Below, piece by piece: positions 1 through 64,000 of a DNA stretch of 64,000 bases. The position numbers were made by a program, and so were the translations under genes. Positions within the stretch are counted from its first letter, which is position 1; each line of letters opens with the position of its first letter. Below the pieces are notes generated by a model. The model was given only the letters and a program-made list of their open reading frames with translations. It made no database searches and had not been told where the DNA came from. The DNA comes from Pseudomonadota bacterium (GTDB lineage Bacteria > Pseudomonadota > Gammaproteobacteria > Acidiferrobacterales > UBA6901), in assembly GCA_027364845.1 (NCBI GenBank), contig DAHXOO010000004.1:51841-115840 (forward strand). Direction: 5' to 3'.

Positions 1-7
1 GACCATT

Positions 8-1849
8 TTGTGTGTCGCGAACCTCGCACGCTCAGCCCAGCCAGTGGAGCTCGACTTGGCGCAATATCGCGGACGCGTTCCGCTGGAGCTCATGGGGCGC
101 ACCGCATTTCCTCCGGTCGGCAGTTTGCCCTATCTGCTGACGCTTCCGGGACACGGGTTCTACTGGTTTCAGCTGGTAAAGGATGCGGAAGTGCCCGCAT
201 GGCACGAGCAACGGCTCGCGATCGAAGAGCTTCCGGTGCTGGTGCTGTTCGACGGCTTGCACAGCCTGTTCCGCGACCGGGTCGTACCCTGGCGCATACG
301 CATGGCCGAAAAGCTGCGCACCCAACTCGAGATCGAAGTGTTCCCGAAGTTTGTCGCAACCCAACGCTGGTTCGGATTGAAAGAGCAGACGCCCGAGCGC
401 GTGTTGCTCGCCGACAATGCCGAATGGGGCGGGGATCCGGCGAAATGGCTGGTGACGATGCTGCGGATCGAGGCGGGTGGCGGCCTGGTCGAGACGTATT
501 TTGCCCCGTTTGCGCTGCTCTGGGACAGCGACGAGATGCGCGACCGCAGTCTGTCATCCGTGACGCTGGCGCGCGTGCGCCAGCAGGCGAGTACTGGTGT
601 GCTCACTGATGCTTTTTCCGACGACAGCTTCTGCCGCGCCGTGGTGGCCGCGACCGGCCGGCGCGAGCAGCTTCGCTGCACCGCGGGCACCATCCGGTTT
701 GTGCCGGCGGCTGCTTTCGAGAAAACCAAGGGCACGGTAGCACTGGAGGAATTGCCGGTGTCGGCACTAGGCACGAGAGGTAGCCACACCGCGGTGCGTT
801 TCGGCAGCCGACTGTTTCTCAGGGCCTATCGCCGCCTGCGGGCCGGACTGCACCCGGAGATCGAGTTCTGCCGCTTTCTCGGGGAAGTGGCGCATTTCAC
901 GCATAGCGTGCCGCTTGCCGGCCACGTCGTGTATACCGGTGATGATGGCGTGGTCGCGACGCTCGCCGTGATCCAGGGTTTCGTTGAGAACCAGGGGGAT
1001 GGCTGGAGTTATACGCTTTCCTACCTGGAACGCTTTCTTGAGCAGGAGCGCACACGCGGTTTGGCAAGGGCCGCGGCGATGGAGACAGAGACGCATGGCG
1101 CCTATTACTCCCTCATAAGCGTGCTTGGGCGCCGCACCGGCGAGCTGCATCTGGCGCTGGCCGCGCATGGCGACGACCCGGCGTTTGCCGCCGAACCCAT
1201 AAGACGCCAGGATCCGGAGGACTGGGTGGTGGATGCGCGTGCCGCGTTAACGGCTGCGCTCGAAGAGCTGGCGCAACAACAAATGGCGCTGGCCCCTGAG
1301 GTCCGTGAACAGGCGCGAACCATCCTGGACCGGCGCGCCGAGCTGCTGCAGCGCATTGACGCCGCTGGCCACACGCCGTCGAACGGTCTGAAGACGCGAC
1401 TCCACGGTGACCTCCGCCTGGCCAAGGTTCTGCTGGCGCAGAATGACTTTTTTATTATTGGGTTCGAAGGCGGTGCGGCGCGGATGCGTGCAGAGTATCG
1501 CGGAAAGCATTCGCCGCTGTGGGATGTGGCGAGCATGTTGCGCTCGTTGTCCGAAGTGTGCCCCGCGGCGCTTCTGGCCGGAACGCCTGGACGTCCCGAA
1601 GATGCGCGTTCGCTTGAACCGCTGCTTCGGACTTGGGAGCAGGGGGCGCGGCGCACTTTTCTTCAAGCCTATACTGAGACGACCCGCGACACCGGACTGC
1701 TGGGAGATCAGAGCGGTATGCCGGGACTGTTGGACATGTTCGAGCTTGAACAGGCCCTGTATGGGTTGCGCAGGGATCTGGATCAACGGCCGGAACGGAT
1801 ATCCTTTGCCTTGGGCGGAATCTCGGATCTCCTGGGTCCGCCAAAATAG
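8..1849 (+). CDS. C-terminal part of trehalose synthase/maltokinase-type fusion (TreS-Mak/Pep2-like); 5' end beyond window
   Basis: Protein has alpha-amylase C-terminal segment followed by maltokinase-like region (FPKFVATQRWFGLK, TRLHGDLRLAKVLL); starts at window edge. Confidence 0.8.
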   Translation: MCVANLARSAQPVELDLAQYRGRVPLELMGRTAFPPVGSLPYLLTLPGHGFYWFQLVKDAEVPAWHEQRLAIEELPVLVLFDGLHSLFRDRVVPWRIRMAEKLRTQLEIEVFPKFVATQRWFGLKEQTPERVLLADNAEWGGDPAKWLVTMLRIEAGGGLVETYFAPFALLWDSDEMRDRSLSSVTLARVRQQASTGVLTDAFSDDSFCRAVVAATGRREQLRCTAGTIRFVPAAAFEKTKGTVALEELPVSALGTRGSHTAVRFGSRLFLRAYRRLRAGLHPEIEFCRFLGEVAHFTHSVPLAGHVVYTGDDGVVATLAVIQGFVENQGDGWSYTLSYLERFLEQERTRGLARAAAMETETHGAYYSLISVLGRRTGELHLALAAHGDDPAFAAEPIRRQDPEDWVVDARAALTAALEELAQQQMALAPEVREQARTILDRRAELLQRIDAAGHTPSNGLKTRLHGDLRLAKVLLAQNDFFIIGFEGGAARMRAEYRGKHSPLWDVASMLRSLSEVCPAALLAGTPGRPEDARSLEPLLRTWEQGARRTFLQAYTETTRDTGLLGDQSGMPGLLDMFELEQALYGLRRDLDQRPERISFALGGISDLLGPPK

Positions 1850-2031
1850 CCCAGGCGTTCCCGCCGTCTTGAAGTAAAGATTCCGCCAGGATTGATTCGC
1901 CGGGCTGACCGCGCGTGGTGCATCCCATTTCGCTTTGATGCTGCGGACCTTTGGAAGAGCAGGATGTGCAAAGCACATATCACGCACGAATCACTTTGTA
2001 AACGACGACGCTGAAGCGATAGGAGGGTGTC

Positions 2032-2721
2032 ATGGTAACAGTAGGCATATCATTGGAACCGGTGCGCACGTTCCTGGCTCAGGCCGGGGCGTTGCTGCCG
2101 AAGCTGGTACTTGCAATCGTCATCCTGCTGGTCGGTTGGCTATTGGCGAAGTTGCTGCGCCTCGCGGTGGCCAAGGGGCTTCGCGCGATCAACTTTCATA
2201 TCCTCACGGAGCGTGCCGGGATCGACGGTTTCCTGCGGCAGGGCGGCATAGCAACCGATACCAGTGGAGTACTGGTGCTGCTGCTGTACTGGCTGGTGAT
2301 TCTGGCAGCGCTTATGATCGCGTTCAACAGCCTTGGCCTCACGCACGTGACGGAAGTCGTGGGGCGCGTCGCGCTGTTCATTCCGGACGTGATCCTGGCA
2401 GTGCTGATCCTTGCCTTCGGCGGCTATTTCGCCCGATTCGTCGACCGGACCATCACTGCCTACGGGAAGAACGTCGGCGTCGCCGACGCTGAGCTGCTGG
2501 GGCAGCTGGCGCGCTATGCGGTTCTGGTATTTGTCGTGCTGATGGCGCTCGAACAGGTACAGGTCGAAACGCAGCTGGTTCATCAAAGCTTCCTTATTCT
2601 GCTCACCGGGGTCGTGCTCGCAGCGGCGTTGGCCTTCGGACTCGGTGGACAGCAGTGGGCTGCAAAAATGCTGGAACATTGGTTCCCCACCAAAGACCCA
2701 CAGGAACGCAAAGACGGATGA
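2032..2721 (+). CDS. Small-conductance mechanosensitive channel-like membrane protein (TM-helix repeat family)
   Basis: Multiple hydrophobic TM segments, VILLVGWLLAKLLRLAV and FGLGGQQWAAKMLE motifs; RBS-like gataggaggg upstream. Confidence 0.7.
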   Translation: MVTVGISLEPVRTFLAQAGALLPKLVLAIVILLVGWLLAKLLRLAVAKGLRAINFHILTERAGIDGFLRQGGIATDTSGVLVLLLYWLVILAALMIAFNSLGLTHVTEVVGRVALFIPDVILAVLILAFGGYFARFVDRTITAYGKNVGVADAELLGQLARYAVLVFVVLMALEQVQVETQLVHQSFLILLTGVVLAAALAFGLGGQQWAAKMLEHWFPTKDPQERKDG

Positions 2722-3194
2722 TCAGGCGGACTCTGGGTTGGCCTCAGCCGCTGCTACGGAGCCGACTTCGCCGTCGCTCGGTCAGCAAGCTCCTGGGCGG
2801 GTGGTATCCCCCATGAGACCTGCCGCCATGTGCCGTCAAACCGGCGCCCGTCTTGAACCGGGAGTTTTTGAACCTTATGACTTTCCTTGCGGCCTTAGGT
2901 ACAATGCGGCTCCGCAAAATTGCCGGTGGGTCGATGGATCGTAGACCAACCGTGGCGAACACGGAGGTGCCGAGCCGGACCCGCGCCGTCGGGCGAGTCG
3001 GGGTAGCGCTTCCCCGCGTGCGCGGATGCGCGGTGCAGCCATCGATGGCGGAAGGCAAGGTCCATTGCTTCCGCCGCGTTCCGGAAAACAGCGGGCGCAC
3101 GGTTTGCCGGGACCTGCGATAGCGGATGCCGCGGGCCTGCTGGCTGCGATCCAGGTTGAATTGCAGTCATGCCTCATCATGCAAGGGGGAGAGT

Positions 3195-4907
3195 GTGCGT
3201 TTCGCCGTCCGTTTCATCCGTGCCGTCGCGCTTCTCTGGATCGTTGCCGCACTGTCGGCATGCGGTACCGGTAACCAGCAACCGGTTGCCAGCGTTTCCA
3301 CCAACAGCATCAACTTTTTCGCCGCCAGCCCGGACGATCCGACGCCAGCCTCTCAGACCGTCAGTGCCAGTGTCAGCCCCGGCACCGTGTCGATCGCGAT
3401 TCTGCATGGCGGAAGCGCCATCGCCGACGCCACCTACACCCTGTCGGGCAACACGGCGCAGATCGTCGTCGATCCTGCATCACCCAGCTCCCTCGGCGCC
3501 GGGGTATTCCACGGTACGATCACCGTAACCGGCTACAGCTGCGGGAATCCCAGCTGTAGCCAGCTGGTTTCGGGCAATTCGCAGGTTATCACTGCCACCT
3601 ATGGTATCCCGCCGATCGTGCGCTATGTCGCGCCTTATGTCGGAACGTTCGTTGCGCCGAACACCACTGCTAGTGGTACGGTAATCATTCGTGGCCAGGG
3701 CTTCGAGCAGTTTCCGGTGCAGAATGTCACGTTCAACGGTAGTTCGGCCAGCTCGTTCAGCGTCACGAGTGACACCGAGATCCAGGCGAGCTATTCGGCG
3801 CTGCCGGCCGGCACCTACTCGGTTGAGATCGTTGCCCCGAGTAGCCCGGGAACCACTATCAAGTCCGAGGCCAACCTGGTAGTCGTCAAGGGGCCGAGCT
3901 ATGCTGCCACGACGCTCCCCTATCCGACCGGCACCACCGGGGTGGAGGTGGAACAGCTGCTGTACGATGCGCAGAGGCAGGCACTGCTGCTGGCCGTGAA
4001 CAACACACCCTCGGGCCCTGAGGTGCTGCGCTACGCCTACGTGCCAGGGTCGGGGAGCTGGACTTCCAATACGCCTGAGCCCATCACGAGCCTCTCCGAC
4101 ATCGCGCTGTCGACGGACGGCAATAAGCTGCTGGCACTGTCCCAGCAGCAGCTGATCCAGCTCGATCCGGCTTTACTTTCACCGCTGACCACGCCCACGC
4201 CCAACCCCACCCTGGCGCCCGCGGGAGTCAACTTCAAGAACTTGGCGGTGGCCAACGATGGCAATGCCATCATCACGACCGGGAACGGGCTTTTGGTCAG
4301 CACTGCGACGCCACTTTATCTGTATGCCGCGCGCAGCCCGGCGTTTACTCAGTCATCGACCACGCCCAGTCTCGATAACGCGACCCCTGGTGCCTCTGCC
4401 GACGGATCAATCATTGCGTTGGAACAGGGAGACGCTTCCGCTGCCACGGTACCCGACGCCTACCAGTACACTGCCGCCTCCGAAACTTTTGCCGCCACCA
4501 GTGCGGCGATCAATGCGTACAATTCGACCATTCAGAATTCGATCGCTCCGGCGCTTGACCGGTCTGCGACCCATATCGTGCTCAACGGGACAAACGTCTA
4601 CGGTAACGGCTTCAATTTTCTTGGCACTCTGCCCAGCACGACGCTCGCCGTGGTCGTCAACCCTGATGCAAGCTGCGCCTACACATTCGATTCGAGCAAC
4701 GGCGGACAGATACTGACTTTCAATCTGGCCACGAGCCCCGGTGGTGGCGCATTTTCCCAGGTCGGGACGGGGCTGACGCTGACCAGCAGCCCCGGTACCG
4801 GTGGAATGATCAAGATGGCCATCAGCCCCGATGGCGGCACGTTGTTTATCGCGGGCAGCAGCCAGATCGTGATTGAGCCGTCGCCGTCCCAGTTACAGTG
4901 CCCATAA
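3195..4907 (+). CDS. Lipoprotein with IPT/TIG-like domain and beta-propeller-like region
   Basis: GTG start after aagggggaga; lipobox LSAC; VRYVAPYVGTFVAPNTTASGTVIIRGQGF TIG-like segment; ORF track starts at 3126 but 3195 fits signal peptide. Confidence 0.65.
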   Translation: MRFAVRFIRAVALLWIVAALSACGTGNQQPVASVSTNSINFFAASPDDPTPASQTVSASVSPGTVSIAILHGGSAIADATYTLSGNTAQIVVDPASPSSLGAGVFHGTITVTGYSCGNPSCSQLVSGNSQVITATYGIPPIVRYVAPYVGTFVAPNTTASGTVIIRGQGFEQFPVQNVTFNGSSASSFSVTSDTEIQASYSALPAGTYSVEIVAPSSPGTTIKSEANLVVVKGPSYAATTLPYPTGTTGVEVEQLLYDAQRQALLLAVNNTPSGPEVLRYAYVPGSGSWTSNTPEPITSLSDIALSTDGNKLLALSQQQLIQLDPALLSPLTTPTPNPTLAPAGVNFKNLAVANDGNAIITTGNGLLVSTATPLYLYAARSPAFTQSSTTPSLDNATPGASADGSIIALEQGDASAATVPDAYQYTAASETFAATSAAINAYNSTIQNSIAPALDRSATHIVLNGTNVYGNGFNFLGTLPSTTLAVVVNPDASCAYTFDSSNGGQILTFNLATSPGGGAFSQVGTGLTLTSSPGTGGMIKMAISPDGGTLFIAGSSQIVIEPSPSQLQCP

Positions 4908-4918
4908 CGAGACAACCC

Positions 4919-5701
4919 ATGAAACGCCTTTTTCTCGCCGGCCTGCTCCTGGTGTATGGCGGCAGCGCGCTCGCCGATCCGCCGGCCGTGAAAGCAACGA
5001 ATTATCAGCTCGGTTATGAGTCCGGGGACATCAATACGGTTGGCGGCAGCGATAGCCGCGTCAACGCCGTCGACGGCAGTATTACGTTCCCGCTGGCCGG
5101 CTATCTCGGGGCCTCGGTCTCCGGGTCCTATGCCCGCTACAGTCTTGCGGCGAACTTCGCGTCCCAGGGCAGTGGCCTGACCTTAGCGAGTTCCCTGCCT
5201 AATTGCACCATGATCGACAAAGGGTTGAACGCGGACCTGTTTGTACGCGATCCGTCCGTCGGCCGGATTAGCGCTGGCTACGGCGAGGGGAAGGCCATGG
5301 CACATTGCGAGTCGACTTTTCTCAACAGCGGCAGCGAAAAGCTTGACGCGAAGAATCTAGTCGCCGCCACCGAGTACTATCTGTCCCGGTTCACGATCGG
5401 GTTTTCGTGGAACCAGACTCGGTTCAGCTCAGTGGACCGGTTCAACAGCGACAGCCTGACAGGCAGCTGGTATCCCACGAACATCCTACGCGTCGATTTG
5501 TCGTCCTATGGGCAGGATTTGAAAAACACCTACAGTCTTGGGGTCGAATATCAGCCGCAATTCTTCGATAACTCCTCGGGTCTGTGGTTCACCTACACGA
5601 GGCGGCACCAGACCGTCACGAACAACACCTTCATGGTCGGGATTCGGTATTATTTCGGCAGACGCGTCGATCTGTTGACGCGCGACCGTGAATACCGGTA
5701 G
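4919..5701 (+). CDS. Predicted outer-membrane beta-barrel protein with signal peptide
   Basis: Signal peptide MKRLFLAGLLLVYGGSALA; alternating aromatic strands, terminal FMVGIRYYFGRR; 11 bp after preceding CDS. Confidence 0.6.
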   Translation: MKRLFLAGLLLVYGGSALADPPAVKATNYQLGYESGDINTVGGSDSRVNAVDGSITFPLAGYLGASVSGSYARYSLAANFASQGSGLTLASSLPNCTMIDKGLNADLFVRDPSVGRISAGYGEGKAMAHCESTFLNSGSEKLDAKNLVAATEYYLSRFTIGFSWNQTRFSSVDRFNSDSLTGSWYPTNILRVDLSSYGQDLKNTYSLGVEYQPQFFDNSSGLWFTYTRRHQTVTNNTFMVGIRYYFGRRVDLLTRDREYR

Positions 5702-5830
5702 CGTCCGGGATACCATATTCCGCCGGCGGTTCCCGGGTGAAGGAGCGGCGCTGTAAGGCCGGGTGTGGTCACGTGGCAGGCAGCGCTACCGGGATGAGGC
5801 TTTACTCGTGATGACGCTAAAAGGGGGCCG

Positions 5831-6196
5831 GTGGTGACCGAGGATGTGCCGAAGGACGCTGGTGATAACGGCGAGATGAAGCGCCTGGTCAGGTTGGCCA
5901 CGGCCGTCTACGTTTTGCAGGCGCTGGGCCTGGTGTTGCCGGTCTGCCTGGTCGTCGCGGTGATCATTGATTACGTCAAACTGCCCGATACTGCCGGCAC
6001 TTGGATCGAGTCCCATTTCCGCTGGCAAATACGCACGTTCTGGGTAGCGGTGGTGCTGATGGTGCTGGGCATCGCCAGCTTCCTCTTTGTCGTCGGCTAT
6101 TTCATTCTTCTCGGCACCTGCGTATGGGTGATCTACCGCGTCGTCAAGGGGTGGCTCTACCTGAACGACCGCAGGGAGCTTGCCCGCAAATCGTGA
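5831..6196 (+). CDS. Small membrane protein, DUF4870/YidH-like topology
   Basis: Three hydrophobic segments, IYRVVKGWLYLNDRRE tail. Confidence 0.6.
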   Translation: MVTEDVPKDAGDNGEMKRLVRLATAVYVLQALGLVLPVCLVVAVIIDYVKLPDTAGTWIESHFRWQIRTFWVAVVLMVLGIASFLFVVGYFILLGTCVWVIYRVVKGWLYLNDRRELARKS

Positions 6197-6261
6197 GGGT
6201 AGCCGCTGCCTGCGGCAAGTGTGCGTGATATCATGGACCGCACCACCAGCGACAACCGCTC

Positions 6262-6936
6262 TTGAAGATTCTGGCTCTGGATACCTCCACGACAGCCTGT
6301 TCTGTCGCCCTCTGGGACGATGGGCGGGTGCACGAACGCTTCGAGCTTGGCGAACAGCACTCACATCGCATCCTGCCCATGATCGACGCATTGCTGGGCG
6401 ATGCCGGCCTGCGGCTGGCGGGTCTCGATGCTCTGGCTTTCGGACGCGGTCCCGGATCCTTCACCGGTTTGCGCATAAGCGCTGCAGTTGCGCAGGGCCT
6501 GGGGTTCGCCGCGGACCTGCCTGTCGTTCCGGTTTCGTCTCTGGCGGCGCTTGCTCAGGGCACGACGCAGGAGCGTGTGCTGGTGGCGATGGATGCGCGC
6601 ATGAACCAGGTGTACTGGGGGATTTATGTGCGTGACGCGCAGTTGCGTCCGCGTCTCGTGGGCGACGAGCTCGTCGCCGCACCGGCGGACTTCCCCGATC
6701 CTCAGGGGTCGGGATGGTGGGGTGCAGGCAGTGGCTGGGATCTGTACGCTGAGCGGCTGCTGGCGCGCTGGCCGGATCAGGTGATCGGCTGGACACCGCA
6801 GTGCTTTCCGCATGCGCGCGATGTCGCCATTCTCGGCGCGGCCGGGTTTGTCGCAGGCGAAGCACTACCGGCTGAGCGTGCGCTGCCGGTTTATGTGCGC
6901 GACGACGTGGCGAAAAGAAAATCCGCTGACCGCTGA
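6262..6936 (+). CDS. tsaB: tRNA threonylcarbamoyladenosine biosynthesis protein TsaB
   Basis: MKILALDTSTTACSVAL N-terminus and GRGPGSFTGLRISAAVAQGL motif; TTG start. Confidence 0.92.
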   Translation: MKILALDTSTTACSVALWDDGRVHERFELGEQHSHRILPMIDALLGDAGLRLAGLDALAFGRGPGSFTGLRISAAVAQGLGFAADLPVVPVSSLAALAQGTTQERVLVAMDARMNQVYWGIYVRDAQLRPRLVGDELVAAPADFPDPQGSGWWGAGSGWDLYAERLLARWPDQVIGWTPQCFPHARDVAILGAAGFVAGEALPAERALPVYVRDDVAKRKSADR

Positions 6937-6986
6937 ATCTGCTGATCGGGTTGGCAGCCCGTGCGCCGCCGCGGGGGGACGGAACC

Positions 6987-8301
6987 ATGCAAAGCGACCT
7001 GAAGGCCCTTGAGTTCGAGGCAGTGCGACGGCTGCTGGAGAAGCTGACGTCCACACCCTATGGCGCGGAGGCCGCGCGGCACATCGAGCCGGCTCCCGAG
7101 CTAAGCGTAGCGCGTGCCATGCTTGCGGCGGTCACGGCGGCGCGTGTCGCGCTCGATGCGGGCGAAGCGCCAGTGCTCACGGAAGTTCCGGACGTACGCG
7201 CAGCGCTACGGCAGGCATCCCAGTCCGGAACGGCTCTGTCAGGCACGGCACTGCGCAACCTGCGGCAGGTGCTTGCGACGATCAGTGGCCTGCGATCGGC
7301 GGTAGCGGCGCATCCTGGTCTTTATCCCGGCCCCATAGAGCATCTGGATCCGCCACCGCCGGTGGTGCAACGGCTGGACCGCACCATTCTCGCCTCGGGA
7401 CGTGTGCGTGAAGAACCGCGCCGAGGCGCTTTCCGGACAACAGGAGGTCGAGATCCAGGCGCTGCTGCGCGAGGTGACCGAGTTTCTGCGGGGTCATCTC
7501 GCCGTCCTCGGCCGGATGCTCGACGCTCTGACCTGGATCGATCTGGCCCTGGCCGCGGGGAAGCTGAGTGCGCAGTTCAATGCACATGCGCCGCAGATGG
7601 TCGATGTTCCGCGAATACAGCTCGATCGGGCCTATCATCCGGCACTGCTGCTGCAATTCGCCGGCGGCCAAGGACCTCGCCCGGTGCCCCTGAGCGTGAC
7701 GCTCGATGCGCACCAGCCCATGCTGATCATTACCGGCCCGAATACCGGTGGCAAGACTGTGGTTCTCAAGACCGTCGGTTTGCTGGTGACCATGGCACAT
7801 TGCGGGCTGCACATTCCGGCTGACGGCGATTGCATCATCGGCGATTTCAGCCGAGTGATCGTCGACATCGGCGACCCGCAGAGCTTTTATCACCATCTGT
7901 CCACCTTTGCCGGCCATGTGGAAGCGCTCAAGCGCATCCTGCGCGATGCCGGCCGTGGCACGCTGGTGCTGCTCGATGAACTTGGCACCGGCACCGACCC
8001 GGAGGAGGGCGCGGCTCTGGCCATGGCGGTACTGGATGAACTTGCCGCACGGCATGTTCAGGGCATCGTGACAACCCATCTCGCGCCGCTCAAGGCGTTC
8101 GCCGCGCACCATGACTGGTTGACCAATGCGTCGATGGCGTTCGACGAAGCACGGCTGCAACCCACCTATCAATTGCAGATCGGCACGACCGGACGCTCTC
8201 TGGGGCTTGTCATCGCCAGGAAAAACGGGCTGCCGCAGGAAGTTGTGGAACGCGCGCAGGCATACCTGCGCCGCATGGCGACGCCGCAGGACAGTGGATA
8301 A
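6987..8301 (+). pseudogene. MutS2-like ATPase, frameshifted with internal deletion and no C-terminal Smr region
   Basis: N-terminal MutS2-like ORF (6987 to about 7410) is out of frame with the ATPase part (7402-8301: TGPNTGGKTVVLKTVGL, LLDELGTGTDPEEGAALA). Confidence 0.75.
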
Positions 8302-8484
8302 CCGGGGGCATCCTTCGGCCCGTGGTTGCGCCTCGCTGCCTGTCATGCCGGAACGCTGTCTGCGGATACGGACTGCATGGCGTCATGCCTGTGACGAGGA
8401 AGGAGCTGGTCACCGGACCGGAACGAAACCCGCTTTTCAAATGAAGCGGGAATCCAGCACACGGCTAGTGATGAGTTGCTTTGG

Positions 8485-9024
8485 TCAAACCTGGACGAAC
8501 GATCTACAATCCTTGCGTGCACCGATGGCTTCGAGTATCCCACGCATGAGATCAAGCGGCGTGGGCGGACAGCCGGTGATGACCGCGTCCACCGGAACCA
8601 CCTTCGACACGGGACCGGCGCAGGCATAGCTGACGCCGAATTCGCCGCCGTTGGCGCCGCAGTCGCCGATAGCGATCACCAGCTTGGGGTCGGGGGTGGC
8701 TGCGTGCACCCGGCGCAAGGCTTCTTCCATGTGTCGCGATACCGGCCCGGTTACCAGCAGCATGTCGGCATGACGCGGGCTGGCGACGAAATGCACGCCG
8801 AAGCGTTCGATGCCGTAGTATGGATTGTTGAGCGCCTGGATCTCAAGTTCACAGCCGTTGCACGAGCCTGCATCCACCTGGCGGATCGCCAGACTTCCAC
8901 GGAAGCGTTCGCCTACCGCCGCCTTCAGCCGGTCGCCAACCTGGCTCAGTGCCGGATCGTCCCACGGCGACAGGCGCTCGGTGATAATGCCGATACGCTG
9001 CACTTTTCCGAGAATTCTCAGCAT
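8485..9024 (-). CDS. NuoB/HyfI-like small subunit of Ehr-type (hydrogenase-4-related) complex
   Basis: CNGCE, GDCG and GCPPTP motifs for the N2-type 4Fe4S cluster. Confidence 0.9.
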   Translation of the reverse strand: MLRILGKVQRIGIITERLSPWDDPALSQVGDRLKAAVGERFRGSLAIRQVDAGSCNGCELEIQALNNPYYGIERFGVHFVASPRHADMLLVTGPVSRHMEEALRRVHAATPDPKLVIAIGDCGANGGEFGVSYACAGPVSKVVPVDAVITGCPPTPLDLMRGILEAIGARKDCRSFVQV

Positions 9025-9105
9025 GGATCCGAAACCTCGCGTTCCGCTGTTGCGGATTTTGTCACCATCTTCATGCCCAAGCGGCGCACGGGAGCGATGC
9101 GTCCA

Positions 9106-10695
9106 TCACAGATCATTGCCTGAATACGAGCCATTTACCGATTTGTTGCATACCGGAAAGTCCGGCACGATGTTCTCCTGAATCAGATGTTCGAGCAGCG
9201 GCCAGTTGATCAGGCTCGGATCGCGCGGGTAATAGCGCGCGATGCGCCCGTCATCGGCGAAGCGCACGAAGGCGAGCGTTTCGCCGCGCCATCCTTCGAT
9301 CAGACCCAGTCCGTGGGAGTCGGGCGCAGGCGGCACCCAGGGCGCACACGTCGGTCCCGGCATGAGCTTGTCGAACAGTGTCTCGATCAGCACAAACGAG
9401 TTGCGGATCTCATCGGCCCGTACCCGCACGCGCGCCGCGACGTCGCCGCCATGAAGGATCGGTACTGAGACCGTCAGGATGTCGTACGGGGCATAGGGTG
9501 AATCGCGGCGCACATCCAGGTCGACTCCACTTGCCCGCCCGACGTAGCCGAGAGCGCCGAACTCGGCAGCCACCTCGTGGCTGAGTTTGCCAGTGCCAAT
9601 CAGGCGGTCTTCGACCGTGGGGCTGGTGTTGATGATGTCCATAAGGCGATCCAGCTGCGGTCGAACGGCACGAATCTGCGCACGCTGGGCGGCGATCGCT
9701 TCGGGCACGAGGTCCACCGTGACGCCCCCGGGTATGACGCGGTCCATCAGCAGCCTGTGACCGAAGATCTCCAGGTTGATGCGTTGCCAGAGCTCGCGCA
9801 GACGGCTGAACTGGTAGAAGGCAAAGCTGAAGCTCACATCGTTGCAGATGGCGCCGATGTCGCCCAGATGGTTAGCAATGCGCTCGCGCTCCGCCATGAT
9901 CGCCCGCAAAACGAGCGCGCGCGTCGGAACCTCGAGCCCTGCCGCCTTTTCCATCGCCATGCAGGCAGCCCAGCCATGGGTCACGGTGGAATCCCCGGAA
10001 ACGCGCGCCGCCAGGCGCGCCAGCCCCGCGGCGTCACGCCCTTCAGCCAGCTTTTCCGTACCCTTGTGGACGTAACCCAGCCGCTCCTCCAGATGAAGCA
10101 CGGTCTCCCCGACCGCCTGGAAACGGAAATGTCCGGGCTCGATGATGCTAGCATGCACCGGCCCCACCGGAATCTCGTAGACGCCGCTGCCCTGGGCGAA
10201 CAGGAATTTGTAATCGTTATCCGCCGGTGTCTGCGGCTGGGGGTGTCCGGCCAGCGGAAAATCCTTGCGCAGCGGGTATTCGCTGTCTTTCCAGGCCTGA
10301 TGACGGATCCAGCGACGCGGGTCGGGATGATCGCCGAAGACGATACCGAAGAGATCCTGAAGATGACGCTCGGCGCGGTCGGCCGCCGCAAAATACGGCG
10401 CATGCGAGGGTAATATGGGCGTGAGGCGGCGCACGTCGGTGCGCGCCAGCAGGTAACCGCGGTCCTTTTCGAAACAGGTATGGACCTGAAAGTGCTCTCC
10501 GCGGTCCTCGCCCCAGCAGGCGACCCAGCGACAACCCCAGTTCTTGGCGGCCTGTCCGAGCTTTCCCCAGTGATCTGCATCGACGCTGATGGTGCGGGCA
10601 GGAGCAAGGGCGGGAACCGCCGGCTGTTCCCGCACCATCACATCCTCGGCGACGAGCCGGCCGAGGAAAGCGTCGAGCCAGGCGAAGCGCTTCAC
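9106..10695 (-). CDS. NuoCD/HyfG-like large subunit lacking Ni-ligand cysteines
   Basis: NuoC-like N-terminal and NuoD/HycE-like C-terminal parts; RVSGDS replaces RxCGxC; C-terminus DFPVCNKSVNGSYSGNDL; GTG start overlaps upstream stop. Confidence 0.88.
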   Translation of the reverse strand: MKRFAWLDAFLGRLVAEDVMVREQPAVPALAPARTISVDADHWGKLGQAAKNWGCRWVACWGEDRGEHFQVHTCFEKDRGYLLARTDVRRLTPILPSHAPYFAAADRAERHLQDLFGIVFGDHPDPRRWIRHQAWKDSEYPLRKDFPLAGHPQPQTPADNDYKFLFAQGSGVYEIPVGPVHASIIEPGHFRFQAVGETVLHLEERLGYVHKGTEKLAEGRDAAGLARLAARVSGDSTVTHGWAACMAMEKAAGLEVPTRALVLRAIMAERERIANHLGDIGAICNDVSFSFAFYQFSRLRELWQRINLEIFGHRLLMDRVIPGGVTVDLVPEAIAAQRAQIRAVRPQLDRLMDIINTSPTVEDRLIGTGKLSHEVAAEFGALGYVGRASGVDLDVRRDSPYAPYDILTVSVPILHGGDVAARVRVRADEIRNSFVLIETLFDKLMPGPTCAPWVPPAPDSHGLGLIEGWRGETLAFVRFADDGRIARYYPRDPSLINWPLLEHLIQENIVPDFPVCNKSVNGSYSGNDL

Positions 10696-12161
10696 ACTGG
10701 CAGGCTCCCGGAGATGAGTTGGGTGGCCTGCTCGAACCAGTGCGCGAGGAACAACGGTATCGACAGACCGAGCCACAGCACCAGCGCGAGATGGACCATG
10801 ACCGGCAGCATGTTGGCCTTAACCCGGGTCTGGCCCACAGGCGGGGTGCCGTAGATCATGGGATGCAGGTGGCGAAACAGACCGGCAAACGCGATCGCGA
10901 GACCCAGCAGCAGTGGTACGGTCAACCATGGCCAGGATTTCATGGTCGCGTTAAGTACCAGAAACTCGCTCATGAACACGCCGAAAGGCGGGAAGCCGGC
11001 GATCGCGAGAGAGCCGGCCAGCAGTCCCCAGCCGACCGCCGGCTGAGTACGGATAAGTCCACGTATATGCTCAATGCGTTGGGTGCCGGCGAGCTGTGCC
11101 GCATGGCCGACAGTGACGAAGATCGCCGATTTGGTGAGCGAATGCACGGTCATGTGCAGCAGAGCGGCGAACGTGGCGAGCGCGCCGCCAATGCCGAAAG
11201 CGAAGGTCGTCAGCCCCATGTGTTCGATCGAGGAATAGCTGTACATGCGCTTGATGTCGTGCTGGCGGTGCAGAAACAGACCGGCCACCAGGAAGGACAG
11301 CAGGCCGAACCCCATCATGAGGTGTCCCGCAAGCGCGGTGTGCAGCGAGCCGTCCACCAGCATCTTGACGCGTACGAGCGCGTACAGCGCGACATTGAGC
11401 AGCAGCCCCGATAGCACCGCCGACATGGGGGTGGGGCCCTCGGAATGCGCATCCGGCAGCCAGTTGTGCAGCGGCACCAGTCCGACCTTGGTTCCGTAGC
11501 CCACCAGCAGGAACACAAAGGCGATTGCAAGCACGGCAGGATCGAGCTGGGCAGCATGGGTGTGCAGAACACTCCATAGCAGTGAATCGTTGCGCTTGGC
11601 GCCGAGGCGCCGCTCAGCTGCGAAGTACAGCAGCACCGTTCCGAAAAGCGCCTGGGCGATGCCGACTCCGCACAGGATGAAATATTTCCAGGCGGCCTCC
11701 ACCGACTCCGGGGTGCGGTACAGGCTCACCAGCAGCACCGTGGTAAGTGTCGCGGCCTCCATGGCCACCCACAGCACGCCCATGTTATTGGTCGTGAGCG
11801 CGAGCAGCATCGCGAACAGAAAGCCCTGGTACATGGAGTGGTAAAGCCGCATGCGCTGGGATCCGACGCGGCCACGCTCGACCTCGTGCTGCATGTAGGG
11901 ACGCGAGAAGATCGCTGTGGTCATGCCGACGAACGCGGTCAATGCCACGAGATAGACGTTGAAGGCGTCGATGTAGAACAGCTTGTCGGGAGACAGCTCG
12001 GGCCCGGTGCCCAGCACGTTCAAGGCGAGCCACACGGAGGCGCCACAGGTTGCCGTCGAGACCGCTACGTTGATGAGGCCCGCGATGCGGTGGCTCCTCA
12101 CCAAGGCGAGCACCAGACCGCCGCCGAGCGGCAGCCCCAGCACCAGGTACAGGGGATTCAT
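10692..12161 (-). CDS. HyfF-like proton-conducting membrane subunit (NuoN/M family)
   Basis: 14-TM antiporter-like protein, GYGTKVGLVPLHNWLPDAHSEGPTPMSAVLSG. Confidence 0.9.
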   Translation of the reverse strand: MNPLYLVLGLPLGGGLVLALVRSHRIAGLINVAVSTATCGASVWLALNVLGTGPELSPDKLFYIDAFNVYLVALTAFVGMTTAIFSRPYMQHEVERGRVGSQRMRLYHSMYQGFLFAMLLALTTNNMGVLWVAMEAATLTTVLLVSLYRTPESVEAAWKYFILCGVGIAQALFGTVLLYFAAERRLGAKRNDSLLWSVLHTHAAQLDPAVLAIAFVFLLVGYGTKVGLVPLHNWLPDAHSEGPTPMSAVLSGLLLNVALYALVRVKMLVDGSLHTALAGHLMMGFGLLSFLVAGLFLHRQHDIKRMYSYSSIEHMGLTTFAFGIGGALATFAALLHMTVHSLTKSAIFVTVGHAAQLAGTQRIEHIRGLIRTQPAVGWGLLAGSLAIAGFPPFGVFMSEFLVLNATMKSWPWLTVPLLLGLAIAFAGLFRHLHPMIYGTPPVGQTRVKANMLPVMVHLALVLWLGLSIPLFLAHWFEQATQLISGSLPV

Positions 12162-12856
12162 TCCTCACGCTCCGAGAGGCGGTTCAGGCGATCGACATCG
12201 AGCGAGTCGATGCTGGTGCGGATCTGGAAGAAGAACACGCCGAACAGCACGGCCGCCACCAGAACGTCGAAGGCGATACCGAGTTCAACGATCATGGGCA
12301 TGCCGTAGGTCGAGGCTACCGCCGCGAAGAACAGACCGTTCTCGATCGACATGAATCCGATCACCTGCGCTACTGCGGTTCGGCGGGTGATCATAAGGAG
12401 CATACCGAGCAGGACGATTGCCATGCTTACCGCGATCGTGTTGCGGGTCACCAGCGTCGAAAGCTGGGCGACTGGTAGTGCCACGTAGTAGCAGAATACC
12501 ACCAGCACTGCGCCACCCAGCAGCGTGAGTGAGGGATGGGAGACGATTTCAACATCCTGTTGGATATGGAGTCGCTGCACCAGGCGGTAAAGCATCCACG
12601 GGATCAGCAGCGCCTTGAGTACGAACGTGAGCAGTGCCGATATATAAAGGTGCGTATGGCCTGATACCAGTGCTACGAGCGCCGTTGTGACCGACAGCAG
12701 TACGCCCTGCCACGCGAAGGTGTAAATAAGCGGCTGGATGCGTGCCTGGGCGAGCATCACGAACGAGGTGAACAGCACCAGCGCGGCCGACACCAGGATG
12801 CCCTGGCTGAAAAGGCTTAGGTCAGTCAGATGCATGGTAACGGGCTGCAGATTCAT
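12158..12856 (-). CDS. HyfE-like membrane subunit
   Basis: Position in hyf order, FMSIENGLFFAAVASTYGMPMIVELGIAFDVLVAA motif; overlaps next gene by 4 nt. Confidence 0.88.
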   Translation of the reverse strand: MNLQPVTMHLTDLSLFSQGILVSAALVLFTSFVMLAQARIQPLIYTFAWQGVLLSVTTALVALVSGHTHLYISALLTFVLKALLIPWMLYRLVQRLHIQQDVEIVSHPSLTLLGGAVLVVFCYYVALPVAQLSTLVTRNTIAVSMAIVLLGMLLMITRRTAVAQVIGFMSIENGLFFAAVASTYGMPMIVELGIAFDVLVAAVLFGVFFFQIRTSIDSLDVDRLNRLSEREE

Positions 12857-12886
12857 GTTTCTTTGGTTTCCTGTGGTCGACAGAAA

Positions 12887-13846
12887 TCACACTGAAGTCT
12901 CGAGGATCACGTGCATCAAAATTCCCAGCAGGCTCAATAGGAATGCAAACCCCAGAAACTGCGGAACCCGGAACAGACGCATCTTGGCGAGCACGGTCTC
13001 CCACAGCGCCAGCAGCACTGCAAGGAGTGCAAGCTTTGCGGTCACAGCCACGGTGCCGAGCACCAGGCCGGAAAGCGTAAGCTGCCGGGAGATCCCCCAC
13101 GGAAAGAATATATTGCTGATCAGGACCGCATAGATCGTGAGCTTGATCATGCCGGCCCAGTCTATCAGTGCCAGATGGCGGGCGCCGTATTCCAGGACCA
13201 TCGCCTCATGGAGCATGGTGAGCTCGAGATGGGTCGCCGGATTGTCGATCGGAATGCGGCCGGTTTCCGCGACTGCGACCATGGCCAGACTGAGCAGCGC
13301 GAACAGAAAAGATGGGCGCAGCACCAGGCCGGCATTCAGAATATGCTGCATCGCCACTGAGAGATTGGTCGTGGAGGCGGTCATGGTGAGCGTGAATACC
13401 GCCATCAACGTCGCGGGTTCGGCGAGCGATGCCACTGTCATCTCGCGTGACGCACCCATGCCGCCAAAGGCCGTTCCAATGTCCATACCCGCCAGTGCCT
13501 GGAAGAAGCGCGCCAGCGAGAAAAACCCCACCAGGACGATGACATCGGCGATGGCGGAGGTCGGAAGCGGTATCGCCACCAGTGGTACTGTTGACGCCGC
13601 CAGCAGCATGGCACCGAACACCACGTACGGTGTCGTCCGAAAGATCCAGGACGCATTCTGTGCCAGCACCAGATCCTTGGTGAACAGCTTGGCGAGATCA
13701 CGATAGGGCTGAAAGAGCGAGGGAGCGGCGCGGTTCTGCAAGTGGCATTTCAAACGTTTGATCCACCCGGCCAGCAGCGGTGCGCCGCCGATGAACAGCA
13801 GTGTCTGCAGTGCGGCAAACAGCCAGCCGTTCAGGTTATCAGCCAT
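12887..13846 (-). CDS. HyfC/NuoH-like membrane subunit
   Basis: FQPYRDLAKLFTKD, ETGRIPIDNPATHLELTMLHEAMVLEY (NuoH family); ATG at 13846; the longer 14392 start is antisense to hyfB. Confidence 0.9.
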   Translation of the reverse strand: MADNLNGWLFAALQTLLFIGGAPLLAGWIKRLKCHLQNRAAPSLFQPYRDLAKLFTKDLVLAQNASWIFRTTPYVVFGAMLLAASTVPLVAIPLPTSAIADVIVLVGFFSLARFFQALAGMDIGTAFGGMGASREMTVASLAEPATLMAVFTLTMTASTTNLSVAMQHILNAGLVLRPSFLFALLSLAMVAVAETGRIPIDNPATHLELTMLHEAMVLEYGARHLALIDWAGMIKLTIYAVLISNIFFPWGISRQLTLSGLVLGTVAVTAKLALLAVLLALWETVLAKMRLFRVPQFLGFAFLLSLLGILMHVILETSV

Positions 13847-15891
13847 AGCAGTAGCAGCAGAGTGAAAAAGGAATAGGCGAGGTAGATGCGTATGCTGCCG
13901 GTCTGAATGCGGCCGACGCGTCGGGCCGCCGCGAGAACCAGATTGCCGATCGGCAGGTAGGCCGCGAGCCACGACCAGTCGCCGATGCGCAGCTGGTGGC
14001 GCACGCTGGTAATGCGGGTCGGAGAAGCCTGGACCTTTTCGATGCGCTCGTCGATCCGCCACACCGGAGCGAACACCCGGCGGATCGGTTGCGCAAATGC
14101 GGTGGAAGTGTATTGCATGCGCGCATTCAATCCCCCGAAGCCGCAGTCCCAAGGATCGCTGCGGCGCGCGCTCCTGGCGCGGCGGTGCAGCAGCAGGTAG
14201 CCAACGACGAAGGTGATTGCAATGGCGGCGACCACCAGTGGTGCGGAATACGAGGCGACGTGCGGCGAGACCGGTGTCAGCCATAGCCACCCGCGGGCCG
14301 TAGCGGCCGCCGGGCTGAGCTGCAGCAGCTGCTGCGTGATCGGGTCGATCAGGCGGATCACCAGCGTGGGTACCACGCCCAGTACTATGCACAGCAGCGC
14401 CAGCAGACCCATGCCGGCGCGCATCCCCAGACTGACCTCACGCGCGTGCGCCACGTGGCGCGTACGCGCCTGGCCGAGGAATGCCACGCCATAGACCTTG
14501 ACGAATGTGGCAGCCGCCAGAGCAGTGGTGAGTGCCAGCAGCGCCGCCGCGATGGGAATAATGGAGCGTAGTACGCCGCTGGCGAGAACCGGCACCTGCA
14601 GTGCCGCCTGCAGTGTGAGCCATTCCGAGACAAAGCCGTTGAAGGGCGGCAGGGCGGCGATGCTGAGACAACCGATGAGGACGAAGAACGCGGTTACCGG
14701 CATACGCCGGATCAGACCGCCGAGGCGGTCGAGATCGCGTTCGTGGGTACGGTAGAGTACTGCCCCGGCACCAAGGAAAAGCAGGGTCTTGAACACGGCA
14801 TGATTGAGACTGTGATACAAGGCGGCAAGCAGCGCCACGACAGCGAGAGCCGGATGGCCGGTGCCGATGAAGATCATGCCTAGGCCAAGTCCCATCAGGA
14901 TGATCCCGATGTTTTCCACGGAAGAGTAGGCGAGCAGCCGCTTGAGGTCATTCTGCGTGAGTGCATACAGTACCCCGAGCAGGGCGGTGGCGGTGCCGAT
15001 CGCCAAAGTCGCCAGACCCCAGGACCATTGGGGTTGGCCAAGCAGATCAAAAACGAAGCGGATGAGCCCGTAGATTGCCACCTTGATCATTACCCCGCTC
15101 ATCAGCGCCGAGATGTGGGACGGCGCCGCTGGATGCGCCTCTGGCAGCCATACGTGCAGTGGCACCATGCCCGCCTTCATGCCGAATCCGAACAGTGCCA
15201 GCGTGAACGCGACCGACGCCCAAATCGGGGAGAGGTGCGCGGCGCGCATCGCGCTGAAAGTGAAATTGCCGCCAAATCCGGCGAGCACGCCAAAGGCAAG
15301 TAGGATCACGAGTGCACCGACTTCGGCGAGCAAGAGGTACAGGAAGGCGGCGTGACGGTTGGCCGGATTGTGGTGCTGGTAGGCGACGAGCAGGTAACTC
15401 GATACCGACATCAGTTCCCACGAGATCATAAAGACAAAGGCATCGTCGGCCAGCAGTACTGCCAGCATGCCGGCCACAAATATGCCGGTAAACAACCCTA
15501 ACGCTGCCAGCGACTGGTGCGTGTGCGATTCGCCGTCGCTGTGCGCGGGATCGGCGGTACGTGTGGGGCGCTCGAACTCGCGCACGTAGCCCGGTCCGTA
15601 CAGGCTGACCGCAATCACGGCGATGCCAACTATTGCCATGAAGAACCCGGAGAGCGGGTCCAAGCGCAGGTGCCAGTTGAGCCACGGCAGGCCGAAGGGT
15701 AACTGAGAGGTAATCCGCGTGCCCGACAGCAGTTCCTCAACGCCGGCCGCCACTGCGGCGACGCCGGCAGCACCCAGAATGCTGAATGAGCCAAAGCGCA
15801 ATGCTGCGGGGAAACGGTCTGCCGCCAAGGACACCACGCCCGACAGCAGCGCACCCGCTACGGCTGCATACGCAAGAGTGAGGGGCGACAA
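13831..15891 (-). CDS. HyfB-like proton-conducting membrane subunit
   Basis: FGFGMKAGMVPLHVWLPEAHPAAPSHISALMSGVMIK, RLLAYSSVENIGII. Confidence 0.92.
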   Translation of the reverse strand: MSPLTLAYAAVAGALLSGVVSLAADRFPAALRFGSFSILGAAGVAAVAAGVEELLSGTRITSQLPFGLPWLNWHLRLDPLSGFFMAIVGIAVIAVSLYGPGYVREFERPTRTADPAHSDGESHTHQSLAALGLFTGIFVAGMLAVLLADDAFVFMISWELMSVSSYLLVAYQHHNPANRHAAFLYLLLAEVGALVILLAFGVLAGFGGNFTFSAMRAAHLSPIWASVAFTLALFGFGMKAGMVPLHVWLPEAHPAAPSHISALMSGVMIKVAIYGLIRFVFDLLGQPQWSWGLATLAIGTATALLGVLYALTQNDLKRLLAYSSVENIGIILMGLGLGMIFIGTGHPALAVVALLAALYHSLNHAVFKTLLFLGAGAVLYRTHERDLDRLGGLIRRMPVTAFFVLIGCLSIAALPPFNGFVSEWLTLQAALQVPVLASGVLRSIIPIAAALLALTTALAAATFVKVYGVAFLGQARTRHVAHAREVSLGMRAGMGLLALLCIVLGVVPTLVIRLIDPITQQLLQLSPAAATARGWLWLTPVSPHVASYSAPLVVAAIAITFVVGYLLLHRRARSARRSDPWDCGFGGLNARMQYTSTAFAQPIRRVFAPVWRIDERIEKVQASPTRITSVRHQLRIGDWSWLAAYLPIGNLVLAAARRVGRIQTGSIRIYLAYSFFTLLLLLWLIT

Positions 15892-16446
15892 CTTAGCCCG
15901 TCCTCAACAACGACCGGGCTGTTTGCAAATGTTGATCAGGAGAAACCGTGGCTGCCTCGTTTTTCCGCGATTTGGGTCCTGCTACCTAGCATCAGGCCCG
16001 CTGGTGTGTCCCGGAAAATGATGCCGACCAGCGCGACGGATGCTAAGTTGCCGGCACGAAAATTTCAAGTGTTTCTTGGGGCAGGGTGCACGGAAAGCCT
16101 CCGGTTTCAAAAAGATCAGTCGGCTGGTCTTGGCAGGACCCGTGAAGCGATTGGCGTGGCCGATGGCTCGCGGTATGCCGGAGCAGGCACGCCCTGATCT
16201 ATACTGAACAAAGCCGCTGGCCCTCGCATGCAACGCAGTTCACCTCGGTTGTGACTTCCCGACACACGTCAGACTTAACGACGATTGCTGGCTGCACGTC
16301 CTCGAGCAGATCGTACGGCAGCGGGTTAAGTAAAACACTTACGCCTTAATAACATTGCAAGGGTCGCAATCCGGTATTTGCGTGCCGGCAAGGGTCAGCT
16401 TTTCGTGTGAGCAAAACTTTTCAATACGATTACTCAGAGGTCTGTA

Positions 16447-17736
16447 TCAAGGGTTGGCTTCTGTGTCGGAGCCAGTCTTTGCCAACTTAGGACGCACGCG
16501 CGCCAGCTGTACGGCAGTGCCGCGTGTGCGCACGATTTCGATCTGGTAACCCTCCAGCGCCAGACTGGTTCCTGACTCAGGAATGTCCTCGAGATACTCG
16601 GTGATGAGACCATTGAGTGTTTTGGGGCCGGTTGTAGGGAGGTTCCACTTGAGCCGCCGGTTGAGGTCGCGCAATGTGATGCCGCCGCTGACCAGATAGC
16701 TGCCGTCGTCCTGGAGCTGGACTTCATCGGTGATGCCCGGGAGCGGGGCAGTGAACTCGCCGACGATCTCTTCCAAAATCTCCCGCAGCGACACGAGTCC
16801 CACGAGATCCCCGTACTCGTTCACCACCAGCGCGATGCGGCGCTTCGCTTCGCGGAAGTTCAGCAGCTGCCTTCCGAGCGGGGTTCCCTCAGGCACAAAA
16901 TACGGTGCTTCCAGGATTTTCTCTAGGTTGTCGCGCTGGAATTCGCCGGCGCGCATCAGGAGCAACACCTTCCGTACATGCACGAATCCGACGATGTTGT
17001 CCAGGCTGCCGTGGCAGACCGGCAGGCGTGAATAGTGACTGGCGATGATGCGCGTCGCGATGTGATCCCAGTCGGAATCGAGATCGATGGTCTCTATTTC
17101 GCCGCGTGGCACCATCACGTCCTCGACCGTCATGTCCTCCAGTTCAAGAATGGCGAGCAGCATCTGCTGGTGGCTTTGCGGCATGAATGCGCCTGCCTCC
17201 CGCACTACCGTGCGCAACTCCTCAGTGCTCATTTGGTCTGCGGTCCTGCGATGGATCGAAAAGCCGAGAAGCCGCAGCAGTCCGTTGGCGATTGTATTCA
17301 CCAGCCACACCAGCGGTGACAGTAGTATCAGCAGTGGACTGAGCACATATGCGACCGGAAACGCGACGCGCTCCGGGTAAAGTGCAGCAAGTGTCTTAGG
17401 GGCCACCTCGGCAAAGATTAGCACCAGCAGCGTCAGCAGTAGGGTGGCGATGCCGATGGCCGGTGCGCCGTATAGGCGCAGTGCCAGCAGTGTGGCCACG
17501 GAAGCTGCCGCGATGTTGGCAAAATTGTTTCCGAGCAGGATCACGCCCAGCAGTCGGTCGGGGCGTTCGAGCAGGTGCGACGCGATGCGTGCCGCGCGAT
17601 GCCCGGAGTTGGCGAGGTGGCGCAGACGGTAGCGGTTCAGGGTCATCATCCCGATCTCCGCGGCGGAGAAAAACGCCGCAAGGAGAATCAGGAACACCAG
17701 GACCGCAAGAAGTTCACCAATATGCGAATCGTTCAA
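16447..17736 (-). CDS. HlyC/CorC-family transporter (DUF21-CBS-CorC_HlyC)
   Basis: AAFFSAAEIGMMTLNRYRLRHLA, TVEDVMVPRGEIETIDLD, LVVNEYGDLVGLVSLREILEEIVGE. Confidence 0.92.
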   Translation of the reverse strand: MNDSHIGELLAVLVFLILLAAFFSAAEIGMMTLNRYRLRHLANSGHRAARIASHLLERPDRLLGVILLGNNFANIAAASVATLLALRLYGAPAIGIATLLLTLLVLIFAEVAPKTLAALYPERVAFPVAYVLSPLLILLSPLVWLVNTIANGLLRLLGFSIHRRTADQMSTEELRTVVREAGAFMPQSHQQMLLAILELEDMTVEDVMVPRGEIETIDLDSDWDHIATRIIASHYSRLPVCHGSLDNIVGFVHVRKVLLLMRAGEFQRDNLEKILEAPYFVPEGTPLGRQLLNFREAKRRIALVVNEYGDLVGLVSLREILEEIVGEFTAPLPGITDEVQLQDDGSYLVSGGITLRDLNRRLKWNLPTTGPKTLNGLITEYLEDIPESGTSLALEGYQIEIVRTRGTAVQLARVRPKLAKTGSDTEANP

Positions 17737-17831
17737 ATTGTGGTCTCGGATTTTTGCGGCCCGGGGAACCTAGTACATTCGCCTTCGGACCCGAACGCAA
17801 CGGCAATCCATGATGCGGTTGCGACGTGCGC

Positions 17832-18650
17832 TCAGCGGCGCAGGAGAATTTCCAGCGCCAATTTGCTGCCGAAATAGGCGAAGGCGAGCAGCGTGAACCC
17901 ACCCAGTGTCCAGCGGATCGCGGTGCGGCCACGCCACCCGAAACGCCAGCGCCCGGTGAGCAGCACCGCGAACACCACCCACGCAATTATCGATAATACG
18001 ATATGATCAGTGAATTCCAGCGGCTTGTTGAACACCTGTTCCGAGAAGAACACGCCACTGATTACGGTTAGCGTAAGCAGCACAAAGCCGAGCGTGATGA
18101 TCTGGAACATGAGGTTTTCCATGGTCTCAAGCGGTGGCAGGGCGCGCAGGAAGCGGCTCGGCTGGCGGCGACGGCGAAGGTGGCGCTCGACCAGGGCAAG
18201 CATCAGGCTCTGGACCACGGCGATGCTGAGGAGGCTGTAGGCGAGCAGTGAAATCACGATATGCGTCGACTGCATGGGTGTAGCCGTGACGACCAGGAGC
18301 TGTCCGCGCGGTGACAGCCAGTCGAGCAGGACGGTCGCTGCCGCCACCGGCATGATGAAGATGCCGAGGCTCTCGATGGGGAGGGTGACGGTGGCGATCA
18401 GGAACAGCACCGCGACCGCCCAAGCGATCAGCGAGATGGCGTTAGTCAGGCCCAGGTTCAGGCCACCCTCGTGTATCAGGCCGGAGTACAGGACTGCAGC
18501 ATGCGCCGCGACCGCCCCCACCGCCAGCGCGTAGATACCCATGCGTGCCGCGCCGCGGGCAGACCCTGGACGGCTTAGGCCGAGCCACAGCAGGGCGCCG
18601 ACGCACAGGTACAGGACAGCGGCTAGCAAATTCATCGCAGAATTGATCAT
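17832..18650 (-). CDS. ypjD: Inner membrane YpjD/CcsA-like cytochrome c assembly family protein
   Basis: 8-TM CcsA-like sequence between corC-like gene and ffh, the usual gammaproteobacterial context. Confidence 0.85.
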   Translation of the reverse strand: MINSAMNLLAAVLYLCVGALLWLGLSRPGSARGAARMGIYALAVGAVAAHAAVLYSGLIHEGGLNLGLTNAISLIAWAVAVLFLIATVTLPIESLGIFIMPVAAATVLLDWLSPRGQLLVVTATPMQSTHIVISLLAYSLLSIAVVQSLMLALVERHLRRRRQPSRFLRALPPLETMENLMFQIITLGFVLLTLTVISGVFFSEQVFNKPLEFTDHIVLSIIAWVVFAVLLTGRWRFGWRGRTAIRWTLGGFTLLAFAYFGSKLALEILLRR

Positions 18651-19170
18651 AATGTAATTATTTAAGCCGCATCATGGCACAGCTTATGCCGCCGTTGAAG
18701 AGGACGATACGGAACACGAACAGCCTGTGCCTTGCCCGGGTGCGCGGCAGCGGATAGGGCGTGAGCGGATTGTGTCACGGCGTGCACCCTTCCGTGCACT
18801 GCTTGGTGTTGCCGGCGCGGGTTGCGCCTGTTGACCCAAAAAGCCGTTTGCCGACGGTGCCTGCCTTGTTCGTGAGAGATGCTCGCCGTGGTGGCACGAG
18901 CTGCTCGCGCGCAGTGTCGATGGCGGGTTAGGGTGTGGTGCGGTTCTGGCCGCCTTCGGCGTGAAGTTCCCATGGGCGGACCATGGGCTCGTGGTTTAAC
19001 GTATCGGGTGGGCTCAAGCACGGCGCGCTGTCTCAGTGACGGCGCCCTCCGTGGGGCCCTCGCGCATGCTTTGCGCTTAGATCCGGGCAAAGTCGCCGCA
19101 GATGTGGCGCTAGGGATTGCGGATCAAGTGGCAGCAACGGAGGAATTCATGGACAAACAGGAAACAGCCC

Positions 19171-20526
19171 ATGTTCGATAATCTGAGCCAGCGACTGCAG
19201 CAGGTCCTGAAGAAGCTGCGCGGCGAAGGTCGGCTGACCGAAGAGAACATCACCGATGCCTTGCGCGAAGTACGTATGGCTTTGCTCGAGGCGGATGTGG
19301 CGCTGCCGGTAGTAAAGTCCTTCATCGACGACGTGCGCTCGCGCGCGGTCGGCAAGGAGGTTCTCTCCAGCCTCACTCCCGGTCAGGCCGTGATCAAAGT
19401 CGTGTACGACGCACTAGTAGTGCTCATGGGGGAGGCGAACGACAGCCTGCATCTTGCGACGCGGCCGCCGGCAGTGATCCTGATCGCGGGCCTGCAGGGA
19501 TCCGGCAAGACCACGACCGTTGCGAAGCTCGCGCGTTTCCTGCGCGAACGCGAGCACAAGTCGGTGATGGTCGCGAGCGCCGACGTGTACAGGCCGGCGG
19601 CAATCGAGCAGCTCAGGATCCTGGCCGGGACGGTCGGGGCCACTTTCTTTCCGAGCACGGCGCAGCAGAAGCCGGTCGACATCGCGCTTGCGGCGGTCGA
19701 GCAGGCACGCAGATCAGCTACGGATGTGGTCATCATCGACAGCGCTGGGCGATTGCATGTCGATCGCGAGATGATGGACGAGATCCGCGCAATCCACGCT
19801 GCAGTCGATCCAGTCGAGACGCTGTTCGTCGTCGACAGCATGACCGGACAGGATGCCGTGAACACTGCCAAGAGCTTCAACGAGGCGTTGCCCCTGACCG
19901 GCGTGATACTGACCAAGGCTGACGGCGACGCGCGCGGCGGTGCGGCACTGTCCGTGCGTCGTGTCACCGGCAAGCCCATCAAGTTTCTCGGGGTCGGGGA
20001 AAAAACTGATGCGCTCGAGCCGTTTTACCCAGACCGCATGGCTTCGCGCATCCTGGGTATGGGCGATGTGCTGAGTCTCGTCGAGCATGCGCAGCATACG
20101 GTGGACCAGGACCAGGCGCGCAAGCTGGCGCAGAAGATCACCAAGGGCAAGGGCTTCGATCTGGGGGATTTCCGCGACCAGTTGCAGCAAATGGAAAAAA
20201 TGGGCGGGATCGCGAGCCTCATGGACAAGCTTCCGGGAGCAGCCAGCATCCCCGAGGCTGCCAAGGCGCAGATGGACGACAGACAGACGCGGCGCATCAT
20301 CGCGATCATAAATTCGATGACGCCCCAGGAACGGAGCTTTCCCGACATCATACGCGGTTCACGCAAGCGCCGGATTTCCGCGGGGTCGGGCACGCAGGTC
20401 CAGGAAATAAACCGAATGCTGAAGCAGTTCGGCGAAATGCAGAAGATGATGAAACGTCTGGGAAAAGGGGGCCTCGGCAAGATGATGCGGGGCATGAAGG
20501 GCAAGATGCCGGGGCTTCCGTTCTGA
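19171..20526 (+). CDS. ffh: Signal recognition particle protein Ffh
   Basis: MFDNLSQRLQQVLKKLRG, GLQGSGKTTTVAKLA, Met-rich M domain. Confidence 0.97.
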   Translation: MFDNLSQRLQQVLKKLRGEGRLTEENITDALREVRMALLEADVALPVVKSFIDDVRSRAVGKEVLSSLTPGQAVIKVVYDALVVLMGEANDSLHLATRPPAVILIAGLQGSGKTTTVAKLARFLREREHKSVMVASADVYRPAAIEQLRILAGTVGATFFPSTAQQKPVDIALAAVEQARRSATDVVIIDSAGRLHVDREMMDEIRAIHAAVDPVETLFVVDSMTGQDAVNTAKSFNEALPLTGVILTKADGDARGGAALSVRRVTGKPIKFLGVGEKTDALEPFYPDRMASRILGMGDVLSLVEHAQHTVDQDQARKLAQKITKGKGFDLGDFRDQLQQMEKMGGIASLMDKLPGAASIPEAAKAQMDDRQTRRIIAIINSMTPQERSFPDIIRGSRKRRISAGSGTQVQEINRMLKQFGEMQKMMKRLGKGGLGKMMRGMKGKMPGLPF

Positions 20527-20983
20527 GCGGCCGCAGTGCGCCTACCACACGCCGGGGCGCACGGTGCTGTTGTCGTACAGTGCAGCTTCTGCCATTGCGG
20601 ACCCGGAAATACGGTCCGTGCCAGGCGAAGCGGAACCCGATGGGTCCCGTCTGCGATGAAATCGATTTATGTACAACCCCGGGGACTGGCTGGCAGCGCG
20701 TGACAACCGGTTTGCAGACAGCCGATTCTCGTAACCCAGGCAGCGGGTCCACGGTGCCATCCGCCGCTATTGGACGGCGGGCGCAGGCAAGCGAACCCCG
20801 GAATGTCAGTTTGTTGCGGGGGGAAGGCACCTGCTTATGTTGAATCGGTGCCAGCGCGCGCAGCAGGTTGAATTGATTGAAGGGAACTGATATATACGGA
20901 CTATCCGGTATTTAGATAACGTCAAACAATTACGCACGACCGCTTTTCGTCAGGAATCGCGGGTAACGGAGGGAGGCGAGCGC

Positions 20984-21457
20984 ATGAGTATCGTGAAGGA
21001 GACGACATCAAAGCAAAAGTCGGATGAGCGTCGCGAGCGTAGCCACCAGCTGACGCAGAAACTTGTTGTGGAAAGAACCGGGATGCTGGTCCTGTTCTGC
21101 CGCTTGGCAGGTATCGAATCCTATACCCCGGAAAACAGACCGGTGAAGGAATTGCTTGAGGAGTTCTGCCAGATCCTGGTCGACTACATCGCCGCCGGGC
21201 ATTTTGCCCTGTACGAACGCATCATCGATGGCACCGAACGCCGGCGCGAAGTTTCCAGCCTCGCCGCGAAGCTTTATCCGGGCATCGCCCGGACCACGGA
21301 TGCGGCACTCGAGTTCAACGACAAGTACGATCGCGACGATCACCGTCCAATGCTAGAAAACCTGCCACAGGAGCTGTCGCTGCTGGGCGAGCAGATTGCG
21401 GTGCGCATCGAACTGGAAGACCAGCTGATTGCCGCGTTAGCCAGTTCAGCAGGGTAG
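20984..21457 (+). CDS. Rsd/AlgQ-family anti-RNA polymerase sigma factor
   Basis: ERTGMLVLFCRLAGIESYTPENRPVKELLEEFCQILVDYIAAGHFALYERI. Confidence 0.85.
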   Translation: MSIVKETTSKQKSDERRERSHQLTQKLVVERTGMLVLFCRLAGIESYTPENRPVKELLEEFCQILVDYIAAGHFALYERIIDGTERRREVSSLAAKLYPGIARTTDAALEFNDKYDRDDHRPMLENLPQELSLLGEQIAVRIELEDQLIAALASSAG

Positions 21458-21474
21458 CGTCTCGGCAGGTCTGC

Positions 21475-22370
21475 ACCGGGAGTTTGCTGCGCCCGATGAG
21501 ATCACGATAACGCTGGCACAGCTGCTTCTGGGCGGTCCAGGCGACGCCGGTGGAGTGTGCTTGGCGCGCCGTGCAGTTTCGCTGTCTTGCGCGCCGGGAA
21601 GCGATGGCACCACACCACCTAGACTCACACCCGCCGTGTCATAACTGTTACCGGTCTTCATGATGCTGCCTTGACGTTGATTGCCGCCGCTCGAATGCGC
21701 ACGCAGCACGAGCCTCGGATATGCCATGTGCTGACGGGGCGTGTCGAAATGGCGGAGGTCGCCCAGCTTCGCGTCGACCGTTACATCAGAAAGTGCCCGG
21801 CGCATCTCGGCTTCGGGCATCAGCACGCGTCGCACCATTTTTTGCACTAGGTTCACTATTTCTGGAACACGATCTGCGGGACTGGATGGTCGAAACGCAC
21901 TGTCTCCAGCCAGCAGAAGAACGCCGGCTTCCACTGGGCCTTCCGGCATTGGGTCGGCCATGGCAGGGCAGGAACCCGAGGAGACGATGACGCCGCGACC
22001 CGCGTCATCTCCTTGAGGTCGGCGTTTTGTGCCCGCGTGAGATTTCGCCGCCTCCTGCGCCGTGTCCGGCACCTAGGCCACCGTGAGTTCGTGGGCCTGA
22101 TGTAGTCGGGCGAGCATCAGCGCATCGTGCTGGCCGGTCTTGGCCCGCTTGCCGGCCCTGTGCGGGATCAGCGAAGGTACCACCACAGCACACAGTCCTG
22201 GCCCCACCCGGTCAGCCGACGGGTGGTTCCGTACCTACTCGGCCTTGCCTCATAGCAGAACGACAGCACCTCGCCAGCCGGGCTCAGCTTCTTCACAAGC
22301 TTTGCCATCGCCTCCGGACGCGGCTACAGCGACGGCATCGATTCCTTGGGCACATCCAGCCTGAAATACT
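21475..22370 (-). mobile_element. Degenerate IS110-family transposase remnant (multiple frameshifts)
   Basis: In shifting minus-strand frames: YFRLDVPKES, EAMAKLVKKLSPAGEVLS, SLIPHRAGKRAKTGQHDALMLARLHQ, FDTPRQHMAYPRLVLRAHSSGGNQRQGSIMKTGN, AWTAQKQLCQRYRDLIGR. Confidence 0.8.
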
Positions 22371-22490
22371 TGCTAAACTCATTTATGACTTGCCCGCTTC
22401 GTTGTGGCTCGGTGTGGAAGTGAGTAATGTTGCCTCCAACATAACCCACATGATCGGAGGGCCCCCACGTAATCTTGGGAGATTCATACA

Positions 22491-23360
22491 GTGCATGACA
22501 CGTCCAGGACCGCCATCGCCTTTTTGCGACCCATCGCGTTACCCGACACCGAAATCTGGACCGTAAAGTCCGACACCAAGTGCTGGCATGTTTACCATGA
22601 TCGATACGTAATCTGCAGCTGTACATCCGCTGCGGCCGGCTGGAAATACCGTGGAAAAGCGCTATTTGTAAGCGATCGTACCCACATGCTCATGGAGCCG
22701 GGCGAAACCCATATCAATACCGTGGTGCACAAACCGGCTGACCATCGGGTCATGCAAATCGCGCCATCGCTGATCGAAGAGGCCGCCCGGGAATTGGGGC
22801 AACCCCATACGCCACATTTCCGCGTCGCCCAAGTCGCCGATGATCCATTGTTTGTGGGACTAGAACGTTTCTACGCTGCCATCGATAACCAAGAAACCGC
22901 ACTCGAGCAGCAATCACGATTTGCCGCCTGCATCCATTTACTGCTCAGCCATCACACCGAGCGGGCACTGCCGACGTTGCGAAGCGCGAATGCGCATCGC
23001 GCCGTCAAGCGTGCCAAGGCCTATCTTCTGGAACGCTTCGATAAACCGGTCAGCCTCGACGCGCTTTCCGCGGTCGCGGGTCTGAGTCGGTATCACCTGA
23101 TGCGCATCTTCGCGCACCATGTCGGCCTGCCGCCGCACGCCTACCAGATTCACGTTCGCATCGCGCGTGCTGCCACTCTGCTGCGCTCTGGTGTTCCATC
23201 ATCGCAGGTGGGCTCAACAGTCGGCTTTGCGGACCAGAGTCATTTCACCCGACACTTCAGGCGTGTCATGTCAATCACGCCAGGAGAATACGCCAGGATA
23301 ATGAGGAAAATGCGTATGAAAATACGATCTTGCCCCGTTATTCCGGACCCCCAGGTATGA
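22491..23360 (+). CDS. AraC-family transcriptional regulator
   Basis: C-terminal HTH pair SLDALSAVAGLSRYHLMRIFAHHVGLPPHAY ... QVGSTVGFADQSHFTRHFRRVMSITPGEYAR. Confidence 0.9.
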   Translation: MHDTSRTAIAFLRPIALPDTEIWTVKSDTKCWHVYHDRYVICSCTSAAAGWKYRGKALFVSDRTHMLMEPGETHINTVVHKPADHRVMQIAPSLIEEAARELGQPHTPHFRVAQVADDPLFVGLERFYAAIDNQETALEQQSRFAACIHLLLSHHTERALPTLRSANAHRAVKRAKAYLLERFDKPVSLDALSAVAGLSRYHLMRIFAHHVGLPPHAYQIHVRIARAATLLRSGVPSSQVGSTVGFADQSHFTRHFRRVMSITPGEYARIMRKMRMKIRSCPVIPDPQV

Positions 23361-23590
23361 CGGCGGCTTCAATGTCCACGTGCAAGCGGCGCTGCAGGTT
23401 AGGCGCACGGTCGTGGGTGCTGACCCCTGTCTGGAATTTGTCCCTGCCGGTCTTGGTCGCGCACACGGGGACGGCGCTTGGCATGGCCCAAGTGCATCCA
23501 GTCAAATACCTCCGTGTGCAACTCGCCACGCGCCATGGCGTAGACCGCAGTGTCGATGGTTTCGTGAGAAACCTGCAACAAAGGCGTTTG
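23345..23590 (-). mobile_element. IS30-family transposase fragment (frameshifted)
   Basis: VSHETIDTAVYAMARGELHTEVFDWMHLGHAKRRPRVRDQDRQGQIPD then shifted VSTHDRAPNLQRRLHVDIEAAVIPGG, resembling IS30 VSHETIY...RRGQI..MVSIHVRPPEV..R...GHWEGDLIKG. Confidence 0.7.
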
Positions 23591-23717
23591 CGAATGTACA
23601 AGCGCCGGTGTGCCGGCTGTCTGCTCGGTCGGATAGCCCGCCATCGGGCAGCATAGAATCTGCTTTCATTTATACACTCCTCCCTCAAGCTTCCGGAAAT
23701 CGGAAATTTCGTACTTA

Positions 23718-23795
23718 CGGCACGCGCCTGCGCAAACTGGCGTTGCCGCTGCGGCGCATTGGTGTTACCCGCCCTAACGTCAGTCTCGATTCCCT
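23718..23795 (+). pseudogene. moaA fragment
   Basis: 78 bp match to moaA in this window (27002-27079, opposite strand), 69/78 identical by hand alignment; GTRLRKLALPLRRIGVTRPNVSLDSL. Confidence 0.8.
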
Positions 23796-24353
23796 TGCGC
23801 TCGCGGTAGTACTCATCGTAGGTCGTACAAGCCTTATGACCTGAATTTATGCTGCCAATTGGCAGGTGTGCATTCTCGGGTAGACGCGGAATGCCTTCAG
23901 ATGAAGGCCTGTAATTGAAGAAAAAGAGGTGGCTCCCGCTGGAAAAATGACTTGCCACAACCGACGGCAGTTGTTGCATGGCATGGAGTCCAAGGCCGCC
24001 ACGTCGATCTGCCCTGCAAGACGGAGCAGTCGCCCTTCTCATTCCTCGTTTGATTTGGTCATGCCGCAGACGAGTGACCAAGCCCTGGCATGCCTGCATG
24101 TGATTTTTTTGCATTAAATCTCATTTGGGAGACGTGCAATCGAGTCGGCACATCGAGCCTGTCGATATGCTCAAAGGAAATGGAATCCTGCTGCACGCAC
24201 GATGCCTGTCTCCAACGAATGAACACGAGACAGCAATAACGTTCTAGCCAAATCAGACGGCGTCGTTATCTTTCTTAATAGAAGAAATGGTCTGCGTCGC
24301 AGAACGACGCGAGCTGTCCCTAATTACAATCTATCAATCTGATCGGAGAATAT

Positions 24354-24860
24354 ATGCTGAAACGAACACTCTTCCGTACCCTTCTGGGGAGCTTTGCCGT
24401 TGTTGGCGCCCTTGCGGGCTTCATTCCTGTCGCATCCGCCGCATTGAGCGGAAGCTGCGGAATGGTGGTATCGCTGCCTCATAACTACGTCCTCGGCAGC
24501 ATGTCGGGAACCATGAACACGGGCACCGGCGCTTATAGTGGCAACTTCCAGCTTGCCACCCCCGGATCGACAAAAGGGGTGAACGTGCTTGCGGTGCTCG
24601 ATTTCAACACCAGCACCATCAGCTTCAACGTCACGCAGGTCACCATCGGCAACCCCAACTCCTACGGAACATCGGAGGCCTCAACCCCGTTTACGACCGT
24701 GGCGGGACCGCTGCCGAATTCATACACGATCACCTTCACGCCGCCGTCGTCCACCGCGATCAATCTCAACCTTCTGCCCGTGAATTCGGGCAACACGATA
24801 CTGGTTCAGGGAACTGCTTCCGGCGCCTCTGCGCTGGTGGGCGTCTGCCAGGCACTCTAG
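24354..24860 (+). CDS. Secreted hypothetical protein with signal peptide
   Basis: MLKRTLFRTLLGSFAVVGALAGFIPVASA signal peptide; Ser/Thr-rich mature region. Confidence 0.55.
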   Translation: MLKRTLFRTLLGSFAVVGALAGFIPVASAALSGSCGMVVSLPHNYVLGSMSGTMNTGTGAYSGNFQLATPGSTKGVNVLAVLDFNTSTISFNVTQVTIGNPNSYGTSEASTPFTTVAGPLPNSYTITFTPPSSTAINLNLLPVNSGNTILVQGTASGASALVGVCQAL

Positions 24861-24898
24861 ATAGGACTCCGAGGCATCCAGCAGGGGGAAACAACGTC

Positions 24899-25096
24899 AT
24901 GAAACGCATTAAAAAACTGCTGTGGGGTCCGTTGCTGGGCATGTTCCTGGCGCTCGCCGCGTGCGGGGGCGGCGGCGGGGGCGGGTCCACCCCATCATCG
25001 TCTTCATCGTCCAGTGGTTCCAGTCCGACCGCCGCGGCCAATAATGGCACCGCGTCAACCGTTGTGGTCGCAACGGTGGTGGTGGGCTCTCAGTAA
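24899..25096 (+). CDS. Mini-lipoprotein with Gly7 and Ser-rich tract
   Basis: Lipobox LAAC followed by GGGGGGGSTPSSSSSSSGSS; 65 aa. Confidence 0.5.
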   Translation: MKRIKKLLWGPLLGMFLALAACGGGGGGGSTPSSSSSSSGSSPTAAANNGTASTVVVATVVVGSQ

Positions 25097-25224
25097 TCGG
25101 CGCTTGGCTCCACGGGCCAGGCGTTCCCTGGTCCGTGGAATCCGAGTTTGACCCCGACTTTGTTGCATCGCATGCTATAATGGGAAGTGGTGAGATCGCA
25201 TAGAGGATAGAGGAGAGAATCGCT

Positions 25225-25284
25225 ATGCCACGATTCGCAACGAGCGTGGCATTATTGTCGATGGATAAGGATCGCTCACAATAA
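25225..25284 (+). other. Possible 19-aa leader ORF overlapping an 8-bp hairpin, upstream of lipoprotein gene
   Basis: ATGCCACG(25225-25232)/CGTGGCAT(25245-25252) inverted repeat; ORF MPRFATSVALLSMDKDRSQ preceded by gaggagag. Confidence 0.3.
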
Positions 25285-25300
25285 CAAGAGAGAAAGTAAC

Positions 25301-25918
25301 ATGAAATGCTACGTTCGTTCGTCAGGCGCTTCGCGGCTTTTCTTGGTAGTTTTCGCAACCGTGGCGGCCATGGTTTCGGGTTGCAGTTCGGTTCCACCTA
25401 CTTATGAAAATGCACTCAACTTGTCCGATGCGGTAAAGGCGAATACTGCTGTCATACCTGCACCGCTGGATACTACGTGGCCGCACGTGCTGCTCATTCT
25501 GCCGCAAGACGGATTTATCGTGCAAAGTATTGACGACAAGAACCATGTGATTACCGCGCATCGGGAGATAGCCGATGCCAACAATCCCGATACCTCCTAC
25601 GATATCACGACTTCATTCACCTTGGTGTCCGCCGCGGCGAATAAGACCGAAGTGGTCATGGCGGCCAATCGTAAGACCGAGATGCATTACAAGGAGCACA
25701 CCTGGTGGCACCTGCTGTGGTTGATACCTATCTTCCCGACAGGCACCGAATACACCACCGTGGTGGTGGCTCGCGACACGATCCATTCGTCGCATTTCTA
25801 TGATGAATTTTTTGTGTCACTGAAGACGTCGATTCAAGCAGCATCCGTGCACACGGCCGCTGCGCCAACGGCGGCTGTGCCGGTGGGAACGGCTGTGCCG
25901 GCTGGAACGAAGAACTGA
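25301..25918 (+). CDS. Putative lipoprotein with Ala/Pro/Thr-rich C-terminus
   Basis: Lipobox VSGC; C-terminal TAAAPTAAVPVGTAVPAGT. Confidence 0.6.
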   Translation: MKCYVRSSGASRLFLVVFATVAAMVSGCSSVPPTYENALNLSDAVKANTAVIPAPLDTTWPHVLLILPQDGFIVQSIDDKNHVITAHREIADANNPDTSYDITTSFTLVSAAANKTEVVMAANRKTEMHYKEHTWWHLLWLIPIFPTGTEYTTVVVARDTIHSSHFYDEFFVSLKTSIQAASVHTAAAPTAAVPVGTAVPAGTKN

Positions 25919-26391
25919 AGTGGTGTGTGCGGGTCGGGGCCAGATTTGTCATTGTCCAGGGCGGAAGTTATGGATTGTTTCATCAACAAGCGTGCGCGAG
26001 ACCAGTGGCACGAGTTTGATTCGCTCTCCGCCGGTGAAATCAATCAGCCCGGCTAACGTGCAGCCCAATTCAGCGAGCCAATCAGCGCGATTTAGCGCAA
26101 GTGCTATCGCAACCGTTGCACCGGTCGGTTGCGCCGCCCAGGCGTCGCGACCGCTGCGTTTCGCATCGCGAGATGTCCCGCCAGGCGTTTGAACTCGGCT
26201 TGTACAAATCGGGCGCGAAACCGGCCGAGCTGTGCCAACAGCCGTTTCTCTTTGTTACCACGCCTCCGGGCTGATCCTCGTTATCGGCTATCGTGATGCG
26301 GCGTTGAGAACCAATATGATCACCGAGGAGAAATCAACCTTTATTATTGATGAATCGGCAAAACGGTTGCCTTGCAGAAGTGACGTTGGTG

Positions 26392-27378
26392 CTAGCCCCC
26401 CGTCACTGACATGAAGCGGACTATTTTGTCTGGCCGGGTGGTGAATTCGTGTCTTTCAGGTTTGAGCGAGATTGCCAGGCAGATGGCTTCCTTGAGTCCT
26501 TCGTCGGTCACGCCCGCCCGCAGCAGCGGGCGCAGTTCCAGGTTGTTCTCTTGTCCAAGGCAGGTGTAGATCGTCCCATCCACCGTCAGTCGCACCCGGT
26601 TACAGGTAGCGCAGAAGTGCTGGGAGATGGGCGTGATGAAGCCGATCCTGAGGTTGGTCCCGCCCACCCGGACATAACGCGCAGGGCCGCCACCTGTCAT
26701 CACAGTAGGGATCAGCTCATATCGGGACTGCAGCGTGCGTTTCACCTCCTGCAGGTCCAGGTAGTGTTCGGTAGCCTCGCGCCCGGTGGCGCCCATGGGC
26801 ATCGTTTCAATCAGCCGCAGGGTAAAATCGTAGCGGATGCAGAAGTCGACCATGTCGACGATCTCGCCGTCGTTCACGCCCTTCATTGCCACCATATTGA
26901 TCTTGACCGGATCAAAACCCGCTTCCTTGGCTGCCATCAGCCCGTCCAGCACCTGCTCTAGCCGGCCGCCGCCGGTGATTTCGGCGAAGCGTTCGGGATT
27001 CAGGGAATCGAGGCTGACATTGAGGCGGGTAACGCCGGCGCGCCGCAGCGGCAGCGCCAGTTTGCGCAGGCGCGTGCCGTTGGTGCTGAGCGACAGGTCG
27101 CGCAGCCCGGGGATCCGTACCAGTCGGCCAGCAAGATCCGGCAGCTTGCCGCGCGACAGTGGTTCGCCGCCAGTCAGGCGCACGCGCATGACACCCAGTT
27201 GCGTGAAAGCGCCCACGACACGCTCTATCTCATCAAAGGTGAGCCAGTGCTCGGGCTCTTCGAAACCCGTGAAGCCTTTCGGGATGCAGTATGAACAACG
27301 CAGCTCACAGCGATCGGTCACCGAGATCCGCAGGTACTCGATGCGGCGGTTGAACGAATCGATTAATGCGGTTTGCAT
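26392..27378 (-). CDS. moaA: GTP 3',8-cyclase MoaA
   Basis: Radical SAM CELRCSYC, C-terminal FCATCNRVRLTVDGTIYTC, terminal GG; start MQTALIDSFNRRIEYLRISVTDRC. Confidence 0.95.
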   Translation of the reverse strand: MQTALIDSFNRRIEYLRISVTDRCELRCSYCIPKGFTGFEEPEHWLTFDEIERVVGAFTQLGVMRVRLTGGEPLSRGKLPDLAGRLVRIPGLRDLSLSTNGTRLRKLALPLRRAGVTRLNVSLDSLNPERFAEITGGGRLEQVLDGLMAAKEAGFDPVKINMVAMKGVNDGEIVDMVDFCIRYDFTLRLIETMPMGATGREATEHYLDLQEVKRTLQSRYELIPTVMTGGGPARYVRVGGTNLRIGFITPISQHFCATCNRVRLTVDGTIYTCLGQENNLELRPLLRAGVTDEGLKEAICLAISLKPERHEFTTRPDKIVRFMSVTGG

Positions 27379-27577
27379 GGCACGGAAATGTTTGCACATC
27401 TGCCTTGCCGGGTCCATATGACTAAGGTGGGGGGTACTGCCCCTCCTCGGAATCGGGCCATTGGAGCGCAGTGCTCGAACGGCCGTGTGCAGGTGCGTAA
27501 TGGCCGGTGCATGCAACGTTGCATGCGGCGACGCAAGCGGCTACCTTCTGCTGAGTCATTATAAAAACGGGGGGCTA

Positions 27578-28420
27578 ATGAACAAGGCAGTAATGCGGAC
27601 CTTGGGTTTGGTGGTGTTCATCGCCGGCGCCGGTCGTGCCGCGCTGGCGCGTGACTTCTGGAATTTTGGTCCGCAGCAGACTTACGTGCAGGCGGGGGTG
27701 CAGCAATACGATTGGAAGGAATTCAGCACCAATGGCGGGCCTCTAGACAAGGAATCCGGCCCTATGTTCACGGTCGGTGCGGGTGTGAGTGATTTCCGGC
27801 GTGTCGACAGCGGGCCGATCTTTCGGACTGGGGGCCGGTTGTACCTCGGTACCCTGGACTACGACGGCCAGACCCAGGCTGGCATCCCGCTGACGACCAA
27901 ATCGAATTACAGTGGGCTGCAGTTCGAAGTTCTCGGCGGCTATCGCTTTGCCCGGTGGCTTCGCGGGATCGATCTGTTTGGCGGTGGTGGATGGGAATAT
28001 TGGAACCGTTCCCTCCAGAATACATTGGCTGCCGACGGCTCACCGGCCTACGGCTACCGCGAACAGTACTATATCCTGTATACACGATTTGGTGCCGGAT
28101 ACTTCCAGGAGTTCGGGTCATGGTCGTACCGCATCAAGGCGGGCGGTAAGTATCCCATATATACCTTCGAGCATGCGAACCTCGGCGATGGCCTCAATCT
28201 TGCGCCGGGACGGGACCTGTCCGGATTCGCCAGGGTCAGCTTCGAATTCGGGCCCAGTACGCAAAGTCATTTTGGCCTGATTCTGAGCTACGACACCTAT
28301 CGCTTCAGCCAGTCCTCCCCCAAGCTGCTGACCAATGGCGGCGTTCCAGTGGGTTATTTCGTGCAGCCGGAGAGTCACCGCGACATCTATGGAATTCGCG
28401 GTGTCTACTATTTCCGCTGA
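27578..28420 (+). CDS. Predicted outer-membrane beta-barrel protein
   Basis: Signal peptide MNKAVMRTLGLVVFIAGAGRAALA, OmpA/W-like strand pattern, C-terminal IYGIRGVYYFR. Confidence 0.6.
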   Translation: MNKAVMRTLGLVVFIAGAGRAALARDFWNFGPQQTYVQAGVQQYDWKEFSTNGGPLDKESGPMFTVGAGVSDFRRVDSGPIFRTGGRLYLGTLDYDGQTQAGIPLTTKSNYSGLQFEVLGGYRFARWLRGIDLFGGGGWEYWNRSLQNTLAADGSPAYGYREQYYILYTRFGAGYFQEFGSWSYRIKAGGKYPIYTFEHANLGDGLNLAPGRDLSGFARVSFEFGPSTQSHFGLILSYDTYRFSQSSPKLLTNGGVPVGYFVQPESHRDIYGIRGVYYFR

Positions 28421-28431
28421 TCGAGGTTTTC

Positions 28432-29196
28432 TCAGCGCACATTGAAAGCCTTGCCGGTGGTACCGCGGCTGTCCGGCCCCATCAGATACAGGTACGGTGC
28501 CATGACCTCCTCGGGGCGTGGATGCTGGTCCGGAATTTCGCCCGGGTAGGCGCGGGCGCGCAGCCCGGTTGCCACCGCGCCCGGGTCAAGGCTGTTGAAC
28601 CGGATGCAGGTGTTGCGCTCGAGTTCATCGGCCCAGATCTCCATGAGACGCTCGAGCGCACCGCCGGCGGCCGCGTAAGCGCCCCAGTAGGCACGACCCT
28701 TGCGTGCTACCTCCGAGGAGCTGAATATCACTGACGCATCGTCCGAGCGCTTGAGCAGATCGAGGCACAGGCGCGTGATGATATATGCGGCGTTGAAGTT
28801 GACCTGCATGACCCGGGTCCACAGCTCGGGCTCGTAGAGTTCAAGCGGAGTGAGGGTCCCGAGCTCGGCAGCGCTGTGTAGAATGCCGTCCAGCCTGCCA
28901 AATTCCTTGTCAATAGCGGCCGCGATATTTTCGTATTCCTTGGAAGTGGCCCGTGCCAAGTCCATGGGGGTGATCGCCGGCGGAGGACCGCCATCGGCAA
29001 GAATCTCGTCGTAGACCTGTTCCAGTTTAGAAACCGTGCGTCCCAGGAGGATCACGCTGGCACCATGCTTTGCATAAGCGCGAGCGGCCGCCCGCCCGAG
29101 GCCGTCGCCCGCGCCGGTGACTAGCACAATGCGGCCGGCGAGCAGATCAGGAACAGGGTGATAAGGAGTCGGTGCAGTCATGGATTGTGGCATGGA
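28432..29196 (-). CDS. YciK-like short-chain dehydrogenase/reductase with atypical active site
   Basis: LVTGAGDGLGRAAARAYAKHGA, NFNAAY, SSSEVARKGRAYWGAYAAAGG. Confidence 0.82.
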   Translation of the reverse strand, partial: SMPQSMTAPTPYHPVPDLLAGRIVLVTGAGDGLGRAAARAYAKHGASVILLGRTVSKLEQVYDEILADGGPPPAITPMDLARATSKEYENIAAAIDKEFGRLDGILHSAAELGTLTPLELYEPELWTRVMQVNFNAAYIITRLCLDLLKRSDDASVIFSSSEVARKGRAYWGAYAAAGGALERLMEIWADELERNTCIRFNSLDPGAVATGLRARAYPGEIPDQHPRPEEVMAPYLYLMGPDSRGTTGKAFNVR

Positions 29197-29452
29197 TTTC
29201 AAGGGGGTCAGGTTGAAACCGCGCATTGTACCGCACTCCGTACAGCCGCTTCGAGCATTGCCGGGTGCCGCTACTCCCCGAAAAACTGCAATCACAGTTG
29301 CCGCCGGTGCGCTCACGGCAGGGCTGATATGGCACACAGAGGTGCCACATCAAGCCAGCCATATGTGACTGCGGTTCCTCCCGTTCCCTGCTTCTGTCCC
29401 ACCGTGTGCGTGTGTGAATCGGTCGGAGTGGCAAGCCGAGGCGATGACAGGT

Positions 29453-29713
29453 TATCATCGCGCCAAGTCAGACACGGGGACGATCGTGGGCAGGTTTTTG
29501 TTCGGAGTGATCATCGGGGCGCTGGCGGCTTTTGTGCTTGGGTACAATTTCGGGCGGGGTGTGCCATTGCTGACCAACCCCCTCGCCAAGCGGTCAGAAT
29601 TTCCAGCGGAGGTGAAGAGAAAGGCTAACGAGTTGCTTGAATCCACCAAAGCTGCAATCCACAAGGCGACCGCCCCGTCGCACAGGCCCGGTGTCGGAGT
29701 GTCTGGCCGCTGA
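29453..29713 (+). CDS. Small single-TM hypothetical protein
   Basis: RFLFGVIIGALAAFVLGYNFGRG hydrophobic segment. Confidence 0.45.
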   Translation, partial: YHRAKSDTGTIVGRFLFGVIIGALAAFVLGYNFGRGVPLLTNPLAKRSEFPAEVKRKANELLESTKAAIHKATAPSHRPGVGVSGR

Positions 29714-29766
29714 TCTGCCGAAGGCGGAATACGACCGGACTGCGCACCACTGCGCAGGTCTGTTGA

Positions 29767-30735
29767 TCAGGCAAAGCTCGATTTTCCCTCGTCGCTTACG
29801 CAGATACGATTACGGCCACTATTCTTGGCGAGATAAAGGCGTCGGTCGGCAACAGCAAGCAGTTCATCAAAGGTGTCGACGCTCTCGGCGCTGAATGTCG
29901 CCATCCCGATGCTGACAGTGACCCGGATGCGCGCATCGGCGGTCACGATTTCTCCTTTTTCAATGCGTGCACGTATGCGCTCGGCCAGCACCGCGGCACC
30001 GAGGCGGTTGGTTTCGGGCAGCAGCACCGCGAACTCCTCGCCGCCAATACGTCCGACGACATCGCCGTTACGAACGATGCCGCCGAGCAGGTTCGAGACC
30101 TTCACCAGCACCTCGTCACCTGCCTGGTGGCCGTAGCGATCATTGACCTGCTTGAAGTGGTCGATGTCGGTCAGCAGCACCGACAGCTCTCCCAGGTAAC
30201 GCTTCACGCTAGCGATCTGCTGCGCGCCTTGATCGTAGAAGCTGCGCCGGTTGCGCAGTCGGGTCAGGGGATCGGTGCTGGCCTGTTCCACCAGGGCATG
30301 GCGGCTCTCCTCGAGCTCGCGGATCGTTCTGGAGAGCTTATAGTGGACGTTGACCCGTGCCTGGAGCTCCATGACGTCAATCGGCTTGGTGAGAAAGTCG
30401 TTGGCGCCGTTGAGAAACGCGAGGTTCTTGTCGACACTGTCATTGGCCGTGGTCATTACGATCACCGGTATGCTCGCGATGCGCGAAATCGGGCTCTTGC
30501 GAATCTTGACCAGCAACTGCTGTCCAGTCATGCGTGGCATGTTGACATCGGTGATGACCACGTCGATGTGCTCATCCGCCGTCAGGATCTGCCACGCCTC
30601 TTCGCCGTCCTTGGCCTCGATGAGCCGGTAGTTTTCCGAGAGATACTTGGTCAGCATCGCCTTCGAGGTCTGGGAATCCTCGGCAAGCAGGATGCGAGGC
30701 CGGGAGTCGGTACCGGCTGGGTTGTCGTGCACCAT
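29767..30735 (-). CDS. Response regulator diguanylate cyclase (REC-GGDEF)
   Basis: REC domain (ILLAEDSQTSK, ITDVNMPRMTG, TKPIDVMEL), GGEEF active site with RNGD I-site 5 residues upstream. Confidence 0.93.
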   Translation of the reverse strand: MVHDNPAGTDSRPRILLAEDSQTSKAMLTKYLSENYRLIEAKDGEEAWQILTADEHIDVVITDVNMPRMTGQQLLVKIRKSPISRIASIPVIVMTTANDSVDKNLAFLNGANDFLTKPIDVMELQARVNVHYKLSRTIRELEESRHALVEQASTDPLTRLRNRRSFYDQGAQQIASVKRYLGELSVLLTDIDHFKQVNDRYGHQAGDEVLVKVSNLLGGIVRNGDVVGRIGGEEFAVLLPETNRLGAAVLAERIRARIEKGEIVTADARIRVTVSIGMATFSAESVDTFDELLAVADRRLYLAKNSGRNRICVSDEGKSSFA

Positions 30736-30865
30736 GGGTTGTCGCTGGCGTGTCACGTTTTTGTCCGGATCACGGGAGCTGGGAACGATACTGCAAATAC
30801 GCAATTAGTACTATAGCACCACGCGCGCGGCCGCGGGCAGTGGGGAAGCGCCAGCGCGCGGGTTA

Positions 30866-32110
30866 TCAACCCCGGTCGTCGCTTTCCGGCCGGGATATTT
30901 CGCGCACGCCTTTCTCTATCTGCGTCAGGGGCTCGATGTCTTTCCTGGCGCTCACTCCCATCTCGGTGAACTTGCGTGCCCCCGGAAGGAGCTTGCTGTC
31001 GAACGAGCCGATGGCACGGTTGTAATGCCCGACGCTGCTGTCGAGGCTCGTGCCGAGGCGTGCGAGGTGCTCCGAGAACGTCGCCAAGCGGGCATAAAGC
31101 TCCTCGCCGGCGTCGCGGATTTCCACGGCATTGGACGCCAGCGCCTCCTGGCGCCAGCCATAGGCCACGGCGCGCAGCAGCGCGACGAAGCTTGTGGGAG
31201 TGGCCAGGATCACCTTCTGGCGCAGCGCGTCCTCCAGAAGGTTGCGATCGATGTCGAGCGCCGCGCTCAAGAACTGTTCGCCGGGGATGAAAAGAACAAC
31301 AAAGTCCGGCGCATTTTTGAACTGGCTCCAGTACGCTTTGCGCGAGAGTTCGGTCACGCGCTCCCGGACCTTGCGTGCGTGGTGTTCGAGGTGACGCGCG
31401 CGCTCGGCGTCGTCGGTCGCCTCCATGGCGTTGAGATAGGCATCGAGCGGGGTTTTGACATCCACCACGATCTCGCGGCCGTCTGGCATGCGCACCACCA
31501 TGTCCGGGCGCAGCATGCCCTCGTCGGTGCTCACCGACTCCTGCTGGGTGAAGTCGCAGTACTCGACCATGCCGGCGATCTCGGTCAGGCGTTTCAGCGT
31601 GAGCTCGCCCCACTTGCCGCGGACTTCGGGGCGGCGCAGGGATTTGACCAGATTCTGAGTCTCGGTCTTCAGCTGGTCCTGCGCCTGTGCCATCGTCTCC
31701 AGATGCTTGGTAAGGGCACCGTAGGCTTCTTTGCGTGCATTTTCCATCTGTTGAATCTGATGCTCGGCCTTGTGCAGGGCCTCCTTGATCGGCGTGACCA
31801 GGTTCTCCACCGCCTTTTCCTTTTGCTCGAGATCGGCCGCCGCCTGGACATGGAAGCGTTTGAGGGTCTCCTGGGCGAGCTGCAGGAATGCCTCGTTATT
31901 GTGCTGCAGCGCGTCACGTGAAAGCGCGTTGAAGGGCCGTTCCAGCCCCTGCAGCTGGTCGGCCGCTTTGCGTCGCTCCAGGTCCAGGGTGACCGAGAGT
32001 TCGGCGATACGCTTCTGGCCGCGGGCGCGCGCGAGCAACCAGCCGAGCGTGCCGGCTATGGCCGCTACCGCCGCCAGCAGAGCCAGGGTTGCGGGGTCAG
32101 CGGCGGGCAT
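30866..32110 (-). CDS. rmuC: DNA recombination protein RmuC
   Basis: EVRGKWGELTLKRLTEIAGM, VDVKTPLDAYLNAM, VLFIPGEQFLSAAL. Confidence 0.93.
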   Translation of the reverse strand: MPAADPATLALLAAVAAIAGTLGWLLARARGQKRIAELSVTLDLERRKAADQLQGLERPFNALSRDALQHNNEAFLQLAQETLKRFHVQAAADLEQKEKAVENLVTPIKEALHKAEHQIQQMENARKEAYGALTKHLETMAQAQDQLKTETQNLVKSLRRPEVRGKWGELTLKRLTEIAGMVEYCDFTQQESVSTDEGMLRPDMVVRMPDGREIVVDVKTPLDAYLNAMEATDDAERARHLEHHARKVRERVTELSRKAYWSQFKNAPDFVVLFIPGEQFLSAALDIDRNLLEDALRQKVILATPTSFVALLRAVAYGWRQEALASNAVEIRDAGEELYARLATFSEHLARLGTSLDSSVGHYNRAIGSFDSKLLPGARKFTEMGVSARKDIEPLTQIEKGVREISRPESDDRG

Positions 32111-32762
32111 CGATCCATTCCAGGACATCGCCGGGCGAGTGCACGAGGGCGTCGGCGCCCCAGCTCGGCGGATCGTCGGTTTCGCCGATGTAGCCGAACA
32201 TCGCCACGAGGGTGTGCATGCCGGCGACGCGTCCGGCCTCAATGTCGCGTGCGGCATCTCCGACGTACAGGCAGTTGGCGGGTGCGGTGCCGCACTGTGC
32301 ACAGGCGTAAAGCAGCGGGGCAGGGTGCGGCTTGGTGTTGGCCGTGGTATCGCCGCTCACCACGCATGCGGCCGTGGCGGCCAGTCCGAGGGCACGTACC
32401 AGGGGCTCGGTCAGAAACGCCGGCTTGTTCGTAACGATGCCCCAGTTGAGCCCGCGCTGGGGTAGCGCCGAAAGTAGTTCGCCCACACCGGGAAATAGCT
32501 GCGTCTCGCGGCACAGGTTCGCGGCGTACAGATCGAGAAAACGGCGGCGCAGCGCATCGTAGCCGGTGTCGTCCGGTGTGATTCCAAAGCCGAGCTGCAG
32601 GAGCGCACGCGCTCCGTACGAGGCTCGCGGGCGGATCTGGTCATGGGATAAAGGTTGCTGGCCGTGTTCGCGCAACAGCTCGTTGAGAGCGAAACCCAGA
32701 TCGGGGGCGGTGTCCGCGAGTGTCCCGTCGAGATCGAACAGGACGGTGTGAATGTCAGTCAT
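32097..32762 (-). CDS. gph: Phosphoglycolate phosphatase (HAD family)
   Basis: [43 protein letters not shown]; next to ubiG. Confidence 0.88.
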
Positions 32763-33468
32763 CCGCGCGTCGGCACCAGGCAAGATAATTGACATCGACG
32801 CCCGGCCCGAGCGTGTACTGGGCAGTCAGGGGGTTGTAGTGCATACCGGTAAACTGGCGCAGATCGAGGTCGGAATGACGGCACATGTCCTGCAGCTCGG
32901 ACGGTTTGATGAATCTCATGTAATCATGGGTGCCGCGCGGCAGCAGACGCAGCACATATTCCGCACCCACGATCGCCAGCAGCCAGGACTTTGGATTGCG
33001 GTTGATCGTGGAGAAGAACACTTGTCCGCCCGGCTTGACCAGGCGCGCGCAGGCCGCGACCACCGAGGCCGGTTCGGGGACATGCTCCAGCATCTCCAGG
33101 CAGGTGACCACGTCAAATGCCTGCGGCTGCTGCTGCGCCAGGTCCTCGGCCGAGATCCTGCGGTAGTCGACTGAGTGGCCGGTCTCCTTCAGGTGCAGGC
33201 GTGCCACTGCCAGCGGTGCATCCCCCAGATCGATCCCGGTCACCTGTGCTCCGAGGGCGGCCATGCTCTCGGCGAGAATGCCGCCACCGCAACCGACATC
33301 GAGCACGGTCTTGCCACGCAGGCCTGCACGCTCATCGATGAACCGCAGCCGCAGCGGATTGATATCGTGCAGCGGCTTGAACTCGCTTGTTGGATCCCAC
33401 CAGCGTTCGGCCAGCTTCTCGAATTTGGCGATCTCGGCTTGGTCGACGTTTTGAGTGGTCGTTGTCAT
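32755..33468 (-). CDS. ubiG: Ubiquinone biosynthesis O-methyltransferase UbiG
   Basis: [51 protein letters not shown]. Confidence 0.94.
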
Positions 33469-33565
33469 CGTGTGCTGACCCGCTGCCGGGGATGAATGTG
33501 GCGGTCGCTGGCGTGCCGCCGGACCTGTGTCCAGGTGGCCGTGCACCCTGTTCCGCTGGCGCGGG

Positions 33566-34888
33566 TCAAAGGCCCCGCTGATGCCGTATTCTATCACTCC
33601 AGCGGTTGGCACGGTGCAGAATTTCGGCTTCGTCCAGCGTGGTCAGTCGCCCGCCTTCGAGCAATTGACGCCCGGCCACCCAGACGTCGGTGACCTGGTC
33701 GCGGCCGGCGGTGTAGACGATCTGTGACAGTGGGTCGTAGACCGGCTGACTCGAAATGCGGGCGAGGTCGATCGCCGCGAGATCCGCGTACTTGCCGGTG
33801 CTGATAGATCCCGTGACCTGGTCGAGCCCGAGCGCGCGCGCACCATGGAGTGTGGCCATGCGCAGCGCCTGGCGGGCGGGCAGAGCGGTGGCGTCTCCGC
33901 TCACTGCTTTGGCCAGCAGCGCCGCGACGCGCATCTCGTCCAGCATGTCGAGGTCATTGTTGCTGGCCGCACCATCGGTGCCGAGCGCGACATTGACCCC
34001 GGCGCGCAGCAGCTCGAACACCGGACAGAAACCGCTGGCGAGCTTGAGGTTCGACTCCGGGCAGTGGACGATGCTGACTCCCGCTTGGGCCAGAAGCGCG
34101 ATCTCCTCAGGCAGTAACTGCGTCATATGCACCGCAACCAGATTCGGAGTGAGCAGGTCCAGGTCGTGCAGCCGCTCGATCGGCCGCCGCCCGGTCTTGG
34201 CGAGAGCCTCTTGCACCTCGTGGGCGGTCTCGTGCACATGCATGTGCACCGGAAGATCCAGCTCGTTGTTGAGGGTTCGGATCCGGGTGAGTGGCTCGTC
34301 GGATACGGAGTAGGGTGCATGCGGCGCAAACGCGGTCGTGATCAGCTCACTGCTGCGCAGTTCGTCATGCAGTCTGAGGCCCTTGTCGAGATAGGCGTTG
34401 GACGAGTCGGCGTAGACCGTCGGAAAATCGATAACGATCAGCCCCATGCAGGCGCGGATGCCCGCTTTGCGCACCACCTGCGCGCAGTCTTCAGGGAAGA
34501 AGTACATGTCGCTAAAGCAGGTGGTGCCGCCCTTGATCATCTCGGCGACCGCCAGCTGTGCTCCGTCGCGTACGAACTCCGGTGAAACCCAGCGGCCCTC
34601 AGCCGGCCAGATGTGGTTCTGCAGCCAGTCCATGAGTGGCAGGTCGTCTGCCAGGCCGCGAAACAGTGCCATAGCCGCATGGGTATGGGCATTGACCAGG
34701 CCCGGGATCAGGGCATGGGTCGCGAGCTCGCCGGTCCGGCGCGCCCGGTAACGCACGGCCGCCGCGGACGCCGGCAGAATTTCCAGGATACGCCCCTGGT
34801 CGATGGCGACGCTGTGGTGGTCGAGACAGCCATCCGGATCCACCGGAATCACCCAGCGCGCATTGATCAGCAGTTCGACTTCAGTCAC
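33566..34888 (-). CDS. mtaD: 5-methylthioadenosine/S-adenosylhomocysteine deaminase-type amidohydrolase
   Basis: [62 protein letters not shown] start. Confidence 0.85.
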
Positions 34889-34901
34889 AGAGATATAAGG
34901 T

Positions 34902-36279
34902 CACTCTTGTCCAAAATAACTCATGACGTTGGGGCCCTCCGGAGAAGTTGAGTAAGATGAGTTTGCGATCCACACCACTCATCCTCAACCGGAGGTCCAA
35001 CGTGAAGGCATCATGCAGCATGTTTAGCCAGATACTCAAGCTCATCCCGCGTGCCGACTTCCAGCGCCTGGTGAAGGAAACCGGTGCCGAGCGTGCCGCC
35101 AAGGGATTAAGCTCCTGGAGCCAGTTCGTGGCGATGCTGGTCTGCCAGCTCGGGCGCGCCCACAGCCTGCGCGAGATCGAAGGGGGGCTAAAAAGCTGCG
35201 AGGGCAAGCTCCAGCATCTCGGCATCGAAGCCCCCAAACGCTCCTCGCTCGCCTACGCCAACGCCCACCGGCCGTGGCAGCTCTATGAGAAGGTGTTCGG
35301 TCAACTCTACACCCACGTCCGCGCCCACGTGCGCACCCCGCGCAAGTTCCGCTTCAAGAACAAGCTGGTCAGTCTCGATGCGAGCACCATCGATCTGTGC
35401 CTGTCGGTCTTCGACTGGGCGAAGTTCCGTCGCACCAAGGGGGCGGTGAAACTGCATCTGCTGCTCGATCACGACGGCTACCTGCCCTGGCTTGCGGTCA
35501 TCACCGACGGCAAGGTGCACGACGTCAGGGTCGCCAAAACCCTCGCTTTCCCGGCCGGGACCGTGGTGGTCTACGACCGCGGCTACATCGACTACCGGCT
35601 CTTTGGCGAGTGGACCGAGGCGGGGGTGTATTTCGTCACCCGCGTCAAGGACAACACCCGCTACGTCATCACCGAAGAGAAAACGGCCCCTGCACACCGC
35701 GGGATCCTCAGCGATCAGGTGATCGAGTTGACCGGCGTCCAGGCCGAGGAACGCTGTCTGTATCCGCTGCGCCGGGTGGAGACCGTGCATCCCGAGACCG
35801 GCCAAACCTTGGTCTTCCTCACCAACCCTCTGACCCTCGGGGCCTCCACCATTGCCGCAATCTACAAGGACCGCTGGGCGGTGGAGCTCTTTTTCAAGGC
35901 GATCAAGCAGAACCTGAAGGTCAAGACGTTTGTCGGCACCCCACCCAATGCGGTCAAAACCCAGCCCTGGTGCGCGCTCATCGCGATTCTGCTGTTGCGC
36001 TACCTGCAGCTGCTGTCGCGCTTTGGCTGGTCGATGTCCAATCTGGTGGCGCTGCTTCGTATGAATCTGTTCACGCACCGCGATTTGCGGGCCTGGCTCG
36101 ATGAGCCGTTCGCCGTGCCGCCGGATCCGGTGGACGTTCCGCTGCAGTCTGCCTTGGCGTTCGCCTGATCTTGGACAGCATCGAGGGGGCAGGAACATGA
36201 AAAGGCGATTCTCCCTATCCAAAACCGCGGAGAAACTAAGGTGTCAGGTCCATGCGGTCAGCTGTTTTGGACAGCAGTG
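34902..36279 (+). mobile_element. IS4-family insertion sequence, complete with IRs and flanking target duplication
   Basis: Ends CACTCTTGTCCAAAAT...ATTTTGGACAGCAGTG type (right end reverse complement CACTGCTGTCCAAAACAGCT); ATATAAGGT at 34893-34901 and 36280-36288. Confidence 0.9.
35002..36168 (+). CDS. IS4-family DDE transposase
   Basis: SLDASTIDLCLSVFDW, VVYDRGYIDY, Y-2-R-3-E-6-K signature YKDRWAVELFFKAIK; GTG start after ggagg. Confidence 0.92.
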   Translation: MKASCSMFSQILKLIPRADFQRLVKETGAERAAKGLSSWSQFVAMLVCQLGRAHSLREIEGGLKSCEGKLQHLGIEAPKRSSLAYANAHRPWQLYEKVFGQLYTHVRAHVRTPRKFRFKNKLVSLDASTIDLCLSVFDWAKFRRTKGAVKLHLLLDHDGYLPWLAVITDGKVHDVRVAKTLAFPAGTVVVYDRGYIDYRLFGEWTEAGVYFVTRVKDNTRYVITEEKTAPAHRGILSDQVIELTGVQAEERCLYPLRRVETVHPETGQTLVFLTNPLTLGASTIAAIYKDRWAVELFFKAIKQNLKVKTFVGTPPNAVKTQPWCALIAILLLRYLQLLSRFGWSMSNLVALLRMNLFTHRDLRAWLDEPFAVPPDPVDVPLQSALAFA

Positions 36280-36404
36280 ATATAAGGTCATTTTTGCGTT
36301 GTGCGCAGTATACCGAATCACGGCTTGCACTTTACTCAAAAAGGCTCTTGAAATGTTATTCTCAATCATCCAGCATTTCGACGAGTTTTGATAAGGAGAG
36401 ATGC

Positions 36405-36635
36405 ATGGGGCGGACTGATCGCGTGACCCGACAGCCCGAAGTGATGAGCGATAAAGCGTGCATCCGGGGCATGCGGGTTGCGGTGGGCATTATCGTCGGC
36501 CGGATCGATGTGGGCCGCAGTATCGGGAAAATCCTCGCTGACTATCCCTGCCGGGAGTGCGAGGACATCCAGCAGACACTTTGCGGTGGCGCGTGGCGAG
36601 CCGAGGAACGCGAAGTCGCTCTGGTCCGCGCATGA
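36405..36635 (+). CDS. DUF433-domain antitoxin-like protein
   Basis: PEVMSDKACIRGMRVAVGIIVGRIDVGRSIGKILADYPCRECEDIQQTL..AWRAEEREV. Confidence 0.8.
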   Translation: MGRTDRVTRQPEVMSDKACIRGMRVAVGIIVGRIDVGRSIGKILADYPCRECEDIQQTLCGGAWRAEEREVALVRA

Positions 36636-37273
36636 AACTGCCGGTCGGCACCAATGGCAAAATCATTGTGCTCGACTTCGAGACCACGGGGCTTTCTCCT
36701 GATATGGGCGATCGGGCCACGGAGGTTGCGGCAGTCATGATTGAGGGTGGCTGTATCGTGGATCGGTTTCAGAGTCTTATGAACGCCGGTGTCCGCATTC
36801 CCGCTTTTGTGGAAGAATTCACCGGTATTACAAACAAAATGATTCAGAAGGCGCCCCCTGCAGGTCGCGTCATGGAGAGTTTGGTTCGGTTTGTGAAATC
36901 GTGCCCTGTCATTGCCCACAACGCTTCATTCGACAGGAAGTTTTTCGATGCAGAACTGTCGCGAATTCGGCGCACCCGTCAACAGGAATTCATATGTTCT
37001 ATGCGGCTTGCGCGACGCATATTCCCGGATGCGCCCGGCCACAGTCTTGAGACCGTGGCGCGCTATGCCGGTGTCGAACAAGGCGGTACGTATCATCGAG
37101 CGCTCGCAGATGCGACCACGACTGCACGACTCTGGATCAAGATGGTTGATTGGCTCAAGACGACCTATTCGCTGAGTGAGGTGCCATTGAGCCTGATGGT
37201 ACAACTACAGTCCGTTCCAAAAAGCCAGTCGCGGCGATTTCTAAGTAATTGTGCCAATGAATTTTGCGTCTGA
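36632..37273 (+). CDS. DnaQ-like 3'-5' exonuclease
   Basis: Exo motifs VLDFETTGLSP, AHNASFDRKFF, YHRALADATTTARLW; ATG overlaps DUF433 stop (ATGA). Confidence 0.88.
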   Translation: MKLPVGTNGKIIVLDFETTGLSPDMGDRATEVAAVMIEGGCIVDRFQSLMNAGVRIPAFVEEFTGITNKMIQKAPPAGRVMESLVRFVKSCPVIAHNASFDRKFFDAELSRIRRTRQQEFICSMRLARRIFPDAPGHSLETVARYAGVEQGGTYHRALADATTTARLWIKMVDWLKTTYSLSEVPLSLMVQLQSVPKSQSRRFLSNCANEFCV

Positions 37274-37424
37274 CCGCGATTGCGGCAATCGGTCGCACGT
37301 CTGGTCGCCTGCAGCTTATCGCGTGCGCTGGTTCCGGATATATCCGGGTCGGGGTCGGTAGCCCAGCCGTTCTGGCAAGTGAGGGTGTCGTTATTAGGTT
37401 CTGCCGCGAGGTGATGATTTTCCG

Positions 37425-38492
37425 ATGATCAATCTGAAAACTGCTGAGAACATACCTTATGACCGCGTGCGTGCGGTGCAGTGGGAGGACGACCGGCTTA
37501 GCCTGATTGATCAGCGCTTGCTACCGTCGCAGACCGTGACCGTGGCGTTTGAGCATTTGCCGGAATGCATCCGCGCGATCCGGGACATGGTTGTACGCGG
37601 CGCGCCGGCGATCGGTATCACTGCAGCCTATGCTGTGGTCCTGGCAGCGCGCGACCGCCATCGCGCCGACCCTGCAGGTTGGCGTCGGGCGCTTCTTCCT
37701 GACCTCGAACAGCTGGCCGCCGCGCGCCCAACCGCGGTGAATCTGCGCTGGGCGGTGGACCGCATGCGGCACATCGTCGAATCGGCAACCGACGCCGATC
37801 CGGTGGCGCGCCTGCTGGCTGAGGCGCGCCACATCCACGCTGCCGACATCGCCGCCAACCATCGCATGGGTGGCCTGGGGATGGCGCTGATTGAACCCGG
37901 CAGCGGTGTACTGACGCATTGCAATACCGGCGCGCTTGCCACTGGCGGCTACGGTACCGCACTTGGCGTAGTGCGCGCCGGGGTTGCCGCCGGGCGCATC
38001 GGACAGGTGTTCGCGGACGAGACCCGGCCGTGGTTGCAGGGCGCGCGCCTGACGGCTTGGGAGCTGGTGCAGGAAGGCATCGCCGTTACGCTGATCGTCG
38101 ACGGCGCGGCGGCGCAGCTTATGCGGCAGGGCCGCGTTCGCTGGGTCATCGTGGGCGCCGACCGCATCGCGGCCAACGGTGACACGGCGAACAAGATCGG
38201 CACTTACGGGCTTGCGGTGAGCGCGCGGTACCACGGTGTGAAATTCATGGTCGTAGCGCCGCGCAGCAGCATAGACATGGCGGTCGCGTCCGGCGCCGAC
38301 ATTCCCATCGAAAGTCGCGATCCCGCGGAGGTGCTCAGCTACGCCGGAACCCGTACGGCCGCCGACGGCGCGCATGCCTGGAATCCCGCTTTCGACGTAA
38401 CCCCCGCGGAGCTCATCGATGCCATCGTGACGGAAGCGGGTGTCGTCCGGGCGCCTACGACTACCGCGATGCACGCTCTGATGGGCCTATGA
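37425..38492 (+). CDS. mtnA: S-methyl-5-thioribose-1-phosphate isomerase
   Basis: [69 protein letters not shown]. Confidence 0.96.
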
Positions 38493-38646
38493 GACGTTTT
38501 TGACGCAGACGGGTTGAACCGCGCCGCATGTTGGACCTCTTCACCCCCCCCCCTGAACGTAGGCTGACGTGAGCGGGCGCATGCCGTGCCGGGTAGGCAT
38601 GCGGAACTGTACGTTGCCTGAGGTTTCAGGTCGTTAGGCACGAATC

Positions 38647-38812
38647 GGGGTTGTCGTACTCGCCGCACGTGACGTGCATATTTTCGTCGTATCACCTTGA
38701 TAGGGTATGCAAAACTAACACGTCGGCTGCAGCCGAGGTGAGCCTGAAATTCTCCTGCACCATCAAGGGCCGGATATCGAAAACGTTAGTCTGCACACGG
38801 AACGGACAGCAA
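38647..38812. repeat. 166-bp direct repeat, copy 1
   Basis: Matches 41325-41490 with 3 mismatches and no indels; contains palindromes GCACGTGACGTGC and CACGTCGGCTGCAGCCGAGGTG. Confidence 0.95.
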
Positions 38813-38943
38813 CCCTTCTCCGTACGTAGCGTACAGATTTCGGGTTGCCGTACTATTTTTTTTAGCGCCGCGAATCCAAACCGGGTTTTCATGCCTCTTA
38901 ATTGGTGTGGAATATCCTCGATAACGTGCGAAAGGAGCATGAA

Positions 38944-39159
38944 ATGCTTTACGTTAAGAATTTACCGATGTGGGAACGGTCATTGCGTATCGGTTTGGGA
39001 ACGGCAACAGCGGCTTACGCGGTTCTGAATATTGGCGGTGTGTTGGGCTGGGCAATCGTGGCAGGCGGCGCCCACGCCGCATTGACTGGCATATTCGGTT
39101 TTTGCCCCGCCTGTGCACTGGCCGGACGCCGTTTGGAAAAGCGTACCCAGCAAGAGTAA
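38944..39159 (+). CDS. DUF2892 small membrane protein
   Basis: WERSLRIGLGTATAAYAVLNIGG..TGIFGFCPACALAG; gaaaggag RBS. Confidence 0.75.
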   Translation: MLYVKNLPMWERSLRIGLGTATAAYAVLNIGGVLGWAIVAGGAHAALTGIFGFCPACALAGRRLEKRTQQE

Positions 39160-39173
39160 ATGCAGATGACTCA

Positions 39174-39689
39174 ATGAGTATCACGGAGAACCATTATCCT
39201 TTGCTGGAAGCGGCCCGGCTGGGCGATACATCCGCGCTCGATCGTTTGTTGCAAGTATGCCAACCGGATGTTCGTCGCTATGTATACCGGCATTGTTTGG
39301 CCAGCGACGTGGACGATGCTGTCCAGGAAACGTTGCTGATCATTACACGCCGGCTGCGGTCACTGCGGGCGGCGGCGTTCTCTGGTTGGCTGCTCCAGGT
39401 TGTACGGCGTGAATGCCGCCGCCTGGAGCGTCGCCTGTTCAACCTCGATCCCTACGATGAAGAAAAGATGGAGTGTTGGCTGACGACATGCTCAGATGAA
39501 ACGGTACCACTTGATCTGATCAGCGCCCTGGAATCACTGCCGGAACATTACCGTGAGATTATTCTGTTGAGGAATTTTCACGAAATGACCATTCGCGAGG
39601 TCGCGGCACAGATACGACTTACCACTTCTGCTACGAAAAGCCGATTGCGCCGGGCGCGGCAACTGATACGGGAATATTTATTGGCGTGA
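39174..39689 (+). CDS. ECF-type RNA polymerase sigma factor
   Basis: Region 2 (DVDDAVQETLLIITRRLRSL..SGWLLQVVRRECRRL) and region 4 (LESLPEHYREIILLRNFHEMTIREVAAQIRLTTSATKSRLRRARQLI). Confidence 0.85.
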   Translation: MSITENHYPLLEAARLGDTSALDRLLQVCQPDVRRYVYRHCLASDVDDAVQETLLIITRRLRSLRAAAFSGWLLQVVRRECRRLERRLFNLDPYDEEKMECWLTTCSDETVPLDLISALESLPEHYREIILLRNFHEMTIREVAAQIRLTTSATKSRLRRARQLIREYLLA

Positions 39690-39739
39690 GCCTAGGCGAA
39701 TCAATGGATATTCCCACGTCAGGTATTCAGGAGGATGCA

Positions 39740-40120
39740 ATGATGGATTGGCTGTCACGACTAACGGGCAACAGGGGATCAACCACGACAATTAAAATAG
39801 CTGGCAAGGAAATCGAGGTAATCTGTTCGGCAAGTGCTGATAAAGCGCTGGTTCAACGCGATTGCTCCCTGGCGGTAGAAATAGAACTGGCCTTTGCATG
39901 TTTTGCCCGAAAGCAGGTATTTTTTCATAACACACCAGGTGGAGATAACGTAATCGACGTGAATGAAAAACTGGCATTGCTAATTACAACAATCATTCCA
40001 GATACCTGCGAGAGGGTCGAAACCAAGACTACAACAAGAATCACATTGCGGAATTTCATACCTAAGTGGGTTCAAATCGACTATGCCAAGGGAAAATGGG
40101 TCGGCGAATATGGCTTGTAG
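39740..40120 (+). CDS. Hypothetical protein downstream of ECF sigma factor
   Basis: ATG 7 nt after aggagg; ORF overlaps or abuts sigma gene. Confidence 0.55.
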   Translation: MMDWLSRLTGNRGSTTTIKIAGKEIEVICSASADKALVQRDCSLAVEIELAFACFARKQVFFHNTPGGDNVIDVNEKLALLITTIIPDTCERVETKTTTRITLRNFIPKWVQIDYAKGKWVGEYGL

Positions 40121-40276
40121 GTTGAGCGGCTAACGCGTTTCACCCCGGACTGCCAAAGCGCCGCTTCGCACTGCTGTCGCACGCCGGTTCAGACTCATAC
40201 TATGTTGGAGAGCCTGCGCGAGTCGCCCGGAATTGCCCCACGTGCTATTCTCCCTTCGATACAGGAGAACTTTTAA

Positions 40277-40501
40277 ATGGCTAAGAATCTGTACACAGCG
40301 ATTTTAGAACGTGAAGGCGATTTATACGTCGCCTTGTGCCCAGAGCTGGATATCGCCAGCCAGGGAAAAACCGTGGAAGAGGCCACAGCCAACCTGAAAG
40401 AGGCGGTGGAACTGTTCCTGGAAACCGCCGATCCCGCCGAAATCAAAACCCGCCTGCACGACCAGATACTGGTGACCACTTTCGAAGCGGCGCGTGGGTA
40501 A
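40277..40501 (+). CDS. hicB: HicB-family antitoxin
   Basis: YTAILEREGDLYVALCPELDIASQGKTVEEATANLKEAVELFLE. Confidence 0.85.
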   Translation: MAKNLYTAILEREGDLYVALCPELDIASQGKTVEEATANLKEAVELFLETADPAEIKTRLHDQILVTTFEAARG

Positions 40502-40715
40502 ACTGCGCGTCCTATCGGGGCGCGAGGTCTGCCGTATCCTGGGTAAACACGGGTTTGTTGAGGTCCGCCGGCGCGGCAGCCATATCGTCATGCAACGCCA
40601 GACCGACGCTGGCACCACCACCGTTCCCGTGCCGGATCACGCTGAGCTCAAAATCGGTACATTGCTTTCCATCATCCGGCAAAGCGAACTGCTCCGCAGC
40701 GAGTTTGAGTCCTGA
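40494..40715 (+). CDS. hicA: HicA-family mRNA interferase toxin
   Basis: SGREVCRILGKHGFVEVRRRGSHIVMQR (GSH motif), PVPDHAELKIGTLLSIIRQ. Confidence 0.88.
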   Translation: MGKLRVLSGREVCRILGKHGFVEVRRRGSHIVMQRQTDAGTTTVPVPDHAELKIGTLLSIIRQSELLRSEFES

Positions 40716-40741
40716 AGAGCAAGACAGGGCGAAGCTTGCCT

Positions 40742-40995
40742 GAGTCCAGCCCCGGCGCTGCGCCGGCGCGGACGAGCCCTTCATCATCTCATCCATCTGC
40801 TTGCGCATCCGGTCCATACGCTTCTGCATATCGGCGTCCATCATCATGCCCTTACCGGCCATACCCGACATCTCGTCCGTCATGGTCGCCATTTGTTTCA
40901 TACGCTCAGCTATCCACTTCTGCTGGGCCGCACTTAGGTTACCCATGGCCATGTCGCCGGATTAGGACGGCCAGGGCAATTTTATATGTTGTCAT
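40742..40995 (-). pseudogene. Remnant of secreted Met-rich protein
   Basis: Signal-like MTTYKIALAVLI out of frame with MAMGNLSAAQQKWIAERMKQMATMTDEMSGMAGKGMMMDADMQKRMDRMRKQMDEMMKG. Confidence 0.45.
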
Positions 40996-41324
40996 TATTG
41001 ACAACCTCTCCGCATCAAGATCAATGGCCAAGCTGGAACTGAACGTCGAAGCAGTGAAGAACATCTTTAAAATCAGAAGTGCAAGATGATCGTAGGATAT
41101 TTTCCGAATCGGTCTCCTCGTGAGCTCCTTACATATATGCATCTCGGATCCGGCTTTCAGCCGCCGCGTCATTTGTGCGGTTCTTCCCTAGTAATCACGC
41201 GATATCGCTTGAGGACTGCCGCTGCTTTGGTATGCTGTTACGGTACCATTTTCGTTACGGCAAGGATTTGTCATACAGCGTAGGATACAAAGTCCTTTTC
41301 CCTTAGAAATTTCATTCGCTATTT

Positions 41325-41490
41325 GGGGTTGTCGTACTCGCCGCACGTGACGTGCATATTTTCGTCGTATCACCTTGATAAGGTATGCAAAACTAACACG
41401 TCGGCTGCAGCCGAGGTGAGCCTGAAATTTTCCTGCACCATCAAGGGCCGGATATCGAAAACGTTAGTCTGCACACGGAAAGGACAGCAA
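41325..41490. repeat. 166-bp direct repeat, copy 2
   Basis: See copy 1 at 38647-38812. Confidence 0.95.
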
Positions 41491-42117
41491 GCCTGAATCA
41501 AGTGTGTCGAAAGTAGGTGGGGTTGGCGCTTGTCAGCGGGTCACTGCCGCTCAGTAACGCGCCTTTCATTACCCGTGGCGTTGTACGTAATACATTGATT
41601 TAATATGACATTCTGTCATCCGGACTGCCGTTGTAGGGTGTGGGCTGGGGTGCCGCGGGCCGGCAGGTATCCGGGGTGGCAAAGTCCCGGGCCGGGAAGC
41701 CGCATGCCCTGAACCCGTCGATCTTTGCCGATCGGCGCAGACCGGGATTACTGGAAATGACTGTATGCCACGGTTTGCCGCGGCGCTTGCCACACCAGAT
41801 CCGCACGCTCGATTGTCCGTGATGTATTGCACCTTCGGGAACATCCGGTAATCGCCTGTGTGTCATGCCGGCCGCGGCAGCGAAGGTCGCTGATCGAATC
41901 TGGTTGTTCTTGGAGCATCCCAGCCTCATGGATTCACGTTGCGATACGTATGCACGAAGTCGCGGGTGTAGCGGCGGGGGTTTCCGTGTTAAAATTCCTG
42001 TTTTCCCGGAGTGCCGAACCGGGTCTCGCAGGTTGAGCTGATGCACAAGAAAAGCGACAAAACAGCGCTCTGCCTATGGGTCCTAGCTGAGTTAACGCCC
42101 CCTTAGCGGCATCGAAA

Positions 42118-44685
42118 ATGGAACAATTCGCCAAAGAGACGATCCCTGTAAATATTGAACAGGAGATGCGCCAGTCCTATCTCGATTACGCAATGAGCGT
42201 AATCGTCGGGCGCGCTCTTCCCGATGTCCGCGACGGACTCAAGCCGGTGCATCGCCGCATTCTCTATGCGCAGCACCAGGCCAACAACGTCTGGAACCGG
42301 TCGTACGTCAAGTGCGCACGCATCGTCGGTGAAGTGCTCGGCAAGTTCCACCCGCACGGAGATACGGCTACCTACGACGCATTGGTGCGTATGGCGCAGG
42401 ATTTTTCGATGCGCTATCTGCTGACCGACGGCCAGGGAAACTTCGGGTCGGTCGACGGCGATCCGCCTGCCGCCTACCGCTACACCGAATGCCGCATGAC
42501 CAAGCTTGCCTCGGAAATGCTGGCCGACATCGAGATGGAGACCGTGGACTTCGTGCCGAACTACGACGGCAAGGAGTTCGAGCCGGTCGTGCTGCCCACG
42601 CGGTTGCCCAACTTGCTGGTGAACGGCTCTTCCGGCATCGCTGTGGGTATGGCCACGAACATACCTCCGCACAATCTCACCGAGATCGTCAATGCCTGCA
42701 TCGCGCTGATCGACGACGAGAGCATCAGCGTGGACGGGTTGATGAAGCATGTGCCGGGACCGGATTTCCCAACGGCCGCGATCATCAACGGCAGCGCTGG
42801 CATACGCGAAGCCTACCGCACCGGACGCGGCAAGATCTACGTGCGTGCGCGCGTATCGTTCGAGACGGACGAGAAGCGCGGCGGCCGCCAGTCGATCATC
42901 GTCACCGAGCTTCCTTACCAGGTGAACAAGGCCCGGCTTCTGGAAAAGATCGCCGAGCTGGTGAAGGAGGGCAAGCTTGAAGGGATCTCGGAGCTGCGCG
43001 ACGAATCAGACAAGTCCGGAATGCGGATGGTCATCGAGCTCAAGCGTGGCGAGGTGGCCGATGTCGTGCTGAACAACCTCTACCAGCACACGGCGCTGCA
43101 AAGCGTGTTCGGCATCAACATGGTCGCGCTCGACGGCGGACAACCGCGCGTGCTCAACCTCAAGGAGATCATCGAGGCTTTTGTTCGCCACCGCCGCGAG
43201 GTGGTCACCCGTCGCACCCTTTTTGATCTGCGCAAGTCGCGCGACCGCGCTCATATTCTGGAAGGCCTGGCGGTCGCTCTGGAGAACATCGATGCCGTGA
43301 TCGCGGTCATCAGGGCGGCCGGTGATCCGGCCGCCGCCAAGCTCGGGCTCATGCAGCGGACGTGGCCGGCAAAGATGGTTGGCAGCATGCTGGAGCGCAC
43401 GGACACAGCCTTGTCGCGTCCAGCCGGGCTCGATGCGGACTACGGGTTGCGCCCGGACGGCTACCGCCTGACAGACACCCAGGCGCAGGCGATCCTGGAT
43501 CTGCGCCTGCACCGCCTGACCGGCCTCGAACAAGAAAAGATTCGCAGCGAATACCAGGAGATTCTCGAAAAGATCCGGGATCTGTTGGATATTCTGCAGA
43601 GTCACGAGCGGCTGATGCGCGTCATCCGAGATGAACTCAACGCCGTGCGTGCCGAATATGGAGACAAGCGACGTACCGAGATTCAGCAAAGCCAGGTGGA
43701 TCTGAGTCTCGAGGATTTGATTGCCGAAGAGGATGTCGTGGTTACGTTGTCGCACGCGGGTTACGTGAAGGCGCAGCCGCTTGACGATTACCGCGCCCAG
43801 CGCCGCGGCGGACGTGGCAAGTCCGCAACCGCGATGAAAGAAGAGGATTTCGTCGACAAGCTCTTCATCGCCAATACTCACGACACAATTTTGTGCTTTT
43901 CCAACCGCGGCAAGGTCTATTGGCTGAAGGTATACGAGATTCCGCAGGCCGGACGCGGTGCGCGGGGCAAGCCTATCGTCAACCTGCTGCCGCTGGAGGA
44001 TGGCGAACGCATCAATGCCATTCTTCCGGTGCGGACCTTCGAGGAAGGCAAGACGGTGTTCATGGCCACATCCGACGGGACCGTGAAAAAGACGGCGCTT
44101 GCTGAATTCTCCCGACCGCGCGCGAGCGGCATCATCGCGGTCGAGCTGGTCAACGACAACTGCCTGATCGGGGTTGGCCTGACGGACGGCAGCTGCGACA
44201 TCCTGCTGTTCAGCACCGCTGGCAAGGTCATACGCTTCGGTGAAGCGGATGTGCGGACCATGGGGCGTGCGGCTCGTGGCGTGCGCGGCATCGGGCTATC
44301 GGAAGGGCAGGCGGTTGTGTCGTTGATCATCGCGGGTGCTACTGAAGCCGAGGCCGCGGTCCTGACAGCGACGGTCCGCGGTTACGGCAAGCGCACGCCG
44401 CTGGCCGAGTATCCCCGGCATGGTCGCGGCGGTCAGGGTGTGATCTCCATCCAGGTGAGCGAACGCAATGGCCCGGTGGTGGGCGCGACCCTGGTGCACG
44501 GCGATGACGAGGTGATGCTCATTACCGATGGCGGTACGCTGATTCGCACGCGCGTCAGTGAGATTTCCGTTGTCGGACGCAACACCCTGGGTGTACGCCT
44601 GATCGAGCTTGGCGATGGCGAGAAGCTGGCCGGTGTCGAGAAAGTGGCCGAGTCCGAAGGCGACGAAGGCGCAAAAGACTTGTAG
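42118..44685 (+). CDS. gyrA: DNA gyrase subunit A
   Basis: [50 protein letters not shown]-terminal beta-pinwheel GQGVISIQ. Confidence 0.98.
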
Positions 44686-44711
44686 CTAAAACTTTTTAAG
44701 GTGAAACCGTA

Positions 44712-45797
44712 ATGACGAGAGTATTCAATTTCGGTGCTGGGCCAGCGGTGCTGCCGCTGGCGGTACTTGAGCGCGCGCGTGATGAACTCACGGACTGGCA
44801 CGGATCAGGCATGTCAGTGATGGAGATGAGCCATCGCGGCAAGGAGTTCATGGGCATTGCGGAGAAGGCGGAGCACGATCTGCGCGAGCTGCTTGCGATC
44901 CCGGCCGAGTACAAGGTGTTGTTCCTGCAGGGTGGGGCAAGTGCGCAGTTCGCCATGGTCCCCATGAATCTGCTGCGTGGAAAGCGCACGGCCGACTACA
45001 TCAATACCGGGGAATGGTCGAAGAAGGCGATCAAGGAAGCGGGCAAGTTCTGCCGGGTGAACGTGGCGGCGAGCTCCGAGGCGTCGAAGTTCACTACCGT
45101 GCCGGCGCGCAGCGAGTGGCAACTCGATCCGGATGCCGCTTATGTCCACTATACCCCCAACGAGACCATCGGCGGGGTCGAATTCCACGATATCCCCGAT
45201 GTCGGCGGGGTGACCCTGGTGGCCGACATGTCTTCGACCATCCTGTCCCGGCCCATCGACGTGCGCCGCTTCGGCCTCATTTATGCCGGCGCGCAGAAGA
45301 ACATCGGTCCCGCGGGGCTCACCATTGTGATCGTGCGTGAGGATCTCATCGGGCAGCCGCTGGCAGGTACGCCGACCATGTTCGACTATAAGGTTCAGGT
45401 CGACAACGAGTCCATGTACAACACGCCGCCGGTCTACGCTTGGTACGTCGCCGGGCTGGTGTTCGAGTGGCTGAAGGAACTGGGTGGCCTGCGCGCCATC
45501 GCCGAGATCAACTTGCGCAAGGCCGAGAAGCTCTACACCTATATCGATAGTAGCGACGGGTTCTACCGCAACCCGGTCGTCCGTAGTTACCGCTCGTGGA
45601 TGAATGTGCCGTTTACGCTGCTCGACCCGGCCCTCGATGATGCGTTCTTGAAGGGTGCCAAGGCTGCTGGGCTGCTGCAGCTCAAAGGGCACCGTTCCGT
45701 CGGCGGCATGCGTGCGAGCATTTATAATGCCATGCCCGAAGCGGGCATCGACGCGCTTGTCCACTACATGCAGGAGTTCCGTAATAAACAAGGTTAA
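44712..45797 (+). CDS. serC: Phosphoserine aminotransferase
   Basis: MTRVFNFGAGPAVLP, LFLQGGASAQFAMVPMNLL, GAQKNIGPAGLTIVIVRED. Confidence 0.97.
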   Translation: MTRVFNFGAGPAVLPLAVLERARDELTDWHGSGMSVMEMSHRGKEFMGIAEKAEHDLRELLAIPAEYKVLFLQGGASAQFAMVPMNLLRGKRTADYINTGEWSKKAIKEAGKFCRVNVAASSEASKFTTVPARSEWQLDPDAAYVHYTPNETIGGVEFHDIPDVGGVTLVADMSSTILSRPIDVRRFGLIYAGAQKNIGPAGLTIVIVREDLIGQPLAGTPTMFDYKVQVDNESMYNTPPVYAWYVAGLVFEWLKELGGLRAIAEINLRKAEKLYTYIDSSDGFYRNPVVRSYRSWMNVPFTLLDPALDDAFLKGAKAAGLLQLKGHRSVGGMRASIYNAMPEAGIDALVHYMQEFRNKQG

Positions 45798-45802
45798 CAG
45801 AA

Positions 45803-46966
45803 ATGTTCAAGATATTGATTTTGAATAATATTTCTGTGTCCGGGCTGGAGCGGCTTCCACCCGGGCGCTACCAGATTGGCGACGATGTCGGTGAGCCCGA
45901 CGCGATCCTGTTGCGTTCTTACAAGATGCACGACATGGCTATTCCACCGAGCCTGAAGGCGGTAGGACGGGCTGGCACCGGGGTCAACAACATACCGGTC
46001 GACAAGCTCAGCCGCCTGGGCATCCCGGTATTCAACGCCCCGGGGGCCAATGCCAACGCGGTGAAGGAACTCGTGGTGGCGGGGCTGATTCTTGCCTACC
46101 GCCACGTGTGCGAGGCCTGGGATTTTGCGCGCAATCTGCAGGGAACGGATGCGGAGATCGGCAAGGCGGTCGAGGCTGGCAAAAAGAAATTCGCCGGGTT
46201 CGAGTTACCTGGGCGCACCTTCGGGGTAATCGGCCTCGGGGCGATCGGGCGCTATGTAGCCAACGCCGGCGTATCTCTGGGCATGAATGTCGTCGGCTAT
46301 GATCCGGGGCTGACAGTGGAGGGTGCCTGGCAACTTTCGGCTGAAGTGAAAAAGGCCGCGAGTGTTGAGGAGCTGCTGCGCGTCGCCGACTTCGTCAGTT
46401 TTCACGTGCCTCTGGTCGAAGCGACCCGCCACATGATCAATGCCACGCGCCTCAAGCTTATGAAGGACGGGGTGGTGATCCTCAATTTTGCGCGCGACGG
46501 CATCGTCGATGATGTCGCGGTAAGCGCGGCGATCAAAGCTGGTAAGGTCTACTCCTACATCTGTGACTTTCCGTCAAACCTGCTCAAGAACCACGAACGT
46601 GTGATCACGCTTCCGCACCTCGGTGCCTCAACGGCCGAGGCCGAGGACAACTGCGCGGTGATGGTCGCCGAGCAGGTACGCGATTTCCTGGAGAACGGAA
46701 ACATCCTCAATGCCGTGAACTTTCCGGATGTCGTAGTTCCGCGCGAGTCTGAGCACCGGCTGGTCGTGGCCAACGCCAATGTGCCGAACATGCTCGGGCA
46801 GATCTCCACCCTTATGGCCGAGGCCGGCCTCAATATCCACGACATGGTGAACCGCTCGCGCGGTGAACGGGCCTACACGCTTGTGGATGTCGACAGCCCG
46901 GTGCCGGAGTCGGTGCGCAGCCAAATCGCCGCGATCCAGGGCGTGATGATGGCGCGCATTGTCTGA
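45803..46966 (+). CDS. serA: D-3-phosphoglycerate dehydrogenase
   Basis: GRAGTGVNNIPVDKLS, GVIGLGAIGRYVANAG, C-terminal ACT-like domain. Confidence 0.93.
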   Translation: MFKILILNNISVSGLERLPPGRYQIGDDVGEPDAILLRSYKMHDMAIPPSLKAVGRAGTGVNNIPVDKLSRLGIPVFNAPGANANAVKELVVAGLILAYRHVCEAWDFARNLQGTDAEIGKAVEAGKKKFAGFELPGRTFGVIGLGAIGRYVANAGVSLGMNVVGYDPGLTVEGAWQLSAEVKKAASVEELLRVADFVSFHVPLVEATRHMINATRLKLMKDGVVILNFARDGIVDDVAVSAAIKAGKVYSYICDFPSNLLKNHERVITLPHLGASTAEAEDNCAVMVAEQVRDFLENGNILNAVNFPDVVVPRESEHRLVVANANVPNMLGQISTLMAEAGLNIHDMVNRSRGERAYTLVDVDSPVPESVRSQIAAIQGVMMARIV

Positions 46967-46980
46967 ACGTGAGTGGACCC

Positions 46981-48066
46981 ATGAGCGACGACCCGCAGCG
47001 CCTTCAGGACCTGCGCAACCGGATAGACGGCCTGGACGAACGCATTCAGGATCTGATCACGCAGCGCGCGCACTGCGCCCAGGAAATCGCTGCGATCAAG
47101 CACGCGGCTGGCTCGCAGAACTTCTACCGGCCGGAGCGCGAGGTTGACGTGCTGCGCCGGGTGCTTGAGCGCAATCGTGGGCCCCTGCCGGACGAGGAAA
47201 TGGCGCGCCTGTTTCGCGAGATCATGTCAGCCTGCCTTGCGCTTGAATCGCCCATGAAAGTCGTTTTTCTCGGTCCCGAGGGAACCTTTACCCAGGCGGC
47301 GGCGCTCAAGCATTTCGGGCATTCGGTACATACCCTGCCGCTCAATGCCATCGACGAGATATTTCGCGAGGTCGAATCCGGAGCGGCAGATTTCGGGGTG
47401 GTGCCGATTGAGAACTCGACCGAGGGCGTGATCAACCATACGCTCGACATGTTCATGAGCTCAAGCCTCAAGATTTGCGGGGAAGTGGAACTGCGCATTC
47501 ACCACTACCTGCTTGGTCTGGGACAGGGCCTGGAGGGAAGAAAAAAGATTGTTTCCCATCACCAGTCTCTGGCGCAGTGCCGCGAATGGCTGGACGCGAA
47601 TCTGCCGGGTGTGGAGCGCATGAGCGTGGCGAGCAACGCCGAGGCGGCGCGCCTCGCCGCCCAGGACCGGACTCTGATAGCTATCGCGGGCGGATCGACT
47701 GCGGAGATATACGGCCTCGAAGTGCTGGCATCGAACATCGAGGACGAACCGGACAATACCACTCGCTTCCTGGTCATCGGTAAGCTCGAGACGCAGCCAA
47801 GTGGCGATGACAAGACCAGCCTCCTGCTGTCGGGCCAAAATCGGTCAGGCGCGCTGGCGAGTCTGTTGGCACCGCTCGCGCGCCACGGCATCAACATGAC
47901 GCGCATCGAATCACGGCCCTCGCGCAAAGGGCTGTGGGAGTACGTCTTTTTCATAGACATCGTCGGCCACGTATGCGAGGAGAATGTGCGACAGGCGATC
48001 GGGGAGCTCGAGCGCGAAGCCGCCTTTGTCAAATTCCTTGGTTCGTATCCGAAGGCTGTGTTATGA
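46981..48066 (+). CDS. pheA: Bifunctional chorismate mutase/prephenate dehydratase
   Basis: LRNRIDGLDERIQDLITQRA; FLGPEGTFTQAAALKHFG; ESRPSRKGLWEYVFFIDI ACT domain. Confidence 0.96.
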   Translation: MSDDPQRLQDLRNRIDGLDERIQDLITQRAHCAQEIAAIKHAAGSQNFYRPEREVDVLRRVLERNRGPLPDEEMARLFREIMSACLALESPMKVVFLGPEGTFTQAAALKHFGHSVHTLPLNAIDEIFREVESGAADFGVVPIENSTEGVINHTLDMFMSSSLKICGEVELRIHHYLLGLGQGLEGRKKIVSHHQSLAQCREWLDANLPGVERMSVASNAEAARLAAQDRTLIAIAGGSTAEIYGLEVLASNIEDEPDNTTRFLVIGKLETQPSGDDKTSLLLSGQNRSGALASLLAPLARHGINMTRIESRPSRKGLWEYVFFIDIVGHVCEENVRQAIGELEREAAFVKFLGSYPKAVL

Positions 48067-49178
48067 GCGCGACGGGCGGATTGATCGACCTGGCAGTGCC
48101 CGGTGTTCGCGGCCTCCAGCCCTATCCGCCGGGCAAACCGATCGAGGAGCTGGAGCGCGAATACGGGGTGCAAGGCGCCATCAAGCTCGCGTCGAATGAG
48201 AATCCCCTGGGCCCGAGCCCGCGCGTGCTGGCGGCGCTGGAACGTGCTGCGCCGGCCATCGCCCGTTATCCGGACGGCGGGGGATTTGCGCTCAAGAACG
48301 CGATCGCCCGACACTACGGGGTGGATCCGGAATGTGTCACGCTTGGCAACGGCTCCAACGATATCCTGGAGTTGGCCGCGCGCAGTTTCGCCGGCGTCGG
48401 AGACGAGGTGGTGTTTTCCGAACACGCCTTCGCGATCTACCCAATCGTCACCCAGGCTGTGGGTGCGCGCGCCGTGGTGGTTGCGGCACGGCACTGGGGT
48501 CACGACCTCGATGCCATGCAACGCGCGGTCACGGCGCGCACCAAGCTTGTTTTCATCGCCAATCCCAACAACCCGACCGGGACATGGCTGGAACGGGTGA
48601 CGCTCAAACGCTTTCTTGAGGAAGTTCCGGACCGGGTGATCGTGGTGCTGGACGAAGCGTATTTCGAATATGTCGATGAGTCGAGTTATCCGAACGGCAT
48701 CAAATGGATCGGCGAGCACCCGAATCTCCTGGTGACGCGCACGTTCTCCAAAGCCTATGGACTCGCCGGTCTGCGCGTCGGGTTTGGGGCGTCGAGTGCG
48801 GCACTGGCGGACCTGCTGAACCGGGTGCGCCAGCCGTTCAACGTCAACAGTCTTGCGCAGGTCGCCGCCCTGGCCGCGCTCGAGGACAGCGATCATCTGG
48901 AGCGCGCGTGCCGGATGAACCGTGAAGGCATGCGCCAGCTTACTGAAGGCTTCCGCCGACTCGGCCTCAGCTTTATCCCGTCGGTCGGCAACTTCGTCAG
49001 TGTGGAGCTGCCGCTACCGGGCCGCGAGGTGTATGAACGTCTCTTGCGGCAGGGCGTGATTGTGCGGCCGTTGGACAACTACGGCATGCCGCGCCACCTG
49101 CGCGTCACGGTCGGACTGCCTCAGGAGAACCAGCGCTTCCTCGAGGCGCTCGCGAAGGCGATCGCCGCCAGCGGCTAG
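48063..49178 (+). CDS. hisC: Histidinol-phosphate aminotransferase
   Basis: KLASNENPLGPSP, NPNNPTGTWL, RTFSKAYGLAGLRVGFG; ATGA overlap with pheA. Confidence 0.94.
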   Translation: MSATGGLIDLAVPGVRGLQPYPPGKPIEELEREYGVQGAIKLASNENPLGPSPRVLAALERAAPAIARYPDGGGFALKNAIARHYGVDPECVTLGNGSNDILELAARSFAGVGDEVVFSEHAFAIYPIVTQAVGARAVVVAARHWGHDLDAMQRAVTARTKLVFIANPNNPTGTWLERVTLKRFLEEVPDRVIVVLDEAYFEYVDESSYPNGIKWIGEHPNLLVTRTFSKAYGLAGLRVGFGASSAALADLLNRVRQPFNVNSLAQVAALAALEDSDHLERACRMNREGMRQLTEGFRRLGLSFIPSVGNFVSVELPLPGREVYERLLRQGVIVRPLDNYGMPRHLRVTVGLPQENQRFLEALAKAIAASG

Positions 49179-49359
49179 CGATGCAAAATCATCCCGATGC
49201 GCACGGTTGAAATCCGCTGCGCCGGCCCGGCAGGGCGGATCACCGTTTCTGGAACTACGGGCAAATATCGCAAGGGCTGGATTGCAATGCCTTGAGACAA
49301 GGCCACTGTGCTTGGCAAACCGCATCCCGGGCGGCTAGGTGCGCGCGTAGCAACCAGAC

Positions 49360-50034
49360 TCAACCTGACTCTTTCTGAAGACGGACCTGTTCGGTGACAA
49401 TCTCCTCGAAATACCGTCTCAGTTGCTTTGCTGTCTTGGCGTTTCCTCTGGCCATCGCCGTAATCTCTGGCCCTTTGGCGATTCGCTGCAGTAATGCGAC
49501 GTGTTGATCACCCAGATATGGCGCGGCCAGCTCTGCATCGAAACGTGTATTTCCGGTACCAGCGATCAACGCGATACGTACCAGGTCCTTGGCATCCTTT
49601 TGTCCTTTCGCACTATCGCGTCGATCACGGTAGGCTTCCAGTTTGAGTGCAAAAAGATGTTCAAGACAGGCGACACGGTACTCGCCATATGACACCGCAT
49701 ACGCAACGACGCTGTCGAACGGTACGATCAGCGCCGAATGCCGTTCGGTGTAGATATCGAATTCGAATCCACGTTTGATTAACTGGTGTTTGTTGAGCCG
49801 GCGGTTCGGTGTGACGTCCTCTATGTCCCGCAAATCAGCCATGTCGGCGAGCGAGATGTAGAAGTCGGCGTCGTGCGTAAACTCGGCGAATGGCTTTGCC
49901 GCTTCATTGTTTACGGCATGGAGATAAACGGCTATCCCGCCAATAAACACGACCCCGTTGGGAAACATTTCCGCGATATCGTGACAGGCGCGAAGCAGTT
50001 CCTCGAACTCTGTATTATCGTCCTTGGTTGTCAC
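49360..50034 (-). CDS. Nucleotidyltransferase-fold protein (AbiEii/MNT-like)
   Basis: VVFIGGIAVYLHA...FTHDADFYISLADMADL: GG plus DxD arrangement; GTG start. Confidence 0.6.
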   Translation of the reverse strand: MTTKDDNTEFEELLRACHDIAEMFPNGVVFIGGIAVYLHAVNNEAAKPFAEFTHDADFYISLADMADLRDIEDVTPNRRLNKHQLIKRGFEFDIYTERHSALIVPFDSVVAYAVSYGEYRVACLEHLFALKLEAYRDRRDSAKGQKDAKDLVRIALIAGTGNTRFDAELAAPYLGDQHVALLQRIAKGPEITAMARGNAKTAKQLRRYFEEIVTEQVRLQKESG

Positions 50035-50048
50035 GATGAATGATTTTG

Positions 50049-50061
50049 CGTTATAGTAACG
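50049..50061. promoter_or_regulatory. Palindrome CGTTATAGTAACG in the divergent intergenic region
   Basis: Perfect 5-bp arms around TAG inside the 30-bp gap between divergent genes. Confidence 0.4.
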
Positions 50062-50064
50062 AAT

Positions 50065-50472
50065 ATGTCAATCCCGTTTTTCATTCCGCCACCGACTTAT
50101 GTGGCGCGACTTCGGCCGCAGTGTCCTCGGACCCTGGAGACGGTGTGTGCTGCCGCAGGCATTTGCTGCAAGGCTTCGGGCGCCTGGACCCAGCGCCCTA
50201 TCAGTATTGTGCACGGCGAACGATTGGAGGTAGTTGCCGAGCCCGGGGATTGGGGTGCAGTACAGATCAGCATGAAGCCTGATACATCCATACGTGAAGC
50301 GCGGCTCGCCTTGGCGGTCCTTGCCTTTTCCCTGCATGATCTGGTCGCTAAGCAAAGTATTGCGGGACGACCCTGGGCGGATGTTTCAGCGCCACGCGGC
50401 CGCCCAGTTTCCGGCACGGCGTTGTCGAATGTGGCGCGCCAACGTCGCCACCGCCGGCGATCGATTGGTTAG
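50065..50472 (+). CDS. Hypothetical protein divergent from nucleotidyltransferase-like gene
   Basis: 135-aa ORF; no family recognised. Confidence 0.45.
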   Translation: MSIPFFIPPPTYVARLRPQCPRTLETVCAAAGICCKASGAWTQRPISIVHGERLEVVAEPGDWGAVQISMKPDTSIREARLALAVLAFSLHDLVAKQSIAGRPWADVSAPRGRPVSGTALSNVARQRRHRRRSIG

Positions 50473-50797
50473 TTGTTGCTGCATCGCATGTTTGTCTGAG
50501 GATGGGTCGCGATCTGTGACTCGCATCAGCCAGAGCCTTTCGCCGGACTAGGTTTCCGGCAATCAGGTCCGGCACCGCCTGCCGGTATCGTCTACGGATC
50601 TCCGGGGAATAGGTCGTCGTTTTGTCCATCATTTCATCCTTTCGAGAAAAGGAGTCTCGACAGATGCCGGGGGAAGGATTCAATCCGATGCGATCGGACC
50701 TGCATGGGCTCGAGCAATCGTCTCACCATCGCGCTGTTTGCTATATTATTTTATTAGGTCGCGTAAATTCGTCGACCCAGAGAAAGGTGCAGCGACT

Positions 50798-51361
50798 ATG
50801 AAAATAACGACGATACAGTTGGTCTTGGCAATCTTCTGCATGATTGCAGTGGCCGGCCCAGCGTTAGCCGAAACCCCAGGCCTTTCCAATCTGGAGAGGC
50901 GGGCGGAGGCAGGAAACGCGCCCGCGGCAGATCTGCTTGGTCTCAGCTATCTGCGAGGTCGCGGTGTCGAACAGGACTACGCCAAAGCCAAGTATTGGTT
51001 CGAAAAGGCTGCGGCACACCACGGCCCAGCAGCCATGATGAATCTGGGTTGGATGTATTTACGCGGCGTCGGCGTACCACAGGATGATGTCAAAGCTGCC
51101 GCCTGGTTCAAGAAATCCTCCGACCTGGGCTGGGCGCCTGGTCAATTTTGGATGGGCTACATGTACCAGCATGGCTTCGGCGTAAACAAAGACATCGAAC
51201 ATGCGAAACTGCTATACGGGCTGTCAGCCTATTCAGGGTTCAAGCCTGCCATCAAAGCACTCGTCCAAATCAAGGCAGAACAAGACTTTGAAACGATACA
51301 CAAGGATGACGGCAGAGCGAAAGATTCCGACAAATCGGATAACACGAAAAATCGGATTTAA
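50798..51361 (+). CDS. Secreted Sel1-repeat (TPR-like) protein
   Basis: Signal peptide; GLSYLRGRGVEQDYAKAKYWFEKAA, LGWMYLRGVGVPQDDVKAAAWFKKSS, MGYMYQHGFGVNKDIEHAKLLYGLSA. Confidence 0.85.
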   Translation: MKITTIQLVLAIFCMIAVAGPALAETPGLSNLERRAEAGNAPAADLLGLSYLRGRGVEQDYAKAKYWFEKAAAHHGPAAMMNLGWMYLRGVGVPQDDVKAAAWFKKSSDLGWAPGQFWMGYMYQHGFGVNKDIEHAKLLYGLSAYSGFKPAIKALVQIKAEQDFETIHKDDGRAKDSDKSDNTKNRI

Positions 51362-51469
51362 CCCCGAACAGGGCAAGAACGGGACAGGCGACCGACATGT
51401 CAGGGAAGCGCACACCAGCTTCGCCATGGTTGCGCTGCGGGGTGCCCTAACGACATTGTCCTGCACCAC

Positions 51470-52093
51470 CGTTTCATGATCCCGCGGTTCGACGTGGCTC
51501 CCGGCAGACGAAGGCTGGGATTCGAAGATGCCTGTGCGTTGTCCGGCTTGAAGCGCACCGGGAAATACCGGGGCACGGTGGAGGATCTTTTCCGCATGAT
51601 CGAGCATTTTGTTCCATCGGACGAACGACATGTCGCGCGGCGCGACATGTTTTCGAGGCTCCTTTTGAACGACGTGCTGCGCAACGGCGATGCGCACCTC
51701 AAGAACTTCGGCCTTGTCTACGATGACTTGTCCCGGCCCAAGCTGTCTCCTGTGTACAATGTGCTTACCACGCAGGTCTGGATCAAGAACGACCTTCCGG
51801 CTCTGCGGATAAAATCTGGTGATAGCGGGCTGGAATGGTTGAGCGATTCGAGTCTTGATCGCTTGGCCAAAATGGCTCGGGTATCGGAAGACGCATGGCA
51901 GATGGTCGACAGGCTCAAGGAAATCGCCGCGCATGCCATGCAAAGTGTGCTTGATTTGGATATCGCCAGAGTGAACCCTGCGGCCAGGACTGCTCTGGAG
52001 CGCGCTTCGCGAATCGTTGAAGGTGCTTCGATGCGCCGAGAATCCTCATCGCGCAGCAGGAAACAAACCGGGCGAAGGTTGTCTCCAGACTGA
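51470..52093 (+). pseudogene. C-terminal fragment of HipA-like serine kinase toxin
   Basis: RFDVAPGRRRLGFEDACALSGLKRTGKYRGTVEDLFRMIEHF, MFSRLLLNDVLRNGDAHLKNFGLVYDD; N-terminal half absent. Confidence 0.8.
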
Positions 52094-52549
52094 CCAAGAA
52101 AGGATCGAACTGTTCGCTATCAATCTGACTGAATATACGCCGATGTCTCCATGAGAACGGAACAGTGGCGGCCGGAGACCGGTGCACATGGAACCCTCGC
52201 CTCGTCGTGTCCGCATAAAAAATATTTCAGGGTGCATTCCAAGTGCCATTGGGTTAATCACATAAACGTACGCACAGGCCGGTAAGCGGATGTGTGATAT
52301 GCTTTCGAAGCCGGTAGGCCGGGTCACGTGCACAGATTCATCTGCTGCAGGGGTTGTCCGCCGGGCTCCGGGCCCGCAGAACAAGCGCAGCAGATGGGTT
52401 CGGGGAACGCACGCCAGGAAGTGCTTGCGCCCCAGGTTGGTTTCCGCGTTTTGCCAAGGAGCTTCGGCCGGCGCGGGTTCATGGAGCTGGTGCTCCCAAC
52501 GCAGGCTATCGTTGCTGCCCCCTGGGGTGGCTGACAGGGCGGAGATATT

Positions 52550-53566
52550 ATGATTATTGTCATGCGCTCGGAGGCCACCGAGGAGCAGGTCATGGCGGTG
52601 GACGAGAGACTGCGCGCGCTGGAGCTCGCATCCAACATCTCGCGTGGGCGCGAGCGTACCGTGATCGGCGCGATCGGCGACGATCGCAAGGTACAGACCG
52701 AGACCCTCGAGGCGATGGCGGGCGTGGAGCGCGTCATTCGCATCCTCAAGCCTTATAAGATCGTCGCACGCGAATGGCACCGGGATGACAGTGTCATTCA
52801 GATAGGCGGCGTTCCGCTGGGCGGCCGCACTGTGCAGGTGATCGCCGGCCCGTGTTCGGTCGAGACCCCAGAGCAGATGGATGTTTCGGCCGCTGCGGTA
52901 CGTGCCGCCGGCTGCCGGCTCATGCGCGGCGGGGCGTTCAAGCCCCGCACCAGCCCCTACACGTTCCAGGGCCTGGGCGAGAAAGGACTCGAATACCTTG
53001 TGAACGCCGCGCGCCAGCATGGGCTGCCTGTCGTCACCGAGCTTATGGATGTGCGCCAGCTCGACACCTTCATGCGGTACGGAGTGGACGTTATTCAGAT
53101 CGGCACGCGTAACATGCAGAATTTTGATCTGCTGAAGGAGGTCGGTCGTGTGGACCGGCCGGTGATCCTGAAGCGCGGGATGGCGGCGACCATCAGCGAG
53201 TGGCTCATGTCAGCGGAGTACATCGCCGCCGGCGGTAACCACAAGATCATCTTCTGCGAGCGCGGCGTGCGCAGTTTCGAAACTGCTTACCGCAACATGC
53301 TGGACGTGACCGCAGTGGCAGTGCTCAAGCGCGAGACGCATCTGCCGGTGATCATTGACCCGTCGCATGCCGGCGGTAAGGCGTGGATGGTCCCTTCCTT
53401 GGCCCGCGCCGCGGTGGCAGCCGGTGCCGATGGGCTGCTCGTGGAGATGCATCCCTGCCCGAACGAGGCGTGGTGCGACGCCGACCAGGCGCTCACGCCG
53501 CAGGAGCTCAACACCTTGATGGGCGAACTGCGCGGGATTGCCGCGGTGCTCGGGAGGGACCTGTGA
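52550..53566 (+). CDS. aroF: 3-deoxy-7-phosphoheptulonate synthase (DAHPS, AroF-type)
   Basis: VIAGPCSVETPEQ, RGGAFKPRTSPYTFQGLGEKGLEYL, IIDPSHAGGKAWMV. Confidence 0.95.
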   Translation: MIIVMRSEATEEQVMAVDERLRALELASNISRGRERTVIGAIGDDRKVQTETLEAMAGVERVIRILKPYKIVAREWHRDDSVIQIGGVPLGGRTVQVIAGPCSVETPEQMDVSAAAVRAAGCRLMRGGAFKPRTSPYTFQGLGEKGLEYLVNAARQHGLPVVTELMDVRQLDTFMRYGVDVIQIGTRNMQNFDLLKEVGRVDRPVILKRGMAATISEWLMSAEYIAAGGNHKIIFCERGVRSFETAYRNMLDVTAVAVLKRETHLPVIIDPSHAGGKAWMVPSLARAAVAAGADGLLVEMHPCPNEAWCDADQALTPQELNTLMGELRGIAAVLGRDL

Positions 53567-53630
53567 CGCGGACCGAATTCCCGCGGTGGCAGGGCCGCGG
53601 ACAGCGTGTCTGCATTTCGAGCGGTAGCCT

Positions 53631-54497
53631 GTGATCAGACGGCTGGCGATCCTTGGCGTCGGTCTCATCGGTGGGTCGCTGGCGCGCGCTCTACGTGCGG
53701 CGGGTGCGGTCGAGGAAGTTGTCGGCTTTGGCCGCGGGCTCGCCAATCTCGAACGGGCGGTGGCTCTCGGCGTGATCGATCGCGTAGAGAGCTCGGCCGC
53801 GCGCGCGGTAAGCGGTGCGGACATGGTCGTGCTTGCGCTTCCGGTCGGATCGATGGCCACTACGCTGCGCCAGATCGCCCCGCAGCTCGGCATGCAGACC
53901 GTAGTGACTGACGTCGGCAGCGTGAAGAGCAGCATTGTGAGCGCGGCGCACACGGCGCTGGGCGAGCACTTTCCCCGGTTCGTGCCGGGACATCCGATTG
54001 CGGGTACGGAGAAGTCAGGCGTCGAGGCATCGTTCGCTGAGCTGTTCCGTGGCCGGCGTGTGGTGCTGACTCCGGTTGCCGAGACCGAGCCCGATGCCCT
54101 TGAGCGAGTGCGATCGATGTGGCGCGCGACCGGGGCGGAAACCGTCGTGATGGATATCGGCCATCATGATGAGATCCTGGCGGCAACGAGCCATCTGCCG
54201 CACCTGCTGGCCTATTGCCTGGTCGACACCCTGGCGCGCATGGATGACAGCCGCGTGATCTTCGATTTTGCCGCCGGCGGGTTCCGCGATTTTACTCGGA
54301 TCGCGGCAAGCGATCCGGTGATGTGGCGCGATATCTGCCTGGCCAATCGCACTGCGATCCTGGACGCGCTCGGACAATACCGAAGCGACCTGGACGCACT
54401 GATGGCCGCGATAGGGCGGGATGACGGCGTCTGGCTGCAGGAACTGTTTGCACGCGCCAAGCGCGAGCGCGATGCGCTCAACGGCGAACGCAAGTAG
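53631..54497 (+). CDS. tyrA: Prephenate/arogenate dehydrogenase
   Basis: LAILGVGLIGGSLARALRAAG, VTDVGSVKSSIV, FVPGHPIAGTEKSGVEAS. Confidence 0.94.
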   Translation: MIRRLAILGVGLIGGSLARALRAAGAVEEVVGFGRGLANLERAVALGVIDRVESSAARAVSGADMVVLALPVGSMATTLRQIAPQLGMQTVVTDVGSVKSSIVSAAHTALGEHFPRFVPGHPIAGTEKSGVEASFAELFRGRRVVLTPVAETEPDALERVRSMWRATGAETVVMDIGHHDEILAATSHLPHLLAYCLVDTLARMDDSRVIFDFAAGGFRDFTRIAASDPVMWRDICLANRTAILDALGQYRSDLDALMAAIGRDDGVWLQELFARAKRERDALNGERK

Positions 54498-54560
54498 GAC
54501 GTCGTACATGCCCAACGCTGCGCCATGCGCGCGCCAACCCAGGTACTGCGATAAACCCCA

Positions 54561-55913
54561 ATGACTGCAAGTTCTGAAAAGCCCGATGCTTCGCTTGACT
54601 ACCTGATTGAGCCTGGGGGGAGATTGACCGGCCAGCTGCGCGTTCCCGGCGACAAGTCTATTTCTCACCGCAGTGTCATGCTCGGGGCGCTCGCCCGCGG
54701 ACAGACTCGGGTGAGCGGTCTGCTGGAAGGCGAGGACGTGCTCGCTACGCTCGCCGCCTTCCGCGCTATGGGCGTGCAAGTCGAAGGCCCGCGGGATGGG
54801 CGTCTGGTGATCCACGGCGCGGGTCTGCATGGCTTGCGCCCGCCCGCCGTGGCACTCGACATGGGCAACTCCGGCACTGCGATGCGCCTCATGGCCGGAA
54901 TTCTCTCCGGGCAGGCGTTCGATTCGGTGCTCACCGGCGATGAATCGTTATGTAATAGGCCTATGGGACGGGTTGCCGAACCGTTGTCCGCGATGGGTGC
55001 CCACATCGAGACTGCCGCCGGCGGCAAGCCGCCGCTTCGTATCCGGGGCGGGCAGCAGCTGCGCGGCATTGACTACCACCTGCCGGTACCGAGCGCCCAG
55101 GGGAAGTCGGCGCTGCTGCTGGCTGGCCTGTACGCCGACGGCGTGACGCGGGTGAGCGAGCCCGCGCCCACGCGCGACCACACCGAGCGCATGCTGCAAG
55201 GTTTCGGCTATGCGGTCGAGGTCGATGGCGGCACCATCAGCCTGCGTGGTGGCGGTGTGCTGACCGCCTCCGCCATCGACGTGCCGGCGGACATTTCGTC
55301 AGCCGCGTTCTTTTTGGTGGGCGCGGCTATGACCCCCGGTTCCGATCTGGTGCTCGAGCATGTGGGCGTCAACCCGACGCGCACCGGTGTGCTGAATATT
55401 CTGCGCGCCATGGGGGCGACGATCGAGGTGGTCAACGAACGCACGATCGGCGGTGAGCCGGTTGCCGACCTGCGCGTGACCGGAAGCCGCCTGCGCGGCA
55501 TCACCATTGCGCAGGACCAGGTACCGCTGGCGATCGACGAATTTCCGGCGCTGTTCATTGCGGCCGCCTGCGCGGAAGGGCAAACGCGGCTGGCCGGGGC
55601 AGGGGAGCTGCGGGTGAAGGAAAGCGACCGTATAGCGGTCATGGCCGAAGGGCTCAAGCGCCTGGGCGTGGCCGCGCACGAAACGCCGGATGGGATCATC
55701 ATCCAGGGCGGGAGTTTGGCGGCTAGTCGGGATGGAGTGGAAGTAGCCAGTCATGGGGATCATCGCGTGGCCATGGCGTTCGCGATGGCGGCACTGCGAG
55801 CCGGGGGATCCATACGGGTGCGGGACTGCCGCAACGTCGCGACCTCGTTTCCGGGCTTCGTGGCGCTTGCTCGCCGCGCCGGGCTTTCGATACGCACAGC
55901 CGGGCCGGACTGA
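54561..55913 (+). CDS. aroA: 3-phosphoshikimate 1-carboxyvinyltransferase
   Basis: LRVPGDKSISHRSVMLGALARG, LDMGNSGTAMRLMAGIL, RVKESDRIAVMAEGL. Confidence 0.97.
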   Translation: MTASSEKPDASLDYLIEPGGRLTGQLRVPGDKSISHRSVMLGALARGQTRVSGLLEGEDVLATLAAFRAMGVQVEGPRDGRLVIHGAGLHGLRPPAVALDMGNSGTAMRLMAGILSGQAFDSVLTGDESLCNRPMGRVAEPLSAMGAHIETAAGGKPPLRIRGGQQLRGIDYHLPVPSAQGKSALLLAGLYADGVTRVSEPAPTRDHTERMLQGFGYAVEVDGGTISLRGGGVLTASAIDVPADISSAAFFLVGAAMTPGSDLVLEHVGVNPTRTGVLNILRAMGATIEVVNERTIGGEPVADLRVTGSRLRGITIAQDQVPLAIDEFPALFIAAACAEGQTRLAGAGELRVKESDRIAVMAEGLKRLGVAAHETPDGIIIQGGSLAASRDGVEVASHGDHRVAMAFAMAALRAGGSIRVRDCRNVATSFPGFVALARRAGLSIRTAGPD

Positions 55914-56600
55914 ATGGGTGCCATGGAGACAGCACCGGTCCTGGCCATCGATGGCCCCGGCGGATCCGGTAAGGGCACGATAAGCCAGCTTCTGGCAGCG
56001 CGCCTGGCCTGGCATTACCTGGATAGCGGCGCACTGTACCGGGCAGTCGGCCTGGCAGCACGCGAAAAAGGGGTCAGGCTGGATGATGCCCCGGCCCTGG
56101 CGCGTCTGGCGCGGGCGGTGGACATCCGATTTGAACCGCAGTCCGATGGGCGGCCGGCGCAGGTTTGGCTCGAAGCCCTGGACGTGAGTGATGTGCTGCG
56201 CACCGAGGAGACGGGGCGGCTTGCTTCCGAGGTCGCGGTGCTCGCCGCCGTGCGTGAGGCGCTGCTCGACAAGCAGCGGGATTTCCGCCGCCCGCCGGGC
56301 CTAGTCGCGGACGGGCGCGATATGGGCACTACGGTGTTCCCAGAGGCGATTCTTAAGGTGTTTCTGACCGCCAGTCCGGAAGTGCGCGCCGAAAGACGTT
56401 ATAAACAGTTGAAGGAAAAGGGGTTAGATGTTACCCTTTTAGGGCTATTGGGGGAGATTCGTGAGCGCGATGCGCGTGATGCTGCGCGCCAGGCTTCACC
56501 GTTAAAACCTGCTTCAGACGCCGTGATCCTCGACACTTCCAGCTTGAGCATTGCGGAGGTGGTAGAGACCATCTTTCGACGCCTGCAGCAGAGATTGTGA
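55914..56600 (+). CDS. cmk: Cytidylate kinase
   Basis: VLAIDGPGGSGKGTISQLLA, VADGRDMGTTVFPEA; start may be 55914 or 55923. Confidence 0.96.
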   Translation: MGAMETAPVLAIDGPGGSGKGTISQLLAARLAWHYLDSGALYRAVGLAAREKGVRLDDAPALARLARAVDIRFEPQSDGRPAQVWLEALDVSDVLRTEETGRLASEVAVLAAVREALLDKQRDFRRPPGLVADGRDMGTTVFPEAILKVFLTASPEVRAERRYKQLKEKGLDVTLLGLLGEIRERDARDAARQASPLKPASDAVILDTSSLSIAEVVETIFRRLQQRL

Positions 56601-56770
56601 CGGCAGGGCCGGCGGGCGGTTGGCACGAAACTCCGGAACTTAACGTCTATCCCATGGTGCCACGCAGCCTTCCGCATGTGGAGGGTGTGCCGTGATGCTA
56701 TGGACAGCGCACGGGAACGTCACGGCTCGCGCCGCGGCTGCCCCGAATTGCAACGGGTTAACCATCAATC

Positions 56771-58447
56771 ATGAGTGAAAGTTTTGCCGAGCTGTTCGAA
56801 CAGAGCCTGAGCAAGGTCCCAGTCCGTGCCGGCGGGTTGGTTACGGGCGAAGTCATGCGTATCGATAACGAAGTGGTCGTCGTAGATGCCGGCCTCAAGT
56901 CGGAAGGTATGATTCCGGCTGAGCAGTTCCGGGACAGCCACGGCGAGCTGAACGTGAAGGTCGGCGACATGGTCGAGGTCGTCGTCGAGAACATCGAGGA
57001 CGGGTATGGCGAAACCCGCCTGTCGCGCGAGAAGGCGTGCCGCGTCAAGGCCTGGGACGTTCTGGAGAAGGCGTTCGAGATCCAGTCCGTGGTTACCGGT
57101 GTCATCACCGACAAGGTCAAAGGCGGATTCACGGTCGCGATCGACTCCATTCGCGCCTTTCTGCCAGGGTCGCTGGTGGATGTGCGTCCGGTGCGCGATT
57201 CGAGCTATCTTGAAGGCAAAGACCTGGAGTTCAAGGTCATCAAGCTGGACCGCAAGCGTAACAATGTCGTTGTGTCGCGCCGCGCCGTGGTTGAATCGGA
57301 GATGTCGGTGGAGCGCGATGCACTCCTGTCCAATCTCGAAGAAGGCCAGATCGTCAAGGGTGTGGTCAAGAACCTTACGGATTACGGCGCATTCGTGGAC
57401 CTCGGTGGTATCGACGGTCTGCTGCATATCACCGATCTCGCCTGGAAACGCGTGAAGCATCCTTCTGAGGTACTCAAGATCGGTGATGAAATCGAGGCGA
57501 AGGTGCTGCGCTTCGACCGCGAACGCAATCGCGTCTCGCTCGGGCTCAAGCAGCTCGGTGATGACCCCTGGGTCGATCTCGCGCGGCGCTATCCCGAAGG
57601 CACGCGCCTGTTCGGGAAAGTCACCAACATTACCGACTACGGCGCCTTCGTGGAGATTGAAGAAGGTGTTGAGGGCTTGGTGCATGTCTCGGAGATGGAC
57701 TGGACCAACAAGAATATTCATCCCACCAAGGTCGTGCAGCTGGGCGACGAGGTGGAAGTGATGGTGCTCGACATCGATGCCGAGCGCCGGCGCATCTCAC
57801 TCGGCGTCAAGCAGTGCCAGCCGAACCCGTGGGAGGAGTTCGCCACCAGCCATAACAAGGGTGACAAGGTGCGTGGCCAGATCAAGTCGATTACCGACTT
57901 CGGCGTGTTTGTCGGCCTGGAAGGCGGCATCGACGGCCTGATTCACCTGAGCGACCTGTCATGGGGTCGTGCCGGAGAAGAAGCGGTCCGCGACTACAAG
58001 AAAGGCGACGAACTAGAGGCCGTGGTGCTGGCCATCGATCCGGAGCGCGAGCGCATCTCGTTAGGTATCAAGCAGATGGACGGCGATCCGTTTACGAGTT
58101 TCGTGTCGGAGCACGGCAAGGGCAGCGTCATCAAGGGCACTATTGGCGTAGTTGACGCCAAGGGCGCAGTGGTTAAACTTTCTGATGAGGTCGAGGGATA
58201 TCTGCGGGCGTCCGAACTCTCGCGTGATCGCGTGGAGGATGCGCGTACGGTACTCAAGGAAGGTGATGCCATAGAGGCCAAGATCACCACGATCGACCGC
58301 AAGAACCGCAAGATCTCGTTGTCCGTGAAGGCTAAGGACCTCGAGGAAGAAAATGAGGCGGTGCAGGAGTACACGCGTAAGTCCGGCACGGGGGCATCGA
58401 CCCTTGCGGACAAGCTGAAGGAAAAGCTGGTCAATAAGGACGGCTAG
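56771..58447 (+). CDS. rpsA: 30S ribosomal protein S1
   Basis: Six S1 repeats, e.g. [38 protein letters not shown]. Confidence 0.98.
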
Positions 58448-58500
58448 GAGCGCGTGGCCGTCCGGGACAGGCTTTGTTCGCAGTGCTGAGGGCGCCAGAG

Positions 58501-58779
58501 ATGACCAAATCAGAGTTGATCGCAGTGCTCGCGGCCAAGCAGCCGCAGCTTGAATATCGGGACGTGGAACTTGCTGTGAAGGAGCTGCTCGAGCAGATGT
58601 CCGCGGCGCTGGCGGCGGGAGAGCGCATCGAGGTGCGGGGCTTTGGGAGCTTTTCGCTGCATTACCGCCCACCGCGGTTGGGACGCAACCCCAAGACCGG
58701 CGATTCGGTCCGGGTTCCTGATAAGCATGTACCACACTTCAAACCCGGCAAGGAATTGCGGGAGCGCGTCGATCTCTGA
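58501..58779 (+). CDS. ihfB: Integration host factor subunit beta
   Basis: [62 protein letters not shown]. Confidence 0.95.
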
Positions 58780-58816
58780 GACGGTCTTCGGTCCGGTCCG
58801 GTCACAGGACAGAAAG

Positions 58817-58852
58817 CGGCATTGGGGTCCTTCCAATGCCGTTTTTTGTTTT
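58817..58852 (+). terminator. Rho-independent terminator downstream of ihfB
   Basis: CGGCATTGG-GGTCCTT-CCAATGCCG stem followed by TTTTTTGTTTT. Confidence 0.9.
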
Positions 58853-58941
58853 GTGGGCATGTCCGGGCGCGTCGGTTAATCCTTTCCGGTTTTTCTTGTA
58901 TTGTGTCTGCCGGATCCTGAATGCGAAGTTGCGGAGGCGGA

Positions 58942-59238
58942 ATGAAACGGCTGCTGTATTTCCTGCTGGAGGTCGTGACGGTTTTCATCGGTCTGAGTTT
59001 CGCCTACAAGAACGCCGAAGTGGTCGCGCTGAACTACTACTTTGGCCTGCATTGGAAGAGCCCGCTGTCACTGATGCTGCTGGCGACCCTGGCGATTGGC
59101 ATCGGTCTCGGTTTCATCGCGAGTCTCGGGATGGTTGTGCGCATGCAACGCCAGCTGGTGCGTGCTCGTCGCGAGATACGCGAAATAGAACAAGAGGTCA
59201 TGAATCTGCGCGCGTTGCCGATCAAGGACGTGCTGTAA
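58942..59238 (+). CDS. lapA: LapA (LPS assembly protein A/DUF1049)
   Basis: Two-TM protein between ihfB and lapB. Confidence 0.85.
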   Translation: MKRLLYFLLEVVTVFIGLSFAYKNAEVVALNYYFGLHWKSPLSLMLLATLAIGIGLGFIASLGMVVRMQRQLVRARREIREIEQEVMNLRALPIKDVL

Positions 59239-59241
59239 GGC

Positions 59242-60444
59242 ATGCAGTTCAGCGCGACCAATCTGCTATGGCTGCTGCTGCCCCTGGCGGCGGCGTCCGG
59301 CTGGCTCGCTGCGCGCCTGGATCAGAAGCGCCGGCCGGGAAGGACGGCCCAGGGTCTTCCTTCGGCTTATTTCAAAGGTCTCAATTTCCTGCTGAACGAG
59401 CAGCCTGATAAGGCGATCGAGGTGTTCATCCAGATGCTCGAGGTCGACTCGAATACGGTCGAAACACATCTTGCCTTGGGGAATCTCTTCAGGCGACGCG
59501 GCGAAGTGGAACGTGCCATCCGTATTCATCAGAACCTCATTGCGCGCCCCACGCTGGACAAGAACCAGCGGTCTCTGGCGCTACTGGAGCTCGGCCAGGA
59601 TTATCTTAAGGCAGGTTTGTTTGATCGCGCCGAGAACCTGTTTCTGGAGCTCGCGGAGATCAGGCTGCACACTGAGCAGGCACTGCGCTTCCTGGTGCAT
59701 ATATTTCAGCAAGAAAAGGAGTGGGATCAGGCGATCTCGGTGAGCCGCCGACTTGCGCGGGCGTCTGGCCGCAGCCAGGACGAAGTGATCGCGCAGTTTT
59801 ACTGCGAACTGGCCGAACAGGCTTTTGCCGATGGAAATCCCGCCGCAGCGCGGCGCCTGACGAATGAGGCATTCGGTGCCGATCGCAATTGCGTGCGTGC
59901 AAGCATCCTGCTCGGCCGTCTCGAGGTGGCGGCCGGCAAGCACCGGGAGGCGCTCAAGGCATGGAAAAGGATCGAGGAACAGGACTCGGTTTATCTGGGT
60001 GAGGTGGCCAGCTTGATTGCCGCGAGCTATCAGACGCTCAATGACGAGGCCGGACTGTATGAGTATTTCGATGCATTACTGCGCCGGCATGGCGGTGTTG
60101 CGCTGATGCTGGCGCTTGCCGACGTCATCAGGAACCGGGATGGGGTGCAGGCCGCCGAGGAGTTTGTTACCGCCTGGCTGCGTCAGCAGCCTTCGGTCCA
60201 AGGCCTGCATCGCCTGCTGGATCTGAATCTGGTCGCGGCGGATGCGTCGACTCAGACTGATCTCAACCTGCTGCAGGGCGTGATTGGAGAGCTGCTGGAG
60301 CAGCAGCAGGGCTACCTGTGTCAGGAATGCGGCTTCCGTGGCAAGACGCTGCATTGGCAGTGTCCGGGTTGCCACCGGTGGAACACGGTAAAACCGGTCT
60401 CGGGTCAGCCGCCGCAGCGGGCGTCGGAGAAGCGGCATGGTTAG
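59242..60444 (+). CDS. lapB: LapB (YciM) TPR protein with C-terminal rubredoxin-like zinc site
   Basis: [76 protein letters not shown]. Confidence 0.95.
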
Positions 60445-61177
60445 CGGCTTAGGCAGTATGACCGGACCGGCGCAGGAGGGTCCGCGCGTCATTGTCGCGC
60501 TGGATTACCCGTCGAAAGTGGATGCGTTGGCGTTTGCCGGCCGGGTCACGCCCACCCTGTGCCGCCTCAAGGTGGGGCTGGAGCTGTTTACTGCCGCCGG
60601 CCCCGGCGTAGTCGGAGAACTTACGGCACGCGGATTCGACGTATTTCTCGACCTGAAGTTTCATGATATCCCGACTACGGTTGCGAGGGCATGTGCGGCC
60701 GCAGCGCGGCTGGGCGCGTGGATGCTCAACGTGCATGCCTTCGGAGGCGTCGAGATGCTCGAAGCGGCGCGCGCGGCGCTGGAGACGAGCACAACACGCC
60801 GGCCGCTGTTGATCGGCGTGACAGTATTGACAAGCCACAGTGCCGGGACCCTGCAGGAAATTGGGTTGCAGACCGACCCGGCTACACAGGTGCTGCGGCT
60901 AGCTGGATTGGTCCAGGCTGCCGGACTGGACGGCGTCGTGTGTTCGGCCCTGGAAGCCGGGATCCTGCGTATACGGTTTGGAACAGGTTTCGTCCTGGTC
61001 ACCCCGGGAATCCGTCCCGCCAGCGCCGCATCCGACGATCAGCAGCGCACGATGACGCCGCTTGCGGCAGTGCGGCAAGGTGCGGACTTCCTTGTGGTTG
61101 GACGGCCCATTACCCAGGCTCCAGATCCAGTCGTGGCGCTGGAAGAGATCAATAGCCAGTTGTATGCCCGGCTTTGA
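60437..61177 (+). CDS. pyrF: Orotidine 5'-phosphate decarboxylase
   Basis: [50 protein letters not shown]. Confidence 0.96.
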
Positions 61178-61353
61178 GATCCGCATACGTGTAGCACGGC
61201 CGGATTGGATCTGGATCAGCGCGCCGTAAAAATATCGCCACACCGGCTGCGTGCCCAGGATGCGTCTTGCGGTTATGGACACCGATGCAGGCCTTGGGTC
61301 ATTTACAGTGGCAGGACTGGTTCGTCGATTGAAAACTACATAATTGCAGTGTC

Positions 61354-61869
61354 ATGAGCATTTCCGAAACTGATGCCTGGTTTCTCGTGTATTCGAAGCC
61401 GCGCCAGGAGGAAACGGCGAAACAGAACCTGGAGCGCCAAGGCTACAGCGTATACCTGCCGCGCGCGGTCCAAAATCGGCGGCGGGAAGGACGGCGCGTT
61501 GCAGTAGTGGGGCCGCTGTTTCCACGCTACCTCTTCGTCCGGTTCAATGTGCAGTCGGACAATTGGGCGCCGATCCGCTCGACTGTCGGGGTCGCCGCAT
61601 TGGTGCGCTTCGGGTCGGCACCGGCGCGCGTACCGGACGCGCTTATTGCCCTGTTGCGTTCGAATGAAGCTGCATCCGGGATTCATGAGTGGACCCATGC
61701 GCCTTTGAGGGTCGGCCAAACGGTGCGGGTCGCGGAAGGAGCGTTCGTTGGTTACCAGGGGATCTTCCTCGCCCGTACCAGCCGCGAGCGGGTGATCGTG
61801 TTGCTCGATATCCTAGGACGTCCGGTACGTGCGCAGTTTACGGCAGATCAGGTGGATCCGGCGGAATAG
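61354..61869 (+). CDS. rfaH: Transcription/translation regulatory transformer protein RfaH
   Basis: WFLVYSKPRQEETAKQNLERQGYSVYLP..PLFPRYLFVRF, NusG-superfamily KOW tail. Confidence 0.9.
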   Translation: MSISETDAWFLVYSKPRQEETAKQNLERQGYSVYLPRAVQNRRREGRRVAVVGPLFPRYLFVRFNVQSDNWAPIRSTVGVAALVRFGSAPARVPDALIALLRSNEAASGIHEWTHAPLRVGQTVRVAEGAFVGYQGIFLARTSRERVIVLLDILGRPVRAQFTADQVDPAE

Positions 61870-61926
61870 TCGTACTGGAACAACAGGTCCCCAATGCACC
61901 GAGTGAGGCTCGGTGACTTCTCCTGG

Positions 61927-62283
61927 TCACCCCGGCGCGGGCGCCAAATCCAGTACCTCGCCCAGGGCACTGTCCACCCGCACCATGAACTCTACTGAGC
62001 ACTGCACCAGCGGACCCTCGATCAGACGTTGGTTATCGATTGCGCGCAGCTGATCGATTAAGAGGTCCGAGTCATTCTTTAGCTGTCCATGCGCGCACAG
62101 ACGCAGCCGCAACGGTACGGCTTCCTCCACCAGGTGGGTAGTCAGCGGAACGACGAGCGTAGAGGGATGGTTGGCGTCCAGCAGCGCCTGGCTCTGCACG
62201 ATCAGCACCGGGCGTATCTTGCCCGCTTCGGTGCCGCGTGGTGGGTTGAGGTTTGCAAGCCAGATGCTTCCGCGCTTACGCAT
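61927..62283 (-). CDS. MazF/PemK-family mRNA interferase toxin
   Basis: RGSIWLANLNPPRGTEAGKIRPVLIVQS, VVPLTTHL, DQLRAIDNQRL. Confidence 0.9.
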   Translation of the reverse strand: MRKRGSIWLANLNPPRGTEAGKIRPVLIVQSQALLDANHPSTLVVPLTTHLVEEAVPLRLRLCAHGQLKNDSDLLIDQLRAIDNQRLIEGPLVQCSVEFMVRVDSALGEVLDLAPAPG

Positions 62284-62512
62284 CCGGTGCGTCTTCAATG
62301 GCATCAAATTCGGCGTTGACCCGCATGCTTTCGCCGCGTACCCGCCGCGAGGCCTCCATCATGCGCTGGCGGCGGTGCTCGGCGAGCACCTGTGCATTGA
62401 GTACGGTAATCGCCCGCCGGATGTATTCGGCGCGTGGAATCTTGAGATCCCTCGCGCGTTTGTCCGCCTCCTTGACGAGTTCATCCGGCAGGCGCAACGA
62501 AACAGTAGCCAT
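62276..62512 (-). CDS. Ribbon-helix-helix (MazE-like) antitoxin
   Basis: MATVSLRLPDELVKEADKRARDLKIPRAEYIRRAI; overlaps toxin gene by 8 nt. Confidence 0.85.
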   Translation of the reverse strand: MATVSLRLPDELVKEADKRARDLKIPRAEYIRRAITVLNAQVLAEHRRQRMMEASRRVRGESMRVNAEFDAIEDAPDA

Positions 62513-63056
62513 ATATGTATCTCGATTTGTACTCTGATATTAGTATATATTTCGTAGTCATTTCGGGCAAGCCTGAATTCTCCGTGTAGCCCGTGCCCGA
62601 TAACGGTAGATGGATGTGCTTTGAAGTACTCTCTGCCATTCAATGGATTATCGATGTTCTAGTAAGATCTTTCCCGTGGTAACCCTTCTTTCTTTAGTCG
62701 CAAAGGCAATAAAATTGCGCCTGATCCGCAATCACCCAGCGAATGCTGGTGCCAGTGCCGGCACAAAATGCGGATGAACGACGACCTCACCCGAGCGTGC
62801 GGACCGGGAACAACAGCGGTGGATTCCTGCGGGGATATGGAGAGCAGACGGGTACGGTGTTGGATGGAAACAGGGCTTTCATTAAGTGCCGTCGCTCGCA
62901 AAGCGACTTCGCTGCCGCTCCATAATGAAAGAGCGCCCCTCACGCATGGTCGTTCGATCGTTGAGCCGGACAGGCCATTCTTGGCAGAGGATTAGGACAC
63001 TTTTTCTCGCTTAGCGCTTGACCAGATGTTTTGAACATAAGTATAGTGTTCAACAA

Positions 63057-63674
63057 ATGAACACAGAGCGTAACCGGGAGGATGCCTTGACTCTGGAGAT
63101 TCTGGACGTGGTCCAGAAACAGAGTGACGTGAGTCAACGGCACCTGGCGAGGCACCTGGGCGTCGCTCTGGGACTTGCGAATTCCTACTTGAAGCGTTGT
63201 GTGCGCAAAGGACTGATCAAGATTACCGAGGCTCCGGCCAACCGCTATCTCTATTACCTCACTCCCCAGGGTTTTGCGGAAAAGAGCCGACTCACGGCCC
63301 AATATCTGAGTTACTCGTTCTCGTTTTACCGCCAAGCCGGTGAGTCCTGTGTCCGCGTCTTTGACAGCTGCCGGGACAGGGGCTGGATGCGGCTGCTGCT
63401 GTGCGGAGTTTCGGATCTTGCAGAGATCGCCACCCTGCGTGCCGCAGAGCGAGGGGTTGGTATCGTCGGTTTCTACGATCCGCGCAGTGAGCGCAAGCTG
63501 TATCTTGATCGACCGGTATGGCGCGAGTTTGCCAAGGCGGGCGCATATGACGCCTGCATGGTAACGGATTTCCTGGCGCCGCAGATGACTTATGACCACC
63601 TGGCAGGCCTTATTGAACACGAGCGGGTGCTGGTGCCAGACGTGCTGGGTTTGGCGCCGAGAGACAGCGATTAA
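63057..63674 (+). CDS. MarR-type winged-helix regulator, EPS-associated family
   Basis: LEILDVVQKQSDVSQRHLARHLGVALGLANSYLKRCVRKGLIKITEAPANRYLYYLTPQGFAEKSRLTAQYL. Confidence 0.85.
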   Translation: MNTERNREDALTLEILDVVQKQSDVSQRHLARHLGVALGLANSYLKRCVRKGLIKITEAPANRYLYYLTPQGFAEKSRLTAQYLSYSFSFYRQAGESCVRVFDSCRDRGWMRLLLCGVSDLAEIATLRAAERGVGIVGFYDPRSERKLYLDRPVWREFAKAGAYDACMVTDFLAPQMTYDHLAGLIEHERVLVPDVLGLAPRDSD

Positions 63675-63752
63675 CAGGCGTGGACAACCCCGGCGGCAAG
63701 GCCGGTTTGCGCTGAACAGGTAACGAAAAGCCGTGTGGAGCATGCTCTGCAT

Positions 63753-63764
63753 GGCGGTAGCGTG
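63753..63764 (+). promoter_or_regulatory. ops (operon polarity suppressor)/JUMPstart core, predicted RfaH recruitment site
   Basis: Exact GGCGGTAGCGTG, intergenic, 79 nt after the MarR-type gene, with rfaH 1.9 kb upstream. Confidence 0.8.
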
Positions 63765-63956
63765 CCCGAAACCCGAGCAGTACCTCGAGTCTGGTAACGG
63801 ACAGCCGGCCGGGTCTTAACGTTGATCGGATGCGTCGCGCATGCTGCTATCCCCCTGCGTCCTTTTTCAGCAGACAGGCACAAACAATCGCAACGTGGCG
63901 GCGCGACCATCAAGAGCACCTTCCTTCTTTCATGATGCGTAACTCACAGAGGTAAG

Positions 63957-63975
63957 CCCCCGGCTCTGCCGGGGG
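63957..63975. repeat. Strong hairpin CCCCCGGC-TCT-GCCGGGGG
   Basis: 8-bp perfect stem with 3-nt loop near right window edge. Confidence 0.6.
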
Positions 63976-64000
63976 ACTCACCCGGGTTTGACCTATACCG

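Follow-up and report, generated by a model that had tools for sequence, protein, structure and literature searches.

The last part of the window (the whole 64,000-nt stretch of DNA analysed here) carries the 12-mer GGCGGTAGCGTG, and raises the question of whether this is a genuine RfaH loading signal and which genes it would serve, the contig ending at window position 64000 with nothing assembled to its right. A first-pass annotation had joined an rfaH gene, a regulator gene and the 12-mer into the start of an RfaH-controlled polysaccharide operon. This grouping was well caught, whereas a hairpin, a candidate operator and the family-wide character of the arrangement were missed. The loading signal at the contig end belongs to a widely conserved cassette, the parts of which are listed in Table 1 together with neighbouring features.

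Table 1. Coordinates of the features discussed (window positions)
Feature	Position	Strand	Basis
rfaH (171 aa)	61354..61869	+	TIGR01955, 162.5 bits vs cutoff 144.5
MazF/PemK-like toxin (61927-62307) and RHH antitoxin (62276-62512)	61927..62512	-	Pfam PemK_toxin, RHH_1
Sigma-70-like promoter TTGACC-18-TATAGT of regulator gene	63018..63047	+	
Candidate operator GTTCA-N5-TGAAC, over regulator start codon	63048..63062	.	
Winged-HTH regulator (205 aa) with C-terminal Rossmann-like domain	63057..63674	+	HTH_24, MarR_2; AlphaFold2, Foldseek; orthologues in 80 loci
RNA hairpin, base ending 1 nt before ops	63734..63751	+	Stem score and covariation, 54-56 sites
ops element GGCGGTAGCGTG	63753..63764	+	Exact, conserved
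Left end of IS200-type element	63940..64000	+	Identical to IS200 left end on contig C8

The match to the E. coli ops core is exact, as had been claimed, and its intergenic, plus-strand position 1.9 kb from rfaH was confirmed, the element starting 78 nt past the regulator stop and about 1.88 kb from the rfaH end. No further match with at most one mismatch was found in the 64,000-nt window, and the genome-wide count that had been proposed returned no other exact copy in the 3.15-Mb, 184-contig assembly. Identity of the 12-mer alone is nevertheless weaker evidence than the first-pass annotation took it to be. Over 369 genomes of the class, the bare 12-mer occurred about as often as a reversed control, so that a bare site is not significant genome-wide. 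In a sample picked by the 12-mer alone, rfaH or the regulator was near 8 of 29 exact sites, and the other 21 had neither within 1.5 kb. Counting of the bare 12-mer across genomes was dropped as uninformative, and second exact copies in three relatives (G003, G004 and G005) were set aside because their flanks are unlike. The case for a real ops element rests instead on conservation of position: the exact 12-mer recurs at the same place in all four relatives that carry the regulator, while the surrounding intergenic DNA is poorly conserved.

A wider set of 80 loci was fetched using a profile of five regulator orthologues; most are from named Gammaproteobacteria and some are labelled beta or alpha. 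An exact ops follows the regulator gene shortly and on the same strand in 50 of the 80, mostly at 45-345 nt and typically at 45-100 nt past the stop (median gap 92 nt, measured from the matched end of the gene). Five further loci have a one-mismatch ops in this position, none of the 80 has an exact ops on the minus strand near the regulator, and about 30% have no recognisable ops nearby. The rfaH gene lies upstream of the regulator on the same strand in 48 loci, the window included, and within 300 nt in 36. Six loci of alphaproteobacterial type (L136-L141) have the regulator first and rfaH behind it, and three of these show hairpin/ops-like matches further on. These parts, with their order, strand, spacing, conservation and the hairpin covariation described below, make up the directly observed side of the cassette.

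The interval between rfaH and the regulator was compared for the window (61870-63017), L008 (1-3987) and L009 (1-4400) and proved a variable insertion spot. It holds the MazF/RHH toxin-antitoxin pair in the window, Wadjet JetC/JetD in G005, about 20 kb in G003 and nothing in G006; it may be a hot spot for defence islands. The toxin-antitoxin pair is an insert and does not belong to the cassette.

What the cassette controls can be read in the relatives. All four share the regulator-ops pair, followed by manC in three and by cysC-manC in one, the latter (G006) having the compact order rfaH - regulator - ops - cysC - manC. In G003 and G005, the two relatives followed further downstream, manC lies about 310 nt after the exact ops; next come cysC, polysaccharide exporter genes of ABC-2 type and genes for a sugar nucleotidyltransferase and an epimerase. 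A 1.3-kb gap separates ops from manC in G004. In the sampled loci, downstream open reading frames are strongly co-directional (155 plus vs 11 minus), and among the 114 that were scanned, nucleotide-sugar epimerase/dehydratase families were matched by 42, ManC domains by 8 and ABC transporters by 12. Thus, where genes unrelated to surface polysaccharides would have spoken against the first-pass prediction, manC, cysC and exporter genes were found in relatives, and the proposed union of activator, local regulator and polysaccharide operon is supported in every relative with the regulator, widely across the sampled loci and, by synteny, in the host.

In the host itself, an IS200-type element starts 175 nt after ops, and its left end makes up the last 61 bases of the window. 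The start of host manC lies behind IS200 and ISL3 copies on a short contig, C8 (L041). Oriented alike on C8 are the transposase gene of IS200, an ISL3 element with an 8-bp duplication (AACTTAAT) on either side, and manC as far as codon 193; the insertion elements before manC were noted at about L041 767-2769. The likeliest host order is ops - IS200 - ISL3 - manC, a join suggested by synteny rather than by direct reading, and ops is likewise placed in the operon leader, on the coding strand, by synteny. Insertion elements seem to have struck the operon leader, and the break in the assembly is due to them as well. A search for cysC in the host's own genome found none.

The opposite end of C8 carries FeeM- and Fis-type genes. 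There, a gene for a FeeM-type N-acyl amino acid synthase adjoins one for a large Fis-HTH protein (L041 2777-5218, minus strand), possibly a signalling pair. Relatives of the Fis-type gene sit on contigs other than the manC contig, so that C8 is rearranged or chimeric. The FeeM- and Fis-type genes are doubtful as true neighbours of manC, the Fis-type gene being on other contigs in relatives and C8 making the join through an IS200 copy.

Initiation was considered from the promoter region of the regulator gene. The sequence TTGACC-18-TATAGT is the only plus-strand promoter-like site in 61180-64000, and TTGAC/TATAGT was found again upstream of the regulator in many loci. The inverted repeat GTTCA-N5-TGAAC abuts its -10 box, immediately after the promoter. 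An exact copy was found in 73 of 81 loci, its usual position being -9 relative to the start codon, against 0 of 357 background stretches, and a second copy, with two mismatches allowed, was present in about a third of loci. Within the family there are one or two copies per genome, one of them at the regulator promoter in all five regulator-bearing genomes. Where rfaH abuts the regulator (gap of 3-44 nt), the repeat is located just upstream of rfaH instead (6/6 loci). The repeat thus tracks the operon promoter, as expected of an operator, and is taken as a candidate site. Extra copies were noted about 2 kb from a nusG-like match (G000:C102:34158-34172 and G003:C22:22539-22553), possibly a second target or a chance occurrence.

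No separate promoter was found between the regulator and ops in the window. With ops typically 45-100 nt after the regulator stop such a promoter is unlikely, so that regulator, ops and polysaccharide genes probably form one transcript.

The regulator had been called MarR_EPS-like. This holds for its N-terminal part, which is all that matches MarR_EPS (TIGR04176), at 65 bits against a cutoff of 88. Like that family, the protein has an N-terminal winged HTH and sits in polysaccharide loci; unlike it, the protein falls below the cutoff, is about twice as long and has an additional, Rossmann-like C-terminal domain. AlphaFold2 predicts the winged HTH with low confidence, followed by a long helix and by the C-terminal domain with good confidence. 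Foldseek likens this domain to the CoA-binding domain of succinyl-CoA synthetase and, weakly, to UDP-glucose dehydrogenase and WbaP. The winged-HTH region ALGLANSYLKRC is near-invariant. A PDB sequence search gave weak MarR matches only, and a search of the literature on the regulator family yielded nothing relevant.

Between regulator and ops comes a stem-loop whose 3′ base, with few exceptions among the loci, stays 1 nt away from ops. The mean stem score at this anchor is 6.69, compared with 3.88 ± 0.15 in shuffles. In a MAFFT alignment built without structure reference, 82.2% of hairpin cells are paired, against at most 58.5% when the hairpin is slid, and 45 cells are compensatory, against 21 in shuffles. 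Following alignment to a model, which leans towards that model and includes a few palindromic reverse-strand matches, two-sided changes were seen at all eight stem pairs. The hairpin+ops model, run on the 369 genomes, gave matches in 57; rfaH, the regulator or both lie within 1.5 kb of 25 of the 30 best loci, some of which come from the training set. Some genomes (G061, G116 and G233) carry 3-5 matches each, suggesting that RfaH has several targets, some in trans besides those in cis.

In the window, base pairing can continue beyond the stem for 3 bp of ops RNA, GCC pairing with GGC (63730-63764; -17.3 kcal/mol). Across loci, anchoring at the first two ops bases likewise gives high stem scores; such an extension may have a part in releasing polymerase from the pause. 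Hairpins are known to prolong polymerase pauses (PMC6336406). From its position, we infer that the hairpin would form at the RNA exit while polymerase sits at ops, where it may limit backtracking or help escape.

The RfaH protein matches TIGR01955 over its full length and above the curated cutoff. The side chains of E. coli RfaH that contact ops are K10, H20, R23 and R73 (eLife structure, PMC5995543). In the window protein, K10, R23 and Q24 are kept, H20 is replaced by Asn and R73 by Val. In a set of 47 RfaH proteins compared with E. coli, K10 (44/47) and R23 (43/47) are mostly retained and Q24, T72 and G74 always so, while H20 is Asn in 40, R73 is lost in 46 and N70 is Arg in all 47. With H20 and R73 changed and ops identical, the element would be met by a partly different protein surface. 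As regards an autoinhibited, alpha-helical C-terminal domain able to refold, AlphaFold2 models this domain as a beta-barrel, and the model is closest to recruited RfaH (8phk) among the RfaH structures spanning both domains; this is only suggestive. In the same respect, E48 of E. coli is Gly in the window protein and R138 is kept.

The arrangement can be read as a two-gate cassette in which autoregulated initiation is followed by RfaH-dependent elongation, and we regard this functional reading as likely. At the first gate, the winged-HTH protein would bind its own candidate operator, placed right against the -10 box and over the start codon of the leaderless or near-leaderless regulator gene. 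From this position it would most likely repress initiation, with relief once the C-terminal domain has taken up a ligand (a nucleotide sugar, NAD(H) or a CoA derivative, perhaps); both the direction of regulation, repressor or activator, and the identity of the ligand are guesses. At the second gate, modelled on RfaH biology, polymerase that has passed the regulator gene would meet ops, with the nascent RNA hairpin forming directly behind it. There ops would pause the polymerase and load RfaH, usually the product of the adjoining gene, which would then carry polymerase across the long manC-type operon. The lack of conservation of H20 and R73 in this RfaH lineage, the unassembled state of the operon to the right of the window, the IS200 copy 175 nt after ops and the roughly 30% of loci with no recognisable ops near the regulator count against the two-gate reading.

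Three other readings were weighed against it. The locus could be under ordinary RfaH/ops control and nothing else, the hairpin being a relic or incidental and the winged-HTH gene a neighbour with its own transcript and an unrelated role. This would invoke a known mechanism, rfaH genes often have polysaccharide neighbours (PMC7593976), and the loci in which the regulator has no recognisable ops nearby are accommodated; we consider it unlikely, given that spacing and strand of regulator and ops are conserved in more than 50 loci, that the hairpin covaries and that the median gap of 92 nt leaves little room for the separate promoter, none having been found in the window. The dyad before ops, a short palindrome adjoining the regulator gene, might alternatively be a DNA operator at which the winged-HTH protein acts as a roadblock rather than an RNA hairpin. 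Its letters, however, change in a compensatory way while ALGLANSYLKRC is near-invariant, which disfavours it as the regulator's DNA site, and it is the other palindrome, GTTCA-N5-TGAAC, that is conserved in sequence at the promoter; a roadblock is accordingly very improbable. A chance match of the 12-mer, in keeping with its near-background frequency across the class, is already contradicted by conservation, since related genera hold the exact 12-mer in the corresponding position, as do 50 of the 80 loci, hairpin and strand being kept too; this reading has next to no probability.

Beyond the two-gate reading, we tentatively raise the possibility, itself rather doubtful, of a widespread cis-encoded RfaH lineage that perhaps does not switch fold, is recruited jointly by nascent hairpin RNA and by ops DNA and is firmly tied to an initiation autoregulator, so that one cassette would sense a metabolite and gate both initiation and elongation of surface-polysaccharide operons. 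The loci supply cis-encoded RfaH and exact ops in dozens of natural pairings distant from the enterics, present the JUMPstart-type hairpin as a covarying partner of ops and not an enteric peculiarity, and offer a specific candidate operator for an uncharacterised regulator family. They make testable whether the hairpin helps RfaH loading, how ops is read by an RfaH without H20 and R73, and whether ops recognition is earlier than autoinhibition. If the reading is true, an identical ops facing a changed surface (Arg at position 70 but not at 73) would put the origin of ops before the E. coli mode of reading it.

RfaH, ops, JUMPstart, polysaccharide neighbourhoods and an HTH regulator beside one RfaH cluster (CL4, PMC7593976) are already known. 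In the part of the literature covered, which does not prove absence, no report was found of the operator, of regulator-ops coupling, of a covarying hairpin outside JUMPstart or of cis-encoded RfaH with an exact ops. In cluster CL4 (Wang et al. 2020, PMC7593976), rfaH lies beside an HTH regulator as it does here, and this is probably the same association; the main text of that paper gives no ops, hairpin or operator for the cluster.

As in JUMPstart RNA (Rfam RF01707), the base of the stem-loop lies 1 nt before ops; unlike in JUMPstart, the stem sequence differs and the loop is variable. The E. coli rfb JUMPstart scores 60 bits to RF01707 with the same 1-nt geometry and a different stem, the window scores 16.5 bits against a gathering cutoff of 35, and none of nine related loci reached this cutoff. 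The E. coli RfaH-ops system (PMC5995543, PMC11001881) shares the same 12-nt ops, an RfaH equivalog and long co-directional polysaccharide operons with the present cassette. Unlike in E. coli, rfaH is encoded here beside its target, a dedicated winged-HTH regulator gene precedes ops, other residues stand in place of H20 and R73, and Arg is invariable at position 70. E. coli RfaH has been described as the only representative with a mode of recruitment known in detail (PMC7593976). UpxY, TaA and monomorphic RfaH in cis (PMC7593976, PMC13015549) are, as here, specialised NusG paralogs encoded beside the target operon; their recruitment is reported as unknown or ops-independent, whereas the cis-encoded RfaH described here is paired with an exact ops.
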